A stretch of 64,000 bases of DNA, from NCBI RefSeq assembly GCF_006874645.1, contig NZ_CP030082.1, forward strand, positions 1,302,001 through 1,366,000. Reading direction: 5' to 3'. This DNA is from Bdellovibrio sp. ZAP7. Its GTDB lineage: Bacteria > Bdellovibrionota > Bdellovibrionia > Bdellovibrionales > Bdellovibrionaceae. Positions 1 to 64,000 of the stretch are shown here, one piece after another. The notes beneath the pieces were generated by a model. It searched no databases, was not told the DNA's origin, and worked only from the letters and a program-made list of their open reading frames with translations. The position numbers and the translations under genes were made by a program. The number at the start of each line of letters is the position of its first letter. Position 1 is the first letter of the stretch.

Positions 1-2
1 CT

Positions 3-929
3 GGCAAGATGCAGTTTAATGCGACCTCAAGAGTCCAATATCCCGCAGTGGGGGATTGGGTATTAGTGGAGCTACCCCATCAGTCCGACCGCGGGGTCAT
101 CCACCGAGTGCTCGACAGAAAATCGACTGTTCACCGAAAGCAGGTGGGATCAAGTGCTGACATGCAGATTCTTTCCACGAATGTGGATTATGCATTTATC
201 ACCTCATCTGTGAACGCGGATCTAAATTACCGTCGTATCGAAAGATACCTGGCGGTGGCTTATGATGCGGGGGTGGTACCGGTCATTCTTTTAACTAAGG
301 CGGATACCGTTCAGGGAAGTATCGACGAAGTTTTGGCCGAGGTTCAAAATGAATTTGCGGGAGTGAAAGTGCATACCCTTTCCAGGGATGAATTCCAACA
401 GGCAGAGTTCCTGCCGGAATACCTTAAAAAGGGCACGACTTCGGTGGTTATTGGTTCTTCGGGCGTGGGTAAGTCGACCTTGGTGAACTTCTTGATTGGT
501 GAGGACGTCATCAAGACACAGGAAATCAGGGAGGATGATGATAAAGGTCGTCACACCACCACGTCTCGGCATCTTTATATTAGCCGTTACGGTGGATTGA
601 TTATCGATACTCCGGGAATGCGTGAGTTGCAGTTATCCGATCATTCTGAAGGGTTAAGCAGTCAGTTCGCTGAAGTGGAGGAGTTGATTAACAGTTGTCG
701 TTTCAGCGATTGCCAACATCAGACTGAGCCAGGTTGTGCGGTGAAAGCGGCGTTGGAAGATGGAACTCTGTCTGAAGAAAAGTGGCGCAGTTATCTTAAG
801 CTTGAAGCCGAAGTGCGCGCAGGTTTACGGAAGCAAGACCGCGTTCTGGCAGCCGAAGATCGCAAGATGTGGAAGAAGTTAACCAACGATGCGAAAGAAC
901 GGGCCCGGTTTAAGAAAAGAATCAGGTAA
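3..929 (+). CDS. rsgA: Ribosome small-subunit-dependent GTPase A (5'-truncated by window edge)
   Basis: Circularly permuted GTPase that helps mature the 30S subunit. An OB-fold stretch (VGDWVLVEL) comes first. The G domain follows, with the permuted order G4 (LLTKAD), G1/P-loop (GSSGVGKSTL), G2 region (KGRHTTTSRH) and G3 (DTPGMREL). A zinc-binding knuckle (CRFSDCQHQTEPGC) and a basic C-terminal tail end the protein. The reading frame is open to the first base of the window and the residues before the first Met (GKM) fit the family, so the true start lies upstream. A strong hairpin follows directly. Identification is firm; only the N-terminus is missing. Confidence 0.95.
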   Translation, partial: GKMQFNATSRVQYPAVGDWVLVELPHQSDRGVIHRVLDRKSTVHRKQVGSSADMQILSTNVDYAFITSSVNADLNYRRIERYLAVAYDAGVVPVILLTKADTVQGSIDEVLAEVQNEFAGVKVHTLSRDEFQQAEFLPEYLKKGTTSVVIGSSGVGKSTLVNFLIGEDVIKTQEIREDDDKGRHTTTSRHLYISRYGGLIIDTPGMRELQLSDHSEGLSSQFAEVEELINSCRFSDCQHQTEPGCAVKAALEDGTLSEEKWRSYLKLEAEVRAGLRKQDRVLAAEDRKMWKKLTNDAKERARFKKRIR

Positions 930-938
930 AACCCAATA

Positions 939-965
939 AAAAACCCACCGAGGAGGTGGGTTTTT
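939..965. terminator. Bidirectional intrinsic terminator after rsgA
   Basis: An 11-bp perfect stem (939-949 with 955-965, core CCCACC/GGTGGG) has a 5-nt loop. A-rich and T-rich arms make it work on both strands. It separates rsgA (+) from the convergent gene on the minus strand. Confidence 0.9.
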
Positions 966-967
966 CT

Positions 968-1453
968 TTATTCTGGATCAGCTCCGTTCGGGGCGTCTTC
1001 CGTTTGGCTATTGCCCTGGCCGTTGTCTTGGCCATTGTCATTGTCGTCTTCGGAATCTGCAGAATCATCTGGAGGCAGTTCTTTTTTCTCGTTTTGCAGA
1101 CTTGCATCCAGTTTTGAAGGTGTTTTTGCAAGCATCGCATTGCAAGAAGGCTTTGCTCTATAGAAATGCTTCCACATTTCTTCGCCCGGTTTTCCCTTAA
1201 TCTCTGGAGACTGAAGCTCGGAGCCCATGTAAGAGCTCATCTTGGCCCATTCTTTCAGGTGTTTCAATTTACGTGGAATTTTGCGTTCCCCATCACATTC
1301 ACCTTGGGAGGCTTTTCCGCCTTCAACGATAAAGCTGTAAGCTTTCGGTGGGCCCTTCTTTTTTGCGAAGGCAAAAGAACCGGGATTCAAAGTCGGCTGA
1401 AGAAACAGAACACTTGCTAGGACGAAAACTTTTTTAAAACTGATTTTCCACAT
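968..1453 (-). CDS. Secreted hypothetical protein with acidic C-terminal tail
   Basis: No family recognised. From the chosen ATG at 1453 the protein is 161 residues. It opens with a signal peptide (MWKISFKKVFVLASVLFL... ending near SFAFA), has a lysine-rich middle with two cysteines, and ends in a low-complexity acidic and Asn/Gln/Gly tail (SEDDNDNGQDNGQ). The frame stays open for 36 codons further upstream, but that part does not look like a leader peptide. Shine-Dalgarno support for the chosen start is weak. Likely exported; function unknown. Confidence 0.6.
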   Translation of the reverse strand: MWKISFKKVFVLASVLFLQPTLNPGSFAFAKKKGPPKAYSFIVEGGKASQGECDGERKIPRKLKHLKEWAKMSSYMGSELQSPEIKGKPGEEMWKHFYRAKPSCNAMLAKTPSKLDASLQNEKKELPPDDSADSEDDNDNGQDNGQGNSQTEDAPNGADPE

Positions 1454-1578
1454 ATAGGAAAATGCTAACAGCAAATCCCCCGGGAAGAAAAGATTAAAAG
1501 TAAGTCGTGTACCTGTTGATTTTAAACTACAACCCACATTTTCGTCTTTAAAGAACGCCAAAACGCATAAAAATAGAC

Positions 1579-1590
1579 TGATCTATATCA
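1579..1590. promoter_or_regulatory. Fnr/Dnr-type box upstream of norB
   Basis: TGATCTATATCA has the perfect half-sites TGAT-N4-ATCA of the Crp/Fnr/Dnr family. It is centred about 101 bp before the norB start codon. It matches five other boxes in this window that precede nitrogen-oxide and anaerobic genes. Confidence 0.75.
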
Positions 1591-1685
1591 TGGTTTCGAG
1601 ATTTGAACCGGGACGGAGACAATCTTTTTCATTTATGTTGGCGGTAATTGAAAACCCTTAGTTGTGGAAGTTGAGGATAAAAAAA

Positions 1686-3968
1686 ATGGGTAATAGGCGG
1701 TTGTGGTTATTATTTACTTTCGTCGTCGTGGCATCGTTTGCTGTCTTGGGATACTATGGCAGCGAAATTTACAGGCAGGCCCCACCCATACCGAAGCAAG
1801 TTGTAACAACCACAGGTGAAGTTGTTTTTACGGCTGAGCAAATTAAAGATGGGCAGAATGTATGGCAATCCATCGGCGGTCAGCAAGTAGGTTCGATCTG
1901 GGGGCACGGAGCTTATGTCGCACCCGACTGGAGTGCCGACTGGCTTCATCGCGAAGCCGTTTTCATGGTAAATGAGCTCGCTCAATCTCAGCACCAGAAA
2001 AAATTTGATGATCTGAGTGATGAAGATAAAGCCGCGATAACAAAACGACTCCAAAATGAAATCCGTAAAAATTCCTATAATGTGGAAACAGGAGTCCTCA
2101 CGATCAGTCCTGCGCGGGCCGCGGCGATACGTGAAAACAGTCGTCACTATTCAGAAATTTTTATGGATGGTCCTGATGGCGATAAACTTCGTGGCGCCTA
2201 TGCCATTCCTAAAAACGCGATCAAATCAACTGATCGCATGGGAATGATGAATGCATTTTTCTTTTGGACTTCTTGGGCTTGTGTGACCGAAAGACCGGGA
2301 CACGACATCACTTATACCAACAACTGGCCTCCAGATAAGTTAGTCGGAAATGAAGCGACGGGTTCGCTCTTACTGTGGACAGGTTTCAGTGTGATCTTGC
2401 TTCTTGCCGGGATTGCATTGTTAGCTTGGCACCATGCCGTGACTTCAGCAGAAGGAGTTCCAGCAGAAAAGCTCCCAAAGTTGGATCCTTTGTTGGGCTT
2501 GCAGCCAACCCCCTCTATGTCAGCGACCTTGAAATATTTCTGGGTGGTGTGTGCTTTGATGGTGGTGCAAGTCATCATGGGCGGGATCACCGCTCACTAC
2601 GGAGTTGAGGGAAATGGTCTTTACGGAATTCCACTTTCTGATTGGATTCCTTATTCACTCACTCGTACCTGGCATGTGCAGATCGGTATTTTCTGGATTG
2701 CGACTTCGTGGCTGGCGACGGGTTTATTTATTGCGCCAGCAGTTTCTGGACATGAACCAAAATTTCAGGCAGCCGGTGTGCACTTCCTTTGGGTGTGCTT
2801 ACTGATCATCGTTGTGGGGTCGTTAGCAGGTCAGTGGTTTGCAGTGATGCAAAAACTTGGCTTTGAAATGAACTTCTGGTTTGGTCATCAGGGTTATGAG
2901 TATGTGGACTTAGGAAGATTCTGGCAGTCTTTCTTGCTTATTGGTTTATTCTTGTGGCTCTTCTTAATGGCCAGAGCGATTTGGCCCGCATTTAAAAAGC
3001 AGGAGGAAAATCGCCACCTGTTGACGATGTTTATGATTGCATCCGCGGCCATCGCACTCTTTTATGCCGCGGGCTTTATGTGGGGTCGTCATACCAACTT
3101 GGCTATTGCGGAATACTGGAGATGGTGGGTCGTGCATCTTTGGGTGGAAGGATTCTTTGAAGTCTTTGCCACTGTCGTGATTGCGTTCTTATTCACGCGC
3201 ATGGGACTTATCGATACGAAAGTTGCAACAACCAGCGTGTTGTTTTCAACTATCGTATTTTTAGCGGGTGGTATTTTAGGAACTTTCCATCACTTGTATT
3301 TCACGGGAACTCCGACAGCGGTCTTAGCCTTGGGTGCGACCTTCAGTGCTTTGGAAGTTGTTCCATTAGTGTTGCTAGGTATCGAAGGGTACAGTCACTT
3401 TAAAGTCAGCAAAGCTGCAAAGTGGTTGGAAGCTTATAAGTGGCCAATTTACTTCTTTATCGCCGTGGCGTTTTGGAACTTGGTCGGTGCCGGTATTTTT
3501 GGTTTCTTGATCAATCCACCGATTGCACTCTATTACATGCAAGGTTTGAACACCACGCCGGTGCATGGACATACGGCTTTGTTTGGCGTGTATGGAATGC
3601 TTGGTATTGGTTTGATGCTCTTCGTTTTAAAAGGAATGGCCGCACGCCATGTTTGGAAAGACGGTGTGATTCGTTTTGCCTTTTGGTCGATCAATATCGG
3701 TCTGGCTTTAATGGTTCTGATCAGCGTTTTGCCAATTGGTTTTCTACAAACATTGGCAAGTGTTCAACATGGTTTTTGGTACGCGCGTTCTGCCGAATTT
3801 ATGCAGCAACCGGGAATGGATACTTTGCGCTGGTTGCGCGTTATCGGGGACACGATTTTCACGGTTGGAATTCTGGCTTTGGGCTGGTTTGTGATCGGTC
3901 TTAAAGTGGGATTTTCGGTCAAAGGTACAGTGGACCTTTCACTGGAAAATCATCCCTCCGGAAAATAG
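1686..3968 (+). CDS. norB: Quinol-dependent nitric oxide reductase (qNor)
   Basis: Inner-membrane enzyme reducing 2 NO to N2O with electrons taken directly from quinol. The 760-residue length fits the single-subunit qNor type, which carries an N-terminal extension replacing NorC. Visible features are the N-terminal segment (WGHGAYVAPDWSADWLHRE) and about a dozen or more membrane helices. The low-spin haem His lies in TRTWHVQIG. The binuclear-site region has WVVHLWVEGFFEV (FeB His plus the conserved Glu) and FHHLYFTGTP (His pair), followed by HGHTALFGVYG. ATG 1686 is preferred over the upstream TTG at 1662 because GAGG sits about nine bases before it. A Dnr-type box upstream and a terminator after it suggest a monocistronic, NO/anaerobically induced gene. 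Confidence 0.95.
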   Translation: MGNRRLWLLFTFVVVASFAVLGYYGSEIYRQAPPIPKQVVTTTGEVVFTAEQIKDGQNVWQSIGGQQVGSIWGHGAYVAPDWSADWLHREAVFMVNELAQSQHQKKFDDLSDEDKAAITKRLQNEIRKNSYNVETGVLTISPARAAAIRENSRHYSEIFMDGPDGDKLRGAYAIPKNAIKSTDRMGMMNAFFFWTSWACVTERPGHDITYTNNWPPDKLVGNEATGSLLLWTGFSVILLLAGIALLAWHHAVTSAEGVPAEKLPKLDPLLGLQPTPSMSATLKYFWVVCALMVVQVIMGGITAHYGVEGNGLYGIPLSDWIPYSLTRTWHVQIGIFWIATSWLATGLFIAPAVSGHEPKFQAAGVHFLWVCLLIIVVGSLAGQWFAVMQKLGFEMNFWFGHQGYEYVDLGRFWQSFLLIGLFLWLFLMARAIWPAFKKQEENRHLLTMFMIASAAIALFYAAGFMWGRHTNLAIAEYWRWWVVHLWVEGFFEVFATVVIAFLFTRMGLIDTKVATTSVLFSTIVFLAGGILGTFHHLYFTGTPTAVLALGATFSALEVVPLVLLGIEGYSHFKVSKAAKWLEAYKWPIYFFIAVAFWNLVGAGIFGFLINPPIALYYMQGLNTTPVHGHTALFGVYGMLGIGLMLFVLKGMAARHVWKDGVIRFAFWSINIGLALMVLISVLPIGFLQTLASVQHGFWYARSAEFMQQPGMDTLRWLRVIGDTIFTVGILALGWFVIGLKVGFSVKGTVDLSLENHPSGK

Positions 3969-3994
3969 TAAAAACAAGAACGTCTCTAAAAAAG

Positions 3995-4021
3995 CCCCTT
4001 GGTTTCCAGGGGGTTTTTTTT
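3995..4021 (+). terminator. Intrinsic terminator of norB
   Basis: CCCCTTGG (3995-4002) pairs with CCAGGGGG (4006-4013) around a TTT loop, followed by a run of T from 4014. It isolates norB from the nirK promoter. Confidence 0.85.
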
Positions 4022-4076
4022 ATTCTCCCACCCGGGTGGAATCCATAGTCGTGTTTCAGTTTATAACTCGAGAAAT

Positions 4077-4088
4077 TGATTTGGATCA
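4077..4088. promoter_or_regulatory. Fnr/Dnr-type box upstream of nirK
   Basis: TGATTTGGATCA is centred about 71 bp before the nirK ATG. The same 12-mer occurs at 8555-8566 in front of nnrS, which argues for a shared regulator. Confidence 0.8.
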
Positions 4089-4153
4089 TTTACCGTGTTT
4101 ATCTGGCATGCGAATGTTTACGCAGGGATCTCATAGTACAGGGAGACAAAATT

Positions 4154-5575
4154 ATGGGTCATTTTAATAAGTACGGCGCCTTGATGATGTTGGCGCTATC
4201 ATTCATTTCTTACGGAGCAAATGCCGCTGACGAAGTTAAGGGGGAAGAAGTTGCCGTTCTTACAGATGCGCCCCTCGTTCCTCCTCCGATCACGCGTAAA
4301 AATCCAACGAAAGTAATCGTTAATCTGGAAACAAAAGAAGTAAAAATGCGACTGGCCGAAGGTGTGGATTACACTTTTTGGACATTCGGGGGGAAAGTTC
4401 CCGGTAAGTTCATTCGTATCCGCGAAGGGGATCAAGTGGAGTTCCATCTTCACAACCATCCTTCCAGCAAGCTTCCGCACAATATCGACTTGCACGGGGT
4501 GACTGGACAAGGTGGCGGTGCCGAAGGTTCCTTCACAGCGCCCGGCCACAGTTCAACTTTTAATTTTAAAGCCTTAAACCCAGGCCTTTACGTTTATCAC
4601 TGTGCAACTGCTCCTGTTGGGATGCATATCGCAAATGGTATGTACGGTTTGATTTTGGTCGAACCTAAAGAAGGCCTTCCAAAAGTGGACCGCGAATACT
4701 ATGTCATGCAAAGTGAGATTTATACGAAAGGTAAATACGGAGCACCGGGCTTGCAACCTTTCAGCATGACGAAAGCGGTTGAAGAAAAAGCCGACTACGT
4801 TTTATTCAACGGGAGTGTCGGGGCATTGACAGGTGATAAAGCCCTGACTGCCAAAGTGGGCGAGAAAGTTCGTCTCTTTGTGGGTAATGGTGGACCGAAC
4901 TTGGTGTCTTCATTCCACGTCATCGGTGAGATCTTCGATAAGGTCTATGTCGAGGGCGGAAAACTGGTAAATGAAAACGTGCAAACGACTCTGATCCCAG
5001 CGGGTGGGTCTTCAATCGTTGAGTTTAAATTGGATACGACAGGAACATTTATCCTGGTGGACCACTCCATCTTCCGTGCCTTTAATAAAGGTGCGTTGGG
5101 GATGTTGAAAGTTGAGGGTGATGCTAATAAAGATGTTTACTCCGGTAAAACTCATGATGGTATCTATCTGCCAGAGGGTGGCGTGATTCAAGAAATGGGT
5201 GCTGAAGCGCCAAAACCTATTCCAGCCAAAACTTTGGAAGAACGTCTTTCTGGTGGTAAACGTATTTTTGAAACTTCCTGCTTTGCTTGCCATCAAATGA
5301 ATGGTCAAGGTTTGCCAGGAGCTTTCCCTCCACTGGCAAAATCGGATTTCTTAAATAACAACAAAACGAAAGCAATCTCTGCAGTGATCCATGGTCTTGA
5401 AGGACCGGTGAAAGTGAATGGCAAAGAGTTTAATTCTGTGATGCCAGCACAAGTTTTGACTGATGAAGACACTGCGAATGTTTTGACTTACGTATATAGC
5501 ATGTGGGGCAACTCCAAAAAAGTGGTTACTCCAGACGAAGTTAAAGCGGTTCGTGCTCAAGGAAAAGCGAAGTAA
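4154..5575 (+). CDS. nirK: Copper nitrite reductase with C-terminal cytochrome c domain
   Basis: Periplasmic reduction of nitrite to NO. A signal peptide ends near residue 24. Two cupredoxin domains carry all expected ligands. Type 1 copper: His109, Cys150, His158, Met163. Type 2 copper: His114 and His149, plus the His of VDHSIF in the second domain. The catalytic Asp112 (HNIDLH) and the His of SSFHVIG are also present. A C-terminal haem c domain has Cys376-x2-Cys379-His380, giving the three-domain architecture known from some NirK enzymes, where the haem feeds electrons to the type 1 copper. The ATG at 4154 has AGGGAG upstream; the longer frame from 4076 would begin inside the Dnr box. First gene of nirK-nirV-sco. 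Confidence 0.95.
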
Positions 5576-5578
5576 GTT

Positions 5579-6340
5579 ATGGGCAGGAGTTGGAAAATTC
5601 TCATCTCGAGTTTATTGATCTCCAGCTTCTGTTCCTCTGTGTTCGCGAACGATTCTTTAATCAAAATACCTGCGGGAGAATTTAAGTTTCCCGCACTCTT
5701 AAATAAGACCTCCGTCAAAGTGGCGGAGTTTTTTCTTGATAAACATGCTGTTACAAATGCGCAGTACTTGGCATTTGTAAAATCCAATCCCAACTGGAAA
5801 AAATCCCAGGTTAAAACTATTTTTGCTGACGCCGAATACCTGCAGTACTGGCCTTCTGATGTTTCCTTTGGAGACTCGCGCTTGGCAAATGCTCCGGTAG
5901 TTCGGGTCAGCTGGTTTGCGGCAAGAGCTTATTGTGAAAGTCAGGGCAAACGTCTTCCGAGCTTGAATGAATGGGAATATGTGGGCCTTGGTACTTACAA
6001 AGGACAAAAAACTATTCAAGGCACCATCCTTGAATGGTACGGAAAAACCTCCGAATGGCCTTTGCCGCAAGTCGCAAAAAATGAAGCGAACTCCTATGGA
6101 CTTCACGATCTGCATGGATTGATTTGGGAATGGGTTGAAGACTTTAATTCTTCGCTGGTAACTGGGGAATCCCGCGCAGACAGCGCCTTGGATAAGAACC
6201 TGTTCTGCGGAGCCGGGGCTTCAGGTGCGGCGGATCCAGCGGATTACGCGGCTTTTATGCGCTATGCATTTCGCAGCAGTTTACAAGCCAAATATACGAT
6301 TCAAAATCTAGGTTTTAGATGTGCAAAAGATAAGGAATAA
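5579..6340 (+). CDS. nirV: NirV-like protein (formylglycine-generating enzyme/SUMF1 fold)
   Basis: 253 residues starting three bases after the nirK stop, with a signal peptide ending near SSVFA. The SUMF1/FGE fold is seen in FFLDKHAVTNAQYLAFV, VVRVSWFAARAYCESQGKRLP, the SYGLHDLHGLIWEWVED core and the terminal AFRSS...NLGFRC. Family members beside nirK are called NirV and are thought to assist nitrite reductase; the biochemical role is unresolved. One Cys sits in FCGAGASG and another in the last segment (GFRCAKD), but whether this copy has FGE-like oxidase activity cannot be told from sequence. The placement implies co-transcription with nirK. Confidence 0.85.
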   Translation: MGRSWKILISSLLISSFCSSVFANDSLIKIPAGEFKFPALLNKTSVKVAEFFLDKHAVTNAQYLAFVKSNPNWKKSQVKTIFADAEYLQYWPSDVSFGDSRLANAPVVRVSWFAARAYCESQGKRLPSLNEWEYVGLGTYKGQKTIQGTILEWYGKTSEWPLPQVAKNEANSYGLHDLHGLIWEWVEDFNSSLVTGESRADSALDKNLFCGAGASGAADPADYAAFMRYAFRSSLQAKYTIQNLGFRCAKDKE

Positions 6341-6344
6341 TTTT

Positions 6345-6959
6345 ATGAAAAAACAAATCATCCCCCTTTGCTTCTTAGTGGCCGGACTTTATTCAACAGC
6401 GCAAGCCACTCATGATCACAGTGATCACAAAGGCCATGCCCAACAGGACGCAAAGCAAACGGCCAGCGCTCCGCTTTCGGGAGACTCGCTGTTTAATACG
6501 AACGCTAGTTTTAAAGATCAAAACGGCAACGCTATTAAGCTTGAATCGTTCCGTGGTCATCCAGTAGTGATTTCTATGGCTTACACGGGCTGTGCTTACA
6601 CTTGTCCGATGATTTTAACTCAAATGCAGCAAGTGGAAAAAGCGATCGAGAAAACTGGCAGAAAAGACGTGCAATTTGTTTTGATTACTTTTGACTATAT
6701 GAATGACACTCCCACAATTCTTAAAGCATATGCGCAAAGGAAAAACTTAAGCGGAAATTGGAAGCTTCTAACTTCTGCAAGTGACAAGGAACCACGTGAA
6801 ATTTCCAATCTTTTAGGGATTAAGTATAAAAAAATGGAGGGTGGGGATTACGATCACTCTTTTGTTATCACGGTTCTTGACTCTGAAGGCGTGATCAAAG
6901 GCCGTCAGGTCGGTGCCAAAGGGGATACAGAAACTTTGGTTGGTTACTTACCGAAATAA
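6345..6959 (+). CDS. Sco1/SenC/PrrC copper chaperone-like protein
   Basis: Periplasmic thioredoxin-fold protein that binds copper or acts as a thiol reductase for copper-site assembly. The Cys83-x3-Cys87 pair (GCAYTCPM) and the distant copper-ligand His171 (GDYDHSF) are present. After the signal peptide comes a short His-rich segment (HDHSDHKGH) that may add metal binding. ATG 6345 is chosen because AAGGA precedes it and the signal peptide begins there; it follows the nirV stop by four bases. Position in the nirK operon suggests copper loading of NirK rather than of cytochrome oxidase; that is inference. Confidence 0.9.
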   Translation: MKKQIIPLCFLVAGLYSTAQATHDHSDHKGHAQQDAKQTASAPLSGDSLFNTNASFKDQNGNAIKLESFRGHPVVISMAYTGCAYTCPMILTQMQQVEKAIEKTGRKDVQFVLITFDYMNDTPTILKAYAQRKNLSGNWKLLTSASDKEPREISNLLGIKYKKMEGGDYDHSFVITVLDSEGVIKGRQVGAKGDTETLVGYLPK

Positions 6960-6968
6960 TTAGAATAT

Positions 6969-6982
6969 TTGATCGAGATCAA
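6969..6982. promoter_or_regulatory. Fnr/Dnr-type box upstream of the DUF2249 gene
   Basis: TTGATCGAGATCAA is a perfect 14-bp palindrome, the best match to the TTGAT-N4-ATCAA consensus in the window. It is centred about 58 bp before the ATG at 7034. Confidence 0.85.
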
Positions 6983-7033
6983 GGCGGGGGAGAGAGATTT
7001 TCTCTACAGTGGGTGTAAATGGAGGTTATAGCA

Positions 7034-7297
7034 ATGACTGAATTTATCATCGAAGCCCAGAAAATTTCCCCCCAGCAGCGCCACAGTTTTATTGTCGAAA
7101 GTTTTGACAACCTGGAGGGCGGGGACGCGATCGTGATCGTGAACAATCATGATCCTTTGCCACTGCTCAGATTTTTCGAGCAAAACCGCGCCAGCGAATT
7201 TAAGCAAGAATACATTCAGTCAGGTCCCGGAGTCTGGAAAGTTCGTTTAACGAAAAATAAAAAAGAAGGCTGCTGCGGATTTTGCGGTGGTAACTAA
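7034..7297 (+). CDS. DUF2249 protein
   Basis: 87-residue cytoplasmic protein of the DUF2249 family (VESFDNLEGGDAIVIVNNHDPLPLLRFFE), a SirA/TusA-like small fold often next to hemerythrin and NO-detoxification genes. It ends in a cysteine cluster (EGCCGFCGGN), so metal or sulfur handling is possible. The start at 7034 is set by GGAGG at 7021-7025. The alternative ATG at 7019 overlaps that ribosome site. The end overlaps the convergent hemerythrin gene by 4 bp. Under its own Dnr-type box. Exact role unknown. Confidence 0.8.
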   Translation: MTEFIIEAQKISPQQRHSFIVESFDNLEGGDAIVIVNNHDPLPLLRFFEQNRASEFKQEYIQSGPGVWKVRLTKNKKEGCCGFCGGN

Positions 7298-7809
7298 CAT
7301 CCTCTGCGCTCGCACATTTTAAAAAGACAACCGTCTTCTTTAGCGATGTGCTGGCGCAGGAAATCTTCGTAATCCTGTTTAAATATTTTAAAATACTTCG
7401 CATACATTTCAGAACCCTCCTGCGAGCTTAAATATCGAATCGCCTGGGAAAGTTCATGGCCAAAGGCATGCTCTTCCATCGGGATACTTAAAGGGTTTTG
7501 TGGTGTGCACCAAGAGGGGATCGCATAGGCGTCACTGCGGGGGCCCCCGTCGGCATAATACTTTTCCAGCTTTACTTTTACTTGTTGAATCGGACTGAAT
7601 TCCAACTGAATACCACGATAGTAAGTACATAAAGGCCCGCCATGGGAAAGCCAGGGTTCGTGTGCAACCCCGGGAAACAATTCCTGCTCTTCTTTGGGGT
7701 GATGGACCTTTTCAACAAAGTCTAAAATTTTAATGAAATCACTTTCGTGATCAAGCATGTGAAGTATGATTTGATGCTCTTCGCGAAGTTTTTTTAGTAG
7801 GTCGATCAT
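7294..7809 (-). CDS. Hemerythrin HHE-domain protein
   Basis: 171-residue all-helical protein with metal-ligand patterns spread along it: EEHQIILHMLDHE near the N-terminus, HHPKEEQELFP, MEEHAFGHELS and RQHIAKEDGCLF near the end. Such proteins carry a di-iron site that binds O2 or NO or takes part in repair of iron centres. ATG 7809 is chosen because GAGGAGG lies just before it (the upstream TTG is part of that ribosome site). It overlaps the 3' end of the preceding Crp/Fnr gene by about 59 bp, implying co-transcription and translational coupling. Confidence 0.85.
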   Translation of the reverse strand: MIDLLKKLREEHQIILHMLDHESDFIKILDFVEKVHHPKEEQELFPGVAHEPWLSHGGPLCTYYRGIQLEFSPIQQVKVKLEKYYADGGPRSDAYAIPSWCTPQNPLSIPMEEHAFGHELSQAIRYLSSQEGSEMYAKYFKIFKQDYEDFLRQHIAKEDGCLFKMCERRGC

Positions 7810-8482
7810 TGCGGACCTCCTCAAGGGCTTTTTTATCTATGACTTCGATGTGCTTTTCGTCGGTTTTAAGCCAACCTTTTTTTGTCCATTCGCTTAAGAT
7901 GCGGATCACCGTTTCACTTTTAGCACCGATCTTAAGGGAGATATCAAAGCGGGTCAGAGGCATTTGAATACGCTTTTGCGAAGCGCGGGGCTGCTTTTCC
8001 AGCATGCGCAACAGAAAATCAGCCATGCGGTTTGAGACCAAACAACTTGATTTGCAGAGGTCATTTTGAAATTCCAAAAAGCGGTCCGTAATTTGTCTTG
8101 TGACTTCGCTTTTCACCCGAGGAATGTTCAAAAGCGTGTGATTAAAGAAATCCAGAGGGATCTGAACAAGTACGCAATCTTCCTGGCAACGCACGGTTGC
8201 GGGATATTTGGGTAACGGCAAACTTGCCATGGTGATTCCTAGAAACTCACCTCGGCCCAGAAAGTTAAAGATCTTTACGTCTCCTGCAGCCGTGCATTCC
8301 TGGATTTTTACAGATCCCGAAAGGATCAGATAGATATATTGAATGGGATCATCCTTTTCAAAGACGAGCTCCCGGCTGGGCAAAGGAAGTAGCTTCATAT
8401 AATAAGCCATTTCCTGTAAATCGCGCTCGCGCACCGAGCTGAATATTTCTAAATTATGTAATTTATGTGCCAAATCACCCAT
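7751..8482 (-). CDS. Crp/Fnr-family regulator (Dnr/NnrR-like)
   Basis: 243 residues: N-terminal cyclic-nucleotide-binding-type beta roll (GSVKIQECTAAGDVKIFNFLGRGEFLG), long dimerisation helix, and a winged helix with recognition helix AKSETVIRILSEW. The Glu and Arg of the Fnr E..SR motif are kept, the Ser is Ile. There is no N-terminal cysteine cluster, so it is unlikely to hold the Fnr iron-sulfur centre; a haem-based NO sensor of the Dnr type is the better guess. A basic tail (RPTKKTSRRASNHTSHA) is unusual. Divergent from nnrS with two TGAT-N4-ATCA boxes between them, hence probably autoregulated and the likely regulator of the island. Confidence 0.85.
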   Translation of the reverse strand: MGDLAHKLHNLEIFSSVRERDLQEMAYYMKLLPLPSRELVFEKDDPIQYIYLILSGSVKIQECTAAGDVKIFNFLGRGEFLGITMASLPLPKYPATVRCQEDCVLVQIPLDFFNHTLLNIPRVKSEVTRQITDRFLEFQNDLCKSSCLVSNRMADFLLRMLEKQPRASQKRIQMPLTRFDISLKIGAKSETVIRILSEWTKKGWLKTDEKHIEVIDKKALEEVRNDRPTKKTSRRASNHTSHA

Positions 8483-8527
8483 ATGCCACCCTGGGCTTAT
8501 ATTGGCAGCCGCTCACATCTACTTCCA

Positions 8528-8539
8528 TGATCTAAATCA
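8528..8539. promoter_or_regulatory. Fnr/Dnr-type box 1 between the crp gene and nnrS
   Basis: TGATCTAAATCA is centred about 51 bp before the regulator start (minus) and 85 bp before the nnrS start (plus), so it could serve the regulator. Confidence 0.75.
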
Positions 8540-8554
8540 ATAAATGGCACTTTT

Positions 8555-8566
8555 TGATTTGGATCA
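8555..8566. promoter_or_regulatory. Fnr/Dnr-type box 2 between the crp gene and nnrS
   Basis: TGATTTGGATCA, the same 12-mer as the nirK box, is centred about 58 bp before the nnrS ATG. The two boxes are 27 bp apart centre to centre. Confidence 0.8.
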
Positions 8567-8618
8567 TGGAAAAAGGAGTGATTTCGCCTCATTCTGGGGA
8601 TGAGGATGGTAGGTCATT

Positions 8619-9749
8619 ATGAATAAAAACCAACAGCAAATCGATGCATACAGATATTTTTTTCCAGCAGGCTGGCTTCTTGGAATTTGGGGAGTACTTC
8701 TATGGATTTTATTTCCATGGAATCTGGTTACTTACCCGGGATTGTCACATCCAGAAATAATGACGGGGGGATTTTTCCTTTGTTTCGTCTGTGGTTTTTT
8801 GATGACGGCAGCTCCGCGCTTTACAAGTTCTTTCGGGCCTACAAGAATCGATCATTGGATTTCCTGCTTCCTCATCGCACTGCTTTTTGTAGGTTTATCC
8901 ACTCCAAAGATTTTCTTTTATGGTGTTGTCGTTTTGATTTTTGTTTTCTTAATCAGTTATCTGGTCAGACGATTTTTAAATCGCTCTAGCAATCCGCCGG
9001 ATTCTTTTGTGTTTGTGGGAGTGGGGTTGGCTGCGGGACTGATGGGCAGCTTAATCTTGGTGGCCGCCGAAGTTTTTAATGTTCCAAGAGAGCTCTACAA
9101 TTTGGGACGGCTCTTTTTCTTGCAAGCTTATATTTTATGTCTGGTTGTGGGTGTAGGCAGTCGCTTGATTCCGGCACTTTTGGGTTGGGCACCGATGCCA
9201 ACGGAACAGGCGAAAACTTTTAATCCTAAACGTTATCTGTGTTTGGCGATTTTATTTTTGGCGACTTACGCGTTGGAGGCCTTCGGATTTACGGTGTTAT
9301 CGCAATTGTCTCGAGCCCTGATCTTTAGTTTTATCTTTTTAAGAATGTGGAAGATCTATCGTTTGCCAAGTCGTACCGCCGTTCAAACTTATTGGCTGTG
9401 GATTTCGGCTTGGTTGGTGATGCTGGGGCAATGGGGTATTGTTGCGATGCCGGATTTCCGTGTGCATTTACTGCATGTGATTTTGGTTTCGGGTTTGGGA
9501 CTTATGACTTTCATGATTGCAGTCCGAGTCGGCTTATCCCACGGGCGTCATGACATGACCCTAGAAAAAAGCTCCAAGATGTTAGCCCTTGGAGCTTTTT
9601 TGATGTGTTTGGCTGGTTTTACACGCCTATCTGCGGGAATTGCTCCGGCACTTTATCAGTCTCATTTAATCTATGCGGCGTATACATGGATTCTGGGGCT
9701 GTTGATTTGGGGATGGGTTTTCCTGCCAAAGATGGTGCGGGTGAAGTAG
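8619..9749 (+). CDS. nnrS: NnrS family membrane protein
   Basis: 376 residues with about 12 membrane helices. NnrS proteins are haem/copper membrane proteins of denitrifiers that relieve nitrosative stress. Characteristic segments include HPEIMTGGFFLCFVCGFLMTAAPRF, GRLFFLQAYILCLVVGVGSRLIPALLGW and HLLHVILVSGLGLMTFMIAVRVGLSHGRH. The length is normal for the family. Two odd features sit in its 3' part. A strong bidirectional terminator hairpin lies inside the coding sequence, and the last 43 codons overlap the antisense nrdD reading frame. Promoter region shared with the divergent Crp/Fnr gene. Confidence 0.9.
   Translation: MNKNQQQIDAYRYFFPAGWLLGIWGVLLWILFPWNLVTYPGLSHPEIMTGGFFLCFVCGFLMTAAPRFTSSFGPTRIDHWISCFLIALLFVGLSTPKIFFYGVVVLIFVFLISYLVRRFLNRSSNPPDSFVFVGVGLAAGLMGSLILVAAEVFNVPRELYNLGRLFFLQAYILCLVVGVGSRLIPALLGWAPMPTEQAKTFNPKRYLCLAILFLATYALEAFGFTVLSQLSRALIFSFIFLRMWKIYRLPSRTAVQTYWLWISAWLVMLGQWGIVAMPDFRVHLLHVILVSGLGLMTFMIAVRVGLSHGRHDMTLEKSSKMLALGAFLMCLAGFTRLSAGIAPALYQSHLIYAAYTWILGLLIWGWVFLPKMVRVK
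9565..9601. terminator. Intrinsic terminator inside nnrS, serving antisense nrdD
   Basis: A 14-bp perfect stem (9565-9578 with 9588-9601, core GCTCCAAG/CTTGGAGC) is flanked by six A and six T. It lies 18 bases past the nrdD stop on the minus strand. It is also within nnrS codons of the plus strand, where the T run is equally good. Confidence 0.85.
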
Positions 9750-11517
9750 CATGATAGAAACGTCGGGCGGCCTCTTTCTGGCGAGCCGAGCTAAATGCAG
9801 AGATCCGTTTTAAATACCCAATCACTCGTGTGGCGTGATCAATATTTTCACTGCCACATGAGGAGCAGGCATAAAGAGTTCTTTTATCAATATGCTCACA
9901 CTCATTGCAGATCGTGATTTTGATATTCACACACCAGTAATTGCATCCTGATTTCGCTGCGGCTTGAATCAGCTTCAAAAATCCTTCAGGGGTCAGAGTT
10001 TCTTCCAGATTTAAATGCAGGGCAGATCCTCCGTCCAGATACTGCATCATCTCGTGACCGTGTAAGGTCATTTTGTCTAATGCATTTACATCTTCATTTT
10101 CTACGACATAAAAATAAGAATTATAGCAAGGGCGTGGCACATATAAGCCGTCTTTGCGATCCCATTGGGCGTTTTTTACTCCCAAGTTTTCTGCAGGAAC
10201 AAATTCAGTATTAAACATATAGCCGTATTTTGATTTGGCTTCCTTATTGGCGTCATAGATGACTTTTAACTGTCCACGAACGAAGTCTTTATACTCCCGG
10301 GCGTTTTCAACTTTTAAGCCAAAGTATTCGGCAGCTTCGACCATCCCATTGATTCCAATAGTTAAAAACTGTTTGTCCAGGGAAATAAATCCGGCAGAGT
10401 AAGCACTTAACAGGTTTGCCTCGTAATACTCTTGCATCAAGCGACGGTAGGCCACTTGGTACTTTTGAACTTTTTCAACCATGGTTTTAAGATTGATATT
10501 TTTTTGAACCAAACGATTCATATTGATGGTGATGACATTGATGGACCCGGTGGCGACACCGCCAGCTCCCAAAGAATAGCTAAAGGTATTGTCTGAAATT
10601 TCATTACGTAAGCGGCAACAGCTGGCCAGGCTGTCAGCGGACTCACTCATATACATGAAAAAGCTATTGCCCTGACTTAATTCGGTTGCGCACATTTTCG
10701 CAAACGCCTGGTCCCGAGGGCCTTCTTTATCCGTTAACATTGCAGCGGTAACGACCGGGAAGGTTAGGATCGCATTTTTTCTTTCCTGATTAAACCAGCT
10801 CATGAAATGACCTTGGAGTTTTTCGACTCGGTTCCAGCTGGGTTTTGTGCCGTCTGGGAAAACAAAATCTCCGAACAAGGATTTGAAATAGTATTCATCG
10901 TAAACTGAGATATTCCAGAAGACGGATTGATATCCCCGCGCCGCAGCCGGTTGATTGATTGCATAGACCACGTGCTGTAAATGATTGTTAATGATTTTTC
11001 TGTGCGTGTTTAAATAGTCAGGACCGTAGTCCTTGGCCGCAAAGTGATCAAAGTACATCAGCCACTCAACACTTGCGACGGCTCCGGCAAACTGCGAGGA
11101 AATCGCAAAGATTAGATTCACAAAGCAGCCACAGAAGCTTTCTAAGTGTTGGGGGGCTTTGGATTCTCCACCTAGGTTTTTTAGACCATCTAGCAGCAGG
11201 GGATACATCGAAATCGATGCACAATAGGGTTTTAACGACGTTTCATCGTGCACGTAGATCTCGTGCTCTTCGATTTGACGAATGTATTCTTTGGCGAGCG
11301 GTGATCCAAAGATTTCTGCGATCTTTCTGGCGACCAGGGTGCGGTTGATTTGAATATTGATGTCTTTATTAATTTCCGCCTCCAACGTTGCGATGTTTTT
11401 ATGGGTGACGTTGGCGTTCGCATCAAGCTTTGAACCTTCAGCAGCATTTTGCGCTGATTTATAGCCATCAATGAATTTAATTTTACTCTCGATTTGCTCA
11501 GGGGTGAGTCGGATCAT
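9619..11517 (-). CDS. nrdD: Anaerobic ribonucleoside-triphosphate reductase, class III
   Basis: Oxygen-sensitive glycyl-radical enzyme making deoxynucleotides. 632 residues from ATG 11517 (AGGAG eight bases before). It lacks an obvious N-terminal ATP-cone. Active-site cysteines are in DSLASCCRLRNE (Cys300-Cys301), with the SLGAGGVATGSINVITINMNR strand nearby. A zinc site is made by CNECEH and CSSCGS, and the radical glycine is Gly567 in RVIGYL. Family members normally end soon after the RRFYH-like segment. Here 42 more Pro/Ser/Thr-rich residues follow, encoded entirely antisense to nnrS. Start overlaps nrdG by 20 bp. Under the nrdG Fnr-type box. Confidence 0.93.
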   Translation of the reverse strand: MIRLTPEQIESKIKFIDGYKSAQNAAEGSKLDANANVTHKNIATLEAEINKDINIQINRTLVARKIAEIFGSPLAKEYIRQIEEHEIYVHDETSLKPYCASISMYPLLLDGLKNLGGESKAPQHLESFCGCFVNLIFAISSQFAGAVASVEWLMYFDHFAAKDYGPDYLNTHRKIINNHLQHVVYAINQPAAARGYQSVFWNISVYDEYYFKSLFGDFVFPDGTKPSWNRVEKLQGHFMSWFNQERKNAILTFPVVTAAMLTDKEGPRDQAFAKMCATELSQGNSFFMYMSESADSLASCCRLRNEISDNTFSYSLGAGGVATGSINVITINMNRLVQKNINLKTMVEKVQKYQVAYRRLMQEYYEANLLSAYSAGFISLDKQFLTIGINGMVEAAEYFGLKVENAREYKDFVRGQLKVIYDANKEAKSKYGYMFNTEFVPAENLGVKNAQWDRKDGLYVPRPCYNSYFYVVENEDVNALDKMTLHGHEMMQYLDGGSALHLNLEETLTPEGFLKLIQAAAKSGCNYWCVNIKITICNECEHIDKRTLYACSSCGSENIDHATRVIGYLKRISAFSSARQKEAARRFYHATSPAPSLAGKPIPKSTAPESMYTPHRLNETDKVPEQFPQIGV

Positions 11518-11983
11518 GGGGGATCTCCTTGTTGTGTTCACGTTGAAAAAGATGATTAAGAATTCGATTGTTTTTTAGGTCGTAAAAGATTTGATTGGTT
11601 GAAGGGGAATCTAGTCCCCCAAGTTCTCTGCGCCAGGGGCCGACTTTTAAAAAATCCAAATGTGACTTTAAAGCGGGGGAGGCGTCAGCAGCGCCGGTGT
11701 AAAATGCGGTTAATAGGTTTCTTTCTCGAGCAGTCTTTAGAAACTCGATAAGTTCAGACTCACGCCACTCTCCACCTAAAAATAGAACGGTGGTAATACG
11801 GTCGTGGTATCTGTCGATGATTTCATTGAATAGTGGGATGTCGAGTTTGTAGCCGTTTTTCTCGCTCCACAATTCCGTCGAGTGGCAGCCGGGACATTTT
11901 AACGGGCAGCCACAAACATAGAATGCCAGGGAGATGTGATGGGGGACTTCTTGAAAAACGATGTCGTACTTGAAAATCTGCAT
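11498..11983 (-). CDS. nrdG: Anaerobic ribonucleotide reductase activating protein (radical SAM)
   Basis: 161-residue radical SAM activase that installs the glycyl radical on NrdD. The [4Fe-4S]-binding motif CPLKCPGC (Cx3Cx2C) is near residue 26, and the SAM-binding LFLGGEW strand follows. GAAGGTAG precedes the ATG. Gene order nrdG then nrdD with a 20-bp overlap implies one transcript, driven from the promoter carrying the TGAT-N4-ATCA box about 73 bp upstream. Confidence 0.93.
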   Translation of the reverse strand: MQIFKYDIVFQEVPHHISLAFYVCGCPLKCPGCHSTELWSEKNGYKLDIPLFNEIIDRYHDRITTVLFLGGEWRESELIEFLKTARERNLLTAFYTGAADASPALKSHLDFLKVGPWRRELGGLDSPSTNQIFYDLKNNRILNHLFQREHNKEIPHDPTHP

Positions 11984-12050
11984 ACGCTACCTTCGATATG
12001 AAAAGGATAGCGCTCGATTTTTTGAAGGCACTAGGAATTGTGGGAATTCC

Positions 12051-12062
12051 TGATCTGGATCA
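12051..12062. promoter_or_regulatory. Fnr/Dnr-type box upstream of nrdG-nrdD
   Basis: TGATCTGGATCA sits between the end of a Crp/Fnr gene (stop at 12069) and the nrdG start. It brings the class III ribonucleotide reductase into the same apparent regulon as the denitrification genes. Confidence 0.75.
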
Positions 12063-12068
12063 CCTTAT

Positions 12069-12719
12069 CTAGTTAGATTCGACGCGTTCTATGATCTGGA
12101 TCTGTTTATGGTTCATGCGAATCAGACCTTCTTCTTCCAGTTCCGCCAAAGCGCGAGAGAAAGTTTCTGGGCGCAGTCCTAGCATCAACGCAACGTCGTG
12201 CTTTTTGCCATCAAGTTTGATCAGGGGCTTTGCCTGTTGTTCACCCAAGCGGCAGATATGCATCCAGACTCGGTCTTTCGCAGACGGTGTATTGATATTC
12301 TCGATAACCGTATTTAGATTATCCATCCAGCGTACCAAAGACGTAACGACCGACTGATAAAGTAGAGGGCTTTCCGCCAAAATCGTTTGAAAGTCTTTTT
12401 TAGGGATATAGAAAACTTCCGAAGCTTCCAATGCCGTGGCTGCATCAGCATTTTTATCCTGACCCAGGATGCTGCCTTCACCGAAAGTTTTGCCCGGACC
12501 TAGAATTTGTAAAACGATTTCCTTCCCAGCCGGGGAAACTTTAGAAATCTTCACGGAACCTTTCGCAACCAAGTAAAGACCACGGGCATCTTCCTGTTGA
12601 TCAAAGATCATCGTATTTTTAGCAAAGGTTTTTTTTTGCAGAAAATTGAGGACTTGATTAGTCACTTTTTCTTCGTGGCTTGAGCAGATGGGGCAATTAT
12701 CGGTCGGACGCTCTTTCAT
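12069..12719 (-). CDS. Crp/Fnr-family transcriptional regulator
   Basis: 216 residues: beta-roll sensor domain (ARGLYLVAKGSVKISKVSPAG), dimer helix, winged helix with recognition helix GLRPETFSRALAEL, which keeps the full E..SR triplet typical of TTGAT-binding Fnr/Dnr proteins. Only two N-terminal cysteines (CPIC, residues 9 and 12) and one later (HICRLG) are seen, one fewer than the four needed for a canonical Fnr cluster. Ligand is therefore uncertain. TGAGGAAG precedes the ATG. It lies upstream of nrdG-nrdD on the same strand. It and the 7751-8482 regulator are both candidates for reading the six boxes. Confidence 0.85.
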   Translation of the reverse strand: MKERPTDNCPICSSHEEKVTNQVLNFLQKKTFAKNTMIFDQQEDARGLYLVAKGSVKISKVSPAGKEIVLQILGPGKTFGEGSILGQDKNADAATALEASEVFYIPKKDFQTILAESPLLYQSVVTSLVRWMDNLNTVIENINTPSAKDRVWMHICRLGEQQAKPLIKLDGKKHDVALMLGLRPETFSRALAELEEEGLIRMNHKQIQIIERVESN

Positions 12720-12846
12720 ACTTCCTCACTCGCAGGGATACAGAGGTTTTCAGTATTTTAGACCTCTCTTATGCCTTTCACAAGACGAGCTTTCAAGGTC
12801 GACGCAGGGTGGATTTTAAGTGCCTCAAATCTGGACCAAGGTTTCC

Positions 12847-13707
12847 TTAAGGTTTAAAATAGCGTGAGCTCTCGTCGACCAGATTAAAGCCGTCGACCAA
12901 GTTTCCTTGGATATTAGCTCCCCAGTGAAGGTGAGGGCCGGAGACTCGCCCGGTTTTTCCGGCCAGACCGATGATTTGACCTTTTTCTACCATGTCACCA
13001 ACGGTGACGAGGCGTTTGGAAAGGTGATTGTAGACTGTAAAGATACCAATCCCGTGATCGATGATCACGATATTTCCTGACATATAGAATTCTTGGGATA
13101 GTACGACTTTACCGCGATTGGCAGCGGGAATTTTCTTACCGACTTTCGCGCGGAAATCGATACCCAAGTGTTCGCCAATTTTTTTGCCATGGTTGTAATT
13201 TCGTTTAATTCCGAAAGGACTTGTGATCTTGCTTTTAAGCGGAGAAATAAATGGTTCTTTAAATTGCAGGGTATCTAAGGAAGAGGCATACACCTGTTTA
13301 GCTAAAGCCAGCTCTGCTTCCACACGTTTTTTGATTTCATCAGAAATAACGACGCGAGTGGAATCGACATGCAGATTTTCGTGAGCGAATTCTTTAGGCT
13401 CAACTGTAAAGTTAATTTTAGTCAGAATCTTTTCGTCATCCTTTAAGACGCATTGAAACGGTTCCAGTTTTGAAAAGTAACTTTCAGAAACAACGACAGT
13501 ATAGCCATCCTTGCTATTTTGAATGGGTAAACGCAAATCGCGGCAGGAAAAGTTGGGATGAGCGGCTCCGCCAGGGAATTTTAGAAACTTCACCTCGCCC
13601 GGTCTGATTTTTTCTTGCTGAATGGCTTCTTCCGCCAAAGCGAAATTACAAAGCGTGATCAGAGAATATGTTAAGGCTAAGAGGCGGGCTGTGCTTTTTA
13701 GTTTCAT
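12847..13707 (-). CDS. Secreted M23 metallopeptidase (LytM-like)
   Basis: 286-residue exported protein: signal peptide to about ALAEE, an N-terminal beta-sandwich region with two cysteines, and a C-terminal M23 domain. Zinc and catalytic motifs are complete: HLGIDF (H-x3-D type) and GPHLHWG (HxH), with HGIGIFTVYNHLS between. The family cleaves peptidoglycan cross-bridges or stem peptides. In a predator this could act on its own wall or on prey wall; sequence alone does not decide. Monocistronic, with a weak ribosome site. Confidence 0.9.
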   Translation of the reverse strand: MKLKSTARLLALTYSLITLCNFALAEEAIQQEKIRPGEVKFLKFPGGAAHPNFSCRDLRLPIQNSKDGYTVVVSESYFSKLEPFQCVLKDDEKILTKINFTVEPKEFAHENLHVDSTRVVISDEIKKRVEAELALAKQVYASSLDTLQFKEPFISPLKSKITSPFGIKRNYNHGKKIGEHLGIDFRAKVGKKIPAANRGKVVLSQEFYMSGNIVIIDHGIGIFTVYNHLSKRLVTVGDMVEKGQIIGLAGKTGRVSGPHLHWGANIQGNLVDGFNLVDESSRYFKP

Positions 13708-13831
13708 TTAATTATTGGAACACACAAATGCGCTTAGAGAGAAATGCCCAAGCAATTGACATAGCGCTTTATCGATACATGTTGTTTATTACCAAATGTT
13801 AACTCCATAATATTTGTTGGAGGGACCACGG

Positions 13832-15343
13832 ATGAGATCATTATTTGTTTTAGCTCTATGCTTATTTGTCCAGGCAGGACATGCAGAGCTTATCAATGTT
13901 CAGCAGTTAAATCAGAAAATTCAAAGAAACGGTGGCGAGTGGCAGGCGCAAAGCAACCACATGACCAAGCTTTCTAAATCAGAAGCAAAACATCGCATGG
14001 GTCTGAGCTTGGACCAGGCCGCGGATGTTGAGTTCGTGATGCCAGAGTCTCCAAACCGCATCGAATTGCCTCCGGTTTTGGACTGGAGAAATAAAGACGG
14101 TCAAAACTGGGTATCTCCAATTTTGGACCAAGCAAACTGCGGAAGCTGCGTGGCTTTTGCGGCGGTCGGAGTTTTTGAAACTCAGTACAAAATTAATTCC
14201 TTACTGCCAAACTTTAACGCTAAATTTTCGCCACAAAACTTGTTCTCTTGCGGTGGCGGTAAATGTGATTGGGGATGGCGTCCAGAAAGTGCTGCACGTT
14301 ATTTGAGCGCATCAGGCGTTCCCGACGAAGCTTGTATGCCGTATGCATCGGGTGCGACCGGGGAAGACGTAGCTTGCCGTGCAAGCTGCCCGGATACAGC
14401 GCAAAGAAGTGTGAAGCTTGCAGGCTATTCCACGCCGACTCGAGGTTCACAGGATCTAAACGCTGTGAAAATGGCGCTGCAAAAAGGACCATTGGTCACG
14501 ACTTTGACAGTGTATGCTGACTTTATGGCGTACGCGGGTGGCGTTTACAAACACGTCGATGGCAACTACCTGGGTGGTCACGCGATTTCTATTATCGGTT
14601 ATGATGACACCAAACAAGCTTTCATCATTCGCAACAGCTGGGGCGAAGAGTGGGGTGAAAAAGGTTTTGGTTATGTCGCGTACTCGGATCAATCCGGTGT
14701 GGGTGATGATACATGGTTATACAAAATGCAACCTCTTGCGGGCGGCGTTTCTGTAGAGTCTCCGAATGACTATTCTTACTTTACGAAAACGGTTCCCGTG
14801 AAAGCGACTTCGACTTACTCTTCCACGGATTCTTTGGCAGTGGCTATTTACAACAGTCAAAACCAAGTGGTGGCGAATTTGAATTGCCTGACTGCTGACT
14901 GTGCCCAGGACCTTGATGTCAGTTCTTTGGCAGACGGTCGCTATGAAGTTCAAGTTTTCGCGATGGGAACTCGGGGTGAAAAGGTTGGAACTTCCGAAAG
15001 ACATTTCTTTTATGTTGTGAACCAAGCACCTTCTGTGGGTATCACTTTCAAAGGTTACGACGGCACAGATCTATCCAAGGCTTTGAACGGTCGTATTCAA
15101 GTGGAAGTGGCAACAACTTCTAGCTCAGTTCCACTAAGCTCAATCGAATTCCACCATGTGGGTCCAGATGGTAAAGACCAAGTTCGCTCGGCTTCGATTG
15201 TTCCGGCAAGAATGACGATGGGCTGGAGAACGAATCTTGTTCCGGATGGTCAGTATGAAATTTGGTTCACGGGTCACGTGAAATCAAACGGCATGGATGT
15301 TGTGGTTGAAAGCCCTCGCCAAAAAGTGAAAGTGGCTAATTAA
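13832..15343 (+). CDS. Secreted papain-like (C1A) cysteine protease with C-terminal beta domains
   Basis: 503 residues. A signal peptide ends at about GHAEL. A short pro-region follows, then the mature enzyme beginning near PPVLDWRN. The catalytic triad is Cys106 (CGSC), His250 (GGHAIS) and Asn268 (IRNSWGEEWG), with the oxyanion Gln in ILDQANCG. Paired cysteines CMPYA, CRASC fit disulfides. After about residue 310 come two immunoglobulin-like segments (ESPNDYSYFTKTVPVKATS..., GRYEVQVFA; PSVGITFKG...), probably for binding. ATG 13832 follows GGAGGG. C1A enzymes are uncommon in bacteria but recurrent among predators; a role in prey digestion is an inference. Confidence 0.9.
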   Translation: MRSLFVLALCLFVQAGHAELINVQQLNQKIQRNGGEWQAQSNHMTKLSKSEAKHRMGLSLDQAADVEFVMPESPNRIELPPVLDWRNKDGQNWVSPILDQANCGSCVAFAAVGVFETQYKINSLLPNFNAKFSPQNLFSCGGGKCDWGWRPESAARYLSASGVPDEACMPYASGATGEDVACRASCPDTAQRSVKLAGYSTPTRGSQDLNAVKMALQKGPLVTTLTVYADFMAYAGGVYKHVDGNYLGGHAISIIGYDDTKQAFIIRNSWGEEWGEKGFGYVAYSDQSGVGDDTWLYKMQPLAGGVSVESPNDYSYFTKTVPVKATSTYSSTDSLAVAIYNSQNQVVANLNCLTADCAQDLDVSSLADGRYEVQVFAMGTRGEKVGTSERHFFYVVNQAPSVGITFKGYDGTDLSKALNGRIQVEVATTSSSVPLSSIEFHHVGPDGKDQVRSASIVPARMTMGWRTNLVPDGQYEIWFTGHVKSNGMDVVVESPRQKVKVAN

Positions 15344-15361
15344 AACAAAATTGATCACAAA

Positions 15362-15395
15362 ATACAAAACCCGCTGTTTAAGGCGGGTTTTGTAT
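15362..15395. terminator. Bidirectional terminator between C1A protease and GNAT genes
   Basis: A 13-bp perfect stem (15362-15374 with 15383-15395, core ACCCGC/GCGGGT) has an 8-nt loop and T-rich flanks. Its loop contains the start of the GNAT stop codon region (15378-15380), so the element is shared with coding sequence. Confidence 0.88.
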
Positions 15396-15911
15396 TTTTA
15401 GCGTTGAGCGGATTTCGAAAACAAGGAACTCCTCGCCATCTTCGATGACGCGATTGACTTCTTTCATGCCGAGTCGCTTGGCAAGGGCAACCGACGCCGT
15501 ATTGGCGGGCATTATTTGGGCGATGATTTTTTCAAATTTCAAAGTATTAAAGCCATAGTCCAGGCAAGCTTGCGCCGCTTCACGGGCGTAACCTTTTCCC
15601 CAGGCTGACTTCATGAAGCGATAACCCAAATCTATTTCCTGAATGTCTTCAATCCACTTTAATCCACACCAGCCTAATTTTTTGCGGGTTTGTTTTTCGA
15701 TCACGACAAAGCGACCAATGCTGCGATCCAGGAATTGAGAGCGAATGCTAGCTATAAGTTTACTGGCTTGAGCGGCATCGATCGGGCCGTCGGGAACATA
15801 GCGCGTGATTTCGGGATCAGAATTCAACTCGACCATAAAATCGACGTCATCAGGGCGATGGGGCCTTAGTTCTAATCGATCAGTGAGTATTTTGAAATTA
15901 TCTATAGTCAT
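15378..15911 (-). CDS. GNAT N-acetyltransferase (RimJ/RimL type)
   Basis: 177 residues with the Acetyltransf_3 layout: RLELRPHRPDDVDFMVELNSDPEITRYVPDGP at the N-terminus, DLGYRFMKSAWGKGYAREA (acetyl-CoA loop, Q/RxxGxG/A-like GKGYA), and MPANTASVALAKRLGMKEV at the end. Transfers acetyl from acetyl-CoA to an unknown amine; ribosomal-protein N-termini or small molecules are both possible for this subgroup. Confidence 0.85.
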   Translation of the reverse strand: MTIDNFKILTDRLELRPHRPDDVDFMVELNSDPEITRYVPDGPIDAAQASKLIASIRSQFLDRSIGRFVVIEKQTRKKLGWCGLKWIEDIQEIDLGYRFMKSAWGKGYAREAAQACLDYGFNTLKFEKIIAQIMPANTASVALAKRLGMKEVNRVIEDGEEFLVFEIRSTLKIQNPP

Positions 15912-15981
15912 CTTTTAAAGATAACAGGCTTCCGCATGTCTTTGAAGGCGGAAATCGCGGAATGGACATTCTGCTTTTAGT

Positions 15982-16866
15982 TTAAAGCGGATAATGAGCA
16001 GACTTTCCGGGTTGAAGGTCGGAGGGACGAGTGCTTATTTGAGCAGGCTCAAAAACTTGCACCGTGATTTTTTCGGCAGTAATCACAAAAACTACGGGAT
16101 TGATCTTTCCATAGAATCCGGCAGGCTCACCGTGCATTTCTAAGGTCATATTCGTTTCAGGATTCTTTTCTTTTAATAGAGCGTTGAATTTCTGTTCCCA
16201 TGCGCTTTTCATTTTCATCAAGGCCGGCTGGTTCACAGAAATATCTAGGTCAGAAGTTTTTAACTGCGCTTTGCCGTTAATGAAGCTGCCACCTAAAATA
16301 ATCGTTAAAGCAGGGCCACTGTGAGTGAGCTGCAAAGCAGGCAATTGGCTTTGCAGGTATTCGGCATAACGAATCACGTCTTGAGCGTCATACCGCGTGC
16401 CGAAAAGCTGTTTTTGCTCCAGCTGGAAATCCTGATAAAGCTCTTTACCAGATTTACCTGCAGAATGGCCTTCCGCAAATTTAAGATCATGGCGTTGAAC
16501 CAATGCCAACGTATAGTCTAAAAGACGACGTCCCCCAATATGCCAAGGCGCCAGGGGATTGGGATCTTTCTTAGGAACTTGGCGATAGGCCTGCCCGATG
16601 ATTTTTAGCTCTTCAAGCTGTTGTTCGGCGGTTTCGCTTTGGATTTTCTTTGCTAAATGGCGCGCTATGAAAAAATCTTTGGAGCCTTTGGAAAAATCAC
16701 TGATCAGTTGATCTTCGCGGTTGTTGGTGAATACCTGCGCACAAACTGGAGTCGCAGTGACACTTTGTGTGAACAGCAGAAAGAATATCGACAGCATTAT
16801 CGCAGGTCTGCGATAGAGGCTATTTAAGATTAGATTTAAATGGGAAACAAGATTCCGCAAGTTCAT
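15982..16866 (-). CDS. Exported protein with nucleotidyltransferase-like signature
   Basis: 294 residues. A long leader with a hydrophobic stretch (IMLSIFFLLFTQSVTATPVC) suggests export. A helical middle follows. Around residue 205, LGGSFINGKAQLKTSDLDISV resembles the GS...DhD core of minimal nucleotidyltransferases, and the protein ends in two strands (VVFVITAEKITVQVFEP). A nucleotidyltransferase with a signal peptide is odd, since nucleotide substrates are cytosolic. Either the start is further in, the protein is delivered into prey, or the motif is fortuitous. A 13-bp palindrome lies 36 bp upstream. Confidence 0.6.
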   Translation of the reverse strand: MNLRNLVSHLNLILNSLYRRPAIMLSIFFLLFTQSVTATPVCAQVFTNNREDQLISDFSKGSKDFFIARHLAKKIQSETAEQQLEELKIIGQAYRQVPKKDPNPLAPWHIGGRRLLDYTLALVQRHDLKFAEGHSAGKSGKELYQDFQLEQKQLFGTRYDAQDVIRYAEYLQSQLPALQLTHSGPALTIILGGSFINGKAQLKTSDLDISVNQPALMKMKSAWEQKFNALLKEKNPETNMTLEMHGEPAGFYGKINPVVFVITAEKITVQVFEPAQISTRPSDLQPGKSAHYPL

Positions 16867-16901
16867 ACAGAACTACCTCCAAAGTGAGTGCCAGGGGAGT
16901 G

Positions 16902-16914
16902 TCTCAGAATGAGA
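16902..16914. promoter_or_regulatory. TCTCAGAATGAGA palindrome
   Basis: Perfect 13-bp inverted repeat (TCTCA-GAA-TGAGA) 36 bp before the start of the exported protein gene. The same 13-mer is at 55072-55084, just before another exported protein gene. Candidate operator. Confidence 0.45.
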
Positions 16915-16924
16915 ATTCCGTCGT

Positions 16925-16961
16925 ACGACGCGCACAGCAACCGGAGCGGCAGTGGATATTG
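16925..16961 (+). repeat. Imperfect 37-bp direct repeat, copy A
   Basis: Thirty of 37 positions match copy B at 17981-18017, including the run ACCGGAGCGG. The two copies flank the DUF1428 gene and a membrane protein gene. Translated in the equivalent frame both give a TR-x-ATGA-x-V-(D/E)-I peptide, so they may be remnants of duplicated coding sequence. Confidence 0.55.
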
Positions 16962-16982
16962 ATTTTCTGAAATGTTGAGAAC

Positions 16983-17009
16983 AAGCTCGGCAGGGTATTT
17001 GCCGAGCTT
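16983..17009 (-). terminator. Terminator after the DUF1428 gene
   Basis: A perfect 10-bp stem AAGCTCGGCA/TGCCGAGCTT with a 7-nt loop lies 12 bases past the DUF1428 stop. The T tract on the minus strand is short (TTGTTCT). Confidence 0.65.
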
Positions 17010-17020
17010 CGTGGCTGGTA

Positions 17021-17386
17021 TTACTTTTTATTGCTAACCAGAACTTTAAACCCACCGACAGAGAATCGTTTCAACGAAAAGATCTCTTCCATCTGTTTCT
17101 TGTCCATTTGTTCGAATTCCTTGTGAACTTTTTTATTCACTTGCTGGCTGTGAGCTTTGGATTTGTAAACGACGAAAGCAAAGATCACCGTTTCTTCTTT
17201 CTTTAATTTACAAAGTTTTGGGAACGGCAATCCATAAGGCACGTCCAACTTGTCGCCGACACACTCATAGTAATCAAGCGCACCGTGCTTCATCCAGGTC
17301 TTCATTCCCAGAGTAGCCATCTTTTTATATTTCTTTACATTTTTCTTAGGGATTGGAATCACATATCCGTCAACGTATCGACTCAT
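17021..17386 (-). CDS. DUF1428 family protein
   Basis: 121-residue cytoplasmic protein of the DUF1428 (YbaA-like) family, a dimeric alpha-beta barrel fold. Typical segments are MSRYVDGYVIPIPKKNVKKYKKMA, DYYECVGDKLDVP and ETVIFAFVVYKSKAHSQQVNKKV. ATG 17386 has GGAGG immediately upstream; the longer frame from 17398 would contain that site. No biochemical function is established for the family. Confidence 0.85.
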   Translation of the reverse strand: MSRYVDGYVIPIPKKNVKKYKKMATLGMKTWMKHGALDYYECVGDKLDVPYGLPFPKLCKLKKEETVIFAFVVYKSKAHSQQVNKKVHKEFEQMDKKQMEEIFSLKRFSVGGFKVLVSNKK

Positions 17387-17550
17387 AAAAACCTCCATGG
17401 TTGATTTAGTTATTGAAGCATTATTGGAGGTTCAGGCCAAGTGAACATAGCCAAGGCGAAGTTGATTTTTGTAAAGTGGGTAATTCGTAAGGTCGTGAAG
17501 GGTGTAAATATTTAATTGTTTGCGAGTAAATCTGATGATGAAATAGTTTG

Positions 17551-17973
17551 ATGATTAATAAGACAAAATTAAGCGCCATTTTTAACTCGAAAATCTTGCT
17601 TGCTGTCGTATTTGTTGCAGGATTGATGAGTGGGTCAGAAACCCTCGATTCGGTTGAGTCCAGTCGCCCTCCAATGACGTGGCAGGCAGTTGGAATACTC
17701 TTTTTATTTGGAATTTTCGCCATGTGCTTTGTGCTTGGTATTCAGATTCTAATTAAGAATAGCAAAGGGCTGAAGTACGGTTGGAAGGGATTCTATATAA
17801 TAAGTTTCTATCTGATGGGTTCTGGCATTGGGGCGACCGCTGTTGCGATCACACGAAATTCTTTTGGTCCAGCTGCTGTAGTATTTATCTCAGTCGCAGC
17901 GGGAATAGGTGTGGGACTTTTAATCTTGAAGTCATCGCTAGAAGTGATTGCCCCAAAAAATGGAAACAAGTGA
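17551..17973 (+). CDS. Small integral membrane protein
   Basis: 140 residues, no family recognised. Four hydrophobic segments are visible: KILLAVVFVAGLMSG, AVGILFLFGIFAMCFVLGIQIL, GFYIISFYLMGSGIGATAVAI and AAVVFISVAAGIGVGLLIL. The coding stretch runs directly into repeat copy B. ATG 17551 is used; ribosome-site support is weak. Confidence 0.6.
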   Translation: MINKTKLSAIFNSKILLAVVFVAGLMSGSETLDSVESSRPPMTWQAVGILFLFGIFAMCFVLGIQILIKNSKGLKYGWKGFYIISFYLMGSGIGATAVAITRNSFGPAAVVFISVAAGIGVGLLILKSSLEVIAPKNGNK

Positions 17974-17980
17974 CTTCAGA

Positions 17981-18017
17981 TCGACGCGTGCAGCTACCGG
18001 AGCGGAGGTGGAAATTG
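17981..18017 (+). repeat. Imperfect 37-bp direct repeat, copy B
   Basis: Matches copy A at 16925-16961 in 30 of 37 positions. It falls inside a 22-codon reading frame (ATG 17960 to TAA 18028) that overlaps the end of the membrane protein gene. It is followed by imperfect hairpins (GCGAAT...ATTCGC; GGCG...CGCC) that may terminate that gene. Confidence 0.55.
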
Positions 18018-18080
18018 CGAATCGTTAATTCTAAATTCGCGGCGCTCGTGAATACGAACGCCTAAGTGAGAAAGCGGAAA

Positions 18081-18368
18081 CTACATTTCCTCAAGCGCGA
18101 TATTGAAATCGTGTTCGGAGATCGCTTCGATACCTTCTTCTTCCAAAATATCTTGCGCTACAACTTGAGCATCAAGAAGTTTGTCTACGTTGTCGCTGAC
18201 GAAGCTAGTTTTAAAGATCACTTTCTTTTTAGAACCTTCAACACCGATCACTGCAACTGCACCGTCAACGCCCGTGATGAATACTCCACCCAAGATGTCA
18301 GAAGACGCGTTGATTTCTTTCAGATGAGTTTTGATAAGCTTTGTAAGTTCAGATTTGATCTCTTGCAT
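18081..18368 (-). CDS. Small hypothetical protein
   Basis: 95 residues, acidic, cytoplasmic, alpha/beta: MQEIKSELTKLIKTHLKEIN, then a glycine/valine-rich hairpin (GGVFITGVDGAVAVIGVEG), then helices rich in Asp/Glu. The beta-hairpin followed by a helix recalls roadblock/profilin-like small folds, but no motif confirms it. The ATG at 18368 is chosen over the longer open frame because upstream sequence contains the tRNA terminator. Antisense frames over this stretch look like shadows. Confidence 0.55.
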   Translation of the reverse strand: MQEIKSELTKLIKTHLKEINASSDILGGVFITGVDGAVAVIGVEGSKKKVIFKTSFVSDNVDKLLDAQVVAQDILEEEGIEAISEHDFNIALEEM

Positions 18369-18398
18369 GGGAGGCTCTTTTCTAAGAATGAATTGGGC

Positions 18399-18426
18399 AA
18401 AAAAAAACCCGCGTTTCCGCAGGTTT
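18399..18426 (-). terminator. Terminator downstream of tRNA-Met
   Basis: On the minus strand AAACCTGCG-GAAA-CGCGGGTTT (9-bp stem, one G-T pair, GNRA loop) is followed by nine T. It lies about 65 bases after the tRNA 3' end. Confidence 0.88.
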
Positions 18427-18490
18427 GATATTTCTCTCAGAGGCTCATTTCCGGAGAAACTTCCATCAGAACGCATCCGATGAACAAAAT

Positions 18491-18567
<77 letters not shown>

Positions 18568-18755
18568 AACCGAACGCTTTCGCGTGAGCCGCAATTTTTA
18601 TTAGTTCTGCGTCCTTCTGTCAATCCTTGCGTTTGCGTTAACTTAAGATTTTCAAAAATCCTAAGGCCCCCGGTCTTTGGTCTTGACCGTGCTGTCATAT
18701 CACAATGGAATAATTACTCGGACATAATGGTCATTCTCAAGGAGGGGATAATTAT

Positions 18756-20201
18756 ATGAAAAGACTAATGATGGCAGCTCTGTTGCCGGTAATTGTGGCA
18801 GGTTGTACGAACTCCCAAAACAACCCGCTTAGCCCTGTGGTTGGCGGCTCTAACCGCGACATCAAGGTGTCAGCGAACCAACTTACGATCACTGCGATTG
18901 ATGGAACGCCTTTATCAGACGCGCAGGTTTTGATCGGGGATGCATTGAATTCTCCGTTTGAGGGGAACCTTCTAACTGCTGACGCAAATGGTCAAATCGA
19001 GATCCCAGCGGGTTGGACTGACACTCAGCCAGTCACGATCAATGCCAAAGGTTACGTTCGCCAAACTTATATGGCGGTAAACCCAGGGGCGGTGACTTTC
19101 AAACTTCGCCCTTTAAATACAGTGAACCAATTTGAAGTAAAGGGGACGGCTCAAGGTCTTCCGATCAAAAATGGCGATGGCAACATCGACTTCGGCTTGG
19201 TTATGCAGGGCTTTAGCAAAATGCAGCTGTTCGCCTTCAATATGGATTCTGTATTGAGTGCGCAAAACGATAAGATCTCGGCACTTGGTCAAGAGATGGA
19301 TATCCCAGCGAATCTTTCTTTGCCAAAACAAAGCGAGAAGTATGCTTTGTTCACGGTGACTTTGGATAAACCGGCTTACCGTATATATTTCGGTCAACCA
19401 GGAGTAACTCGCGTGTTTGTCGCGCGTGGGACTTTCCCGTTTAAACAAGTCGTCGACGGCGTGCGTGCAGGTAATAAGCTTTATGAAATGCTAAACGTGT
19501 TTAACCTAACGGGCGGCGCGATCCGTGACGTGAACTTGTCTAAAGGAAGCACTTCTTTGGATTTGCCAACGGACGAGATCAAGTTCTCGGTTAAAAACAC
19601 GGTTGTGGCTCCTCAGTTCCGTGCGGATGAGACGTTTATGGCGGCAGGGTTGTCGGCTCAAGGTGGCTTGTTGCTTCCAACAGATGTTAAAAAGCTGAAC
19701 GCTGGTCAAAAAGTTGCCTTAAACACAGCTCCCAACATGGAAGCGAATGTTTTAGCGGTTTTGACTAAGACCGAAGACCTTCGTAACAACATCGACCGCG
19801 TATCGACTGCGATCATCCCGATGGCAGGACAAACGACTCCACAGGTATTGCCTTTGATCAATAACCCAACAGTTGGAGCGGGTGGTCTTGAGATCGCAAT
19901 GCCGCAGGTTCAGGGAGTGGCGGGAGTGAACCCCCTAGCAACTTACGCTGTGTTCTCAAACGAGATCCAAGTTCAGCAAGGCGCTGACAAGGTGAAACTG
20001 ATGAACCAAACGTGGGAAGTTTACGCTGACAAATGGGTGAGTAACCTTAAAGTCCCAGCTTTCCCGAACGACACGCTTTTGAATGGCAACAAGCGTTGGG
20101 AAGTGAACTTTTTAGGCTCACAAACGGCTTCACAAGCACCAATGGGTGCTGCTATGATCGAAGCTGCAACACATGTCACACACAGCTCGATTAACTTCTA
20201 G
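18756..20201 (+). CDS. Lipoprotein with carboxypeptidase-regulatory-like N-terminal fold
   Basis: 481 residues. The lipobox IVAGC gives a mature N-terminus near residue 17. The first domain reads like a carboxypeptidase-regulatory/transthyretin beta fold (LTITAIDGTPLSDAQVLIGDAL... LTADANGQIEIPAGW... VTINAKGYVRQTYM). The rest is beta-rich without recognised motifs. An excellent AAGGAGGGG precedes the ATG. Its end overlaps the next lipoprotein gene by 29 bp, so the two are made together. Function unknown; outer-membrane or surface location is likely. Confidence 0.7.
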   Translation: MKRLMMAALLPVIVAGCTNSQNNPLSPVVGGSNRDIKVSANQLTITAIDGTPLSDAQVLIGDALNSPFEGNLLTADANGQIEIPAGWTDTQPVTINAKGYVRQTYMAVNPGAVTFKLRPLNTVNQFEVKGTAQGLPIKNGDGNIDFGLVMQGFSKMQLFAFNMDSVLSAQNDKISALGQEMDIPANLSLPKQSEKYALFTVTLDKPAYRIYFGQPGVTRVFVARGTFPFKQVVDGVRAGNKLYEMLNVFNLTGGAIRDVNLSKGSTSLDLPTDEIKFSVKNTVVAPQFRADETFMAAGLSAQGGLLLPTDVKKLNAGQKVALNTAPNMEANVLAVLTKTEDLRNNIDRVSTAIIPMAGQTTPQVLPLINNPTVGAGGLEIAMPQVQGVAGVNPLATYAVFSNEIQVQQGADKVKLMNQTWEVYADKWVSNLKVPAFPNDTLLNGNKRWEVNFLGSQTASQAPMGAAMIEAATHVTHSSINF

Positions 20202-20688
20202 AACTATTTTCGCATCTCTTGTGATCATCACAGGCTGCACCGTTATTGGTTGCAGCCTTTTTGATAAAAGACCTTCCGCCAACCAACAAATGGCGAAATT
20301 CAACAAACAAAGAGTGTTCTTCGCGCCCTACGACAATGTGTGGAGAGCAGCCCACGCTGTGATCAAATATCCCATCGCCCAAGAAAACCAAGACACCGGT
20401 GTGATCGAAACCGAATACATCAAAGGTCTTGATGGCTGGCTTCCCCCTGACGTCGCAAAACCACCATCCAGTGGTATCCGTTATAAATTGATGTTCACGT
20501 TCGCAAAAGGAACTGCCGACGGCAGAGAATCCACGCGCGTGACAATCGATAAGAAAATGGAAATCCTGCGCGACTTCTTCTCACAACCCGAACCGATGGA
20601 ATCGGATGGGCTGGAAGAGAAGATTCTTTTTTACAGGATTGAGCGCGAGCTTGTGGTTATGGATGCGCTTAAGCGGGCTGGGAATTAG
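20173..20688 (+). CDS. Lipoprotein, small, coupled to preceding gene
   Basis: 171 residues. Signal sequence LVIITGCTVIGCSLF offers two possible lipobox cysteines. The soluble part (YDNVWRAAHAVIKYPIAQENQDTGVIETEYIKG) has the 'VW.A...A......I...D...G.I.T' pattern seen in several BamC/NlpB-like or DUF lipoproteins, but identity is not certain. Start ATG 20173 lies inside the upstream gene. Ends two bases before the convergent DUF6119 gene, with no room for a terminator. Confidence 0.65.
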   Translation: MSHTARLTSRTIFASLVIITGCTVIGCSLFDKRPSANQQMAKFNKQRVFFAPYDNVWRAAHAVIKYPIAQENQDTGVIETEYIKGLDGWLPPDVAKPPSSGIRYKLMFTFAKGTADGRESTRVTIDKKMEILRDFFSQPEPMESDGLEEKILFYRIERELVVMDALKRAGN

Positions 20689-20690
20689 AG

Positions 20691-22310
20691 CTACTTCATA
20701 GGAATAATCTGAACCTCGACTTGATATCCGCGAGCAGTTAGCGATTTATATTTATGCGCAAGACTAATTTTCGAAAAAAAAGTGAGAATTTTCGAGAGTG
20801 GTTTTTTTTGCTTTACGGCTATGGCGAAAATGACTTTATAATCTGATGCCTTAAAAACAACGGGACGAACTTTTCCTGCCATCTTATGGTAGGCAATTAC
20901 CCCGTGATTTGAAATTTCCGTCCGTATGTTCGGTTCTTGAGAAAAAAGCATACCAGAGACATGTCCCTGGTATAGTAGATGGCTAATCGACGATGCGCCG
21001 GTATGTTTTTTCACGTGAATTAAATGCTTGTCGTTGGTGAAAATATCGCAAAATTCAAATTTGGATCTACCTGCGATTTTTATAAATTGTTGGTCCATGC
21101 ACGCCGCTTTTAGCGCGGCGGAGGCGCGCACATTATACGCACCTTCTTTTTCTGTAAAGCCCATTGCTGGCAACGGTAAATTAGAATGGACTATTGAGTT
21201 GATTGTTGTCTCAATCCCTTGCAAGTATTTTTGCTCAATTTCATACCAGTTTCCCTCGAGAAGTTTGTATGTTTTACCTTTCGATATGACTTCGCCATTT
21301 AAACATTCAAACACGGTCCACGAGTAGACTTCATTTCGTTTGAGACTTTTCCCTGGTTTGGTGGCTTCATGCTCATAGGCTTTAAGTCGATGTGATTTTA
21401 ATATTTCGAGCGATAAATCTAAAGTCGATCCTTTTGCTTCTTCCTGTTCTTTCTTGGTTTTGAAGAAACTGAAGTATGATTCAATTGATGGGAATGTGTT
21501 GACGAAATTCCCTCTCTGGCCGGAGAACGAATACGAGTCTACTTTTGCGTCGTCAATTATTTCAGGCGCGCCTAAAAATAGTTCGGTAAAGTCACTGTTT
21601 TTGAGTTTGTTCATCAAAAGGTTTTCAAGCGGAAGTGTAATTTGGTCATCTGTTATTAGCTTAACATTATCGATCCACCCAAAGTCCGCTTGATAAGTTT
21701 TCTTTCGATAGTTGGTCAACAGCTCAGAACAGAGTGTAGCGATTTTCTCCAAAGGTTTTTCAGTGCGAATTGTTAATGACGATGAACCCTTTAAGTACTT
21801 AGCAAAACTATTTTCTAAATGACCTTCAACGGACTTGATTAGATCGCGATCAATTTCTATTTCAAATGCATTGAAATCAACGGGAGATGAGGCTTGTTGT
21901 TTTGTGTGAATTGATAATTGTTCCAAGGATCGTTTGTCGACGGTTTTGATTTTGTCGCTGGCTATGTTATTTAGGCAAACTTTGAGGCCGAAATCATTGA
22001 CTATGTGAGATAGCTCCACCATGTATCTTCCAGCTGGTCCGAAAGTTAAGGCGAAAATGGAATTGTTGACCTCAACTATCAGTACGGCAGATGGTGAAGT
22101 GAGTGATTGAGGTAGTGATTCTTTGGCAATATGTGAACTAAGGAAGTCGTACCATTGAGGTGCTGTATCTTCAGGCTCTTTGAATGAAAATATAACCTGA
22201 TCGCATCCTGAAATTCTTAAAGATACGGATCTGGAGCGGTAATCCTCTGTGATGTAACTTCTAAGGTCATCAGGCTTTCTTTTGAACAAGTACACATTTA
22301 AGAGCGTCAT
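20691..22310 (-). CDS. DUF6119 / TIGR04141 sporadically distributed protein
   Basis: 539 residues. Recognised by overall layout and by the C-terminal conserved block around FCDIFTNDKHLIHVKKHTGASSISHLLYQG, together with the N-terminal NVYLFKRK start. The family is known mainly for its patchy distribution and lateral transfer; the activity is unknown and it is often an accessory gene. Sequence here is visibly AT-richer than the flanks. ATG 22310 has GGAG eight bases upstream and sits 60-70 nt below a sigma-28-like promoter. Divergent from the DUF2235 gene. A toxin/effector or phage-defence role is inference only. Confidence 0.75.
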   Translation of the reverse strand: MTLLNVYLFKRKPDDLRSYITEDYRSRSVSLRISGCDQVIFSFKEPEDTAPQWYDFLSSHIAKESLPQSLTSPSAVLIVEVNNSIFALTFGPAGRYMVELSHIVNDFGLKVCLNNIASDKIKTVDKRSLEQLSIHTKQQASSPVDFNAFEIEIDRDLIKSVEGHLENSFAKYLKGSSSLTIRTEKPLEKIATLCSELLTNYRKKTYQADFGWIDNVKLITDDQITLPLENLLMNKLKNSDFTELFLGAPEIIDDAKVDSYSFSGQRGNFVNTFPSIESYFSFFKTKKEQEEAKGSTLDLSLEILKSHRLKAYEHEATKPGKSLKRNEVYSWTVFECLNGEVISKGKTYKLLEGNWYEIEQKYLQGIETTINSIVHSNLPLPAMGFTEKEGAYNVRASAALKAACMDQQFIKIAGRSKFEFCDIFTNDKHLIHVKKHTGASSISHLLYQGHVSGMLFSQEPNIRTEISNHGVIAYHKMAGKVRPVVFKASDYKVIFAIAVKQKKPLSKILTFFSKISLAHKYKSLTARGYQVEVQIIPMK

Positions 22311-22538
22311 GTCATATTCTCCGATAGGTTTCTGATTCGGAACGACCCACCCAACTAATAAATCGTTGAGTGTATATTTATCGGTTTTTTTGTAGATAAA
22401 TTTATGTTTGGTAAATAAGTGTTCGAAAATATCCTTGATTGTATCAATTTTGAAAAAGTTTGTTTGTTCTTTAACTGCGGATTGGTGATCGCTCTGTGAA
22501 ACACCTAGCGAAACTATTTGAAGCAGTTGTAGGCGTCG
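22311..22538 (-). pseudogene. Start-less open frame of 76 codons, in frame with the DUF6119 gene
   Basis: On the minus strand the frame directly upstream of the DUF6119 ATG is open for 76 codons after a TGA and contains no ATG, GTG or TTG. Its translation looks protein-like (for example KIDTIKDIFEHLFTKHKF and LNDLLVGWVVPNQKP). It may be the eroded 3' part of an upstream partner gene, or an N-terminal extension with a non-standard start. The sigma-28-like promoter lies inside it, which argues against translation. Low certainty. Confidence 0.35.
22378..22404 (-). promoter_or_regulatory. Sigma-28 (FliA)-like promoter for the DUF6119 gene
   Basis: On the minus strand TAAA (22404-22401), a 15-base spacer, then ACCGATAA (22385-22378). 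This matches 11 of 12 fixed positions of the FliA consensus TAAA-N15-GCCGATAA. Expected start of transcription is near 22371, about 60 nt before the ATG. Confidence 0.55.
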
Positions 22539-22604
22539 TCACAATGCGAAACGTTGGCTTCATTCTGAAAGAGGATGTAATGATAGATTTGTGATGGAGG
22601 TCTT

Positions 22605-23627
22605 ATGAAAAGAACAATTTTTGTTTTTAATGATGGCACAGGCCAGGCTTTGAAATCTGATGCACAATCGAATGTTGCCAAGATTTTTAATGCACTTCCT
22701 GGGAAAGTAATTTCCCACGAAGAGGCTGATTCCTACAAATTCGATGAAAACCAAGCATATCATGCGTTTTATATCCGTGGGATTGGAACTGAATCACTTA
22801 AACCGAAAGATAAAACAGCGGATACGAGATCCTGGTTTCAAAAACTGGGAGATTCGATTTCAGGTAAAGCAGCAATAGGTGTGGAATTGGCCACCGGACA
22901 TTCTATCAGTGATCGTGTTGAGCGTTCGCTTAAATGTATAGAGTCGTTATGGCAAGAAGGTGATCGAGTATTTTTCATTGGATTTAGTCGAGGTGCTGCA
23001 TCAGTTCGGTTGGGAGCGGCATATCTTGGGTCAAAAATTCCTAAATTTGAGGTTGAATACCTACTTGTTTTCGACACAGTTTATTCGGTTTTAACTGAAG
23101 TTCAAATTCGCGAAGAACCAAAAAGAACAAACTTCGAAGAGACGAACATTGGAACATTCGTAAAGAGGTGCGACCACATTATTGCAGGTGATGAAATGCG
23201 TGACATGTTTCCTGTTACGCCAGTTACGGTTAGGCCTGGGGTGCGTCAAATTCTCTTTGCGGGCTCCCATTCAGATGTTGGCGGCGGGAACCCCTCGGCA
23301 TCGTTGTCGGATATTTCACTTGATTTTGTGATGGGTGAGTTAAAAGGGCTTGGGATTCTATTTGATTCAGCTAATGTTGCCGCACTACAAATACGTCCTG
23401 ATCCAACGGCGAAAATTACTTTTGATAAATTCAATGGGACGGGCCAGACGCATTTTCCCAGAGATTTACGCAGTCTCAGCTTTTTGATTCATGAATCTGT
23501 TTTTAAAAGAGCAAATGCAAAGCAGTCAGTATCAATTGCGCTTGCACAATTAGCCACTTTCGACACAACTTCGAAAGAAGCTCTAGTAGAAGTCGCTTCT
23601 GTAAACACCAGATTCGGTCACTCTTAA
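22605..23627 (+). CDS. DUF2235 alpha/beta hydrolase (Tle1-like phospholipase fold)
   Basis: 340 residues. N-terminal IFVFNDGTGQ and LKCIESLWQEGDRVFFIGFSRGAASVR are DUF2235 hallmarks. Catalytic residues can be placed: nucleophile Ser128 in GFSRG, Asp157 (VFDTVYS) and His222 (GSHSDVGGG). The family includes type VI secretion lipase effectors of the Tle1 group, and also stand-alone enzymes in accessory islands. No signal peptide and no secretion partner is seen nearby. Strong GGAGG before the ATG. Paired head-to-head with the DUF6119 gene. Confidence 0.85.
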   Translation: MKRTIFVFNDGTGQALKSDAQSNVAKIFNALPGKVISHEEADSYKFDENQAYHAFYIRGIGTESLKPKDKTADTRSWFQKLGDSISGKAAIGVELATGHSISDRVERSLKCIESLWQEGDRVFFIGFSRGAASVRLGAAYLGSKIPKFEVEYLLVFDTVYSVLTEVQIREEPKRTNFEETNIGTFVKRCDHIIAGDEMRDMFPVTPVTVRPGVRQILFAGSHSDVGGGNPSASLSDISLDFVMGELKGLGILFDSANVAALQIRPDPTAKITFDKFNGTGQTHFPRDLRSLSFLIHESVFKRANAKQSVSIALAQLATFDTTSKEALVEVASVNTRFGHS

Positions 23628-23650
23628 GTTTAATGTTTGTATCGATGGTG

Positions 23651-23686
23651 TCGAAGAATTCGTACTCCTTAGTACGAATTCTTCGA
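23651..23686. terminator. Long perfect hairpin between DUF2235 and SPFH genes
   Basis: A 16-bp perfect stem (23651-23666 with 23671-23686, containing GAAGAATTCGTACT) and a CCTT loop sit between convergent genes. The T tracts are poor, so it may be a bidirectional terminator or an RNA-end stabiliser. Confidence 0.6.
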
Positions 23687-23696
23687 TTCTAGATAT

Positions 23697-24614
23697 TTAT
23701 TTCTGGGTTTTTACGATTTGCATCGCACTTGCGATCAAACCGCTCATGTCACTTAGGTTAGCCGGAACGATGATTGAGTTGTTCTTACTTGCAAGTTCTC
23801 CAAATGCATTCACGTATTGTTCTGCAACTTTTAAATTAACAGCATCCGCACCACCAGGTTCGCGGATTGCGGCAGCGGTCTTTCTGATTGCTTCTGCGCT
23901 TGCTTGGGCGATAGCTAGAATCGCGGCAGCTTCACCTTCGGCTTTATTAATGGACGCTTGTTTTTCACCTTCAGACTTTGCAATCGAAGCTTCTCTTTCG
24001 CCCGCAGCGATATTGATCTGCTCTTGCTTGCGACCTTCAGATGCAGCAATCAACGCACGCTTTTCGCGTTCCGCAGTGATCTGAGCTTGCATGGCATGCA
24101 GAATCTCTTTCGGCGGCGTCAAATCCTTGATCTCGTAACGAAGAACTTTAACACCCCAGTTAGCAGCAGATTCATCAATCGCATTAACGATCGTCGTATT
24201 GATGTGATCACGCTCTTCAAAAGTCTTATCCAATTCCATTTTACCGATCACCGAACGTAAAGTCGTTTGCGCAAGCTGAGTGATCGCAGCGATATAATTT
24301 GATGAACCATAAGAAGCACGCATTGGATCAGTAACTTGGAAGTACAAGATACCATCAACCTGCAACTGCGTATTGTCTTTCGTGATACAAACTTGCGGTG
24401 GAACATCCAAAGGAATCTCTTTAAGTTCATGTCGATAAGCTAAACGATCAATGAACGGTACGATCATATGAAGCCCAGGTCCCATAGTTGTATGGTACTT
24501 ACCCAAGCGTTCGACGATCCAAGCATGTTGCTGGGGAACCACGTATACGGTCTTAAAGACGAAAATGACCGCGACGATAAGAATGACAGCTGTAATAAAA
24601 AATCCTAATTCCAT
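23697..24614 (-). CDS. SPFH/Band-7 membrane protein (stomatin/QmcA-like)
   Basis: 305 residues. One N-terminal membrane helix (FFITAVILIVAVIFVFKTVYVV) is followed by a Band-7 domain (PQQHAWIVERLGKYHTTMGPGLHMIVPFIDRLAYRHELKE type). A long Ala/Glu/Lys-rich coiled coil (IAASEGRKQEQINIAAGEREASIAKSEGE region) and a hydrophobic C-terminal patch follow. SPFH proteins scaffold membrane microdomains and often partner an NfeD protein, which is exactly the upstream gene here, 15 bp away. AGGAG precedes the ATG. Confidence 0.93.
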   Translation of the reverse strand: MELGFFITAVILIVAVIFVFKTVYVVPQQHAWIVERLGKYHTTMGPGLHMIVPFIDRLAYRHELKEIPLDVPPQVCITKDNTQLQVDGILYFQVTDPMRASYGSSNYIAAITQLAQTTLRSVIGKMELDKTFEERDHINTTIVNAIDESAANWGVKVLRYEIKDLTPPKEILHAMQAQITAEREKRALIAASEGRKQEQINIAAGEREASIAKSEGEKQASINKAEGEAAAILAIAQASAEAIRKTAAAIREPGGADAVNLKVAEQYVNAFGELASKNNSIIVPANLSDMSGLIASAMQIVKTQK

Positions 24615-24629
24615 TTAAGATAACTCCTT

Positions 24630-25055
24630 TTAATTCAATTTTTCTACGTAAAGTCGGCTGCCGCGAATCGCACGGATAATGTATGTGCCACTGACAGCTT
24701 CGCCGTGGATTAGCTCAATGTCCCACATGGCGCCGCGATAGTTTGCACGAGCTGTTTTTCCATCGATCCAAGTGTCGACTTTGACGGTTTGACCGATATC
24801 GATGTTCACGTTGGGATCTTTTTCGCTGCTTACGTTGTGAGGCTTGCCAAAGCGCGTTTTTCTAAGAATCAGAGTCGAAGTGATCCATACAACGGCGGCA
24901 ACAATAGTCTGCAATGATGAATTGGCACCCATTAAAGCTGCGATCCCAGCAGCAGCAAGACCAATTGAAATCATGATGAGATAAAAGGTTCCGGTAACCA
25001 GTTCCAAACCCAATACCAATCCGGCCAAAATTAGCCACATTACCCAAGAGTCCAT
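24630..25055 (-). CDS. NfeD-like membrane protein
   Basis: 141 residues: two to three N-terminal helices (LILAGLVLGLELVTGTFYLIMISIGLAAAGIAAL, SLQTIVAAVVWITSTLILRK) and a C-terminal OB-fold (IGQTVKVDTWIDGKTARANYRGAMWDIEL). This is the short NfeD1b form lacking the serine-protease domain. Cotranscribed with the SPFH gene; the pair forms stomatin-NfeD membrane assemblies. Confidence 0.9.
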   Translation of the reverse strand: MDSWVMWLILAGLVLGLELVTGTFYLIMISIGLAAAGIAALMGANSSLQTIVAAVVWITSTLILRKTRFGKPHNVSSEKDPNVNIDIGQTVKVDTWIDGKTARANYRGAMWDIELIHGEAVSGTYIIRAIRGSRLYVEKLN

Positions 25056-25166
25056 TTCACTTCCTTGTCATTGTTGTAAACAATATTTAGTCATTTAGTA
25101 TGTTGTTTTGACAAGAACATTATTTATACCGGAAGATTTTCAGGAAGGTATCGGTCAGGAGGGCGG

Positions 25167-25832
25167 ATGGTCGCTATAATTAAGTTATTCGTTTTTGTGT
25201 CTCAGGTGTTCGCATCATCAACTCCGACTCCTGATTGGGATAACTGCAAATCTGATCAGGATTGTATCCTTCCTCGCTTGAACTTTAGCTGCCGTGTGAT
25301 GAAGGTAAAAGACAACATCGACTTTAAAACGGTGATTTCCTATTCTACTCATCGTCGTGAGTGCGAGAGAATGCCCTCTGTTCGTGATTTGAAAATATCG
25401 ACCGACGACTACGTAGGATCTTGCGTTCAAAAGAAATGCATGGCTCGTCTTATTGGCGCCCTGCCTGTTTCCAAAAAAGAGTTGCCAGATGACGTTGCGA
25501 AGTTGTGTCAATCTGGTGATTTTGCCGACTATGGCGAAGGTTGGCTCGCAGGTGGTGGCAAGGAAATTCCTGGGCTTCCGAGGCAAGCACTTTATTTGGC
25601 CTGTAAGTATCCTGACGGCAGCTATTTCATATCCTGTATTTCATACTCAGATCGAGTTGAGGTTTCTTCTGCGTGGGCAATTAAAACGGGAAGCACTTAC
25701 AAACAACAATTCGATAGAAATCAAGAGGAGCTACCGACGCAATGTCCACCTCATCCCGAATTATCTAAAGAAGCTATGGTTGAATTAGTTAAAGGTAATG
25801 GCAGAAAAAAATATAAGACACCTGGTCAATAA
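25167..25832 (+). CDS. Secreted cysteine-containing hypothetical protein
   Basis: 221 residues. Signal peptide ends near VFASS. The mature part has about nine cysteines in pairs (NCKSDQDC, SCRVMK, RECER, SCVQKKC, LACKYPDGSYFISC), suggesting disulfides and an extracytoplasmic site. No family recognised. Start set by CAGGAGGG just upstream. The next gene begins six bases after the stop. Confidence 0.6.
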   Translation: MVAIIKLFVFVSQVFASSTPTPDWDNCKSDQDCILPRLNFSCRVMKVKDNIDFKTVISYSTHRRECERMPSVRDLKISTDDYVGSCVQKKCMARLIGALPVSKKELPDDVAKLCQSGDFADYGEGWLAGGGKEIPGLPRQALYLACKYPDGSYFISCISYSDRVEVSSAWAIKTGSTYKQQFDRNQEELPTQCPPHPELSKEAMVELVKGNGRKKYKTPGQ

Positions 25833-25838
25833 GGCAGT

Positions 25839-26408
25839 ATGCGCACAAGTCTTCTTTCAAGTTTGAAAATCGTTGCGATGATGCTCGCGGTGGACAAAGA
25901 AATTCACCTCAAAGAGAAGGCGTGGTTCTTTGTGATCTGCAGGAACTATGGTGTTTCTTTTCGCGAAAAGCTGGAGCTTAGTGAATATCTCAATGGACGT
26001 TCCTCCCAAAGTTTGGAAGAGATCATTAGGGATATCGTTGAAGAGGAAGATCGTCGTCGGCTTTTAAACTTCGTACAAATGGCGATGCGGCAGGATGGAT
26101 TAGTTAAAAACACTGAAATTGAGCTGTTTTACCGAATTAAGAAAGGGTTGGAGCCGAACCTTCGCAATGATTATGTGGAATTGGGTAGGGCGCTTCGCGA
26201 GCGAGAGAAAGAACTTATCGTTTGGGAGCAGCTTGAGAAATTAGGTAAAGCATTCTCTCAACCTGTTCGACCATGGTTTGGATATAGCTACTATATAAAT
26301 GTTGATATTTGGTACCTGATTTCTTATCTAATAGAGAGCCATAAGCTCAAAATAATCACTTCAATTTTGATCATCGCAGCCGTGTGCTACTTGATTCATC
26401 TTCATTAA
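25839..26408 (+). CDS. TerB-like helical protein with C-terminal membrane anchor
   Basis: 189 residues. An all-helical domain begins KIVAMMLAVDKEIHLKEKAWFFVIC and continues LLNFVQMAMRQDGLVKNTEIELFYRIKKGL. This resembles the TerB/DjlA N-terminal fold (pattern: hydrophobic helix, acidic D-x-E loop, second helix with DG). The C-terminus has a single membrane segment (IITSILIIAAVCYLIHLH), so it is tail-anchored. Operonic with the preceding secreted protein. Function unknown. Confidence 0.6.
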   Translation: MRTSLLSSLKIVAMMLAVDKEIHLKEKAWFFVICRNYGVSFREKLELSEYLNGRSSQSLEEIIRDIVEEEDRRRLLNFVQMAMRQDGLVKNTEIELFYRIKKGLEPNLRNDYVELGRALREREKELIVWEQLEKLGKAFSQPVRPWFGYSYYINVDIWYLISYLIESHKLKIITSILIIAAVCYLIHLH

Positions 26409-26539
26409 AAACTACGTGAGCTTCGCGAGGTTTATGGTCAAAAGGCACATTTCACCGTTAGATCTCCATTAACAAAGATTGATCTAATCTAACAGCAGGA
26501 GTATGTTGAGGCTCTGACCGTAAAAAGTAAGGATCCCCG

Positions 26540-27034
26540 ATGAAACTCACTGACATCACTAAAGCTATCGCCCGCGAACTTGGAACTTCTGATCTTAAAG
26601 AGATCAATGCACTTCTTAAAAAAGAACCGGCAATCAAGTTCCGCATCACGGGTAAAGCCTTGGGGCATTTTGGTTTCACGGGGAATATCAAAAGTGTATC
26701 TGAAGAGGGTGTTAAGGCCTTCATGGCGAACAAAGTATCTTTGATCCGTTTAACTGACATCGAGACTTTCGAAAAAGCCAAACCGCGCGAAGAACGCCCT
26801 GTAAGACCTGCTAAAACAGAAAAGGCGGCGACGCCCGCGCCGGCTAAAGCCGCTGCTGCTAAAGCTCCAAAGGCCGCGGCAAAACCCAAACACCAAGATC
26901 TTGAAGACGACACCGACTTTGACGACGATGACAATTTCGACGGCGAAGATCTGCAACCTAAAAAGCAAAAAAAGGGCAAGCCTAAATCCGCAGGTAAAAG
27001 CGGCAGCAGATTCATTCCTACCGCTAAAAAATAA
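26540..27034 (+). CDS. Hypothetical protein with Ala/Lys-rich and acidic tail
   Basis: 164 residues. The first ~75 form a small compact domain (MKLTDITKAIARELGTSDLKEINALL... FRITGKALGHFGFTG). Then comes an Ala/Lys/Pro-rich histone-like linker (APAKAAAAKAPKAAAK), an acidic run (DDTDFDDDDNFDGED) and a basic end. The charge-block layout resembles bacterial nucleoid or RNA-binding tails. The antisense open frames over the linker are shadows of its repetitive codons. AAGGATCC precedes the ATG. Confidence 0.65.
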   Translation: MKLTDITKAIARELGTSDLKEINALLKKEPAIKFRITGKALGHFGFTGNIKSVSEEGVKAFMANKVSLIRLTDIETFEKAKPREERPVRPAKTEKAATPAPAKAAAAKAPKAAAKPKHQDLEDDTDFDDDDNFDGEDLQPKKQKKGKPKSAGKSGSRFIPTAKK

Positions 27035-27224
27035 CTTCAAGAAATTTTGATCTCGGAGCGAATCACAAATATAAATACAAATTCGCATCTTTGCGGTTCT
27101 TCTTGTTAAGAACTCGTGGATTTACATGGTGGTTGCCGGGATTTTACAATCCAAAATGCATTAGCGTTTCAAATTGAGACATTTCGAGTCTAGTGGATTC
27201 CTAAAGTTGCCGATAAGTATTCAT

Positions 27225-29171
27225 ATGAAGGCAAATATCTTGTACGTTTTTGCAATGCTGGTGACCTCATTCATCATTTCAGGGTGTACCCTAGATCTGA
27301 ATTTGGTAGGCACTAAGCTAGAGATTCCAAGCTCGGGCAACACCAATGTTGTTGGTCCAACAACAGTTCTGCCGATGGGGCACCATACTCTTGCATACAA
27401 TAAAGCTGTGGGTAAAAATCAATACGTCGGTTTGGATAGGTCGTATCAGGGTCCTAACGGTGGCTTGATTGACAATGCCGGGAATACGACTTTCGTGGGC
27501 GATAATGGCGTTTATACTTTCGATTCAACCGGTGTCCAAATTTTCAAAGCATCAATATCATACGCAACATACCCTAACTGGGTGACTGAACGCAGCCCGA
27601 TGGTCAAAGATTCCAACGGGAATATTTATGTTGTCAGCAAAGTAAGCTTCAGTGGGGGAGCACAAGGTATTCTTAAAATTGCGCCCGACGGAACTTTTAC
27701 GACTCTCTCGATTGTGGGAGCGGGTGGACAATTTATCAATGGTGCTTATGATATTGCTTTGATCAAACGCACCAACGGCACGGAAGAGCTGCATTTGACA
27801 CCCTATTTAAATTTCAACCCCAATCCGGTTGAAGTCTATGCACTTGATGGAACTTATTTGCGCTCATATGGGGCGGCTGCGAATACAACTCTCTACTTCT
27901 TAGCTCAACATCCAACGTCTAAGAAAATCTATGTGTCGTCCAATAACTGGATCACTCGTGTGTATATTTATCAAGAAGACGGTACAGCTGATGGCTTCTT
28001 TGATTTAAGTGCGACACTTAAACATGCGGTTGACGTTAAGTTTGATTCAAGCGGCTATATGTATGTCGCAAATTATGGCGATCCAAACGACCAGAACAAC
28101 GATCCTGACCGCGGTCTAAATGTGTATGACATTTCTTCAGGCACGCCGGTCTTAATCCGTACTTTACGCACCAGTGTTGCGCATCCTATTTCCATGTACC
28201 GTTTCGGTGTCTCTCCTGACGGCACTAAAATTATCGCCACCAACTCCTTGACCCCGGCCTCCGCAGTGGATGAGTTATGGCAATTATCCGGATCGTCTTA
28301 TCAATATGTGAAAGACCTAACGAGTAAAGGAAGTGCTGCCCCTGATTTTAATAATTCAAATACCACCGCGGGCTTTGCTGTGGACCGAGACGAAAATATC
28401 TATATAGATGATAACGGCAATAAGCGCGTGAAGGTCTATTCAAAAACCGGTACATACTTGCGCGAATTTTCAGTCGATAACGCTGGAATCACTTGGTGGG
28501 CCGATCACTTCGTAGCTATAACCAGTACGGATAAAGTGGTGACTGGCGGTTACGAATTTTCCGTGGGCGTTCATACCTCAAAAGTGTTTTTCCAGGTCCG
28601 TTCAAAAACGGGCGTTGAGGAGAGTGCTGGCTTCGTTTATTTCTCGAACAACCTGGCAGCTCCAAGGTTTATCGGGATCGATTCTGAAGATCAAATGTGG
28701 TTTGATGACGGAGGATCGATTTATCGAGCCAATCTGAGTGGAACCATCACGTATTCATTTGATTACGCTGCTAATCCTGCGGGATTAGGGGTGGCAGGAG
28801 CGCTGGGCGCCCAAGCCATAGGCGATAAAGTTTATTTCTTAGATTCAGGCGACTTTACACTGCACGCAATTGATCTTCAGGGTAATCCTTCCCAGGTCAT
28901 GGGAGCTTCAGAGTACGCTCCGGCAAATCTTTTTGCGGTTTTACCTTCGGGTGGTATTCAAGCTCTAGCTGGCGGCAAGTTTGCTTGTTTGGCTTATGAT
29001 ATGTCCTTTAATCCACTCTATGTGGTGATTGATCCGGCAAATAACTATAAGATCGTTTCAACTATCACTTCACCTGATCCCACTGCATTTTCCACAATGA
29101 TGATTTGGACTTCTGCTGGGCTTGTGAATAAAGGTACTTACGACCGTATTTTCTTCTGGGATGTTCAGTAA
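27225..29171 (+). CDS. Lipoprotein with NHL/beta-propeller-like repeats
   Basis: 648 residues from ATG 27225, chosen because the lipoprotein signal (FAMLVTSFIISGC) begins there. Repeated blade-like units are visible: DNAGNTTFVGDNGVYTFDSTG, VKFDSSGYMYVANYG, VDRDENIYIDDNGNKRVKVYS, DSEDQMWFDDGGSIYRAN. These are typical of NHL/SMP-30-like propellers used for binding. Surface or periplasmic. No partner gene; the next gene has its own promoter region. Confidence 0.75.
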   Translation: MKANILYVFAMLVTSFIISGCTLDLNLVGTKLEIPSSGNTNVVGPTTVLPMGHHTLAYNKAVGKNQYVGLDRSYQGPNGGLIDNAGNTTFVGDNGVYTFDSTGVQIFKASISYATYPNWVTERSPMVKDSNGNIYVVSKVSFSGGAQGILKIAPDGTFTTLSIVGAGGQFINGAYDIALIKRTNGTEELHLTPYLNFNPNPVEVYALDGTYLRSYGAAANTTLYFLAQHPTSKKIYVSSNNWITRVYIYQEDGTADGFFDLSATLKHAVDVKFDSSGYMYVANYGDPNDQNNDPDRGLNVYDISSGTPVLIRTLRTSVAHPISMYRFGVSPDGTKIIATNSLTPASAVDELWQLSGSSYQYVKDLTSKGSAAPDFNNSNTTAGFAVDRDENIYIDDNGNKRVKVYSKTGTYLREFSVDNAGITWWADHFVAITSTDKVVTGGYEFSVGVHTSKVFFQVRSKTGVEESAGFVYFSNNLAAPRFIGIDSEDQMWFDDGGSIYRANLSGTITYSFDYAANPAGLGVAGALGAQAIGDKVYFLDSGDFTLHAIDLQGNPSQVMGASEYAPANLFAVLPSGGIQALAGGKFACLAYDMSFNPLYVVIDPANNYKIVSTITSPDPTAFSTMMIWTSAGLVNKGTYDRIFFWDVQ

Positions 29172-29207
29172 CTAAGTCGGTACGGCAGCCTTAATATTTA
29201 AGACTTG

Positions 29208-29229
29208 TGCGCTTCTTTACAGAGGCGCA
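29208..29229 (+). terminator. Putative terminator after propeller lipoprotein
   Basis: TGCGCTTCT-TTAC-AGAGGCGCA forms a 9-bp stem with one G-T pair. The following tract TATTCTTAAA is only moderately T-rich. Confidence 0.55.
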
Positions 29230-29265
29230 TATTCTTAAATATCACTTCTTCCCCAAGGCACAGTC

Positions 29266-30480
29266 ATGATTCAGTCTTCTTCTTCGTCCTCGACTCTTAC
29301 TCCGGCAATTCCCGGAGCGACGTCTAAAAGTTTTCTGGCGTTAGCAATGGGTGGTTTCGGTATCGGGATGACCGAGTTTGTGATTATGGGGCTGCTTCCG
29401 AATGTGGCTCAGCATCTGAACATCACGATTCCTGAAGCCGGGCATGTGATTTCATCTTATGCCTTGGGTGTGGTGGTCGGTGCACCGCTATTGACAGTGC
29501 TGGGAGCCAAGTATTCTGCCAAAAATTTATTGTTATTTTTGATGGCGCTTTTCACCGTTTTTAACGGTGTGTCGGCGTTGGCGACGGACTATTATTCGTT
29601 GATGCTGTTCCGTTTTATGGCGGGGCTGCCTCACGGAGCCTATTTTGGAGTTGGAGCAGTTGTTGCCAGTCGCTTAGCGAAACCGGGTAAAGAAGCCTCG
29701 GCCGTGGCCAGCATGTTAACCGGTCTTACGATTGCAAATGTCGTGGGAGTTCCCTTGGGAACTTATGTGGGCGTCCGCTTTGGTTGGCAATGGGCTTTTG
29801 TGATGGTGGCGATTGTGGGACTGGCCACAACATTGGCTTTAAAATCTTGGATTCCCGCAATTCCAAAAAATCCAACGGCAAGTTTCAAAAGTGAATTTAA
29901 AATATTTAGAAACTTCAATCTGTGGATCTGTATCGTGATCACCGCTATTGGCTTTGGCGGCTTCTTTGCGTGGATCAGTTATATTGCTCCTCTGCTGACA
30001 GATGTGACCAAGGTGTCGCCTGAAATGATTCCGTTGTGGATGGTTCTAGCCGGCGTGGGTATGACGGCGGGAATTATCTTTGGCGGCAAACTTGCGGATC
30101 GTTTTTCGGCATTGAAGGCTGCCATCGCACTGATGACAGCAATGATGTTGATGTTAATTTTAAGCAGTTTGTTAGCCGAGTACCAGGTCGCAACATTCGT
30201 GATGGTTTTCTTAACGGGAATGTTCGCAATGGCGCAATGTCCACCGGTGCAAATGTTGTTAATTCAAAACTCTCAAGGTGGGGAGATGCTGGGTTCTTCT
30301 TTGGGGCAGGCGTGTTTTAATATAGGAAATTCTTTGGGAGCATTCCTTGGGGGATTGCCGTTGGTCATGGGATATAGTTATGCGGCTCCAACATTGGTGG
30401 GCGCGATGATGTCGCTGGTGGGAATTGTTTTTGCCTTCCTTTTGATGAAGCGTGTTTCCGGTTGGTTCTGGGTGCGTTAG
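29266..30480 (+). CDS. MFS transporter, AraJ/YdhP-like
   Basis: 404 residues with 12 hydrophobic segments. N-terminal GGFGIGMTEFVIMGLLPNVAQHLNI is the signature of the DHA1 AraJ/NepI subgroup (sugar or drug efflux). The motif A-like loop GGKLADRFSALKAA lies between helices 8 and 9. Probable proton-driven efflux; substrate unknown. Convergent with the reductase gene, 8 bp apart. Confidence 0.9.
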   Translation: MIQSSSSSSTLTPAIPGATSKSFLALAMGGFGIGMTEFVIMGLLPNVAQHLNITIPEAGHVISSYALGVVVGAPLLTVLGAKYSAKNLLLFLMALFTVFNGVSALATDYYSLMLFRFMAGLPHGAYFGVGAVVASRLAKPGKEASAVASMLTGLTIANVVGVPLGTYVGVRFGWQWAFVMVAIVGLATTLALKSWIPAIPKNPTASFKSEFKIFRNFNLWICIVITAIGFGGFFAWISYIAPLLTDVTKVSPEMIPLWMVLAGVGMTAGIIFGGKLADRFSALKAAIALMTAMMLMLILSSLLAEYQVATFVMVFLTGMFAMAQCPPVQMLLIQNSQGGEMLGSSLGQACFNIGNSLGAFLGGLPLVMGYSYAAPTLVGAMMSLVGIVFAFLLMKRVSGWFWVR

Positions 30481-30488
30481 TCACCCGA

Positions 30489-31046
30489 TTATTTGGAATA
30501 ATTCACCTGATAGTGTAGCTCGACAAAAAGATTTGCGATGGGAGTCGCCGATAGCAACTTCATTGGTGGATGTATCTTTCTTGGAAACAGCGGGGCACCA
30601 CCTGATAAGGTTAACGGTGCGACTTGAATGATCATCTCATCCAGCAACCCAGCATCATAAAACTTGGCAGTCAGCTCTCCTCCGCCAACAATCCAGACGT
30701 TTTTATCACCGGCGGCCTTTTTCATTGCTTCATGCACGGGGCGCACATCACCTTGAACAAAGCGCACATCAACACCGGGAATAACCGGCAGCTTGCGAGT
30801 GGTAAAAATCCACGATGGCATTTTATAGGGCCAAGCAGCGGTTTTGTCAGAGGCCTTGGATACTTGGTGTTCGTAAAGCCACTCGTAAGTATGTGAACCC
30901 ATGGCGATGGCACCCACATCCTTGATAAAGTTCTCGTAAGTCGGCGGGACTTCACCATCACTAAATTGAAAGAGCCAATCCAAAGAGTTGTTTTCATCTG
31001 CCAAGTAACCATTCAAACTTGTCGCGCCGTAAAACTGTGTTTTCAT
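30489..31046 (-). CDS. Dihydrofolate-reductase-family protein (RibD C-terminal fold)
   Basis: 185 residues: FYGATSLNGYLADENNSLDWL, the GAIAMGSHTYEWL turn, IFTTRKLPVIPGVDVRF, and the nucleotide-binding NVWIVGGGELTAKFYDAGLLDEMIIQVAPL. This is the YyaP/YwjB type single-domain NADPH-dependent reductase. Its physiological substrate is not known. Confidence 0.85.
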   Translation of the reverse strand: MKTQFYGATSLNGYLADENNSLDWLFQFSDGEVPPTYENFIKDVGAIAMGSHTYEWLYEHQVSKASDKTAAWPYKMPSWIFTTRKLPVIPGVDVRFVQGDVRPVHEAMKKAAGDKNVWIVGGGELTAKFYDAGLLDEMIIQVAPLTLSGGAPLFPRKIHPPMKLLSATPIANLFVELHYQVNYSK

Positions 31047-31177
31047 AAATTGACCTTACGTTAAGCGGAGAGAACTGTACAGCTTTGGAAAACCTGACTG
31101 CCTGGTCTTTTGTCCATCAAATAAAAAGAGGTCTGTCATCCTTTCGAAGGACAGAAAATAGCAAACATTCTGATCTA

Positions 31178-31672
31178 ATGAATGTCATGAATCATACAAT
31201 CTCATCTTTTCTGATTATTTTTCTGTTTGCGACCACGGCTCGAGCTGAAAGTAATTCCTTAGTGTCAAACTGGGGAGTGGAGGCCGGAGCTCTTTATCTG
31301 AATCAAAGTTCTGGCGGCGAGACCACCACGATCCTTCCCATGCTTGACGGGGGGCTGTGGCTGTCTGGCAATTGGGCTTTAAATGTTCAAATCGGTGGGA
31401 CCGCCTATAAGGACTCATCGACAGACAAAACTTTTACGATCGGCGTGGCTCGTATAAATCCAGTTTATCGAATTCCTGCTACGAAATTTTCTGTTGAGGC
31501 ATTGCTGGGGATGCAGAAATGGGAAGAGCAGGATGCTAAGGCCGATCTGGGTCTTCGTGGGAACTATGTGGTCGGCAATGACTGGCTCAGCGAGCTATTT
31601 TTCGGTGCGGGCTCTGTCCAGCATGATGAAGTCACTAACTATGTAACGGTGGGAATGAAGAAATGGTTTTAA
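31178..31672 (+). CDS. Outer-membrane beta-barrel-like exported protein
   Basis: About 164 residues from ATG 31178 (31187 is an equal alternative). Signal peptide ends near ATTARAES. Alternating amphipathic strands (GVEAGALYLNQSS, NWALNVQIGGTAYK, FTIGVARINPVYRI) and the terminal aromatic residue (MKKWF) fit a small 8-strand barrel. The longer open frame to 31085 lacks leader character. The stop overlaps the next gene by 10 bp. Confidence 0.6.
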   Translation: MNVMNHTISSFLIIFLFATTARAESNSLVSNWGVEAGALYLNQSSGGETTTILPMLDGGLWLSGNWALNVQIGGTAYKDSSTDKTFTIGVARINPVYRIPATKFSVEALLGMQKWEEQDAKADLGLRGNYVVGNDWLSELFFGAGSVQHDEVTNYVTVGMKKWF

Positions 31673-33486
31673 ATTCAATTTATTCACGAACGATTTTCAC
31701 TGCAGCAACCTTGAGTTTGATCTTGGCTTCCTGTGGGCGTGGGCTTGACAGTAAATCTTCTGGTTCAAGTTCCCAAACCCCGGCAACTCCAAGCACGCCC
31801 GCAACTCCGGCGCCAAGTGCTCCGGTTCTTACAATGACCTACTATCCGGTAAAAGAATTGATCTTTGATTGGACGGATTCTGATTCGGAAGACAATTACA
31901 AATTTATGATGGATGCCACGGGATCTTCGGGGTGGACAGAGCTTTCAACATTAGGACAGGACTTGGTGATGCATCAAGATTCTATCTATACGACGTTGAA
32001 CGAGCGCATTGGGGCAAAATATAAAATCATGGCCTGCAATACCGGCGGTTGCACGGATTCTAACATCGTGACGGTCAATGCACCGATGACCGCAGCGATT
32101 GGATATTTCAAGGCATCCAATTCGGCGGCTTCTGATTCATTTGGTTATAAAGTTGCAGTTTCAAAAAATGGAACTTATATGGCAGTGTCAGCGACCGGAG
32201 AGGACAGCAACGCGACAGGTGTCGGTGGCTTGCAGAGCAACAACTCCGCATCCGGCAGTGGTGCCGTATATATTTTTAAACGCGATGGCAGTACGTGGGC
32301 GCAAATGGCTTACATAAAGCCTTCCAACACGGCATCCAACATGAACTTTGGACAATCACTTTCCCTGTCTGATGATGGTGACTATCTGGCTGTCGGTGCA
32401 AATATGGAAAGTACGACCGCTGCGACTTCCGGAGCTGCTTATATTTTCAAAAGAACTTCCTCGACGTGGGCGCAACAAGCTTTTCTAAAAGCTTCGAATC
32501 CGGAAGCAGCTGATGAGTTCGGTATCTCCGTGGATATTTCCGGAGATGGTACCACGTTAGCGGTGGGAGCCTATACCGAGGACAGTGCTGCCAGTGGTAT
32601 TAATGGCGATGAAACCAGCAACGCAGCATCCGCCGCTGGTGCCGCCTATGTTTTCACTCGCTCAGGGACTTCCTGGTCACAAGAAGCCTATATCAAAGCT
32701 TCGAATCCCACCAGTGGGGATCGTTTCGGCGCGTCCGTGTCGATTTCTGCTGATGGAACTGCGTTGGCAGTGGGTGCAAGTCAAGAATCCAGTAATGCCA
32801 CAGGCGTTGGTGGAAATCAGAACAATGAATCTGCACCAGCGTCGGGGGCAGCGTACGTCTTTAGAAAAACAAACTCGGTTTGGTCGCAACAAGCTTATAT
32901 CAAGGCTTCCAACCCAAGTCCCTATGATAACTTTGCGAACAATTTAAGCTTGGCTGATGACGGTCTGACTTTAGCGGTTGGATCTTATGGAGAAGCCAGT
33001 AACGCAACCGGCGTTAACAGTGGCAATCAGGCTGACAACTCGCTTTCAATTGCGGGGGCGGTTTATATATTTTCATTTAACGGCACCGTGTGGTCGCAAC
33101 AAGCTTACATTAAAGCCAGCAATACCAAAGCAAGTTTGGTATTTGGCTGGAGTGTTTCTCTTTCTGCCGATGGCAATAAACTTGCGGTGGGTGCCTATCA
33201 AGACAACAGCTCCGGAACAAGCGTTGATGGAAATCAATCTGACACCAGTGCCACGAGTGCAGGATCAGCATTTTTATTTTCCAGAACGGGCACCACTTGG
33301 AGTCAACAAGCCTATTTCAAAGCTCCCAATGCAGAGGCTCAAGACTATTTTGGATACAGCATCGCATTGTCAGGCAATGGAAATTATCTGTGTGTCGGAG
33401 CGACGGGTGAAGACAGTTCGGCCACGGGAGTGGGTGGGGCTCAGACCAATGGAGCGTCAGCTGCGGGAGCTGTTTACGTCTATTAA
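31663..33486 (+). CDS. Lipoprotein with FG-GAP-like repeats
   Basis: 607 residues. Lipobox SLILASC, then a Ser/Pro/Thr-rich linker (TPATPSTPATPAPSAP) and one Ig-like domain. Seven repeats of about 60 residues follow, with consensus YIKASNP...FG.SVSLS.DG..LAVGA..ED...TGV.G.Q and AGAAYVF.R....WSQQA. These resemble integrin FG-GAP propeller blades and would close into a seven-bladed propeller. At the DNA level the unit is about 180-210 bp, so copy-number change by recombination is plausible. Surface binding is likely; ligand unknown. Confidence 0.75.
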   Translation: MVLNSIYSRTIFTAATLSLILASCGRGLDSKSSGSSSQTPATPSTPATPAPSAPVLTMTYYPVKELIFDWTDSDSEDNYKFMMDATGSSGWTELSTLGQDLVMHQDSIYTTLNERIGAKYKIMACNTGGCTDSNIVTVNAPMTAAIGYFKASNSAASDSFGYKVAVSKNGTYMAVSATGEDSNATGVGGLQSNNSASGSGAVYIFKRDGSTWAQMAYIKPSNTASNMNFGQSLSLSDDGDYLAVGANMESTTAATSGAAYIFKRTSSTWAQQAFLKASNPEAADEFGISVDISGDGTTLAVGAYTEDSAASGINGDETSNAASAAGAAYVFTRSGTSWSQEAYIKASNPTSGDRFGASVSISADGTALAVGASQESSNATGVGGNQNNESAPASGAAYVFRKTNSVWSQQAYIKASNPSPYDNFANNLSLADDGLTLAVGSYGEASNATGVNSGNQADNSLSIAGAVYIFSFNGTVWSQQAYIKASNTKASLVFGWSVSLSADGNKLAVGAYQDNSSGTSVDGNQSDTSATSAGSAFLFSRTGTTWSQQAYFKAPNAEAQDYFGYSIALSGNGNYLCVGATGEDSSATGVGGAQTNGASAAGAVYVY

Positions 33487-33506
33487 CTTTGCAGATCTTG
33501 TGATTG

Positions 33507-35225
33507 ATGGTAAGTGTTGACCTTATGGCCGTATCGGTACTTTTGGTGCTTTTAAATATTTTAATTTTTGTGACGACAGTGGTAACGATCACGTACGTGA
33601 TTCCTTACCGTAAAATGGCACCGATTCGTTGGCTTCTGCTGTTGAGTGCTTCATTCTGTGTGGTTTCGTTTTGCACTTTGGTCGTTTACGTCAGCGATGA
33701 CTTTCATACAAAAACTTTATTTGCGCGTTTCAGATTTTTTGGGCTGGGGTTGATGACCCCGGCCTGGCTCTTATTTTTAAGCACCGTCTTTGGCCGATGG
33801 AACTGGCTGCAAAAAAGGCTGGTAACTGGCGCGGTATTTTTGCCAGGCGTTTGCACGTTCCTATTTACTTTGATTCCCCCTTGCAGAGACTGGGTGGTTA
33901 CTGACTTTAAAGAGTATTCCGCCTATGGCTTAGTGACGGCACAATACAGTGGCGGCGCCTGGTTTATGCTGCATTATGTGTGGGCCATGTCGTTAGTGAT
34001 GACGTCTTTGATTTTGGGAATTTATATTTTCGTCAAGGAAAGTGGAATTCGTCGTCGGCAAGTTTCTGTTTTATTGGCGGGAAGTATTTTGGCGGCGGCA
34101 GTTGATATCTACTGCGTTCTAACAAATTCGCCATTGCGCTGGATGATGATTTCCAGTGGAACATTTTTGTTGAGTCAGGCAGGTATCATCTATGCGGTGC
34201 TCGCGCACCGTTTGTTGAATGTGGCGCCACTTGCAATGATGCGGATTTTTCAAAATCTACCGGATCCCGTTATTGTCGTTGATAATCTGAACGTTATTCG
34301 CGGTGCCAACAAAGCGGCTCTTCGTGTTTTTGGATTGGTGAAAGATGTGGTGGGGCAAAATATTGAGGATGCTCTGCCAAAGATTTCCTTAAGTGCGGGT
34401 GAGTTATCGATCGCTGACGAATTTGATGACGTTCATTTTTTCAATCTAAGCATTGAACGTTTAGATCATGAGACGAACAACGAATCCGGCCGAATTTTAT
34501 TTTTTCGCCAAATCACCGTGCAAAAGGGAATAGAAGCTCGCTTAAACGAGAATATGGAATTTAAGGCTCGCTTGTTGGCGCTGATCGCGCATGATCTTTC
34601 GGGATACATGGAAGGTCAGATGTTGCTTTCCCAATCCATTCAAGATGATTTAAGTCTGGAGCTTCGTAATCGCACGGATATGCTGATTGATTCCACTTTC
34701 GCATCAAAAGGATTTGTTAATAACATCATGAGTTGGGTCAAAACGCAGGGCAATTCATTTGAAGTTATTAAAAGACCCTTTGAGTGGAACGCGCTTATCA
34801 GTGAGTGCATCGAGCAGGTTGCGACTCAGGCCAAGATGCGAAAAGTTGTTTTGACGTTTGAATCGAATTGCCGGCCTTTGGTTACGGACGGGGATTCAGA
34901 AATGCTTTCATCTGTTGTCAGAAATCTTTTGTGGAATGCAATACGTGCCTCCAGTGAGGGCAGTGTTATCTTCGTGTCATTAATGATTGTGAAGGGTGAA
35001 GTCGATGTGGTTGTTAAAGACCAAGGCGTAGGAATGACGAATGAGCAGTTGGAGGCCCTGCGGTTTAGCTCAGGATCCTTTGCTTTGAACGACTATTCGA
35101 AAGGGCAGGGATTTGGCATTGGCTTGATGATCGTGCGTCACTTTATCAAACTTCATGGTGGAACTTTTCTGATATCTTCTGATCTAGGTGTGGGAACCGA
35201 GGTTTCTTTTAGAATTCCCCTTTAA
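33507..35225 (+). CDS. Membrane sensor histidine kinase (7TM N-terminal region, PAS)
   Basis: 572 residues. Seven N-terminal membrane helices match the histidine-kinase N-terminal 7TM input domain. A PAS-like segment follows (FQNLPDPVIVVDNLNVIRGANKAALRVFG). Then come the H box with His362 (LIAHDLSG), N box (VVRNLLWNAIRA), G1 (VVKDQGVGM) and G2 (GQGFGIGLMIV). All catalytic boxes are intact. The 3' end overlaps the convergent response regulator by 42 bp. Confidence 0.9.
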   Translation: MVSVDLMAVSVLLVLLNILIFVTTVVTITYVIPYRKMAPIRWLLLLSASFCVVSFCTLVVYVSDDFHTKTLFARFRFFGLGLMTPAWLLFLSTVFGRWNWLQKRLVTGAVFLPGVCTFLFTLIPPCRDWVVTDFKEYSAYGLVTAQYSGGAWFMLHYVWAMSLVMTSLILGIYIFVKESGIRRRQVSVLLAGSILAAAVDIYCVLTNSPLRWMMISSGTFLLSQAGIIYAVLAHRLLNVAPLAMMRIFQNLPDPVIVVDNLNVIRGANKAALRVFGLVKDVVGQNIEDALPKISLSAGELSIADEFDDVHFFNLSIERLDHETNNESGRILFFRQITVQKGIEARLNENMEFKARLLALIAHDLSGYMEGQMLLSQSIQDDLSLELRNRTDMLIDSTFASKGFVNNIMSWVKTQGNSFEVIKRPFEWNALISECIEQVATQAKMRKVVLTFESNCRPLVTDGDSEMLSSVVRNLLWNAIRASSEGSVIFVSLMIVKGEVDVVVKDQGVGMTNEQLEALRFSSGSFALNDYSKGQGFGIGLMIVRHFIKLHGGTFLISSDLGVGTEVSFRIPL

Positions 35226-35834
35226 AAACCACGCGATCATTTCAGCGGTGTTACGTGCGCCACTTTTGTTCATGATGCGCACCCGGTAGGTTTTGATGGT
35301 CGTGATTGAGCAATCCATTTTAAGTGCAATTTCCGCACTGGTAAGCCCCTCAACAATAAACGTCAGAACTTGGTATTCACGTTTGGTCAAGGCAGCTCCG
35401 CCATGGCCTTCAAGCAGTAATTTAATTCCGGTGTCCATATAAGTGGCACCCGGTGAGTGCATCACGAAATCAAGAGCACTTTCAATATTTGCAGAGGAGT
35501 TGTTTTTTTGAAGCAAGCCGCTGATGCCGGCCTTAAAAGCTTGCTGCAATAAGTGAGTGTCCGTTGACGCTGTCAGAACAAATATTTGGCAGGTTGGTTT
35601 GATCTCACGAATGGACTGGATCACTTCCAAGCCTTGCATTTTCGGAAGTCCCAGGTCGATAAATACTAAATCCGGAAGGCTTGCTTTGAAAAGTTCAAGG
35701 GCTGTTTCTCCTGTCGTGGCAGTTTGAATGATGACTTGATTGTGTAGCTTTTTACGCAAGATGGATTCAATACCCAGTAAACTGATATAGTGGTCATCAC
35801 AAAGAATAATCCTGGACGGAGCATTTGCTAGCAT
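35184..35834 (-). CDS. NarL/FixJ-type response regulator
   Basis: 216 residues. The receiver domain has acidic pair DD (LCDDHY), phospho-acceptor Asp60 (VFIDLGLP), Thr/Ser switch (VLTAST) and Lys (LLQKNN). The LuxR-type HTH is LTKREYQVLTFIVEGLTSAEIALKMDCSITTIKTYRVRIMNKSG. Probably the partner of the adjacent kinase, though encoded on the opposite strand and sharing its 3' end, which is unusual for a cognate pair. Confidence 0.9.
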   Translation of the reverse strand: MLANAPSRIILCDDHYISLLGIESILRKKLHNQVIIQTATTGETALELFKASLPDLVFIDLGLPKMQGLEVIQSIREIKPTCQIFVLTASTDTHLLQQAFKAGISGLLQKNNSSANIESALDFVMHSPGATYMDTGIKLLLEGHGGAALTKREYQVLTFIVEGLTSAEIALKMDCSITTIKTYRVRIMNKSGARNTAEMIAWFLKGNSKRNLGSHT

Positions 35835-35948
35835 GGATTCACACTAACATGGTGGTAATCCCCGACCAAATCTTTTGTGCTAGATTCGGTCTCGGTTCCT
35901 GGCGGTCCAAGGTCCAGGAATGTTAACTTAAATGTGTTTATTTTTTTC

Positions 35949-35975
35949 TAAAACTTTATCAGCTAATGCCGATAA
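35949..35975 (+). promoter_or_regulatory. Consensus sigma-28 (FliA) promoter for the M16 protease
   Basis: TAAA (35949-35952), exactly 15 bases, then GCCGATAA (35968-35975): all 12 consensus positions match. Transcription would begin around 35982, at or next to the ATG at 35983. Confidence 0.75.
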
Positions 35976-35982
35976 AGAGGGA

Positions 35983-37980
35983 ATGAAAAAATTAATCATG
36001 ACAATGTTTGTGATCGTTCTTGCACAACACTCTTATGCCGCGGAAATTGGCGAAGATCCTTATAGGAAAATCGAGCACATCACTTTAAAAAACGGAATGC
36101 AGGTTTTCTTGGCTCCTAGTGAAGAGGCCACAACGACAGAACTTCGATTGGAAGTTGGTGTTGGTTGGGAAGTCGAGCGTCAAGGTGAGTACGGGATGTC
36201 GCACTTGCTTGAGCACGTTTTGTTTCGGGATAAGCAGCTTAAAGATGAAATGACTTATTTGCAGTTGATTAAAGAAGCGGGTGGCAGTGCCAATGGGACG
36301 ACGATGCCTCGTCAAACTGCTTACTTTGGATCTATTCCTGCAAAAAAGGGCACTTGGTTGCTTGAAAGCTTCGGTAAGATGATTCTTGAACCCAGCATTA
36401 TTCCTGAATACGTAGAAAAAGAAAAAGGTACGGTCGAACTTGAGATCGGCCGCCCAGGTCCTATCTCTGAAACATTGGGTTTTAATCCAATGGACTATAT
36501 CTATCCGGCATATTTCAAAGGTCCAAGCTTTATGAAGAGTGAGTTTGGAATCTCTGATAACGATGATAAATTCACTCGCACGGAAGAACAGCTTTCCAAT
36601 CGCCGTCTGCAAGTGGATCAGCTGAAAACGCACTATGCTGATTGGTATTACCCGGCAAACATGAAGCTTTTCGTGGCCGGTAAATTCGATCGCGCCCAAG
36701 TTATGGCCGAGATCGATAAACGGTGGGCAAGTATGCCAGCCCGAGAAGGCAAAAAGCTAAAAGCTCCACCAACACCAAAACCCGCAGATCGCCCTTATGT
36801 TCGCCGTATTTTGTGGGAAGACACGCCGTATGTCTATATCGGTGGTAAAGCTTGGAATAGATCATTTAAGGACATCGTTATTGCAGCCTCTTATATGGAC
36901 TTTCTTTCGCATCGTTTGATGAAGGAAATTCGTAACGTCAAAGGCCAGACTTATTCTGCGAGAAGCTTTGATTACTACTCGTATGGTTATGGATATGGCG
37001 CTTTACAATTCCAAACTCCTAAGGAGCATCTGCAAGAGAATGTCGATATCGCAAAATCATATTTGCAAAACGAAGCTCGTGACGGAAAATTCACCGAAGC
37101 GCAAATGAAAGAAGCGATCACTCTGTATCTTTCCGAATATCAACTGATGGGTCGTGACGCTGAAAAGATGATGCATCTTGCTGGTAATTATGAAAATCAA
37201 CTTGTCGAGTATGGCTCTTTCAAGTCGCCATTCGAGATTCTTCAAAATGTCACCTTGGAAGACTATAATAAGAGCCTGCAAGCAACGTTTGATGAAAAGC
37301 ATGCCTATGACGTGGTTTATACTCCGGCGATGTTTTTCTCCTTCGACGTTTATGTGATGTATTTCCTGGTGGCGGTGGGCTCATTCATTGGGTTGCGTAG
37401 ACTGTTTACAAAACCCTTTGCTCATGATCGCCTGCAATGGATTCGTAAAGTTAAGTATCCTCCAGTGAAAGCTTTGGAAGCCCTGGGTGTGATTGTTATG
37501 TATTACGGGGTTATTCACACGCAACTATTCCTAAGCTCTCTGTTCACGAGCTCGCAGTTCGTGCAGTCGCATTTATTCTTGTCACAATATGTGTATGGGG
37601 CCGTGTGGATGTTTGCGACGATTCTGGTCGCACAGGGTGTGTTCTCGTTGATGCCAAGAAAGCTTATGGTGGTTGATGGTAAGCTGATGATCAAGAGTCT
37701 AACTTACTATTCGAAAGTTATTCCTTTGGATCAGATCGCGAAGGTTGAGTCCTTTAACTACTTTAAGAAGGCCTTTAATTTTAAACTTTGGATCAAGCAA
37801 GTGAACTTCAGATACTTCTTTGTGAACCCAATGTTCTGGCAAAAAGGTCTGATGATTGAACTGAAGAATGGGAAGGCCTATTACTTCAGCGTGAATGACG
37901 CCGAAAAGTCCTGCAAAGAGTTGGTAGGACTCCTCCCAGGCAAAGATAAAACAGACGGCGAGATTTCTAAAGCCGCTTAA
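35983..37980 (+). CDS. M16 zinc metallopeptidase with C-terminal membrane domain
   Basis: 665 residues from ATG 35983. Signal peptide ends near SYAAE. The inverted zinc motif His74-x2-Glu77-His78 (HLLEH) and the downstream acidic segment (EKEKGTVELEIG) make an active M16 domain. An M16-like C-terminal half (IGGKAWNRSFKD...) follows. The last ~200 residues add three membrane helices and a PH-like tail (KLMVVDGKLMIKSLTYYSKVIPLDQIAKVE), not usual in M16 enzymes. Membrane-tethered periplasmic protease. A consensus FliA promoter abuts the start, so expression in the motile attack phase is inferred. Confidence 0.88.
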   Translation: MKKLIMTMFVIVLAQHSYAAEIGEDPYRKIEHITLKNGMQVFLAPSEEATTTELRLEVGVGWEVERQGEYGMSHLLEHVLFRDKQLKDEMTYLQLIKEAGGSANGTTMPRQTAYFGSIPAKKGTWLLESFGKMILEPSIIPEYVEKEKGTVELEIGRPGPISETLGFNPMDYIYPAYFKGPSFMKSEFGISDNDDKFTRTEEQLSNRRLQVDQLKTHYADWYYPANMKLFVAGKFDRAQVMAEIDKRWASMPAREGKKLKAPPTPKPADRPYVRRILWEDTPYVYIGGKAWNRSFKDIVIAASYMDFLSHRLMKEIRNVKGQTYSARSFDYYSYGYGYGALQFQTPKEHLQENVDIAKSYLQNEARDGKFTEAQMKEAITLYLSEYQLMGRDAEKMMHLAGNYENQLVEYGSFKSPFEILQNVTLEDYNKSLQATFDEKHAYDVVYTPAMFFSFDVYVMYFLVAVGSFIGLRRLFTKPFAHDRLQWIRKVKYPPVKALEALGVIVMYYGVIHTQLFLSSLFTSSQFVQSHLFLSQYVYGAVWMFATILVAQGVFSLMPRKLMVVDGKLMIKSLTYYSKVIPLDQIAKVESFNYFKKAFNFKLWIKQVNFRYFFVNPMFWQKGLMIELKNGKAYYFSVNDAEKSCKELVGLLPGKDKTDGEISKAA

Positions 37981-37984
37981 AACG

Positions 37985-38017
37985 AAAAAAGCCAGAGTCT
38001 CCTCTGGCTTTTCTTTT
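37985..38017. terminator. Bidirectional terminator between M16 and endonuclease I genes
   Basis: GCCAGAG (37991-37997) pairs with CTCTGGC (38002-38008), extended by A-rich and T-rich arms on each side. Confidence 0.88.
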
Positions 38018-38032
38018 TTCGCGATTCAGCGA

Positions 38033-38902
38033 TTAGAACTTATTAATTTTATCAACCAATTCAGGGTAGTCGATGAACGGGTTTCTGTTACCTTGAACAG
38101 CTAGGATCGCATTGTTGCGAGCCATTTCTTCTTCGTCCACTGGATCTTCTTTATCCCATTTACGCAAGAAAGCTTCTTGGCGTGGGCTGATTGGCAAGCT
38201 GTAGTGTACAGAGAAATAGAACAATGCACGAGCTACGTTCCCTTTGTGAGCTTGAGGTGGTTCGAAAACATCTGCTCCGCCACCGCCTTTTGGCTTACCG
38301 AAACGAGCTACTGGGCATTTCAATGTTTTGTTATCTTTTTCCACTTCACCGAACTCGTAGTTACCACGAGTAGAGTTCATTTCGTTGTCTGTTGGGTACA
38401 AGTGATGCAAATCAGATTTTTGCATTGCCACGTTGAACTGACCAGAGAAACGGCTTTGTGGCCATGTGTGCTCTGTGTTCAAGATGTTGCCATCTGGGTA
38501 TTTACCTGGAGCTGGTCCACGACCAGAAGCAAATTCAGATTCAGTTCTGTAAACTTGGCAATAAACGTCTGGAAGGGCGTATTGGCCGTTTACTTTAGTC
38601 AAATAGTAAGTGCCCATCAACCAAGCGCGTGCACCATCATAACCAAGAGAGATATGTTGGTAGCAACCTTCGCCAGAGCAGTTTTCAGAAATTTTGTCGT
38701 AACCGTTTGCAACTTGTTTGTGTTGGTTGCGAAGGATGTAAGCGATTCTGCTTTTCAAAGCTTCGTTAGAAGCACCGTTAGCAAGATCTTGATAGAATTC
38801 TTCACCGTAGTAAGAAATTCCGTGAGAAAGGGGGGCGGCATTGATCGAGATCGCGAAGAACATCGAGCAAACAACTAGAACTAAAGAAAGCATTGCTTTC
38901 AT
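38033..38902 (-). CDS. endA: Secreted endonuclease I
   Basis: 289 residues. Signal peptide ends at about INAAPL. The EndA/NucM fold is clear: NTEHTWPQSRF (catalytic His and metal ligands), KSDLHHLYPTDNEMNSTRGNYEFGEV, and a C-terminal YFSVHYSLPISPRQEAFLRKW. A Cys pair (CSGEGC) may form a disulfide. Degrades double-stranded DNA in the periplasm or outside. In a predator, digestion of prey DNA is the probable use. ATG 38902 is chosen because GGAGG lies just upstream. Confidence 0.92.
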   Translation of the reverse strand: MKAMLSLVLVVCSMFFAISINAAPLSHGISYYGEEFYQDLANGASNEALKSRIAYILRNQHKQVANGYDKISENCSGEGCYQHISLGYDGARAWLMGTYYLTKVNGQYALPDVYCQVYRTESEFASGRGPAPGKYPDGNILNTEHTWPQSRFSGQFNVAMQKSDLHHLYPTDNEMNSTRGNYEFGEVEKDNKTLKCPVARFGKPKGGGGADVFEPPQAHKGNVARALFYFSVHYSLPISPRQEAFLRKWDKEDPVDEEEMARNNAILAVQGNRNPFIDYPELVDKINKF

Positions 38903-39143
38903 GGGACCTCCATAGACAGGCATTTAACGGTGCCCGGTAGATACGCGATTCCATATTAATCGCTTATATGCGGTTTATCTTGCCCAATGGTTTGTCCCAT
39001 CATCCAAAAAGAGGCAACTATCATTTCAAAATTGTTAAGGCCATGGGCGTCAATTGTGTAACAGATGAGCCGAACTAACGTTAAAACACAAATGAGCGTT
39101 AAAAATCTTAACAAAACGCTGACGTAGTCAACAGCGCTGCGAT

Positions 39144-39923
39144 CTACTCGTAGAATTCGACTTTCTTTTCCTCAAGATCTGTTTGCTCAAGTAGCACCCT
39201 CAAAAAAATTGTTGTCGATTTTCGATCATAGTTCGTGATCTTCCATGAGAAGCCATCTTTGAATTTGATCACGTAGAGCGGATAGTTTGAAACCGACTGG
39301 TTCGGAGCGATCTGTTTGGCGGCGACAATGATTTCTTCAACTTGGTCGTAAGTGTATGTGTGAGATTTAAATGAAAAGAAGCTGTTAAGAATAATGCGAT
39401 CTTCACGAAGATAGGAAATATCTCTTAGCATATTCATATAGACTGCAAGGCAGACGACTGCGCCCCATTTAAGCGCGTAAGGATAAAGTTTCTCCTCATC
39501 AAAGCCCTGCTTTTTTGCGTAAAGATAGCGCAGGATTTGGTAGTCGTGTTCACCATATTTTTTGCGTAAGATAATCGCGACCAAAGAGGGCATGCTAAGA
39601 AGTGCGTAAAAGAACGCGGGAATTGCAATAGCCATCTCTCCGACATGGTCGATCGCTAAAAATTTTGGCTGTAAGCTTAGATAGACATACCGAAGGTTGC
39701 CCAAGACATACACAAGTAAAAAACCTGTTATTGTCACAAGCACCACATAAAGGGCCAAAGAGAGAAATAAAATTTCGCTTAGCTGATTTCTGTGCGCATC
39801 TGTCACTTGCGACTCATCAATTGGGATCGGTCCCATCGAAGTTGTGTTTCGCATTAGCCAGTAAAATCCAAACGTCAAAAATCCTGTGAGCAGGGCCAGA
39901 CTGATATCATAAACCAAATTCAT
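39144..39923 (-). CDS. Four-helix membrane protein with C-terminal PH-like region
   Basis: 259 residues, no family recognised. Hydrophobic segments: VYDISLALLTGFLTFGFYWLM, EILFLSLALYVVLVTITGFLLVYVL, MAIAIPAFFYALLSMPSLVAIIL and WGAVVCLAVYMNML. The C-terminal region (DRIILNSFFSFKSHTYTYDQVEEIIVA... YVIKFKDGFSWKITNYD) looks like a bacterial PH-type domain. GAGGA precedes the ATG. The 241 bp between it and endA hold no gene or clear terminator. Confidence 0.65.
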   Translation of the reverse strand: MNLVYDISLALLTGFLTFGFYWLMRNTTSMGPIPIDESQVTDAHRNQLSEILFLSLALYVVLVTITGFLLVYVLGNLRYVYLSLQPKFLAIDHVGEMAIAIPAFFYALLSMPSLVAIILRKKYGEHDYQILRYLYAKKQGFDEEKLYPYALKWGAVVCLAVYMNMLRDISYLREDRIILNSFFSFKSHTYTYDQVEEIIVAAKQIAPNQSVSNYPLYVIKFKDGFSWKITNYDRKSTTIFLRVLLEQTDLEEKKVEFYE

Positions 39924-40086
39924 TTCTTAGTCCTCGGGATGAACGCTTTCAATTTCACTTTCTAAGTGTATGCATAAAATACTTAATAAACAATATGCTG
40001 TTGTGTCGAAGTGGGGGTAAATATTAAAAGGCTTCTAGCCCGGGATATAGCTGGCGATCGAGGGAGATCAATGATACGTTTCCTTT

Positions 40087-40701
40087 ATGGAAAAACCTTT
40101 CTCTCCCGCGGCTGATCGTAATAAAGAACCTATTTTGGAAGTGCTTAAGAAAGTGCTTCGTCCTGAAGACCAAGTTTTGTTGGAAGTGGGATCGGGGAGG
40201 GGTCAGCATGCTATTTATTTGGCGCCGTTTTTTCCTAAAACAACTTGGCAGCCAACTGAAACGAGTGAAAACCTGCCGATGCTAAGGGAAGCCATCAAAG
40301 AGTCGGGGATTCGTAATATCAGAACTCCGTACCGTCTTAAAATTGGCGAAGATGATTTTCCGATTCGTACCTATGACGTGGTTTTGACGGTGAATACCTT
40401 TCACATCATGCATTGGAAAGAGTGTAAGTCCTTTATCAAACTGATCAGTGGTCGCTTGGAAGAAGGCGGCAAAGTTCTGATTTATGGACCGTTTAACTAT
40501 AATGGCAAGTTCACAACTCCTAGCAACGAAGAGTTTGATAAGACTTTGAAAGAGAAGGATCCACAAAGTGGGATTCGCTCTTTTGAGGATGTACTGGCTG
40601 CGATGTTTAAGAATGGCTTTGAGTTGATCAAAGACTATGAAATGCCGTCCAATAACCGCATGCTTTATTTCCGTCGCTTAAAATTCATCAGCAAACGTTA
40701 A
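40087..40701 (+). CDS. DUF938 SAM-dependent methyltransferase-like protein
   Basis: 204 residues. SAM-binding motif I LLEVGSGRGQHAIYLA, acidic motif II region (WQPTETSENLPML), then YDVVLTVNTFHIMHW and GGKVLIYGPFNYNGKFTTPSN, the DUF938 signature. Substrate unknown. Weak ribosome site. Confidence 0.88.
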   Translation: MEKPFSPAADRNKEPILEVLKKVLRPEDQVLLEVGSGRGQHAIYLAPFFPKTTWQPTETSENLPMLREAIKESGIRNIRTPYRLKIGEDDFPIRTYDVVLTVNTFHIMHWKECKSFIKLISGRLEEGGKVLIYGPFNYNGKFTTPSNEEFDKTLKEKDPQSGIRSFEDVLAAMFKNGFELIKDYEMPSNNRMLYFRRLKFISKR

Positions 40702-40736
40702 GATAAGCCGAAGCAAGACCAAAGTATCGCATCACA

Positions 40737-40758
40737 ATGAGACCCGATTCGGTCTCAT
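40737..40758. terminator. Hairpin after the DUF938 gene
   Basis: ATGAGACC-CGATTC-GGTCTCAT (8-bp stem, 6-nt loop) is followed by AAAGTTTTTAAT. It is probably the terminator of the methyltransferase gene. Its GAGACC/GGTCTC arms could also be an operator for the next operon, whose start is 67 bases downstream. Confidence 0.5.
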
Positions 40759-40824
40759 AAAGTTTTTAATGTTTACACGGATGGATGCCGAAGAGTTAGG
40801 ACCACTAACAAGGAGCGTTCCCGC

Positions 40825-41799
40825 GTGGAAACAGCATCTTCGACCACTTCATCTTCTCAATCGGGCCGCTTTAGTCTGGAATTCACGGGCAAGGGTTCTG
40901 AACTTGCCCTGATCATGCTAAAAAATCTTTTTCTGACGATCATCACTTTAGGGATCTATCGTCCTTGGGCTAAAACAAATTTCCGTCGTTACTTGTGGGA
41001 AAACGTGCAGTTTATGGGGGACCGTGCCGCTTACGTGGGGACGGGTGAAGAACTGTTTTACGGTTGGTTGAAGCTTTTTGCGATCATCGCCGCTCTTTTT
41101 GGGGTGAGCAACATCGTCAAAGTGGTGGCGCCTTTTTTGTCGGTGCCATTAAGTATCGCGGGTATGTTTTTGTGGGCTTTCGTATTTGCGATAGCGACGT
41201 ATTCGGGTCTTCGATACCGTCTGTCGCGTACAACCTGGAGACAAGTTCGCTTTGGTGTGGATAAAGACAAAGAACAAACGAAAGCCTTTTTAAGACTTTA
41301 CGCTAAAGGGGTTTTGTTTTCGATCCTGACGTTGGGTTTTTACTATTCTTACTTTCAAAATCAAAAAAGAGCTTTCTTGGTAAACCGTATGCGTTTCGGG
41401 ACTGTCCATTTCTCTTATGATGGCACGGACAAAGATTATTTCGTTCTAAATGCCAAAGGTCTTTTGTTATCCATTATCACTTTGGGTTTCTATGGCCCAT
41501 GGTACATGGCTAGTGTCATGAGATTTAAAATGGAGCACACACAATTTCAGGGTGCTCGCATGGAATTCACGATGTCTGGTAAAGACATCTTCTTTTGCAC
41601 TTTGATTGCTTACCTGGGCGCAATTTTTTCTTTCGGTTTGGCAGTGCCTTGGATATTTGCTTGGGGCCTTGGTAAAATCGTTGAAAATATCCATGTTGTT
41701 GGAGATGTTGATTTCGCCCAAGTCCATAGTATGAAAAGCGATGGCAGTGCTTTGGCCGATGATATCGTCGCCGAATACGATCTGGATCTAGGTTTCTAA
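40825..41799 (+). CDS. YjgN-family (DUF898) membrane protein
   Basis: 324 residues beginning with GTG behind AAGGAG. The DUF898 repeat NLFLTIITLGIYRPWAKTNFRRYLWEN recurs as AKGVLFSILTLGFYYSYFQNQKRAFLVNRMRFG and AKGLLLSIITLGFYGPWYMASVMRFKMEHTQF, so it is built of three related units. Six or more membrane helices. The family often sits next to an M48 peptidase, as here (next gene starts 3 bp after). Function unknown. Confidence 0.88.
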   Translation: METASSTTSSSQSGRFSLEFTGKGSELALIMLKNLFLTIITLGIYRPWAKTNFRRYLWENVQFMGDRAAYVGTGEELFYGWLKLFAIIAALFGVSNIVKVVAPFLSVPLSIAGMFLWAFVFAIATYSGLRYRLSRTTWRQVRFGVDKDKEQTKAFLRLYAKGVLFSILTLGFYYSYFQNQKRAFLVNRMRFGTVHFSYDGTDKDYFVLNAKGLLLSIITLGFYGPWYMASVMRFKMEHTQFQGARMEFTMSGKDIFFCTLIAYLGAIFSFGLAVPWIFAWGLGKIVENIHVVGDVDFAQVHSMKSDGSALADDIVAEYDLDLGF

Positions 41800-41802
41800 T
41801 CA

Positions 41803-42864
41803 ATGAGATCTTATCGCGCTAAGTACTTTGACGGAGAAACTCCCTCGTCAGTGGAAGTTTTGGTAAAAATAAACGAAGCCGTTCTGGAAATCTCCAAGGA
41901 TGGCCGTTTACTTGATACCTGGCCGCTTAAATTGCTTCATCGTGATCCCGTACATATTTCAGTGATCGTTATCCTATGCCAAGGGGAGCCCGATGCTCGC
42001 CTGGAAATTTTGGAAAAGGACTTCCTGGAAGAACCACAATTAAAAGTAAAATTTAAAAAAGAACAGCCGCTGCAGTTTAAGAAAAGTCAGGTTGCCCTGT
42101 GGTTATCAGCTTTGGTTGTTGCGGTGGGCGTGGTATTTTTAGCTGTAAAACCCGTGACCAAGATGATTGCACGAAATATCAGCCACGCCCGTGAAAAACA
42201 GATGCTGGGCGCGATCACTCAATTACGACCACCCACGATGTGTCAACTTTCGGTTTCTCAGGGGATTGCGTTTGAAAAAATGCTTTCTAAAGTTTATCCG
42301 CTTCAAGAAGGCGATAAAGACCTGGGAATTGAATTTCATATCATTAAGAATGCCCAAGTAAATGCCTTCGCACTTCCTGGGGCACAGATCTGGATCCTAA
42401 GCGGACTGCTAGAAAAAGCCCAAAGCCCGGAAGAGATTGTCGGAGTTTTGGCCCATGAGATCGAACACGTTAAGCAACGCCATATTTTGGAATCTATCGT
42501 GCGCAGTACGCTTTTAACGTCGTTGATGGCGATTTCAGTGGGTGATGCTTCGGCCGTGTTGGTGGTGGATCCGCAGACTGCTTCGCAAATCTTTACTTTG
42601 AGTTTTGATCGCGAGATGGAAGCAAGCGCTGACAAAGGTGCTTTAAGTCGCCTGCGTCAGTCCAAAGTTTCCACGCAAGGGATCATTGATTTGTTTAAAC
42701 GCCTTGATGAAACGGGGCCTGCGTCTAAGATTCCAGAATTTATTTCTACTCACCCGGCCGGTAAAGCCCGCATTGAAATGTTTGAGCCTTATTCGATCGC
42801 TGCTGACAATAAACCGATTTTAACTTCAGAAGAGTGGAAAGATTTGAAGCGCGCCTGCCATTAA
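41803..42864 (+). CDS. M48-family zinc metallopeptidase
   Basis: 353 residues. An N-terminal DUF-like cytosolic domain is followed by a membrane helix (VALWLSALVVAVGVVFLAVKP) and the peptidase domain with HEIEH (His218-Glu219-x2-His222). A third ligand region SFDREMEASADKGAL follows. Resembles Oma1/BepA-like M48 enzymes facing the periplasm. Co-transcribed with the YjgN gene, suggesting a joint envelope function. Confidence 0.9.
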   Translation: MRSYRAKYFDGETPSSVEVLVKINEAVLEISKDGRLLDTWPLKLLHRDPVHISVIVILCQGEPDARLEILEKDFLEEPQLKVKFKKEQPLQFKKSQVALWLSALVVAVGVVFLAVKPVTKMIARNISHAREKQMLGAITQLRPPTMCQLSVSQGIAFEKMLSKVYPLQEGDKDLGIEFHIIKNAQVNAFALPGAQIWILSGLLEKAQSPEEIVGVLAHEIEHVKQRHILESIVRSTLLTSLMAISVGDASAVLVVDPQTASQIFTLSFDREMEASADKGALSRLRQSKVSTQGIIDLFKRLDETGPASKIPEFISTHPAGKARIEMFEPYSIAADNKPILTSEEWKDLKRACH

Positions 42865-42881
42865 GGTATGTTTAAGGTGCA

Positions 42882-44027
42882 ATGTCAAAAGTTACACTTT
42901 CCCCAGCACAAGTGCGCGCGCTTTGGTTGCAGTCTCAAGGATTGCACGAAGCGCATCCCTTTGGCAGCGGACCAAAAGCTGTCGTTAAAGCGATCAAACA
43001 CTTGGGATATGTGCAGATCGATACCATCCATGTGATCGAACGTTCGCATCATCATATTTTGTATTCGCGAATCCCTGATTATAAAAGATCCAACCTGCAC
43101 CAAGCACAAACCAAAGATAAAACTGTTTTTGAGTATTGGACTCATGCCTTAGCGTATATTGCGACCGATGATTTTAAGTACTTCATCCCCGACATGAAAC
43201 GCCGAAAAGAAAATCCTTCAAGCTGGTACAAGGATGTGACGGCAGCTGATGTCAAAAAAGTATTGGCCACCGTCAAAAAGCAGGGTGCGATTTCCATTCG
43301 TGACGTGAATGACGAAGAGCTGGTGGAAAAAGATCATCCCTGGGCCAGCAAAAAACCGTCCAAGCGACATTTGCAGTGCGCCTTTAACGGTGGGGATTTA
43401 GTTATCGCCGAACGTATCGGCATGCTTAAAAAATATGAGCTGACCGATCGCCATTTTGGCTGGGCAAAACGACCGAAGGCAGCCACTCAGGCTGAAGTGT
43501 TTGATTATCATATTGATCGAGCGTTGCAGTCGCAAGGGGTGGTAAGCTTAGAGTCGATCGCATATATGCAAAAGGCAGCATTTAAAAAGGAAGTCTCTAA
43601 GCGAATCGAAGCTCGAGTTCGCAAGGGATTGTTATTGCCTTTAGAAATCACGGGGTCTGAAAAAGTTCAGTTCTGGATTGATCCAGCACATTTAGATTCG
43701 GAAATTCCCGAAGCGAATGATCTGACACATATTTTATCACCCTTTGATCCATTGGTGATTCAGCGTAAGCGCTTTAATATGTTCTTTGGTTATGATCACA
43801 GATTCGAAGCGTACTTGCCGAAGGAAAAACGTAAATATGGCTATTTCACGTTGCCCGTGATTATTGGGGATCAGGCTGTTGCGGTCCTGGATTTAAAAAC
43901 AGATCGTCAAAATCAGGAATTGCTTATCCAGCAGTGGAGCTGGCTTGGGAAGCATAAGTCAAAAACGAATAAAGCATTGATTGAAGGCGAGCTGAACCGT
44001 TTTGAAAAGTTCCAGCTCGCAAAATAG
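42882..44027 (+). CDS. YcaQ-like winged-helix protein (AlkZ/HTH_42 family)
   Basis: 381 residues with the HTH_42 family layout: LSPAQVRALWLQSQGL, KAIKHLGYVQIDTIHVIERSHHHILYSRIPDY, EYWTHALAYI and the late SPFDPLVIQRKRFNMFFGYDHRFEAYLPKEKRKYGY. Members are DNA glycosylases acting on cross-links or alkylated bases. The catalytic QID-type segment (VQIDTI) is present. Likely a DNA-repair glycosylase. AAGGTG precedes the ATG. Confidence 0.88.
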   Translation: MSKVTLSPAQVRALWLQSQGLHEAHPFGSGPKAVVKAIKHLGYVQIDTIHVIERSHHHILYSRIPDYKRSNLHQAQTKDKTVFEYWTHALAYIATDDFKYFIPDMKRRKENPSSWYKDVTAADVKKVLATVKKQGAISIRDVNDEELVEKDHPWASKKPSKRHLQCAFNGGDLVIAERIGMLKKYELTDRHFGWAKRPKAATQAEVFDYHIDRALQSQGVVSLESIAYMQKAAFKKEVSKRIEARVRKGLLLPLEITGSEKVQFWIDPAHLDSEIPEANDLTHILSPFDPLVIQRKRFNMFFGYDHRFEAYLPKEKRKYGYFTLPVIIGDQAVAVLDLKTDRQNQELLIQQWSWLGKHKSKTNKALIEGELNRFEKFQLAK

Positions 44028-44029
44028 GT

Positions 44030-45424
44030 TTACAGATCTTCCAGGCGCTTTGACCAGTAATATGGAACGATCTTTTTCATCTTAAAATCTCCGAACTCTT
44101 TGGCGCGGACCCATGGGGTGTCTTTAGATTTTTTCACCATCATAAAACCCTTATTCGAAATACCCATGATGTAGCCATTTTCCATTTCTGCAAAGGATGT
44201 GATGTTTGGATAGGTCTTTGCTTTACCGTCAACTTTAAGATCCGCATCCCGAGTTGCTGCGAAGTCTTTCGGTTTCGGCATGGAGTAGACTTTTCCATCG
44301 CCCATTAGCAATGATAGGGAATTGTCCCAACTTTGATAGCGATCTGAAAAAGCCACGGGTTTAAGTTCATTAAAACGATATGTTAAGAACCCATCGCCAT
44401 CCATGCATTTTAATTCATTTTTAAATAAGAAACAGTTATCGACATTTGCATAAATGTCTTCGATTTCTTCTCTTTCGGACGGGGACATACCGCTGAAAGC
44501 GTTGATTAAAGTTCCCTCGCGAAGGATCCACTCGCGGGTGAAATCATACTTTGTCACAGTTCCGTTTTCAAAAAAGACGGTTGGCAATCCCGCGTGCAGA
44601 GTAAGACCGATGGTTTTATCGGTGAATTCTGCAAGACGGTATTCTTGATTTCCCTGATAGAAGGCAAGAATATTGTCCTCATCCAGGAAAATTCCACCTT
44701 TTTGCAGTCCCAGAGGAGCTTTATTGAAATTGTTCAAGGCTCCCAGCACGATGTTTGAACGGGATTCTTCTTTGACGGCCTCATTTTTTGTCGTCATATA
44801 CACTTGAAATTGAAAGCCCAGGGAAATGCCATAGGAACCTTGTTCTTGATAAGTATTGTCACAAGCTCCTTGGGTTGACTCCAGAACTCCGTGAGTGCAG
44901 TCCACATGGGCGAAACCATCAATGTGGCGTGCCTCGTGAACTAAAAAGCCAGCAGCTTGATTTGGCGTACTTTTTTTCATCGAAGGGCAAAGATGCATAA
45001 TCCCTTGGTCAGCTTCAGAAAAGAACACTCTGGCGGCAGTGCTTTCTTCGCAGTCAGAGTCGTTTGACGTCTCGATTTGAATTTTTTTAATACGCTTCTT
45101 AAGGAAATTAATCCCACCTTCTTTGCTAATCAAAGTCTGAAAGTTAGAAGGGATTTTGCCATTGGGCATTTTGCGTAGGTAATCGATACCTTGCAATGCC
45201 ACTTTAAAGATACCCTGATCGCAGACATCCATTTCATTGTAAGTCTTAGTGACTTCGCCAAAGCCATTGATGTCTTCAAATTGGTATTGGGATAAAGCGT
45301 ATCTTAATAGTTCTGGATTGATGCATTCTTTGCCACTGTCATCAGCCTGAGCCACGCCTGTACAGAAAACAATCAAGGATGAAATGAGAATTCCAAGAAC
45401 AGTGTTAGATTTTAAAATTCTCAT
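44030..45424 (-). CDS. Secreted protein with HExxH-like motif
   Basis: 464 residues. Signal peptide ends near GVAQADD. FLVHEARHIDGFAHVDC resembles a zincin HExxH motif with a later His/Asp; cysteines nearby suggest disulfides. The C-terminal half is a WD/kelch-like series of short beta units (TEYRLAEFTDKTIGL..., LNAFSG, LKPVAFSDRYQSWDN). No assigned family. Start overlaps the stop of the upstream gene (ATGA), so translation is coupled. Protease activity is an inference from the motif only. Confidence 0.6.
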   Translation of the reverse strand: MRILKSNTVLGILISSLIVFCTGVAQADDSGKECINPELLRYALSQYQFEDINGFGEVTKTYNEMDVCDQGIFKVALQGIDYLRKMPNGKIPSNFQTLISKEGGINFLKKRIKKIQIETSNDSDCEESTAARVFFSEADQGIMHLCPSMKKSTPNQAAGFLVHEARHIDGFAHVDCTHGVLESTQGACDNTYQEQGSYGISLGFQFQVYMTTKNEAVKEESRSNIVLGALNNFNKAPLGLQKGGIFLDEDNILAFYQGNQEYRLAEFTDKTIGLTLHAGLPTVFFENGTVTKYDFTREWILREGTLINAFSGMSPSEREEIEDIYANVDNCFLFKNELKCMDGDGFLTYRFNELKPVAFSDRYQSWDNSLSLLMGDGKVYSMPKPKDFAATRDADLKVDGKAKTYPNITSFAEMENGYIMGISNKGFMMVKKSKDTPWVRAKEFGDFKMKKIVPYYWSKRLEDL

Positions 45425-46152
45425 TGTCCATTATCCTTACTGGCCAATTTTTCTTGAATCATCATATTGATAGCGCGAGTGAGCTTTCCTGGTTTTCCGT
45501 GACGAATTCCTCCGGCACTGATGGAAGCAAGGAATGTCAGGGTCTTATTCTGTTGCACATCGATAGTTTTTTCTAGGATCGGTAAAACTTCTTTGGAATT
45601 GTCCGTCAAGCGATCTAATGATTCCAGGGCTGTGACTCGAAGGGGAGTTTCAGTTTCCTGCGCGCTCGCTTTGAAATTAGTCATCACGATAGTGCCAAGT
45701 GCCGGGATCGCCTTGGCGCCAGCTTTAGATAGCAGATAAATACTTGCACGGCGAACAGAGTGATTTTGATTCGTATCGATAACTGCTGAACCTAATTGTT
45801 GAATTTCTTCAGAAGTTAAATGATCGGCCTTAGAAGCTTCTGGCGGAAGTGCCACATCGGGCCGAGAAAGCATCATCGCCACATAGTTCACCTGGCGCTC
45901 TAGGCGAGGGGAGAACTGAGTGCGAGGCATTGCCGCTGGTTGCGTGGAAGGATTCGAAGCTATAGTCGCTGAAGGAATTTGCGCCATTGGAGATGGCTGA
46001 GATTTCATAGCAGAGTTCTGTGATTTCACGACCGTGTCGGCGGCTACGGAGTCATCGGTGATGACAGCAGCATTATGGGAGTGATTAAACCAGTAGATAC
46101 CAGCAATCAAAGCCACCGCACTCAGCAAATGAAATTTCCCAAATTGAGACAC
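45421..46152 (-). CDS. Membrane-anchored HEAT-repeat-like protein
   Basis: 243 residues from a GTG start behind GGAGGTAG. N-terminal signal-anchor (FHLLSAVALIAGIYWFNHS) is followed by a Pro/Gln/Ser-rich linker. The C-terminal helical repeat region (LGSAVIDTNQNHSVRRASIYLLSKAGAKAIPALGTIV..., TPLRVTALESLDRLT) resembles HEAT/PBS repeats. Coupled by a 4-bp overlap to the secreted HExxH-like protein, so the two probably work together in the periplasm. Confidence 0.6.
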   Translation of the reverse strand: MSQFGKFHLLSAVALIAGIYWFNHSHNAAVITDDSVAADTVVKSQNSAMKSQPSPMAQIPSATIASNPSTQPAAMPRTQFSPRLERQVNYVAMMLSRPDVALPPEASKADHLTSEEIQQLGSAVIDTNQNHSVRRASIYLLSKAGAKAIPALGTIVMTNFKASAQETETPLRVTALESLDRLTDNSKEVLPILEKTIDVQQNKTLTFLASISAGGIRHGKPGKLTRAINMMIQEKLASKDNGQ

Positions 46153-46295
46153 TCGCTACCTCCACGAATACCAAGAGGAAAAGCGAGATTCATACCACAG
46201 TCAGGGCACTATTAGTTCACTGTGGTATCAGAAACGATGTCTAGGGTTGTTTGCGGAGACAAGAAATGGCGCCAAGAGCGCCGTTTCAGAATGAG

Positions 46296-46326
46296 AAAGG
46301 CCCAGCCCGTTAAGCTGGGCCTTTTT
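46296..46326. terminator. Terminator after the Arg/Gly/Tyr-rich gene
   Basis: AAAGGCCCAGC (46296-46306) pairs with GCTGGGCCTTT (46314-46324). The minus strand carries the downstream side of the 46330-46989 gene. The better T tract is on the plus strand. Confidence 0.75.
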
Positions 46327-46329
46327 ATT

Positions 46330-46989
46330 TTAGTACATATCGCGAGATTGACGCCCACTGCGACCGCGAGAACCGCCACGACGATAGCTTTCGTCTTGAT
46401 ATTGATTGCGAGAGCTGTCCATTGAGCGGTAGTCAGGATTTTCGAAATCCATTCCTTCCCAGCTCTGACCCATTCTTTGCGGAGTTTCATCACGTTCATA
46501 AGCACGATGTTCTTCATCGTAAGGTCTGCGCATTTCATTTTGACGACCGTATCTGTCGTCATCAGAATTCATATTGTAATTGCGGTTAAATCCGCGACTG
46601 CCTTCGTAGTTTTCATCAAAATAGCGTTGGTCACGGTTGCGATTGAAATGTTTGTATTGATTTTGGTTTTGTTGGCCGTATTGGTTTTGATTGCCGTAAC
46701 GATTTTGACGACCATAATCCTGGCCATATTGTGTTTCACGGCCGTATCTTTCCGGGCGATTTTCACGGGAGTTGCGAGAAGCATTTTCAAAACGATCCTG
46801 TCCATAAGCTCCGCGTCCGCTGTAATAGTCAGCGGGATGACGATGTTCTCCATACGCTGAACTATGACGTTCATGCTCATCAGAGTAATAGTCATTTGAA
46901 CGCGGTCTTGATTCATAGCCATAATCTTGGTAGCCGCCCCGGTCCATGTTGTAGCCTGAACGAGATTGTCTTTGTCTGCGTGAACTCAT
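46330..46989 (-). CDS. Arg/Gly/Tyr/Asn-rich intrinsically disordered protein
   Basis: 219 residues of low-complexity sequence: SRRQRQSRSGYNMDRGGYQDYGYESRPR at the start, (Y/F)GRQNRYGNQNQYGQQNQNQY in the middle, and SYRRGGSRGRSGRQSRDMY at the end. No signal peptide, no hydrophobic core and no cysteine. The composition recalls eukaryotic RGG/YG-rich RNA-binding and condensate-forming proteins. Very strong AGGAGG ribosome site, so a high translation rate is expected. Overlapping antisense frames with hydrophobic repeats are shadows. Function unknown. Confidence 0.7.
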   Translation of the reverse strand: MSSRRQRQSRSGYNMDRGGYQDYGYESRPRSNDYYSDEHERHSSAYGEHRHPADYYSGRGAYGQDRFENASRNSRENRPERYGRETQYGQDYGRQNRYGNQNQYGQQNQNQYKHFNRNRDQRYFDENYEGSRGFNRNYNMNSDDDRYGRQNEMRRPYDEEHRAYERDETPQRMGQSWEGMDFENPDYRSMDSSRNQYQDESYRRGGSRGRSGRQSRDMY

Positions 46990-47124
46990 AATTTTATTCC
47001 TCCTGTGTTTGATGAAGACATTCAGACACGGGATCTTGCCGAGCGGTAGCAGGTCCTTCAGAAGAATTTCAATTTACAGACGGGGGTTTGAGCACGCACA
47101 AGAACTCGACCTGTATAAAAACAA

Positions 47125-47151
47125 AAAAGCCACAGGAGGGCTGTGGCTTTT
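47125..47151. terminator. Terminator of the coiled-coil/PKPPAPA operon
   Basis: AAAAGCCACAG (47125-47135) pairs with CTGTGGCTTTT (47141-47151) around GAGGG. On the minus strand it is followed by TTG and a T run, 25 bases past the stop at 47176. Confidence 0.88.
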
Positions 47152-47175
47152 AAGAGTATTTTTTAAATACTAAAA

Positions 47176-48984
47176 TTAGTTAAGAATTGTGGCGAATTCA
47201 GCTTTGTTTTGTTCAATCAACGTCAGAGCTGAAGTGATCGCAGTTTCAATGCGCGTTTTTTCTGCAAAGTACGGAACCAAAGCTTTATTTAGCTCAGACT
47301 CACGACCTTGAGTGGCTTGAATTTTCGCCAGCACATTTTGAATCTTTTTGTCCGTCTCGGAAAGTCCGGCAACCGATTGTGAACGAGCTGTTTGGTAACC
47401 AGACTGAGTCTGCTCCAATGCTTTCAATTCGTTTTGCAATCGAACGACAACGTTTGCTTTCGCATTCATGTCTGCTTTTTTAGCCGAGTAGCCAACGCTT
47501 TGATCATAAGACTGAAGTGCCGCAGTTCTGTTCGTCACTTCATCACGAGCGCGGGAAACAGCAGCTTCAGCGCCAGGGCGTTGATTACGCAGATCAGATA
47601 TTTGGTTTTGCAGATTCGGGATCGCACTTTGCTGATAGTTATTAATTTGATTCGCAACGTTCGTGTAAGCTTTCATCTTTTGATCCAAATCGCTACGAGT
47701 CACATTGGCGTTTTGAGTCAGACGATTTTGCACATTTGCAGTCTCGCTATCAGCATAGTTTTGCACTTTGTACATCAAGCGATCGCAACGCTCGCTGCCT
47801 CCACGGCGGCAGTATTCAGTGATCGGGTGCCATTGAATACGGTCATAGCGCTCGCGGTTGTAATCGAAGCTTCTCCAGATAGAATCTGTGGCATTCGCGT
47901 ACTGACGTGCTGTTTGGATTTCTCCATCAAGCTGCGACAGTTGACGGCTTAAGCCTGACACCTGATCTTGAGCATCATTCAAAGCGGATTGTTTACTTTG
48001 AATGCTTTGATCGATGCTGGATAGCTGACTTTGATAGCGAGCCAGATCATTTTTCGAGTTTTGCACAAGTGTGCTCAAGCGTTTGTATTCCGCTTCATAG
48101 GGAGCCAAAACTTTCCAAGCGTCATCGTAAACTGCATTTGCACCCGCAACTTCAACTTCTTTGGCATCGATGCTCGCTTGCTGAGTAACGATTTGTTGAT
48201 CCAAGTTTTGAATCTTTTGTTCCAAAGCAGACTTTTGGTTACGCAAGTTCACAAGTTCTTTCGTTGTCAATTGATCCAAAGATCCCGTGACCGAGCCAAG
48301 TTCTTGAATTTGTTTTGCGTACTGCGTGTTCAGAGCAGTCAATTGTCTTTGGTAGGTCGCTTTTTGCGAGTTTGCGGCAACCGAGCCTTGGTACAAAGAA
48401 CGAAGGCGAGCGGCTTGCTCTTGATCAAACTTCAAAGGATCCATCGTCGCCGTTTGAGCTGGTACGAAAGATTTTTCGAAGTCTGAAGAAAGCAGAGATT
48501 TACCACCCGCACATTGAGAGATCAATGCGTCAACGACGTCGCTTGAACCACGCAAAGAAAAGTCTACGGCTTTGCTTGGTTCATTCGGTGCAAGGACTTG
48601 AACCATCAAACGTGTTTGGCGTTTGATGTAAGAAATCAAAGCATTTGAATCTGTTGGCACATGCCAGAAAGTCAAATTCCCTGAGGCATCTTGCATTGGG
48701 ATAAATGCAAAACTTTGAATTGGTGCAACTTCAGTGGAAAGACGGAAGGCTTTTGCAGCCCCTGAGCTGTCACGAAGCCACGCCTCGACCGGGAATGTGC
48801 CAGATCTATCGAAGCTTAACTCAAAGCGATAAGTAGCTCCCGCAATCGTGCGGGAAGTGGAGGCGATGCAAGTCGCGTTGGCATCGTTCAATGACCAGTC
48901 TTTGACGGTCACTGGTTTTGCAAATGCGATAGCAGAAACTAAAACACCAGATGAAATTATTGTGAGTGAGCGTAGTGCGTTCAT
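47176..48984 (-). CDS. Exported long coiled-coil protein
   Basis: 602 residues. Signal peptide ends near AIAFAKPV. The first ~150 residues form a beta domain (ATCIASTSRTIAGATYRFELSFDRSG). Then come about 400 residues of heptad-type coiled coil rich in Gln/Asn/Ala (LTALNTQYAKQIQEL, NSKNDLARYQSQLSSIDQSIQSK). These are interrupted once by an aromatic, cysteine-containing insert (SIWRSFDYNRERYDRIQWHPITEYCRRGGSERC). No family recognised. Begins two bases after the stop of the PKPPAPA-repeat gene; the two are clearly one operon. Confidence 0.7.
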   Translation of the reverse strand: MNALRSLTIISSGVLVSAIAFAKPVTVKDWSLNDANATCIASTSRTIAGATYRFELSFDRSGTFPVEAWLRDSSGAAKAFRLSTEVAPIQSFAFIPMQDASGNLTFWHVPTDSNALISYIKRQTRLMVQVLAPNEPSKAVDFSLRGSSDVVDALISQCAGGKSLLSSDFEKSFVPAQTATMDPLKFDQEQAARLRSLYQGSVAANSQKATYQRQLTALNTQYAKQIQELGSVTGSLDQLTTKELVNLRNQKSALEQKIQNLDQQIVTQQASIDAKEVEVAGANAVYDDAWKVLAPYEAEYKRLSTLVQNSKNDLARYQSQLSSIDQSIQSKQSALNDAQDQVSGLSRQLSQLDGEIQTARQYANATDSIWRSFDYNRERYDRIQWHPITEYCRRGGSERCDRLMYKVQNYADSETANVQNRLTQNANVTRSDLDQKMKAYTNVANQINNYQQSAIPNLQNQISDLRNQRPGAEAAVSRARDEVTNRTAALQSYDQSVGYSAKKADMNAKANVVVRLQNELKALEQTQSGYQTARSQSVAGLSETDKKIQNVLAKIQATQGRESELNKALVPYFAEKTRIETAITSALTLIEQNKAEFATILN

Positions 48985-48986
48985 TT

Positions 48987-49943
48987 TTAGTTCCCTTCAG
49001 CTTGAATCAATTCAGAAGTTTCCAAATTCATATGACGAGGACCACCTTTGCCAGGGCCGCCCGGACCGTTGCCAGGTTTACCAGGCGCAGGTCTTCCAGG
49101 ACCGGGACCCGGTTTCGGCGCAGGCGGTTTAGGCGCTGGAGCCGGTGGCTTCGGAGCCGGCGCAGGCGGTTTAGGTGCCGGAGCTGGTGGCTTCGGAGCT
49201 GGAGCTGGTGGCTTCGGAGCTGGAGCTGGTGGCTTCGGAGCTGGAGCTGGTGGCTTCGGAGCTGGAGCTGGTGGCTTCGGAGCTGGAGCTGGTGGCTTCG
49301 GAGCCGGAGCTGGTGGCTTCGGCGCTGGCGCAGGTGGCTTCGGAGCTGGCGCAGGCGGTTTAGGCGCTGGAGCTGGTGGCTTCGGAGCCGGAGCTGGTGG
49401 CTTCGGCGCTGGCGCAGGTGGTTTCGGAGCTGGCGCAGGTGGTTTCGGAGCTGGAGCTGGTGGCTTCGGAGCTGGAGCTGGTGGCTTCGGAGCTGGAGCT
49501 GGTGGCTTCGGCGCTGGCGCTGGTGGTTTCGGAGCTGGCGCTGGCGGTTTAGGTGCTGGTGCAGGAGGCTCTGGGCGTTTTGGGCACCAACGAGAAGAAA
49601 CTTCTTCTGATTCTGTCGTGCAGTTTACGACTGTGCAGTTTGCGAAGTTGCGTTGGCAAAGATTCACTGCAACTTGTTCAGCATTCCAGCGATCTTCGCC
49701 AGAACCTTTTACTGTGATTCGATTTCCTAGATAGTCTGTTCCGACAGCGTCACAAGTTGCATACTCAAGGTTGCAAGTCTCAACACAGTCACCATGTTTT
49801 GCTTGGCAAGAGCCGCAGCTATCATGGCCACCCCAATGTTCTTCCCAGCCTTTATCACGAGTACTGCATGTAACGCGTGACGCAAAAGCCGGTGCTGTTC
49901 CGAATGACAGCATAAAACTTAAAAACAGACTTAGTGGTTTCAT
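48987..49943 (-). CDS. Exported Cys-rich protein with ~21 PKPPAPA heptads
   Basis: 318 residues. Signal peptide ends near APAFASRV. A ~110-residue cysteine-rich head (CSTRDKG, CGSCQAKHGDCVETCNLEYATC, LCQRNFANCTVVNC) is followed by about 150 residues of the near-perfect heptad PKPPAPA. The end is a Pro/Gly-rich tail (PGPGPGRPAPGKPG). The proline repeat should form an extended polyproline-II rod, as in wall-spanning or TonB-like spacers. GGAGGAG precedes the ATG. Large antisense frames over the repeat (Gly/Ala-rich and Ser/Trp/Arg-rich) are artefacts of the 21-bp period. Confidence 0.75.
   Translation of the reverse strand: MKPLSLFLSFMLSFGTAPAFASRVTCSTRDKGWEEHWGGHDSCGSCQAKHGDCVETCNLEYATCDAVGTDYLGNRITVKGSGEDRWNAEQVAVNLCQRNFANCTVVNCTTESEEVSSRWCPKRPEPPAPAPKPPAPAPKPPAPAPKPPAPAPKPPAPAPKPPAPAPKPPAPAPKPPAPAPKPPAPAPKPPAPAPKPPAPAPKPPAPAPKPPAPAPKPPAPAPKPPAPAPKPPAPAPKPPAPAPKPPAPAPKPPAPAPKPPAPAPKPPAPAPKPPAPKPGPGPGRPAPGKPGNGPGGPGKGGPRHMNLETSELIQAEGN
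49120..49575 (-). repeat. 21-bp tandem repeat encoding PKPPAPA
   Basis: About 21 units of 21 bp, written on the plus strand as GG(C/T)TT(C/A)GG(A/C)GC(T/C)GG(A/C)GC(T/C)GG with third-position variation. All units keep the reading frame. Clusters of identical units (for example 49190-49300) suggest recent slippage or unequal crossing-over. Confidence 0.9.
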
Positions 49944-50072
49944 TTTGGACTCCTCCGTGGAGAATTACTCATAAATGCAACTCGTATACCAATTAAATTG
50001 GTGTACTTTTGCACCAAGGCGTAAGAGAAAGTGTTAACAATACGAATGCGTTGACCAGCGGAGGAAACAATC

Positions 50073-50744
50073 ATGGCGTACCATGTTCACAGCGATAAAC
50101 CTTATTTTGACTTAGTAATCGGCGACAAAACTTATTCTTCTTGGTCGATGCGTGCCTGGTTGGTCGCCGTTCAATCTGGTCTTCCATTTAAAGAAATCAA
50201 TATCAAGCTTGACGAAAAAAACACGGCGGCACAAATCGCCAAACACACAGACTCTGGAAAAATTCCGGTATTGAAACAAGGTAAGCGTGTGATCTGGGAT
50301 TCACTCGCGATTGCTGAATATTTGAACGAACTTTCGCCAGAAGCAAAATTGTGGCCCGAAGACGCCGGCACTCGTGCCTTGGCCAGAAGTTATGCCGCAG
50401 AAATGCATTCCGGTTTTCAAAGCTTGCGCTCGGAACTGAGCATGGATTTGAAACGTACTCAGCCGATTCGTCACATGACCGAAGCAACAGCGCGTGACAT
50501 CGAACGTCTTCTAAAAATGTGGAAGGATGCTTTGAAAGTCAGTGAAGGGCCATTTCTATTTGGTGACTTCTGTATCGCTGACGCCTTCTTTGCACCTGTG
50601 GTGATGCGTCTTCATCACTACGGAATTAAAATCAACGACCGCATGGTGAAGCAATACATGAAAAACATCCAAGACCATCACGGAGTGCAGTTCTGGGTCG
50701 AGGACGCAAAGACCGAAAAATCAAAACCAATTCAATTTAAATAA
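50073..50744 (+). CDS. Glutathione S-transferase
   Basis: 223 residues. The thioredoxin-like N-domain has YSSWSMRAWLVAVQSGLPFKEINI, cis-Pro in SGKIPVLKQG, and the glutathione-binding DSLAIAEYL. The helical C-domain ends LFGDFCIADAFFAPVVMRLHHYGI, the usual N-cap/hydrophobic staple. Cytosolic glutathione conjugation or detoxification; substrate unknown. GGAGG upstream; own terminator. Confidence 0.92.
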   Translation: MAYHVHSDKPYFDLVIGDKTYSSWSMRAWLVAVQSGLPFKEINIKLDEKNTAAQIAKHTDSGKIPVLKQGKRVIWDSLAIAEYLNELSPEAKLWPEDAGTRALARSYAAEMHSGFQSLRSELSMDLKRTQPIRHMTEATARDIERLLKMWKDALKVSEGPFLFGDFCIADAFFAPVVMRLHHYGIKINDRMVKQYMKNIQDHHGVQFWVEDAKTEKSKPIQFK

Positions 50745-50747
50745 TTC

Positions 50748-50771
50748 AAAGGGACCCAGCGGTCCCTTTTT
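50748..50771 (+). terminator. Terminator of the GST gene
   Basis: AAAGGGACC-CAGC-GGTCCCTTT followed by more T. It lies directly after the stop codon. Confidence 0.9.
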
Positions 50772-50902
50772 TTATGAGCGAAATTGTCAGAGATGAGACG
50801 TTAACGGAGTATTTCTTGGTAGCGCGGTGTCGGCACCCTGTTTTTCGGCATTCTCTCGTCACAAACCTTCTTCAATTTACCGGGCAAAATCATAATTCAA
50901 GA

Positions 50903-52201
50903 ATGATTGAAAATGATATCGCCACCGAAAAAGCTCTGCCTGGTCTTCGTGAATTAATTCGTACCTATCTTTGGTTAAAGTTATTAATCGCCATGGCTTT
51001 GGGAGTGGGGACGGGATTCCTGCTTTTAAACTTAAGCGAAAAGTATCCTGGAACATGGGTGGCAGTATTAGCTGATTGGTTGGCGTTGCCGGGATCGGTC
51101 TATCTGACAGTGATTCAGATGGTCGTCGTACCATTGATTCTCTCATCCATCGTTTTGGCTCTGTCGCAGATTTCCCAAGGTGGGAAGGCTAAGAAAATTG
51201 CGACCACTGCGGTAGTTTATATTATGTGCTCAACTGCCATCGCCGCAACAATCGGTATTACTGTCGTAGAAATTATAAAACCCGGTGAAGCGATTCAAGA
51301 ATCCGCGAAATCAATGGGTCAAATGGATGTCAGTGCCAGGCCGGGGCTAAACATCACTCCGCAAACAATCGTAAAACTGATTCCTGAAAATATTCTGGGC
51401 TCGCTTATCAGCGGGAATCTGCAAGAGATTATCTTAATCGCGATCGTCTTCGGTTTGGTGTTTTCAAGAATGGACCGCGATAAGTCCCGCACGTTTTTGG
51501 AATTCTTAGTGGGTACCAAGGCTTTGTGCATGCAAATTATCACATGGACCGTAAGACTTGCGCCTTATGCGATCTTTGGATTGATGGTGCGAGCGATCGT
51601 TAACTCTGGCGCGAGTGTTCTGTTAGGAATGGCTGGATATTTATTTTCAGTGATGTTGGCATTCTTGTTGTTAGCGGTGGTGTATCTGTTGTGGTTGATG
51701 TGCATCGGAACCGGTCCTTTAATCTTCCTGCAGAAAAGTAAAGAGCCTTTGCTTTTAGCTTTTTCTCTTTCAAGCTCCGCCGCCACAATGCCAACCACTA
51801 TTCAGACAGCGAAAGATAAGTTTAAGATCCAGCCCGAGATTGCAGATTTTCTGATTCCCCTGGGAACTTCGGTGAATATGGCGGGCTCCGCATTGTGGAT
51901 GTCTTCGGCGACGTTGTTTTTAGCACAAGCTTTTGGCGGAGACATTGATTTACCTACAGTCATCACAATTATTCTGATGACGGTCGGGGCTTCGCTGGGA
52001 ACTCCAGGCGTGCCGGGGGCCGGCTTGGGAGTTTTAAGTTCAACATTAAGAAGCGTAGGGGTTCCGCCCAGTGGCATGCCACTGATTTTAGGTATTGATC
52101 GCTTAGTCGATATGGGTGCAACAGTGATGAACGTCATGAGTGATCTGGTGATGTGCTTAACCGCGCAGTGGAATATCAATCGTCAAGAGCGCAAGAAATA
52201 G
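50903..52201 (+). CDS. Dicarboxylate/amino acid:cation symporter (DAACS family)
   Basis: 432 residues from ATG 50903. Eight membrane helices and two re-entrant loops are expected. The signature SSSAATMPTTIQTAKDKF in HP1, the LIPLGTSVNMAGSALW helix 7 (NMDGT-like motif, here NMAGS) and SLGTPGVPGAGLGVLSSTL in HP2 are visible. The open frame extends 43 codons upstream but that part is polar and unlike the family. Inner-membrane uptake of C4-dicarboxylates or acidic/neutral amino acids, useful to an amino-acid-fed predator. Ends immediately against the convergent LamG gene. Confidence 0.9.
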   Translation: MIENDIATEKALPGLRELIRTYLWLKLLIAMALGVGTGFLLLNLSEKYPGTWVAVLADWLALPGSVYLTVIQMVVVPLILSSIVLALSQISQGGKAKKIATTAVVYIMCSTAIAATIGITVVEIIKPGEAIQESAKSMGQMDVSARPGLNITPQTIVKLIPENILGSLISGNLQEIILIAIVFGLVFSRMDRDKSRTFLEFLVGTKALCMQIITWTVRLAPYAIFGLMVRAIVNSGASVLLGMAGYLFSVMLAFLLLAVVYLLWLMCIGTGPLIFLQKSKEPLLLAFSLSSSAATMPTTIQTAKDKFKIQPEIADFLIPLGTSVNMAGSALWMSSATLFLAQAFGGDIDLPTVITIILMTVGASLGTPGVPGAGLGVLSSTLRSVGVPPSGMPLILGIDRLVDMGATVMNVMSDLVMCLTAQWNINRQERKK

Positions 52202-53125
52202 TTAGTTACATTTTTGATTGCGATAAAGCATGAAAACTTCAGCGGAAGTCAGTTCTTTGTTCCAAACCGCGAACTCATCCATGCTGCCTGAGAATGCAAT
52301 AGACGTCGGCGATGTATTGGTGCCGGAAGGCGCTCCGACCAAATAAAAAGGATAAGCGGCGTCACTGGTGAATCCGCCTACACCTGTAATTTGATACGTG
52401 TAACCACCATATGTGGCAGCATTCGGACAAGTACCCGGGGAGGCAAGATAAACACTTCCAGATCCTGTCGTAATAAGCTCAAATCCGTTCATATAGATTT
52501 TTACGCCGGTCGCATTGGAAGTTCCATCCCATGTGACCGTAATCATGCGCCAAGTATTATTGAACGAAGTCGCAATCGGACAAGTCTGAACGACCATATT
52601 TGTGATCGAGTGAACCTTTCTAAAATCAAATGATCCACTTGGACTTAAGGTAAAATAGTAGCCGGCAGAAGTACCGTTATTACTTTTATAAAACAGACGA
52701 ATCGGGGTGCTTGAGGGAATGCCCATATTCACCCAAAAGTTCCAAGTAGCCGCCGGCAAATCAGCTAGTGATGCCGCCGACGTCGAAATAGAGTCATTTG
52801 AATTTCCGGTGGCGGTTAAATAGTTCTTAAGAAAAGCGATACTAGCAGGCGCACCCGGATGATCCGCAAAGGACAGGGTTGAAGAAGGACTGCTTGCCGT
52901 TGCATTCGCGACTGCAATTTCGGAGGCGACGACGGAGCCATTGGTAACCGTGCCTGTGCCATTCAAATGATAAATTGCCTTAAGACTGTTAGCCTGAGGC
53001 ACCCATGAAGAAAGCGTCGTTGGTTGGCAGCGAAGAGTGGGGTAGCCCCTCATCGCAAATGACATATTCATTTGTGCGAAAGATTCAGCGCTAATAACTA
53101 AAAGAATTAACGCCAGCCATTTCAT
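52202..53125 (-). CDS. Exported LamG/concanavalin-like domain protein
   Basis: 307 residues from ATG 53125, which overlaps the stop of the upstream gene (TAATG), so it is translationally coupled to the fibre-like protein. Signal peptide ends near AESFAQ. A jelly-roll LamG3-type domain is recognised from TWNFWVNMGIP, RMITVTWDGTSNATGVKIYMNGFEL and FSGSMDEFAVWNKELTSAEVFMLY. Likely carbohydrate or protein binding at the surface. Paired cysteines (RCQP; TCPIA; GTCPN; KCN) suggest disulfides. Confidence 0.75.
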   Translation of the reverse strand: MKWLALILLVISAESFAQMNMSFAMRGYPTLRCQPTTLSSWVPQANSLKAIYHLNGTGTVTNGSVVASEIAVANATASSPSSTLSFADHPGAPASIAFLKNYLTATGNSNDSISTSAASLADLPAATWNFWVNMGIPSSTPIRLFYKSNNGTSAGYYFTLSPSGSFDFRKVHSITNMVVQTCPIATSFNNTWRMITVTWDGTSNATGVKIYMNGFELITTGSGSVYLASPGTCPNAATYGGYTYQITGVGGFTSDAAYPFYLVGAPSGTNTSPTSIAFSGSMDEFAVWNKELTSAEVFMLYRNQKCN

Positions 53126-54684
53126 TACTGGAATCCTGTTGACCAAGTGATGTAGCAATCAAAGTTCCCGGCGTTATTTACAGCCAGGATTGAAAAGACA
53201 GTATGAGTCGCAGAGATCGTCGCTTGAATCGGGGGAGAATAACGGGAAGTCGTGCAACCCGAGAATGAATAAGTACGAGACGTTGTATCTTGAACGACGA
53301 TCGTGTAGTTACCACCATGAACCAAACCGTTTAACGTTATGACTGATCCACCCACAGCGGTTAATAGCTGTGTATTACCCAATGCCAGATTCACAGTTGA
53401 TCCCGTCACGGCTGCTGGAGGAACGCTGACGATAGGGCCTTTTACTTGCAAGCTGCCAGCGCCAGTAGCCAAGCCGACGATGACATTCCCGTTGGTATCG
53501 ATGTCCAAACGATTCGTGCCGGCAGTTTTCAAAGAGAAATTATTCGCGTCGTTTGTTCCAACCGTAGTTGCAACTCCATAGGAGTTACCACCATTATACA
53601 AAATTCCCGTCGGAAGATCTGCCGAGGCAATTGCTCTAAAAGCGGGAGTGCCAGCAGCGCCACTGGGTGCCGCCATAAAAGTCGCAGACGCCTGAGTGCC
53701 AAAGTTAGTTCCACTCACGCTGATGTTTTGGCAGCTCAAGTTGTCCATCGCGGAGTTATAGGTCAGTGTCTGACTAGCAGTACAAGAAGTTGGTAAACTT
53801 ACAGTTCCTGTGACGATCGAACGTAAATCTGTCATCGTCACAAAACCCGGCGTCCAAAGCGTGCCATCATAGCGAAGTACTTGTCCTGACGTTGTTGGTG
53901 TTACCGCAGCTATATTAGTCCCGCGCAAAGCCCCCACTGTTGGGTTTGGGTAGCTGTTCGTTAAGTCACCGCCCGCCGTCGCACCGATTTGCATCGCATT
54001 GACGATACGAGAATCATTCCCGGCGGCAACAGTTCCTGTTGTTGTGCCCGCATTCAAAGTCAGGGTGGGTGTCGTCGTACCATTTGTAACAGTGATATAA
54101 GAGTTTGCCGAAGAAACACTTGTTACACTAGCCGTTGCCGAAACCGAAGCGCAGGACAGAGTTGTTCCGTTGTAAGTTAGATACTGGCCAGCAGCACAAG
54201 TCGGCAGTCCCGCTTTTAAAAGAAAATCAGTAACGTCTTTATCAGCAAGCTTCATCGCATTGATTGAAACTGGAATATTCCCGATCACCACATCGGGGCT
54301 CATCGATACGCTATTCACTTTGATATGCAAAGAGCGAACAGTGAAACCTGTGATCGTGGTGCTGGCAGCTCCCTCACAATTCACACTGCCACTGGAGGCG
54401 AAAATACGATCTGCTGTATTGCCCGTGCTATCGGTGCGTGTACCGATACCCACGATGGCGCTAAATTCACCGACACTGCCGGGAGTAATGGTTTGCGTTT
54501 CTTCAAATAAGATACAGGCGCCCGTGAGAATTTGAAATGTGACCGTAGAAGAAGTGGTGATCGGAGTGCCCCCCGAATCCGTCAGGACACCTTCATAGGT
54601 CAATAAACTGCCGGGAGCAGCGGAGACAGCCCACGTCAGTTGACCCATTAAGAAAATAAAAATGCCGAACAGTGATTTCTTCAA
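53125..54684 (-). CDS. Tail-fibre-like exported adhesin (MAT-like)
   Basis: 519 residues from a TTG start behind GAGGG. Signal peptide ends near VSAAP. The N-terminal domain (GSLLTYEGVLTDSGGTPITTSSTVTFQIL... CILFEETQT) is followed by repetitive Thr/Ser/Gly-rich shaft sequence. The shaft has phage-tail-fibre phrases (TGTVAAGNDSRIVNAMQIG, GGDLTNSYPNPTVGALRG, YDGTLWTPG). A distinct C-terminal domain (ALGNTQLLTAVGGSVITLNG... SGCTTSRYSPPIQATISATHTVFSI) ends the protein. The layout is like the mosaic adhesive trimer fibres described in Bdellovibrio, used to recognise prey. Trimerisation and ligand are inferred. Confidence 0.7.
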   Translation of the reverse strand: MKKSLFGIFIFLMGQLTWAVSAAPGSLLTYEGVLTDSGGTPITTSSTVTFQILTGACILFEETQTITPGSVGEFSAIVGIGTRTDSTGNTADRIFASSGSVNCEGAASTTITGFTVRSLHIKVNSVSMSPDVVIGNIPVSINAMKLADKDVTDFLLKAGLPTCAAGQYLTYNGTTLSCASVSATASVTSVSSANSYITVTNGTTTPTLTLNAGTTTGTVAAGNDSRIVNAMQIGATAGGDLTNSYPNPTVGALRGTNIAAVTPTTSGQVLRYDGTLWTPGFVTMTDLRSIVTGTVSLPTSCTASQTLTYNSAMDNLSCQNISVSGTNFGTQASATFMAAPSGAAGTPAFRAIASADLPTGILYNGGNSYGVATTVGTNDANNFSLKTAGTNRLDIDTNGNVIVGLATGAGSLQVKGPIVSVPPAAVTGSTVNLALGNTQLLTAVGGSVITLNGLVHGGNYTIVVQDTTSRTYSFSGCTTSRYSPPIQATISATHTVFSILAVNNAGNFDCYITWSTGFQ

Positions 54685-54770
54685 GTTTCCCTCGAAGATC
54701 TGATCGGCATTAAACTAAAGTTCGCTGAGTCTAGATACCTAAAATTACTAACCTTTTAGACTCATGGATA

Positions 54771-54965
54771 TTATCCCAGACGGCAGCTTTCTTTCGATGC
54801 CATTCTTGGGGCTTTATCCAGAAGGCGCGACATACAAGCACCTTCCGTTTTGAAAGCTGACTTTTGGCCAACTTCAAACTTCAATTCCGTGGATCCCACG
54901 GAAGCAAACGACATCAAAGACCCAATCAGACCCAAACACGCAATTGCTAAAGCGATTGTTTTCAT
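54771..54965 (-). CDS. Small exported protein
   Basis: 64 residues: signal peptide (MKTIALAIACLGLIGSLMSF, cleavage near SFASV) and a ~43-residue mature peptide with two cysteines (GACMSRL, ESCRLG). AAGGAACG precedes the ATG. A TCCGATAA-like sigma-28 minus-10 lies 37-44 bases upstream but the minus-35 is poor. Function unknown. Confidence 0.6.
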   Translation of the reverse strand: MKTIALAIACLGLIGSLMSFASVGSTELKFEVGQKSAFKTEGACMSRLLDKAPRMASKESCRLG

Positions 54966-55070
54966 TTTCGTTCCTTATCCCATTACTAACAGCTAGAGAA
55001 TTTATCGGAATAATATGGCCTGGACCTAAGGCTTATTTGCGAAAAACTTAGACGAAATTCTAAGAATTCC

Positions 55071-55085
55071 GTCTCAGAATGAGAC
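55071..55085. promoter_or_regulatory. GTCTCAGAATGAGAC palindrome
   Basis: Perfect 15-bp inverted repeat ending 13 bases before the ATG at 55099. Its central 13 bases recur exactly at 16902-16914. Could be an operator or a 5'-leader element, since it would lie in or next to the ribosome-binding region. Confidence 0.45.
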
Positions 55086-55098
55086 TTCGGGGGAATCT

Positions 55099-55698
55099 AT
55101 GAAATACGTATTGGCCACGCTTGTAACACTGATCGCTGTCAGCGCAAATGCCATGATTTGGTTTGAGCCCATGGTCAGTTACGAAGCCTCCGGAACCACA
55201 GCCGTGGATTTTACGACAGCCGGGAAAGCTCTAAAGGGAGTGTCCTCCGATAACGGCACCAGCATGGGTGCGATCAACTATGGCGCCCGCTTGGGATGGC
55301 TTGGTAAAAACCAAGTATGGTTCGCCGGCGAGTACATGGCGGCCTCCGGTGGGAAAATCAAATACAACACCCGTGAAGATGAATTTGAACGTGAATCGAT
55401 CGGTGCTGATTTGGGAGTATGGCTCGATCGTTGGAATTTGTGGGTGGGGTATAACTTCACTGATAAATTGAAAGTCACTCCACTAAACGCGACTCAGAAA
55501 GATGAAATCACAGGGACAGCGATTCGTGTGGGTATTGGCTATATTTTGGCGCGCCATCTGGCGTTCAATGTTGAAGGTGCTTACCGTACTTACAACGAAG
55601 GGAAATCCGTCAACGATACGACGCTTAATGATTTCCCCACGTATATTGATAAATTCACGCAAACGACGGTGAGCGCGGGATTTTCGTTTCCGTTCTAA
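55099..55698 (+). CDS. Outer-membrane beta-barrel protein (OmpA/OmpW-like size)
   Basis: 199 residues. Signal peptide ends near ANAMIW. Alternating amphipathic strands (MGAINYGARLGWLG, VWFAGEYMAAS, GADLGVWLDRWNLWVGYNF, AIRVGIGYILARHLAFNVEGAYRTY) end with a C-terminal aromatic strand finishing in F (VSAGFSFPF), the BamA recognition signal. Eight-strand barrel expected. The stop overlaps the convergent XRE gene by 4 bp. GGGGGA precedes the ATG. Confidence 0.75.
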   Translation: MKYVLATLVTLIAVSANAMIWFEPMVSYEASGTTAVDFTTAGKALKGVSSDNGTSMGAINYGARLGWLGKNQVWFAGEYMAASGGKIKYNTREDEFERESIGADLGVWLDRWNLWVGYNFTDKLKVTPLNATQKDEITGTAIRVGIGYILARHLAFNVEGAYRTYNEGKSVNDTTLNDFPTYIDKFTQTTVSAGFSFPF

Positions 55699-56522
55699 AT
55701 ATTTTCGATCTTTCCAGCCAGTTCGTCGATGGCTTTCAAGAATTTAGAATCTTGAGGCAAGGACGTATGCGCATTGATAATGACCGCCGTAAATAGTTTG
55801 TCTGAATCGTAAGCTTTTTCTTCGATTTTGCCGATCGCTTCCAGTTGTCGGATGGCGGCATCGTGTTCGAGAGCCCACTTTTTATAACTTTCCTTGGTCA
55901 ATTTAATATTCGCAACCGAATAGGTTGCTTCTGTTCGTTGCTGACGAGTTTTTGGATCGACAGATTTTTCACTGAGTAGGGCATTGGTGATAACATCCGA
56001 AAAAAATCCGGCTGTTCCATCAATCCAGCGCTTGTAATATGTTTTCGCAAGAATGCCGTCTCCGAAGTCGACATGGGGGCCATAGGTGGATTTCACGCGC
56101 AGATTTCCCGTGACTTTGATCAGCCCCAAGTTTTCCAATTTGACCAGGTACTTGTCGAGAGAAATTTTTGTAAGTTTATATTGCTCGGCAATTTCTTCAG
56201 GCGTTTTGCCATCGTGGATCTTTAGGAAAAATGCCAGGTAGTTCATGTTTTTCGCTAAAAACTTTTGTTGTTCTTCCGTCAGCGTGCCCTCATCCTTGGA
56301 TGATTTGGCATTGGCGGTCAGTGCGTGCAAATCAGAAAGATTCAAATCCAAAATTTCACAAATTCTAAAAAGATCATTTAAACCTAAGTCATGATCACCC
56401 ATCCAACGTTTGATCGTTGGAACAGAGACGTCAAGTTCTTGTGCCAAGTCTTCGTAAGTCATCTTACGTTTTTTTAGTTGCTCTTTAAGAACCGTTTTAA
56501 TTTTATGAATTTGAATATCCAT
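55695..56522 (-). CDS. XRE-family regulator with second winged-helix domain
   Basis: 275 residues. The N-terminal Cro/C1 HTH (KKRKMTYEDLAQELDVSVPTIKRWMGDHDLGL) is followed by a helix-rich region. A second HTH (KTPEEIAEQYKLTKISLDKYLVKLENLGLIKV) resembles a winged helix. The C-terminal domain of ~140 residues is unassigned. The architecture resembles TIGR02147-type regulators of this phylum. Preceded by a 34-codon gene three bases upstream. Confidence 0.8.
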   Translation of the reverse strand: MDIQIHKIKTVLKEQLKKRKMTYEDLAQELDVSVPTIKRWMGDHDLGLNDLFRICEILDLNLSDLHALTANAKSSKDEGTLTEEQQKFLAKNMNYLAFFLKIHDGKTPEEIAEQYKLTKISLDKYLVKLENLGLIKVTGNLRVKSTYGPHVDFGDGILAKTYYKRWIDGTAGFFSDVITNALLSEKSVDPKTRQQRTEATYSVANIKLTKESYKKWALEHDAAIRQLEAIGKIEEKAYDSDKLFTAVIINAHTSLPQDSKFLKAIDELAGKIENI

Positions 56523-56525
56523 GAT

Positions 56526-56630
56526 TCAGTTTCTCCAATTTCTGTAGCCAGCGCCGAATTCTTTTTCCAAAAGTGCCATATCGATTTCCGATACGCCCGT
56601 TGCAAATAACCAATTAAAAAATGCTTTCAT
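56526..56630 (-). CDS. 34-residue small protein, coupled to the XRE regulator
   Basis: Starts at ATG 56630 behind GGAGGAC with ideal spacing and stops at TGA 56526, three bases before the regulator ATG. The peptide starts MKAFFNWLFATG and ends AGYRNWRN; it is amphipathic and aromatic with no signal peptide. The ribosome site and tight coupling support translation. It could be a regulatory leader peptide or a partner or signal for the XRE protein. Confidence 0.6.
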   Translation of the reverse strand: MKAFFNWLFATGVSEIDMALLEKEFGAGYRNWRN

Positions 56631-56936
56631 AGTGTCCTCCGTTTTAGGGGTGAGGTTTCTGAAAACATATTTGCCGTGGATTTTAGGGCCTCGCAACTGG
56701 CGTTTCTAAGGTATCAGTTCCTGATCCTAAAGGGCAACTTTGGGCTCAAAATTCGTCGAAAGTATCCAAAATAGATCCGTGCCAGGTGGGGCATAATTCT
56801 ACATTTAACGAGGAGGAATGGTTCAATCACGGGCGTGCAGGGTTTCTAAATCAATTTAATTGTTTTAAAGCACTTCATATCTTTGCACGTCCTTTGCTTC
56901 AGAGAAGTTCGTCATAATGAAAAGGGGAGACATTTC
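56631..56936. other. 306-bp intergenic region, divergent promoters
   Basis: Lies between the small protein/XRE genes (minus) and pldA (plus), so it must hold both promoters; no convincing sigma-70 or sigma-28 box was found. A GAGGAGG directly before an ATG at 56819 opens a 13-codon frame (MVQSRACRVSKSI), but the spacing is too short to support it. Confidence 0.5.
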
Positions 56937-57758
56937 ATGAAGGTTTGGATTTTTATTCTTTTTCTTTTTCCTCTGAATCTCTGGGCGCAAACCTCCACCG
57001 AGACCACCCCAAAAGAAGAATCCATGGGGCAGGATGCCTTGATTAATAAATCAAGGAAACTTTCAGCGCTGGAAAAACAAGAACAGCTGCGCATTTTGTA
57101 TTACAAACCGATTTATTTTGCCTATGGCGAGCCGACCAGCAAATTGCAATACAGTTTCCGGGTGCCACTTTTTGAAAAGTTCCCTTTAAATTTCGCCTAT
57201 ACACAAATCATCTTTTGGGAGCTGCAAGAGGAGTCAAAACCTTTCTTAGATGCGACTTACAATCCTGAGATGTTCTATCGCATTGATTACGATAAAAAGA
57301 CAATTCGGTCGTTGGATCTGGGGCTCTTTGAACATAACTCCAACGGGAAGGCGGGCGATCAGTCGCGCTCATACAACCAAAGCTATCTGCGTGCGAACTG
57401 GGCCTTTGAGTCGAAAAGCTGGGTGGTGCAGTTTTCAGCGAAAGTAAAAGCCATCTATGGCGTCGACGAAACCAATCGCGATATCTATGATTACGTGGGG
57501 CCGGTTGAAGGAGAAGTTAAATTTATCCAGCTGTTTGATTCGATATTTGATCAATTGGAAGCGGTGATTAATATCAATCCGGGCGGCAAGTGGTCGACGG
57601 AATTTGATAAGGGTGGATATCAGCTGAGTTTAAATTTCCATGTGGGTGGCTTAAAAGTCGTTCCTGCATTTTATGTGCAGTATTACCATGGGTATGCGGA
57701 AACTTTGGTGAATTACGATCAGTCAGTGGATGAATTTAGAGCGGGCTTAATGTTCTAA
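56937..57758 (+). CDS. pldA: Outer-membrane phospholipase A1 (OMPLA)
   Basis: 273 residues from ATG 56937 (GGGGAG upstream). Signal peptide ends near LWAQT. The 12-strand barrel carries the full catalytic set: His133 and Ser135 in EHNSNG and Asn147 in SRSYNQSY, with the same H-to-N spacing (14) as the E. coli enzyme. YKPIYFAYG and the terminal FRAGLMF strand also fit. Calcium-dependent, dimerisation-activated hydrolysis of outer-membrane phospholipid. In a predator it could help to breach or remodel membranes; this is inference. Confidence 0.93.
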   Translation: MKVWIFILFLFPLNLWAQTSTETTPKEESMGQDALINKSRKLSALEKQEQLRILYYKPIYFAYGEPTSKLQYSFRVPLFEKFPLNFAYTQIIFWELQEESKPFLDATYNPEMFYRIDYDKKTIRSLDLGLFEHNSNGKAGDQSRSYNQSYLRANWAFESKSWVVQFSAKVKAIYGVDETNRDIYDYVGPVEGEVKFIQLFDSIFDQLEAVININPGGKWSTEFDKGGYQLSLNFHVGGLKVVPAFYVQYYHGYAETLVNYDQSVDEFRAGLMF

Positions 57759-57764
57759 GCCCGC
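57741..57764. terminator. Hairpin spanning the pldA stop codon
   Basis: GCGGGCTTA-ATGTTC-TAAGCCCGC, a perfect 9-bp stem whose right arm begins with the pldA stop codon TAA. Flanking T tracts are poor, so termination is only suggested. Confidence 0.5.
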
Positions 57765-57774
57765 GTTCAAGATA

Positions 57775-59271
57775 TTAACCTCTAATCAGTGGCAGGATTT
57801 CACGTCGGTGATTCACACCCAAGTACGTATAGCTTGATTCCAATGTGCCATACACACCATAACCTTGAGTTGTTCCTACCTCGTAGTCTGCTGGTTGCAT
57901 GCCCATGGCTTGCATGATCGTGATCAGCAATTGGTTGTAAGGACGACCGCGTTTGTAATCGCCTTCGTCACCACCAATAGGACGGCGCAAGTTTCCATAG
58001 GAAGGGCCATAGTCAATGTGACGGCCGGGCTTTAAGAAGCCACCCGCACTGCCTGCAAGCAAGACGGGATTATTCACAGAGTTGTGGGCATTGGTATTTT
58101 TCGTCGTACCTTGGTCATTACCCCACATGATCAGGGAATTATCCAAGTACGTCGTACCTGTCGTTGAATCCTCAACCACATCCATACGAGTTAAGAAGCG
58201 TGATACGCGGTTCGCAAAGAAAGTCATCATCGCAAGTTTCATCGCGCGAAGCTCGTCCGTGCCAGCGTGATTGATGTCTTCATGGAAGCGGTTTGAACCC
58301 GTGATCCCAGGAACAAAGTTTACCGAACCACTGAAATAGTCGTAAACGTGCATCATCAAAGTTGCCACTTGGATTTTTCCGCACTTAACGCCCACCTCGA
58401 TCACGTCAAACATCTGATCAATGACCACTTGGTAGTCTGCAGGATTTGACGACTTCGTCGGTGACGACGTCGGACCCGTCGGTGAAGTACATGTCATCGG
58501 CGGGGGAGCTGTGACATTGGCGTTTAGTTTCTTTTGCAGATCACTGATCAAAGCCATGTGTTGCTCAACGCGGGCTAAGTCATCCTTGGAAAGACGTTTA
58601 TTCGAGCGTAAGTTCACATACTCTGCATAAACTTTATCAACGACCAGGATATCACGACGAGTCAGCTTATCCGCTGCACTTGGTGTCGTCGTTGATGTCC
58701 CCGTACCAAACATGCTTGAAAACACGGCCGATGGATTGAACTGACCAGGCACATAGGCCTTGTTTAAAACACTCACGTGCGAAGCACCGGTATAGTTTCC
58801 GTCATCCACCGATTTAACGTAAAGATTCAGCGGAGAGCCACCATATAGATATTTTGCAATCACTTGGTCAATACTGCTGGTCGCCTCGGAAAGCACGCCA
58901 CCAGTGAGCATACACTCGGCATTGTGATTCGGAGTTTTTGAAAGGGGATCCAGACGGGAAAGAATCAAAAGTTTCGAGCGAAGGGAGTCAAACTGACTGC
59001 CCAGCACTGGAGACATATTATTTGGAATCGCGGATAGAGCGACTTCGCGGGCGTAAGTTTGCTTTTCACTCCACGTGAATTTCGCTGGGTCGGGAAGCCA
59101 ATGCTCCACGGCCTGACAGTGACCATTATGAATGGCGATAAAACGTTTTTTAATAGTCGGCCCGGTTTGCGCCTCGGCTTGCGGAAGCATGGAAGGCAGA
59201 AAAGGCAAAGCGAGTGCAAGACCACCGGTGCCTCTTAAAAACTGACGACGTGATAACTTATTCCAATGCAT
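57775..59271 (-). CDS. DUF1552 protein with Tat signal
   Basis: 498 residues. The twin-arginine leader SRRQFLRGTGGLALALPFLP points to export in folded form. DUF1552 hallmarks: FIAIHNGHCQAVEHWLPD, TPNHNAECMLTGG, SIDQVIAKYL, NRFHEDINHAG, NSLIMWGNDQG and GRPYNQLLITIMQAMG. This family accompanies DUF1592/1588-type cytochrome proteins, as here with the upstream gene 9 bp away. It belongs to a sulfatase/phosphatase-like superfamily fold, but the reaction is unknown. GAGG precedes the ATG. Confidence 0.9.
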   Translation of the reverse strand: MHWNKLSRRQFLRGTGGLALALPFLPSMLPQAEAQTGPTIKKRFIAIHNGHCQAVEHWLPDPAKFTWSEKQTYAREVALSAIPNNMSPVLGSQFDSLRSKLLILSRLDPLSKTPNHNAECMLTGGVLSEATSSIDQVIAKYLYGGSPLNLYVKSVDDGNYTGASHVSVLNKAYVPGQFNPSAVFSSMFGTGTSTTTPSAADKLTRRDILVVDKVYAEYVNLRSNKRLSKDDLARVEQHMALISDLQKKLNANVTAPPPMTCTSPTGPTSSPTKSSNPADYQVVIDQMFDVIEVGVKCGKIQVATLMMHVYDYFSGSVNFVPGITGSNRFHEDINHAGTDELRAMKLAMMTFFANRVSRFLTRMDVVEDSTTGTTYLDNSLIMWGNDQGTTKNTNAHNSVNNPVLLAGSAGGFLKPGRHIDYGPSYGNLRRPIGGDEGDYKRGRPYNQLLITIMQAMGMQPADYEVGTTQGYGVYGTLESSYTYLGVNHRREILPLIRG

Positions 59272-59280
59272 ACGAACCTC

Positions 59281-61515
59281 TTACAGCGCCCCACGTTTAC
59301 GCAAACGGAAGTTTGCATCAAACGCTGGCGATTTAATCATATTTAAAATTGTACCTGGTTGATCACCGCTTGAACTCGCCTTGGCTGGATCGACTAATTG
59401 CGAGAAGCTCGTGTTCATCGAGCAGTTATCCGCCGCCGTGATTGCACGACCCAACGTATAAGTACCCCATTGTTTCACCATACAAGCCGGTCCCCGGGAA
59501 GAGTTGGCGATTGCTGATGACATCTCTGCCAAGCCATTGACCTCGGGATCACTGCCGGAATCGATATTTGGTTTTACTTTGGCATTCACGGGGTGGTTGG
59601 CCAGGATGTTCCCGTTCGCATCGAAAATACTTTCAACCGTACGGTACTTACCAAAGGCGTTGTAATTTTCCATCACAAAGCCCATCGGATTGATCAGGGA
59701 GTGACAGGCCTGACAGCGCACTGGAGAAGTACGGGTTTCAATTTGCTGACGCTGAGATTGTTTTGGATCTGGAACTGGCGGAGCAAAAAGATCTTTTTCA
59801 TCCGGTGCAATTGTGGGAAGTGGAATAGAGTCGCAAAGAATATTTCTGCGAATCACCAGACCACGGTGCACAAGGCTCGTGTTATCAGTCGGGCTGAACA
59901 TAAAGCCCACACGACTCATCAGGCCTGGGCGTTCACCAGCAGGCAGGGCTGCACCTTTTGCGGCACCATAAATCAGAGTCAATGCCTGACCTTGAGTGAA
60001 GCTCATAGGTGAAGTCATCATGTCGCGGTAAGTGCCGGCAACAGAGTAAGTGAAGTAATTCGTGAAGTCCTTCATCTCTTGCATACCTTCAGGTTGAATC
60101 GAAGCACGCGGCACATTTCCTAAGAACCAAGCCGAGTGATTTGAAGAAGGCATGCGGTTGATACCAAGCCATTGATTATAGAACTCTGCCACGTGCTCTT
60201 TGGATTCAGCTGTTGCAAAGACACGGTTGACAGCGGTTTTATAACCTTCGACCGTTGACAAGTTTCCGCTGACAGCATCATTCATCAAAGCCGTATCCGG
60301 GCCGCGGCCCGTTGCCAGAAAGGCGATACGGGAAGCAAGTTCGTAATCTGTGATCTTAACTAAGTCTTCACGACCATTCACCGGCGTACCGTTGAGCTCC
60401 ATTTTGTAAATGAAGTTCGGCGATTGAAGCATGGCCATGATCGCAACCGTTAAACCATCATTTAGATTGCCACCATATTCAGAGTTATAAAGATCTTTAT
60501 AAACTTGTTGCTCTGCTGTTGTCATCGGACGGCGGAAGGCCAAGCGACCAAAGCCGTTAAAGAACGAAGTCCAGCAAGTCTCTGTCATACCGCTGTTGGT
60601 ATTACAGTTATTCATTGCTGCCGCTCTCCACGTCGAGCTTGTCGCGAACAAGGCCGCAACTTTTTTAGCTAAGGTCAGATAGGCCTCAACGTGGGCCGCT
60701 GAAACCGTCATATCAGTCGAGTCAAAAACGCCCGTTACTACGTCAGCAGGCAAGTTATCGATATCAGTTTGCAGGGAATCAATGTTCGCTCTGCCATAGG
60801 AAAGGACTTTTAATGAAAGTAGATATTCACGACGAGACAGACGGCGGAAGTCTCTGACACCAGGATCTTCACCCGGTTGGCAAGAGAACGTATTTGCCGG
60901 TACCACGGGAGCCGTCGGAGAAGGCGACACCGTGGGTGATGGAGACACCGTTGGCGATACTGTCGGAGACGGGGACACTGTCGCTGTCGCCGTTGGTGAC
61001 GGAGAAGGCGATACAGTAGGAGAAACCGTTGGCGAAGGAGACGCCGTCGCAGTGGCGGTCGGAGACGGCGATGCGGAAGGCGATGGTGTCGGCGTCACTG
61101 TGCCTGGTGAACCAGGGTTCAGTGCCAATGCAATCAGTTGCAATTGTGTTTCAGATAATGAAGAGAACGCAAACATCTGCGGCACATTAGTGATCGCAGT
61201 TTTAATATCAATCAATGACTTACCGGATTTGGTGGAGTTTTCAAAAACTCCGTGGCAGCCCGCACAGTTCTGGTTATAGAGGTCGCGACCTTGCGCAAAC
61301 TCTGTGGACTCATTGATGTACTCTGGTTCGTTAGTCCCAGCGACACTTTGCAGATTGCTAATGACGGTAAAACCCTCTCCACAGTTTTGAAACGACAGAA
61401 TCGTTACCGTGGAAGCGGCTAGAAGCAGATAAGGCTTTACCCCAATTCGCAGTGCTTTTGCGAAGATTGCCTTTTTCAAATCATCCCCCAATAAACATAA
61501 ATCAAGTGACTCCAT
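59281..61515 (-). CDS. DUF1592/DUF1588/DUF1595-type exported haem protein
   Basis: Up to 744 residues. A TTG at 61479 behind GGGGGA may be the true start because no ribosome site precedes the ATG at 61515. The leader ends in ILSFQNCGEGF, probably a lipid-modified Cys. First CxxCH (NCAGCH) lies near residue 84. Then a Pro/Ser/Thr linker, then the DUF1587/1595/1592/1588 series (FRRLSRREYLLSLKVL, LAFRRPMTTAEQQVYKDL, YELASRIAFLATGRGP, GLMSRVGFMFSP). A second CxxCH (RCQACHSLINPMGFVMENYNAFG) and DUF1585 (FAREA-like LGRAITAADNCSM) end it. The set is typical of planctomycete-type cytochromes; function unknown. Confidence 0.85.
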   Translation of the reverse strand: MESLDLCLLGDDLKKAIFAKALRIGVKPYLLLAASTVTILSFQNCGEGFTVISNLQSVAGTNEPEYINESTEFAQGRDLYNQNCAGCHGVFENSTKSGKSLIDIKTAITNVPQMFAFSSLSETQLQLIALALNPGSPGTVTPTPSPSASPSPTATATASPSPTVSPTVSPSPSPTATATVSPSPTVSPTVSPSPTVSPSPTAPVVPANTFSCQPGEDPGVRDFRRLSRREYLLSLKVLSYGRANIDSLQTDIDNLPADVVTGVFDSTDMTVSAAHVEAYLTLAKKVAALFATSSTWRAAAMNNCNTNSGMTETCWTSFFNGFGRLAFRRPMTTAEQQVYKDLYNSEYGGNLNDGLTVAIMAMLQSPNFIYKMELNGTPVNGREDLVKITDYELASRIAFLATGRGPDTALMNDAVSGNLSTVEGYKTAVNRVFATAESKEHVAEFYNQWLGINRMPSSNHSAWFLGNVPRASIQPEGMQEMKDFTNYFTYSVAGTYRDMMTSPMSFTQGQALTLIYGAAKGAALPAGERPGLMSRVGFMFSPTDNTSLVHRGLVIRRNILCDSIPLPTIAPDEKDLFAPPVPDPKQSQRQQIETRTSPVRCQACHSLINPMGFVMENYNAFGKYRTVESIFDANGNILANHPVNAKVKPNIDSGSDPEVNGLAEMSSAIANSSRGPACMVKQWGTYTLGRAITAADNCSMNTSFSQLVDPAKASSSGDQPGTILNMIKSPAFDANFRLRKRGAL
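60905..61105 (-). repeat. Low-complexity PSPT linker repeat
   Basis: Imperfect 6- and 12-bp periodicity (GGAGAC/GGCGAT units on the plus strand) encodes alternating TPSPSASPSPTATAT-like sequence between the first haem domain and the DUF1587 region. A flexible spacer prone to slippage. Confidence 0.8.
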
Positions 61516-61996
61516 TTTACTGAAGGAGACAGGAACATTAACTAATTCTTTGTCATTCGACTCAATTCAAGTCGAACTCTAGACGAAGGGTTCTGGTGTT
61601 TCCTGGAATTCACTTCGAAACGTTCGTGGAATCTACAGGAAATTAAGGAATCATTTCTCCTCGGAAATATGAAACACTCAAAATTTTTCACGAGTTAAAA
61701 ATGAATTAACAAATGTGCATAAGAATAATTTGAAAATCGAGCTCTAGCCGAGGTTCTTGCAATGAACTCTGTTGTGCGCCGTTGCATGAATGTTGAGTGC
61801 TCCAGGAGATTACGTACGTGTCTAACTCAGACGTTTGGGACTTGTTTCTCCTCTGAAATTGAACCAAATTTGCGGTAAAGTTGAATGTGTTTTAGAGTCG
61901 TGCGTTATTTTTCACGGAAGTTCCCCAAACGGTGAATGGTTCTTGGTGTTACAAAGTTGTAAAATCGTGGCTCCAATGGGATACAACTGAGTCACT
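61516..61996. other. 481-bp intergenic region with an internal degenerate duplication
   Basis: No gene is supported here. Two diverged copies of a pair of motifs are present. CGA-CTCTAG-CGA-GGTTCT occurs at about 61573-61594 and 61737-61756. TTTCTCCTC-GAAAT-GAA occurs at 61654-61673 and 61844-61862. A partial third GGTTCTTGGTGTT is near 61938. The region must hold the promoters of the DUF1592-type gene and of the TIGR02147 regulator. Confidence 0.5.
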
Positions 61997-62788
61997 ATGA
62001 CAGGCACGTACCGAAGTATTCTCATTGAAGAAATGCGCAAGCGACAAAGAAAAAATCCCGCGTATTCCATGCGAGCATTCGCACGCGACATAGGTGTTTC
62101 AGCATCGCGCTTAAGTGAGTTGTTGAATTCCAAAGTAGGACTTTCAGATTCCAGGGCAACTATCGTAGCGGACCGTCTGCAATTGAAGGGTAAGGAAAAA
62201 GCATTCTTTATCGATTTGGTTCAGGCGGAACATGCTCGCAGCAAGCTTGCTAAAAAAGCAGCGAGCGAACGCGTGAAGGCTTACCTTCTGGATGCCAAGA
62301 AAATTTCTGACGACGATTTCCATTTAATTTCTGACTGGCAAAACCTTGCCGTTTTGGAACTGGTTGATATTCCAGGCACACCTCACAGCTTTTCCGCGAT
62401 CGCGAAAAAATTGGGAATCAGTGTCGCTGAGGCCGAAGCAACCGTAGCTCGCCTGATGAAAGTTGGATTGCTGAAAGAAGAAGGAGGCCGCTGGGTGGTT
62501 TCCGATTCTGATTCTACGACGACAGCCGACGTACCATCGATTGCCATTCAAAATTATCACCGTCAGATGTTAGAACGTGCGAGTCGTTCACTGAGCGTCG
62601 ATCCCGTGGAATCTCGGGACCTGTCCTCGGTGGTGTTCAGTCTTGATTCCACCCAATTGGCTTATGCCAAAGAGCGTATTCGTGAGTTTCGTCGCGTGCT
62701 ATCACAAGAACTGGCAGGGATGCCCAGTAAAGATAAGGTTTATAGTTTAGCTATTCAATTGTTTGAGCTTAAGGGGGATGAAGCATGA
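61997..62788 (+). CDS. TIGR02147/DUF4423-type transcriptional regulator
   Basis: 263 residues. The N-terminal segment YRSILIEEMRKRQRKNPAYSMRAFARDIGVSASRLSELLNSK is the TIGR02147 HTH. The wHTH/DUF4423 part runs SFSAIAKKLGISVAEAEATVARLMKVGLLKEEGGRW, with IQNYHRQMLERASRSL later. The family is strongly expanded in Bdellovibrio and relatives. Its stop overlaps the start of the next gene (ATGA), a coupling often seen for regulator plus exported target in this family. Confidence 0.88.
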   Translation: MTGTYRSILIEEMRKRQRKNPAYSMRAFARDIGVSASRLSELLNSKVGLSDSRATIVADRLQLKGKEKAFFIDLVQAEHARSKLAKKAASERVKAYLLDAKKISDDDFHLISDWQNLAVLELVDIPGTPHSFSAIAKKLGISVAEAEATVARLMKVGLLKEEGGRWVVSDSDSTTTADVPSIAIQNYHRQMLERASRSLSVDPVESRDLSSVVFSLDSTQLAYAKERIREFRRVLSQELAGMPSKDKVYSLAIQLFELKGDEA

Positions 62789-63858
62789 GGCACATGATTG
62801 GCGTTTTAGTTTTATTTCTTGGTTTGAATGCGTTCGCCGTGCGCGAAGTGCAAAACGGCGGCGGTGGAGTCAATACCAATGGTCAACTGGAAACGTTTTT
62901 TTCGGCCAATTTTCGTTTAGAGGACCAACCAGAAGATGCGCAGAAAATTCCGGGCTTGGCACGGTTGATCGCTGAGATCGATGCGTTACCAATTAAAGCG
63001 TACGCCAAAGGCCGCCTCCTTGAAGTGGTTTTTCCAACTGCCGATCGCAACTATTATCGCATCAAAGGCGGGGAGTTCGACCCAATCACTCGCCGCAGAG
63101 TAGCGGCAGAATATGCAAGAATTTTAGGGGTTCCTGCAGATAAGGTTGTCTTCTTTGCGGCCAGCTCTCCTCAAAGTAAAACAACTGTCTTGATGAATGA
63201 GTTTTACAAACTGAAGGAAGTTGAGCAGGCGGTGATTCTGTTGCACGAAGGGCTTTGGATTTACAATGCCACTTTGGAATATACAGATGTCCTATCTCTT
63301 GAGCAGGATGCGCAGGCTTACTTTCAGGACCACTCTAACACCAAGGCTCTTTTAAGCATGATCACAAAGCTCAGTGACGTATTTTCGGATCGCTCATTGC
63401 CTTTGAGTGCGACAATGGCACTTGACTATAAAGCGGGAATTTTCCCGGTAGCATCCTCAAACCCGAATACCGTAAGATTGGTTGATTTAGTCGGCCCTGG
63501 ATATTTGGACTGCATGTTTTTGCATGATTTTTCGAACCATAAGAGTCGCATCGCTGAAATTGATTACGTTCGAAACTGCAATCAAATCATCCAGTACTAC
63601 AGCGTGATGCAGGCAAGTAAATATCCTCAGGCCACATATTTTCAGGCCCTCACGTTGTACCTAAGTCGCTTTGGTACCATTGATGTTTTGGATACTTACC
63701 GTGACACCACTCACTTGAGTGGAAGCCTCGCCAAAATGAATTACGAAAGCTTCCGTGATAGTATTTACGTCGATATCCAACAGCCTATGGGCGGTACGAA
63801 GTTGGATTTGAAAATCTATAATGGTGAAAATGAGCAGATTGGTCGCCTGCGATTTTAG
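62785..63858 (+). CDS. Exported hypothetical protein coupled to TIGR02147 regulator
   Basis: 357 residues. Signal peptide ends near NAFAVR. The mature start REVQNGGGGVNTNGQLETFF is a phrase frequent in Bdellovibrionota exported proteins (AREVGNGGG-like). The rest is mixed alpha/beta with an LLHEGLW motif and no recognised domain. GGGGGATGAAGC provides the ribosome site inside the regulator gene. Function unknown. Confidence 0.65.
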   Translation: MRHMIGVLVLFLGLNAFAVREVQNGGGGVNTNGQLETFFSANFRLEDQPEDAQKIPGLARLIAEIDALPIKAYAKGRLLEVVFPTADRNYYRIKGGEFDPITRRRVAAEYARILGVPADKVVFFAASSPQSKTTVLMNEFYKLKEVEQAVILLHEGLWIYNATLEYTDVLSLEQDAQAYFQDHSNTKALLSMITKLSDVFSDRSLPLSATMALDYKAGIFPVASSNPNTVRLVDLVGPGYLDCMFLHDFSNHKSRIAEIDYVRNCNQIIQYYSVMQASKYPQATYFQALTLYLSRFGTIDVLDTYRDTTHLSGSLAKMNYESFRDSIYVDIQQPMGGTKLDLKIYNGENEQIGRLRF

Positions 63859-63861
63859 TGT

Positions 63862-64000
63862 CTATTTCTGAGCCAGCTTCTCGCGCACCAAAGGAACCAC
63901 TTTGGTGCCATAGAGCTCAATACACTTCATTAGATTTTCATGGGGAAGTGTTCCTAAGCTGTATTTCAAATCAAATCTTGAAACTCCCAGGTGCTTCACA
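63862..64000 (-). CDS. LLM-class flavin-dependent oxidoreductase (C-terminal fragment at window edge)
   Basis: The minus strand is open from the right edge to TAG at 63862. It encodes the last 45 residues (HLGVSRFDLKYSLGTLPHEN ... ELYGTKVVPLVREKLAQK). This matches the conserved end of luciferase-like monooxygenases (FDLKYSLG.LPHE...S.ELFG.KV.P.VR). The rest lies beyond the window. Convergent with the preceding exported protein gene, 3 bp apart. Confidence 0.7.
   Translation of the reverse strand, partial: VKHLGVSRFDLKYSLGTLPHENLMKCIELYGTKVVPLVREKLAQK

Follow-up and report, generated by a model that had tools for sequence, protein, structure and literature searches.

A MAT-family fibre gene of Bdellovibrio sp. 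ZAP7 coupled to a gene for an exported LamG protein, and a proposed class of fibre tips with interchangeable heads

The fibre gene, the LamG gene and their junction

The window analyzed here, a stretch of 64,000 nucleotides from contig NZ_CP030082.1 of Bdellovibrio sp. ZAP7, includes an open reading frame of 519 amino acids with a TTG start (positions 53125-54684, minus strand). Residues 13-158 of the product (54211-54648, minus strand) match the profile NF053851, "mosaic adhesive trimer family chimeric fiber protein" (MAT), with 94.9 bits against a cut-off of 60. By its sequence, the protein is a MAT-family fibre, and it is presumed to form trimers. Its parts are those of the MAT fibres of Bdellovibrio bacteriovorus HD100, namely a signal peptide, a conserved N-terminal domain, a shaft, and a variable non-S74 tip (PMC10769870; NCBIfam NF053851). 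The putative signal peptide, approximately residues 1-22 (MKKSLFGIFIFLMGQLTWAVSA; 54619-54684, minus strand), was recognized by inspection and hydropathy, and behind it lies the β-rich conserved N-terminal domain, about 130 amino acids long, that the profile detects. The shaft, approximately residues 159-413 (53446-54210, minus strand), was assigned through its likeness to those of other MATs encoded in the same genome, to which it is 34-43% similar. The C-terminal tip domain, a proposed socket formed by residues 414-519 (53128-53445, minus strand), was delimited using alignment A2 and an AlphaFold2 model and is compact. It does not belong to the S74 type: none of the four S74 sites in the source genome (G000; 4.12 Mb, one contig) is located inside the fibre gene. 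The eight MATs of this genome consist of these four sites and four proteins with the present tip type, one of the latter weak. Both the profile match and the compact C-terminal domain bear out the original prediction of a MAT-like fibre with a shaft and a distinct C-terminal domain.

The second gene (52202-53125, minus strand) encodes a 307-amino acid protein of a conserved family (A1) that matches Pfam PF13385 with an E value of 2.5e-13 (50.9 bits, cut-off 27.6). An open reading frame of 318 amino acids is the TTG-extended version of the same gene, the ATG form of which begins at the overlap with the fibre gene. The predicted signal peptide, approximately residues 1-17 (MKWLALILLVISAESFA; 53075-53125, minus strand), was identified by inspection. 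It is followed by the mature N-terminal peptide QMNMSFAMRGYPTLRC (53027-53074, minus strand), a candidate plug in the hypothesis developed below, chosen for its position and by comparison with other heads. The LamG/ConA-like region, approximately residues 109-297 (52235-52801, minus strand), comprises the best PF13385 stretch, residues 109-220, and a second stretch. By profile, the protein is a member of the LamG/ConA-like lectin superfamily. Its structural model has a mean pLDDT of 53.8, with a core (about residues 121-230) that reaches approximately 62-84 over residues 121-220, and at this low confidence a fold search returned generic ConA-like folds (E 4e-6). The clostridial neurotoxin binding domains among the top Foldseek hits are generic jelly-rolls, matched at low model confidence, and were discarded as uninformative on function. 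Assignment to the TafC fimbrial family was rejected (22.8 bits against a cut-off of 410). A comparison of the family profile with solved structures retrieved an S-layer protein at 9e-5. In the pilin PilC, a LamG-type module is presented at a filament. This modular pilin of Streptococcus sanguinis (7oa8) ranks third among the folds found for the LamG model; its module is covalent with the pilin, while here the module is a separate exported protein.

The fibre stop codon TAA (53127-53125) and the LamG ATG (53125-53123) have one base in common, forming the sequence TAATG (53123-53127, minus strand), as originally predicted. An AGGA motif within the last fibre codons (53134-53137, minus strand), 8 nucleotides ahead of the ATG, is a possible ribosome site for the LamG gene. 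A transporter gene on the opposite strand ends right at the LamG stop codon and the next gene upstream of the fibre gene is divergent; therefore, the two genes form a two-gene unit. A scan for promoters and terminators produced hits no more numerous than those in shuffled sequences. The minus strand of the window also encodes two other exported proteins. One, at 48987-49943, has 318 amino acids with about 20 tandem units of the Pro-Ala-Pro-Lys-Pro type, and its orthologue adjoins the same fibre locus in another genome (G015, L032). The other, at 57775-59271, has 498 amino acids and a twin-arginine (SRRQFLRG) export signal.

Linkage between the fibre tip and the downstream gene

The LamG gene was found in 10 copies distributed among 8 of the 66 genomes of the family, and each of the 10 immediately follows a MAT gene, with homology among these MATs over the final 106 residues. 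A paralogue in the source genome, 47% identical, lies directly behind a MAT of 1847 amino acids. The junction is TAATG in six cases, a two-nucleotide gap in three, and different in one. Since the gene order recurs in all 10 homologues, the overlap is not mere chance. Separation of the two genes in all relatives, the outcome named at the outset as speaking against the pair, was not what we found: wherever a relative has the LamG gene, the two are adjacent. As expected from the mosaic character of the family, the fibres ahead of the LamG genes range from 518 to 1847 amino acids and differ in their N-termini, so it is the tip to which the LamG gene is tied. The tip also occurs in a MAT of 1946 amino acids in the source genome and in its orthologue, neither with a LamG gene behind it. 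A LamG match in genome G009 was rejected as a further pair because it sits in a lipoprotein-like open reading frame of 1425 amino acids that is not a MAT, and a wider scan of genome contigs for the LamG protein found a single copy in Bdellovibrio, the remaining matches being distantly related LamG proteins of a generic kind. The PF13385 match, the overlap and the preservation of the pair support the prediction that the two genes form a unit in which a separate gene encodes the partner, a putative jelly-roll protein.

The tip was then followed on its own. A tip profile (A2) detected it in 33 of the 66 family genomes. When a broader profile (A3) was applied to 141 genomes of the order, 61 genomes from 26 genera proved to have the tip. 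A downstream gene was considered coupled when an open reading frame of at least 150 amino acids on the same strand started between -60 and +40 nucleotides from the fibre stop codon. By this definition, 42 of 59 distinct tips in the family are coupled, and 39 of the 42 downstream products have a strongly hydrophobic N-terminus. Inspection removed three membrane proteins from the 39 (L122, L145, and L158, the last of them thioredoxin-like in a sub-threshold match), leaving about 36 exported heads, a judgement made from hydropathy and by eye rather than with a dedicated predictor. The products at L024 and L147 were also rejected as heads, being cytosolic by inspection. About 17 of the 59 tips have no coupled gene, including two close relatives of LamG-linked tips.

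The MATs with S74 tips were used as controls. Only 3 of the 30 in the genus have any such open reading frame, two of them with hydrophobic N-termini. One of these two is itself the following MAT; the second results from an over-extended TTG start, the real gene beginning about 127 nucleotides on; after inspection, a coupled head was present in 0 of 30. Comparison of the two tip classes by Fisher's test gave p values of 6e-8 without inspection and 1.6e-9 with it, both of which are too optimistic because the tips are related to each other. An independent sample, taken from other families of the order, showed coupling of 11 of 20 tips; nine of the 11 downstream products have Sec-like hydrophobic N-termini and two have Tat-like twin-arginine signals, one of them confirmed by Pfam. 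These results indicated that a tip-specific genetic linkage between the fibre and the downstream gene is well supported and that the present tip, as defined by sequence, marks a class of MATs. The predicted pairing of the fibre and LamG genes is real but was drawn too narrowly, the LamG pair being one case of a tip class coupled to many heads.

Three other arrangements were observed in the course of the survey. At L019 (2597-7168), a MAT with an S74 tip is followed 127 nucleotides later by an exported 427-amino acid open reading frame, PA14-like by eye, which is possibly a looser, second kind of linkage between fibre and partner. A single open reading frame of 1869 amino acids in G034 (contig C19, 345292-346893) has two domains of the present tip type, one of them internal. 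In G044 (L160; contig C1, 2722-2736 kb), one strand encodes three consecutive MAT N-terminal domains, and an RCC1 head gene separates two of the fibres.

Genome G001, with 21 MATs, was taken to be that of the type strain, HD100. The number of MATs in HD100 is 21 (PMC10769870). A single one of them has the present tip, a non-S74 MAT of 1964 amino acids whose end overlaps the gene for an NHL propeller of 711 amino acids (L221, 1789-3918). None of the seven other non-S74 MATs of this strain has a coupled open reading frame of at least 150 amino acids: six have no partner and one, presumably Bd2872 from its position and length, is followed only by an open reading frame of 145 amino acids.

The AlphaFold2 model of the last 125 amino acids of the fibre has a pLDDT of 92.7. 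The closest folds identified by Foldseek and VIA-align, most of them trimeric structural domains of phages, were the capsid spike of Pa223 (Z 7.6) and a domain of the phage Solidus tailspike (7.1), followed by XD1 of the CBA120 tailspike TSP4 (6.0), CpaA (5.9), T4 gp9 (5.8), and StcE (4.7), with a range of 5.4-6.0 for TSP4 XD1, gp9, and CpaA; since every Z is below 8, these likenesses are a lead only. The model also matches 151 predicted viral proteins at an E value of 0.001 or better, and many among the best listed are annotated as tail-fibre or fibre-like. A search of the fibre and the tip profile against the sequences of solved structures found nothing useful for the tip, tblastn of the tip against phage genomes found no match, and a PHROG scan of all tips found weak tail-fibre matches (best 9e-6). 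The tip may resemble in fold the trimeric β domains placed on the fibre axis in TSP4, a part of the branched tailspike complex of phage CBA120 (PMC8825819), and in T4 gp9/gp10. In TSP4, however, docking is the task of XD2 and XD3, and XD1 is regarded as a spacer (PMC8825819); therefore, the fold alone is no proof of docking. Domains of CpaA and StcE with the XD1 fold are called glycan-binding (PMC8825819) and, given this possible likeness of the model, the tip itself could bind prey.

Diversity of the heads and a proposed docking mechanism

The heads behind this one tip class are diverse. Their sizes range from 182 to over 1400 amino acids, and the Pfam types among them include LamG, RCC1, DUF5122, NHL and Kelch propellers, thrombospondin type 1 (TSP1), Big_2 with PA14, DUF285, FGE-like, Gly-rich, and Lcl_C-like domains, while several have no match. 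On a quick tree of the tips with moderate support, 29 typed heads of nine kinds require at least 13 changes, and RCC1, NHL, and DUF5122 heads each appear at several places. In G037, a tip of the present class and an Lcl_C domain (37.7 bits, cut-off 34.9) form one continuous chain; this open reading frame is cut by the contig start and its N-terminus is outside the sequence. At other loci, an Lcl_C-like domain with sub-threshold scores is found in a separate coupled gene. The one natural fusion of tip and Lcl_C (L143, 3-2605) nonetheless has a coupled Gly-rich exported open reading frame behind it. The Gly-rich coupled heads (L249, 901-1698; L143, 1721-2605; L116, 2575-3495) are reminiscent of the polyglycine domain at the tip of phage gp38, and among the three only that of L249 has a Pfam match above the cut-off (ALK_LTK_GRD).

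Many heads of unrelated fold have similar mature N-termini, such as FGFF, GFWQK, GFWKS, SFFKR, and AFWKR. This aromatic pattern, picked after inspection, is present in 18 of 36 heads and in 7 of 78 other exported proteins; in the new sample it is present in 4 of 11 heads (p 0.03). The LamG heads have it in a weak variant only. Crystals of the MAT Bd2133 show each trimer with a single peptide bound at the tip (PMC10769870). We propose a socket and plug because the Bd2133 tip binds a peptide and the N-termini of unrelated heads are alike.

MAT fibres are anchored at the predator surface through the N-terminal domain. The first gene of the locus would produce a short fibre held in this manner, whose C-terminal domain would be a trimeric socket and not the final binding tip. 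The LamG head would be translated off the same message by means of the overlapping stop and start codons, exported, and docked on the socket, probably through its mature N-terminal peptide, so that it faces the prey. We consider such a two-gene adhesin, a short MAT fibre with a separate LamG head, the probable product of this locus; docking, stoichiometry, and prey binding are what we infer. Across the order, the socket would be kept in evolution while one head fold replaces another, and the separate head gene would let a three-fold tip bear one large head. That the coupled genes form an order-wide system, in which a conserved class of socket MATs accepts interchangeable exported heads and prey range is diversified by swapping heads as well as tips, seems to us fairly probable.

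Overlap of two genes is by itself no sign of contact between their products, and the locus could instead encode two independent exported adhesins placed on one message for dosage that never touch each other. We regard this explanation as unlikely: the coupling is specific to the tip and absent behind S74 tips, the heads were exchanged repeatedly behind one tip class, a tip and an Lcl_C domain occur fused, and a similar N-terminal peptide is common to many heads. The downstream protein might also act as a chaperone dedicated to the assembly of its fibre, in the manner of T4 gp38 or lambda Tfa, and be absent from the finished fibre. Phage fibre genes often have a chaperone gene behind them, T4 gp38 is released once assembly is done (PMC12892980), and the coupling does track the tip type. 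One conserved tip should, however, have a conserved chaperone, whereas the folds found here are unrelated, mostly repeat and lectin, and some MATs with the same tip are partnerless, which makes a chaperone improbable. Lastly, some MATs move to the vesicle left behind in the prey (PMC10769870), but use of the fibre as a carrier for a head that is released or left there as an effector-like or structural secreted protein is very doubtful, the heads being mostly repeat and lectin folds with no obvious catalytic families.

Relation to known fibres and significance

The proposed docking of heads on the MAT tip has its closest model in phages T2, S16, and PP01, where gp37 is a trimeric fibre with gp38, a separate receptor-binding protein, on its tip, and the gene order is fibre, then adhesin. 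In both systems, the gene of the separate adhesin immediately follows that of the fibre; docking in the present case is a proposal. Phage gp38 attaches to gp37 through its N-terminus (PMC12892980). In contrast to gp37-gp38, no sequence relation to them was found for the proteins described here, and the heads are LamG domains, propellers, and others; a search for homology between the LamG protein and gp38 found only a PHROG of unknown function (E 0.012), which was not counted as membership. The tip is most likely a socket for a separately encoded, interchangeable head, as gp37 carries gp38.

Unlike the described HD100 MATs, the fibre has a tip class with no sequence-level match to a solved structure and a second, coupled gene for an exported partner. 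The main text of the 2024 MAT paper (PMC10769870) and the other open-access papers searched contain no partner gene of MAT fibres, in agreement with the initial view that such a device had not been described before. MAT fibres are known; a two-part, phage-fibre-like adhesin with interchangeable heads in a cellular predator would be a new form of a familiar kind of structure.

The recognition of diverse prey by Bdellovibrio has the MAT fibres as its leading candidates. Yet the loss of any one MAT by deletion has little effect, and a single glycan specificity has been demonstrated. Should an entire class of these fibres bear separate heads, some of the binding repertoire will have escaped notice, since the genes look like those of unrelated RCC1, NHL, or LamG proteins. 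The arrangement, if true, would be a cellular counterpart of phage gp37/gp38 and could explain how a trimeric fibre carries one large head without fusing three copies of it. Since HD100 holds one such pair, the model is directly testable in that strain. The linkage of one tip class with many heads suggests that these predators change the grip of their fibres by swapping a separately made head.
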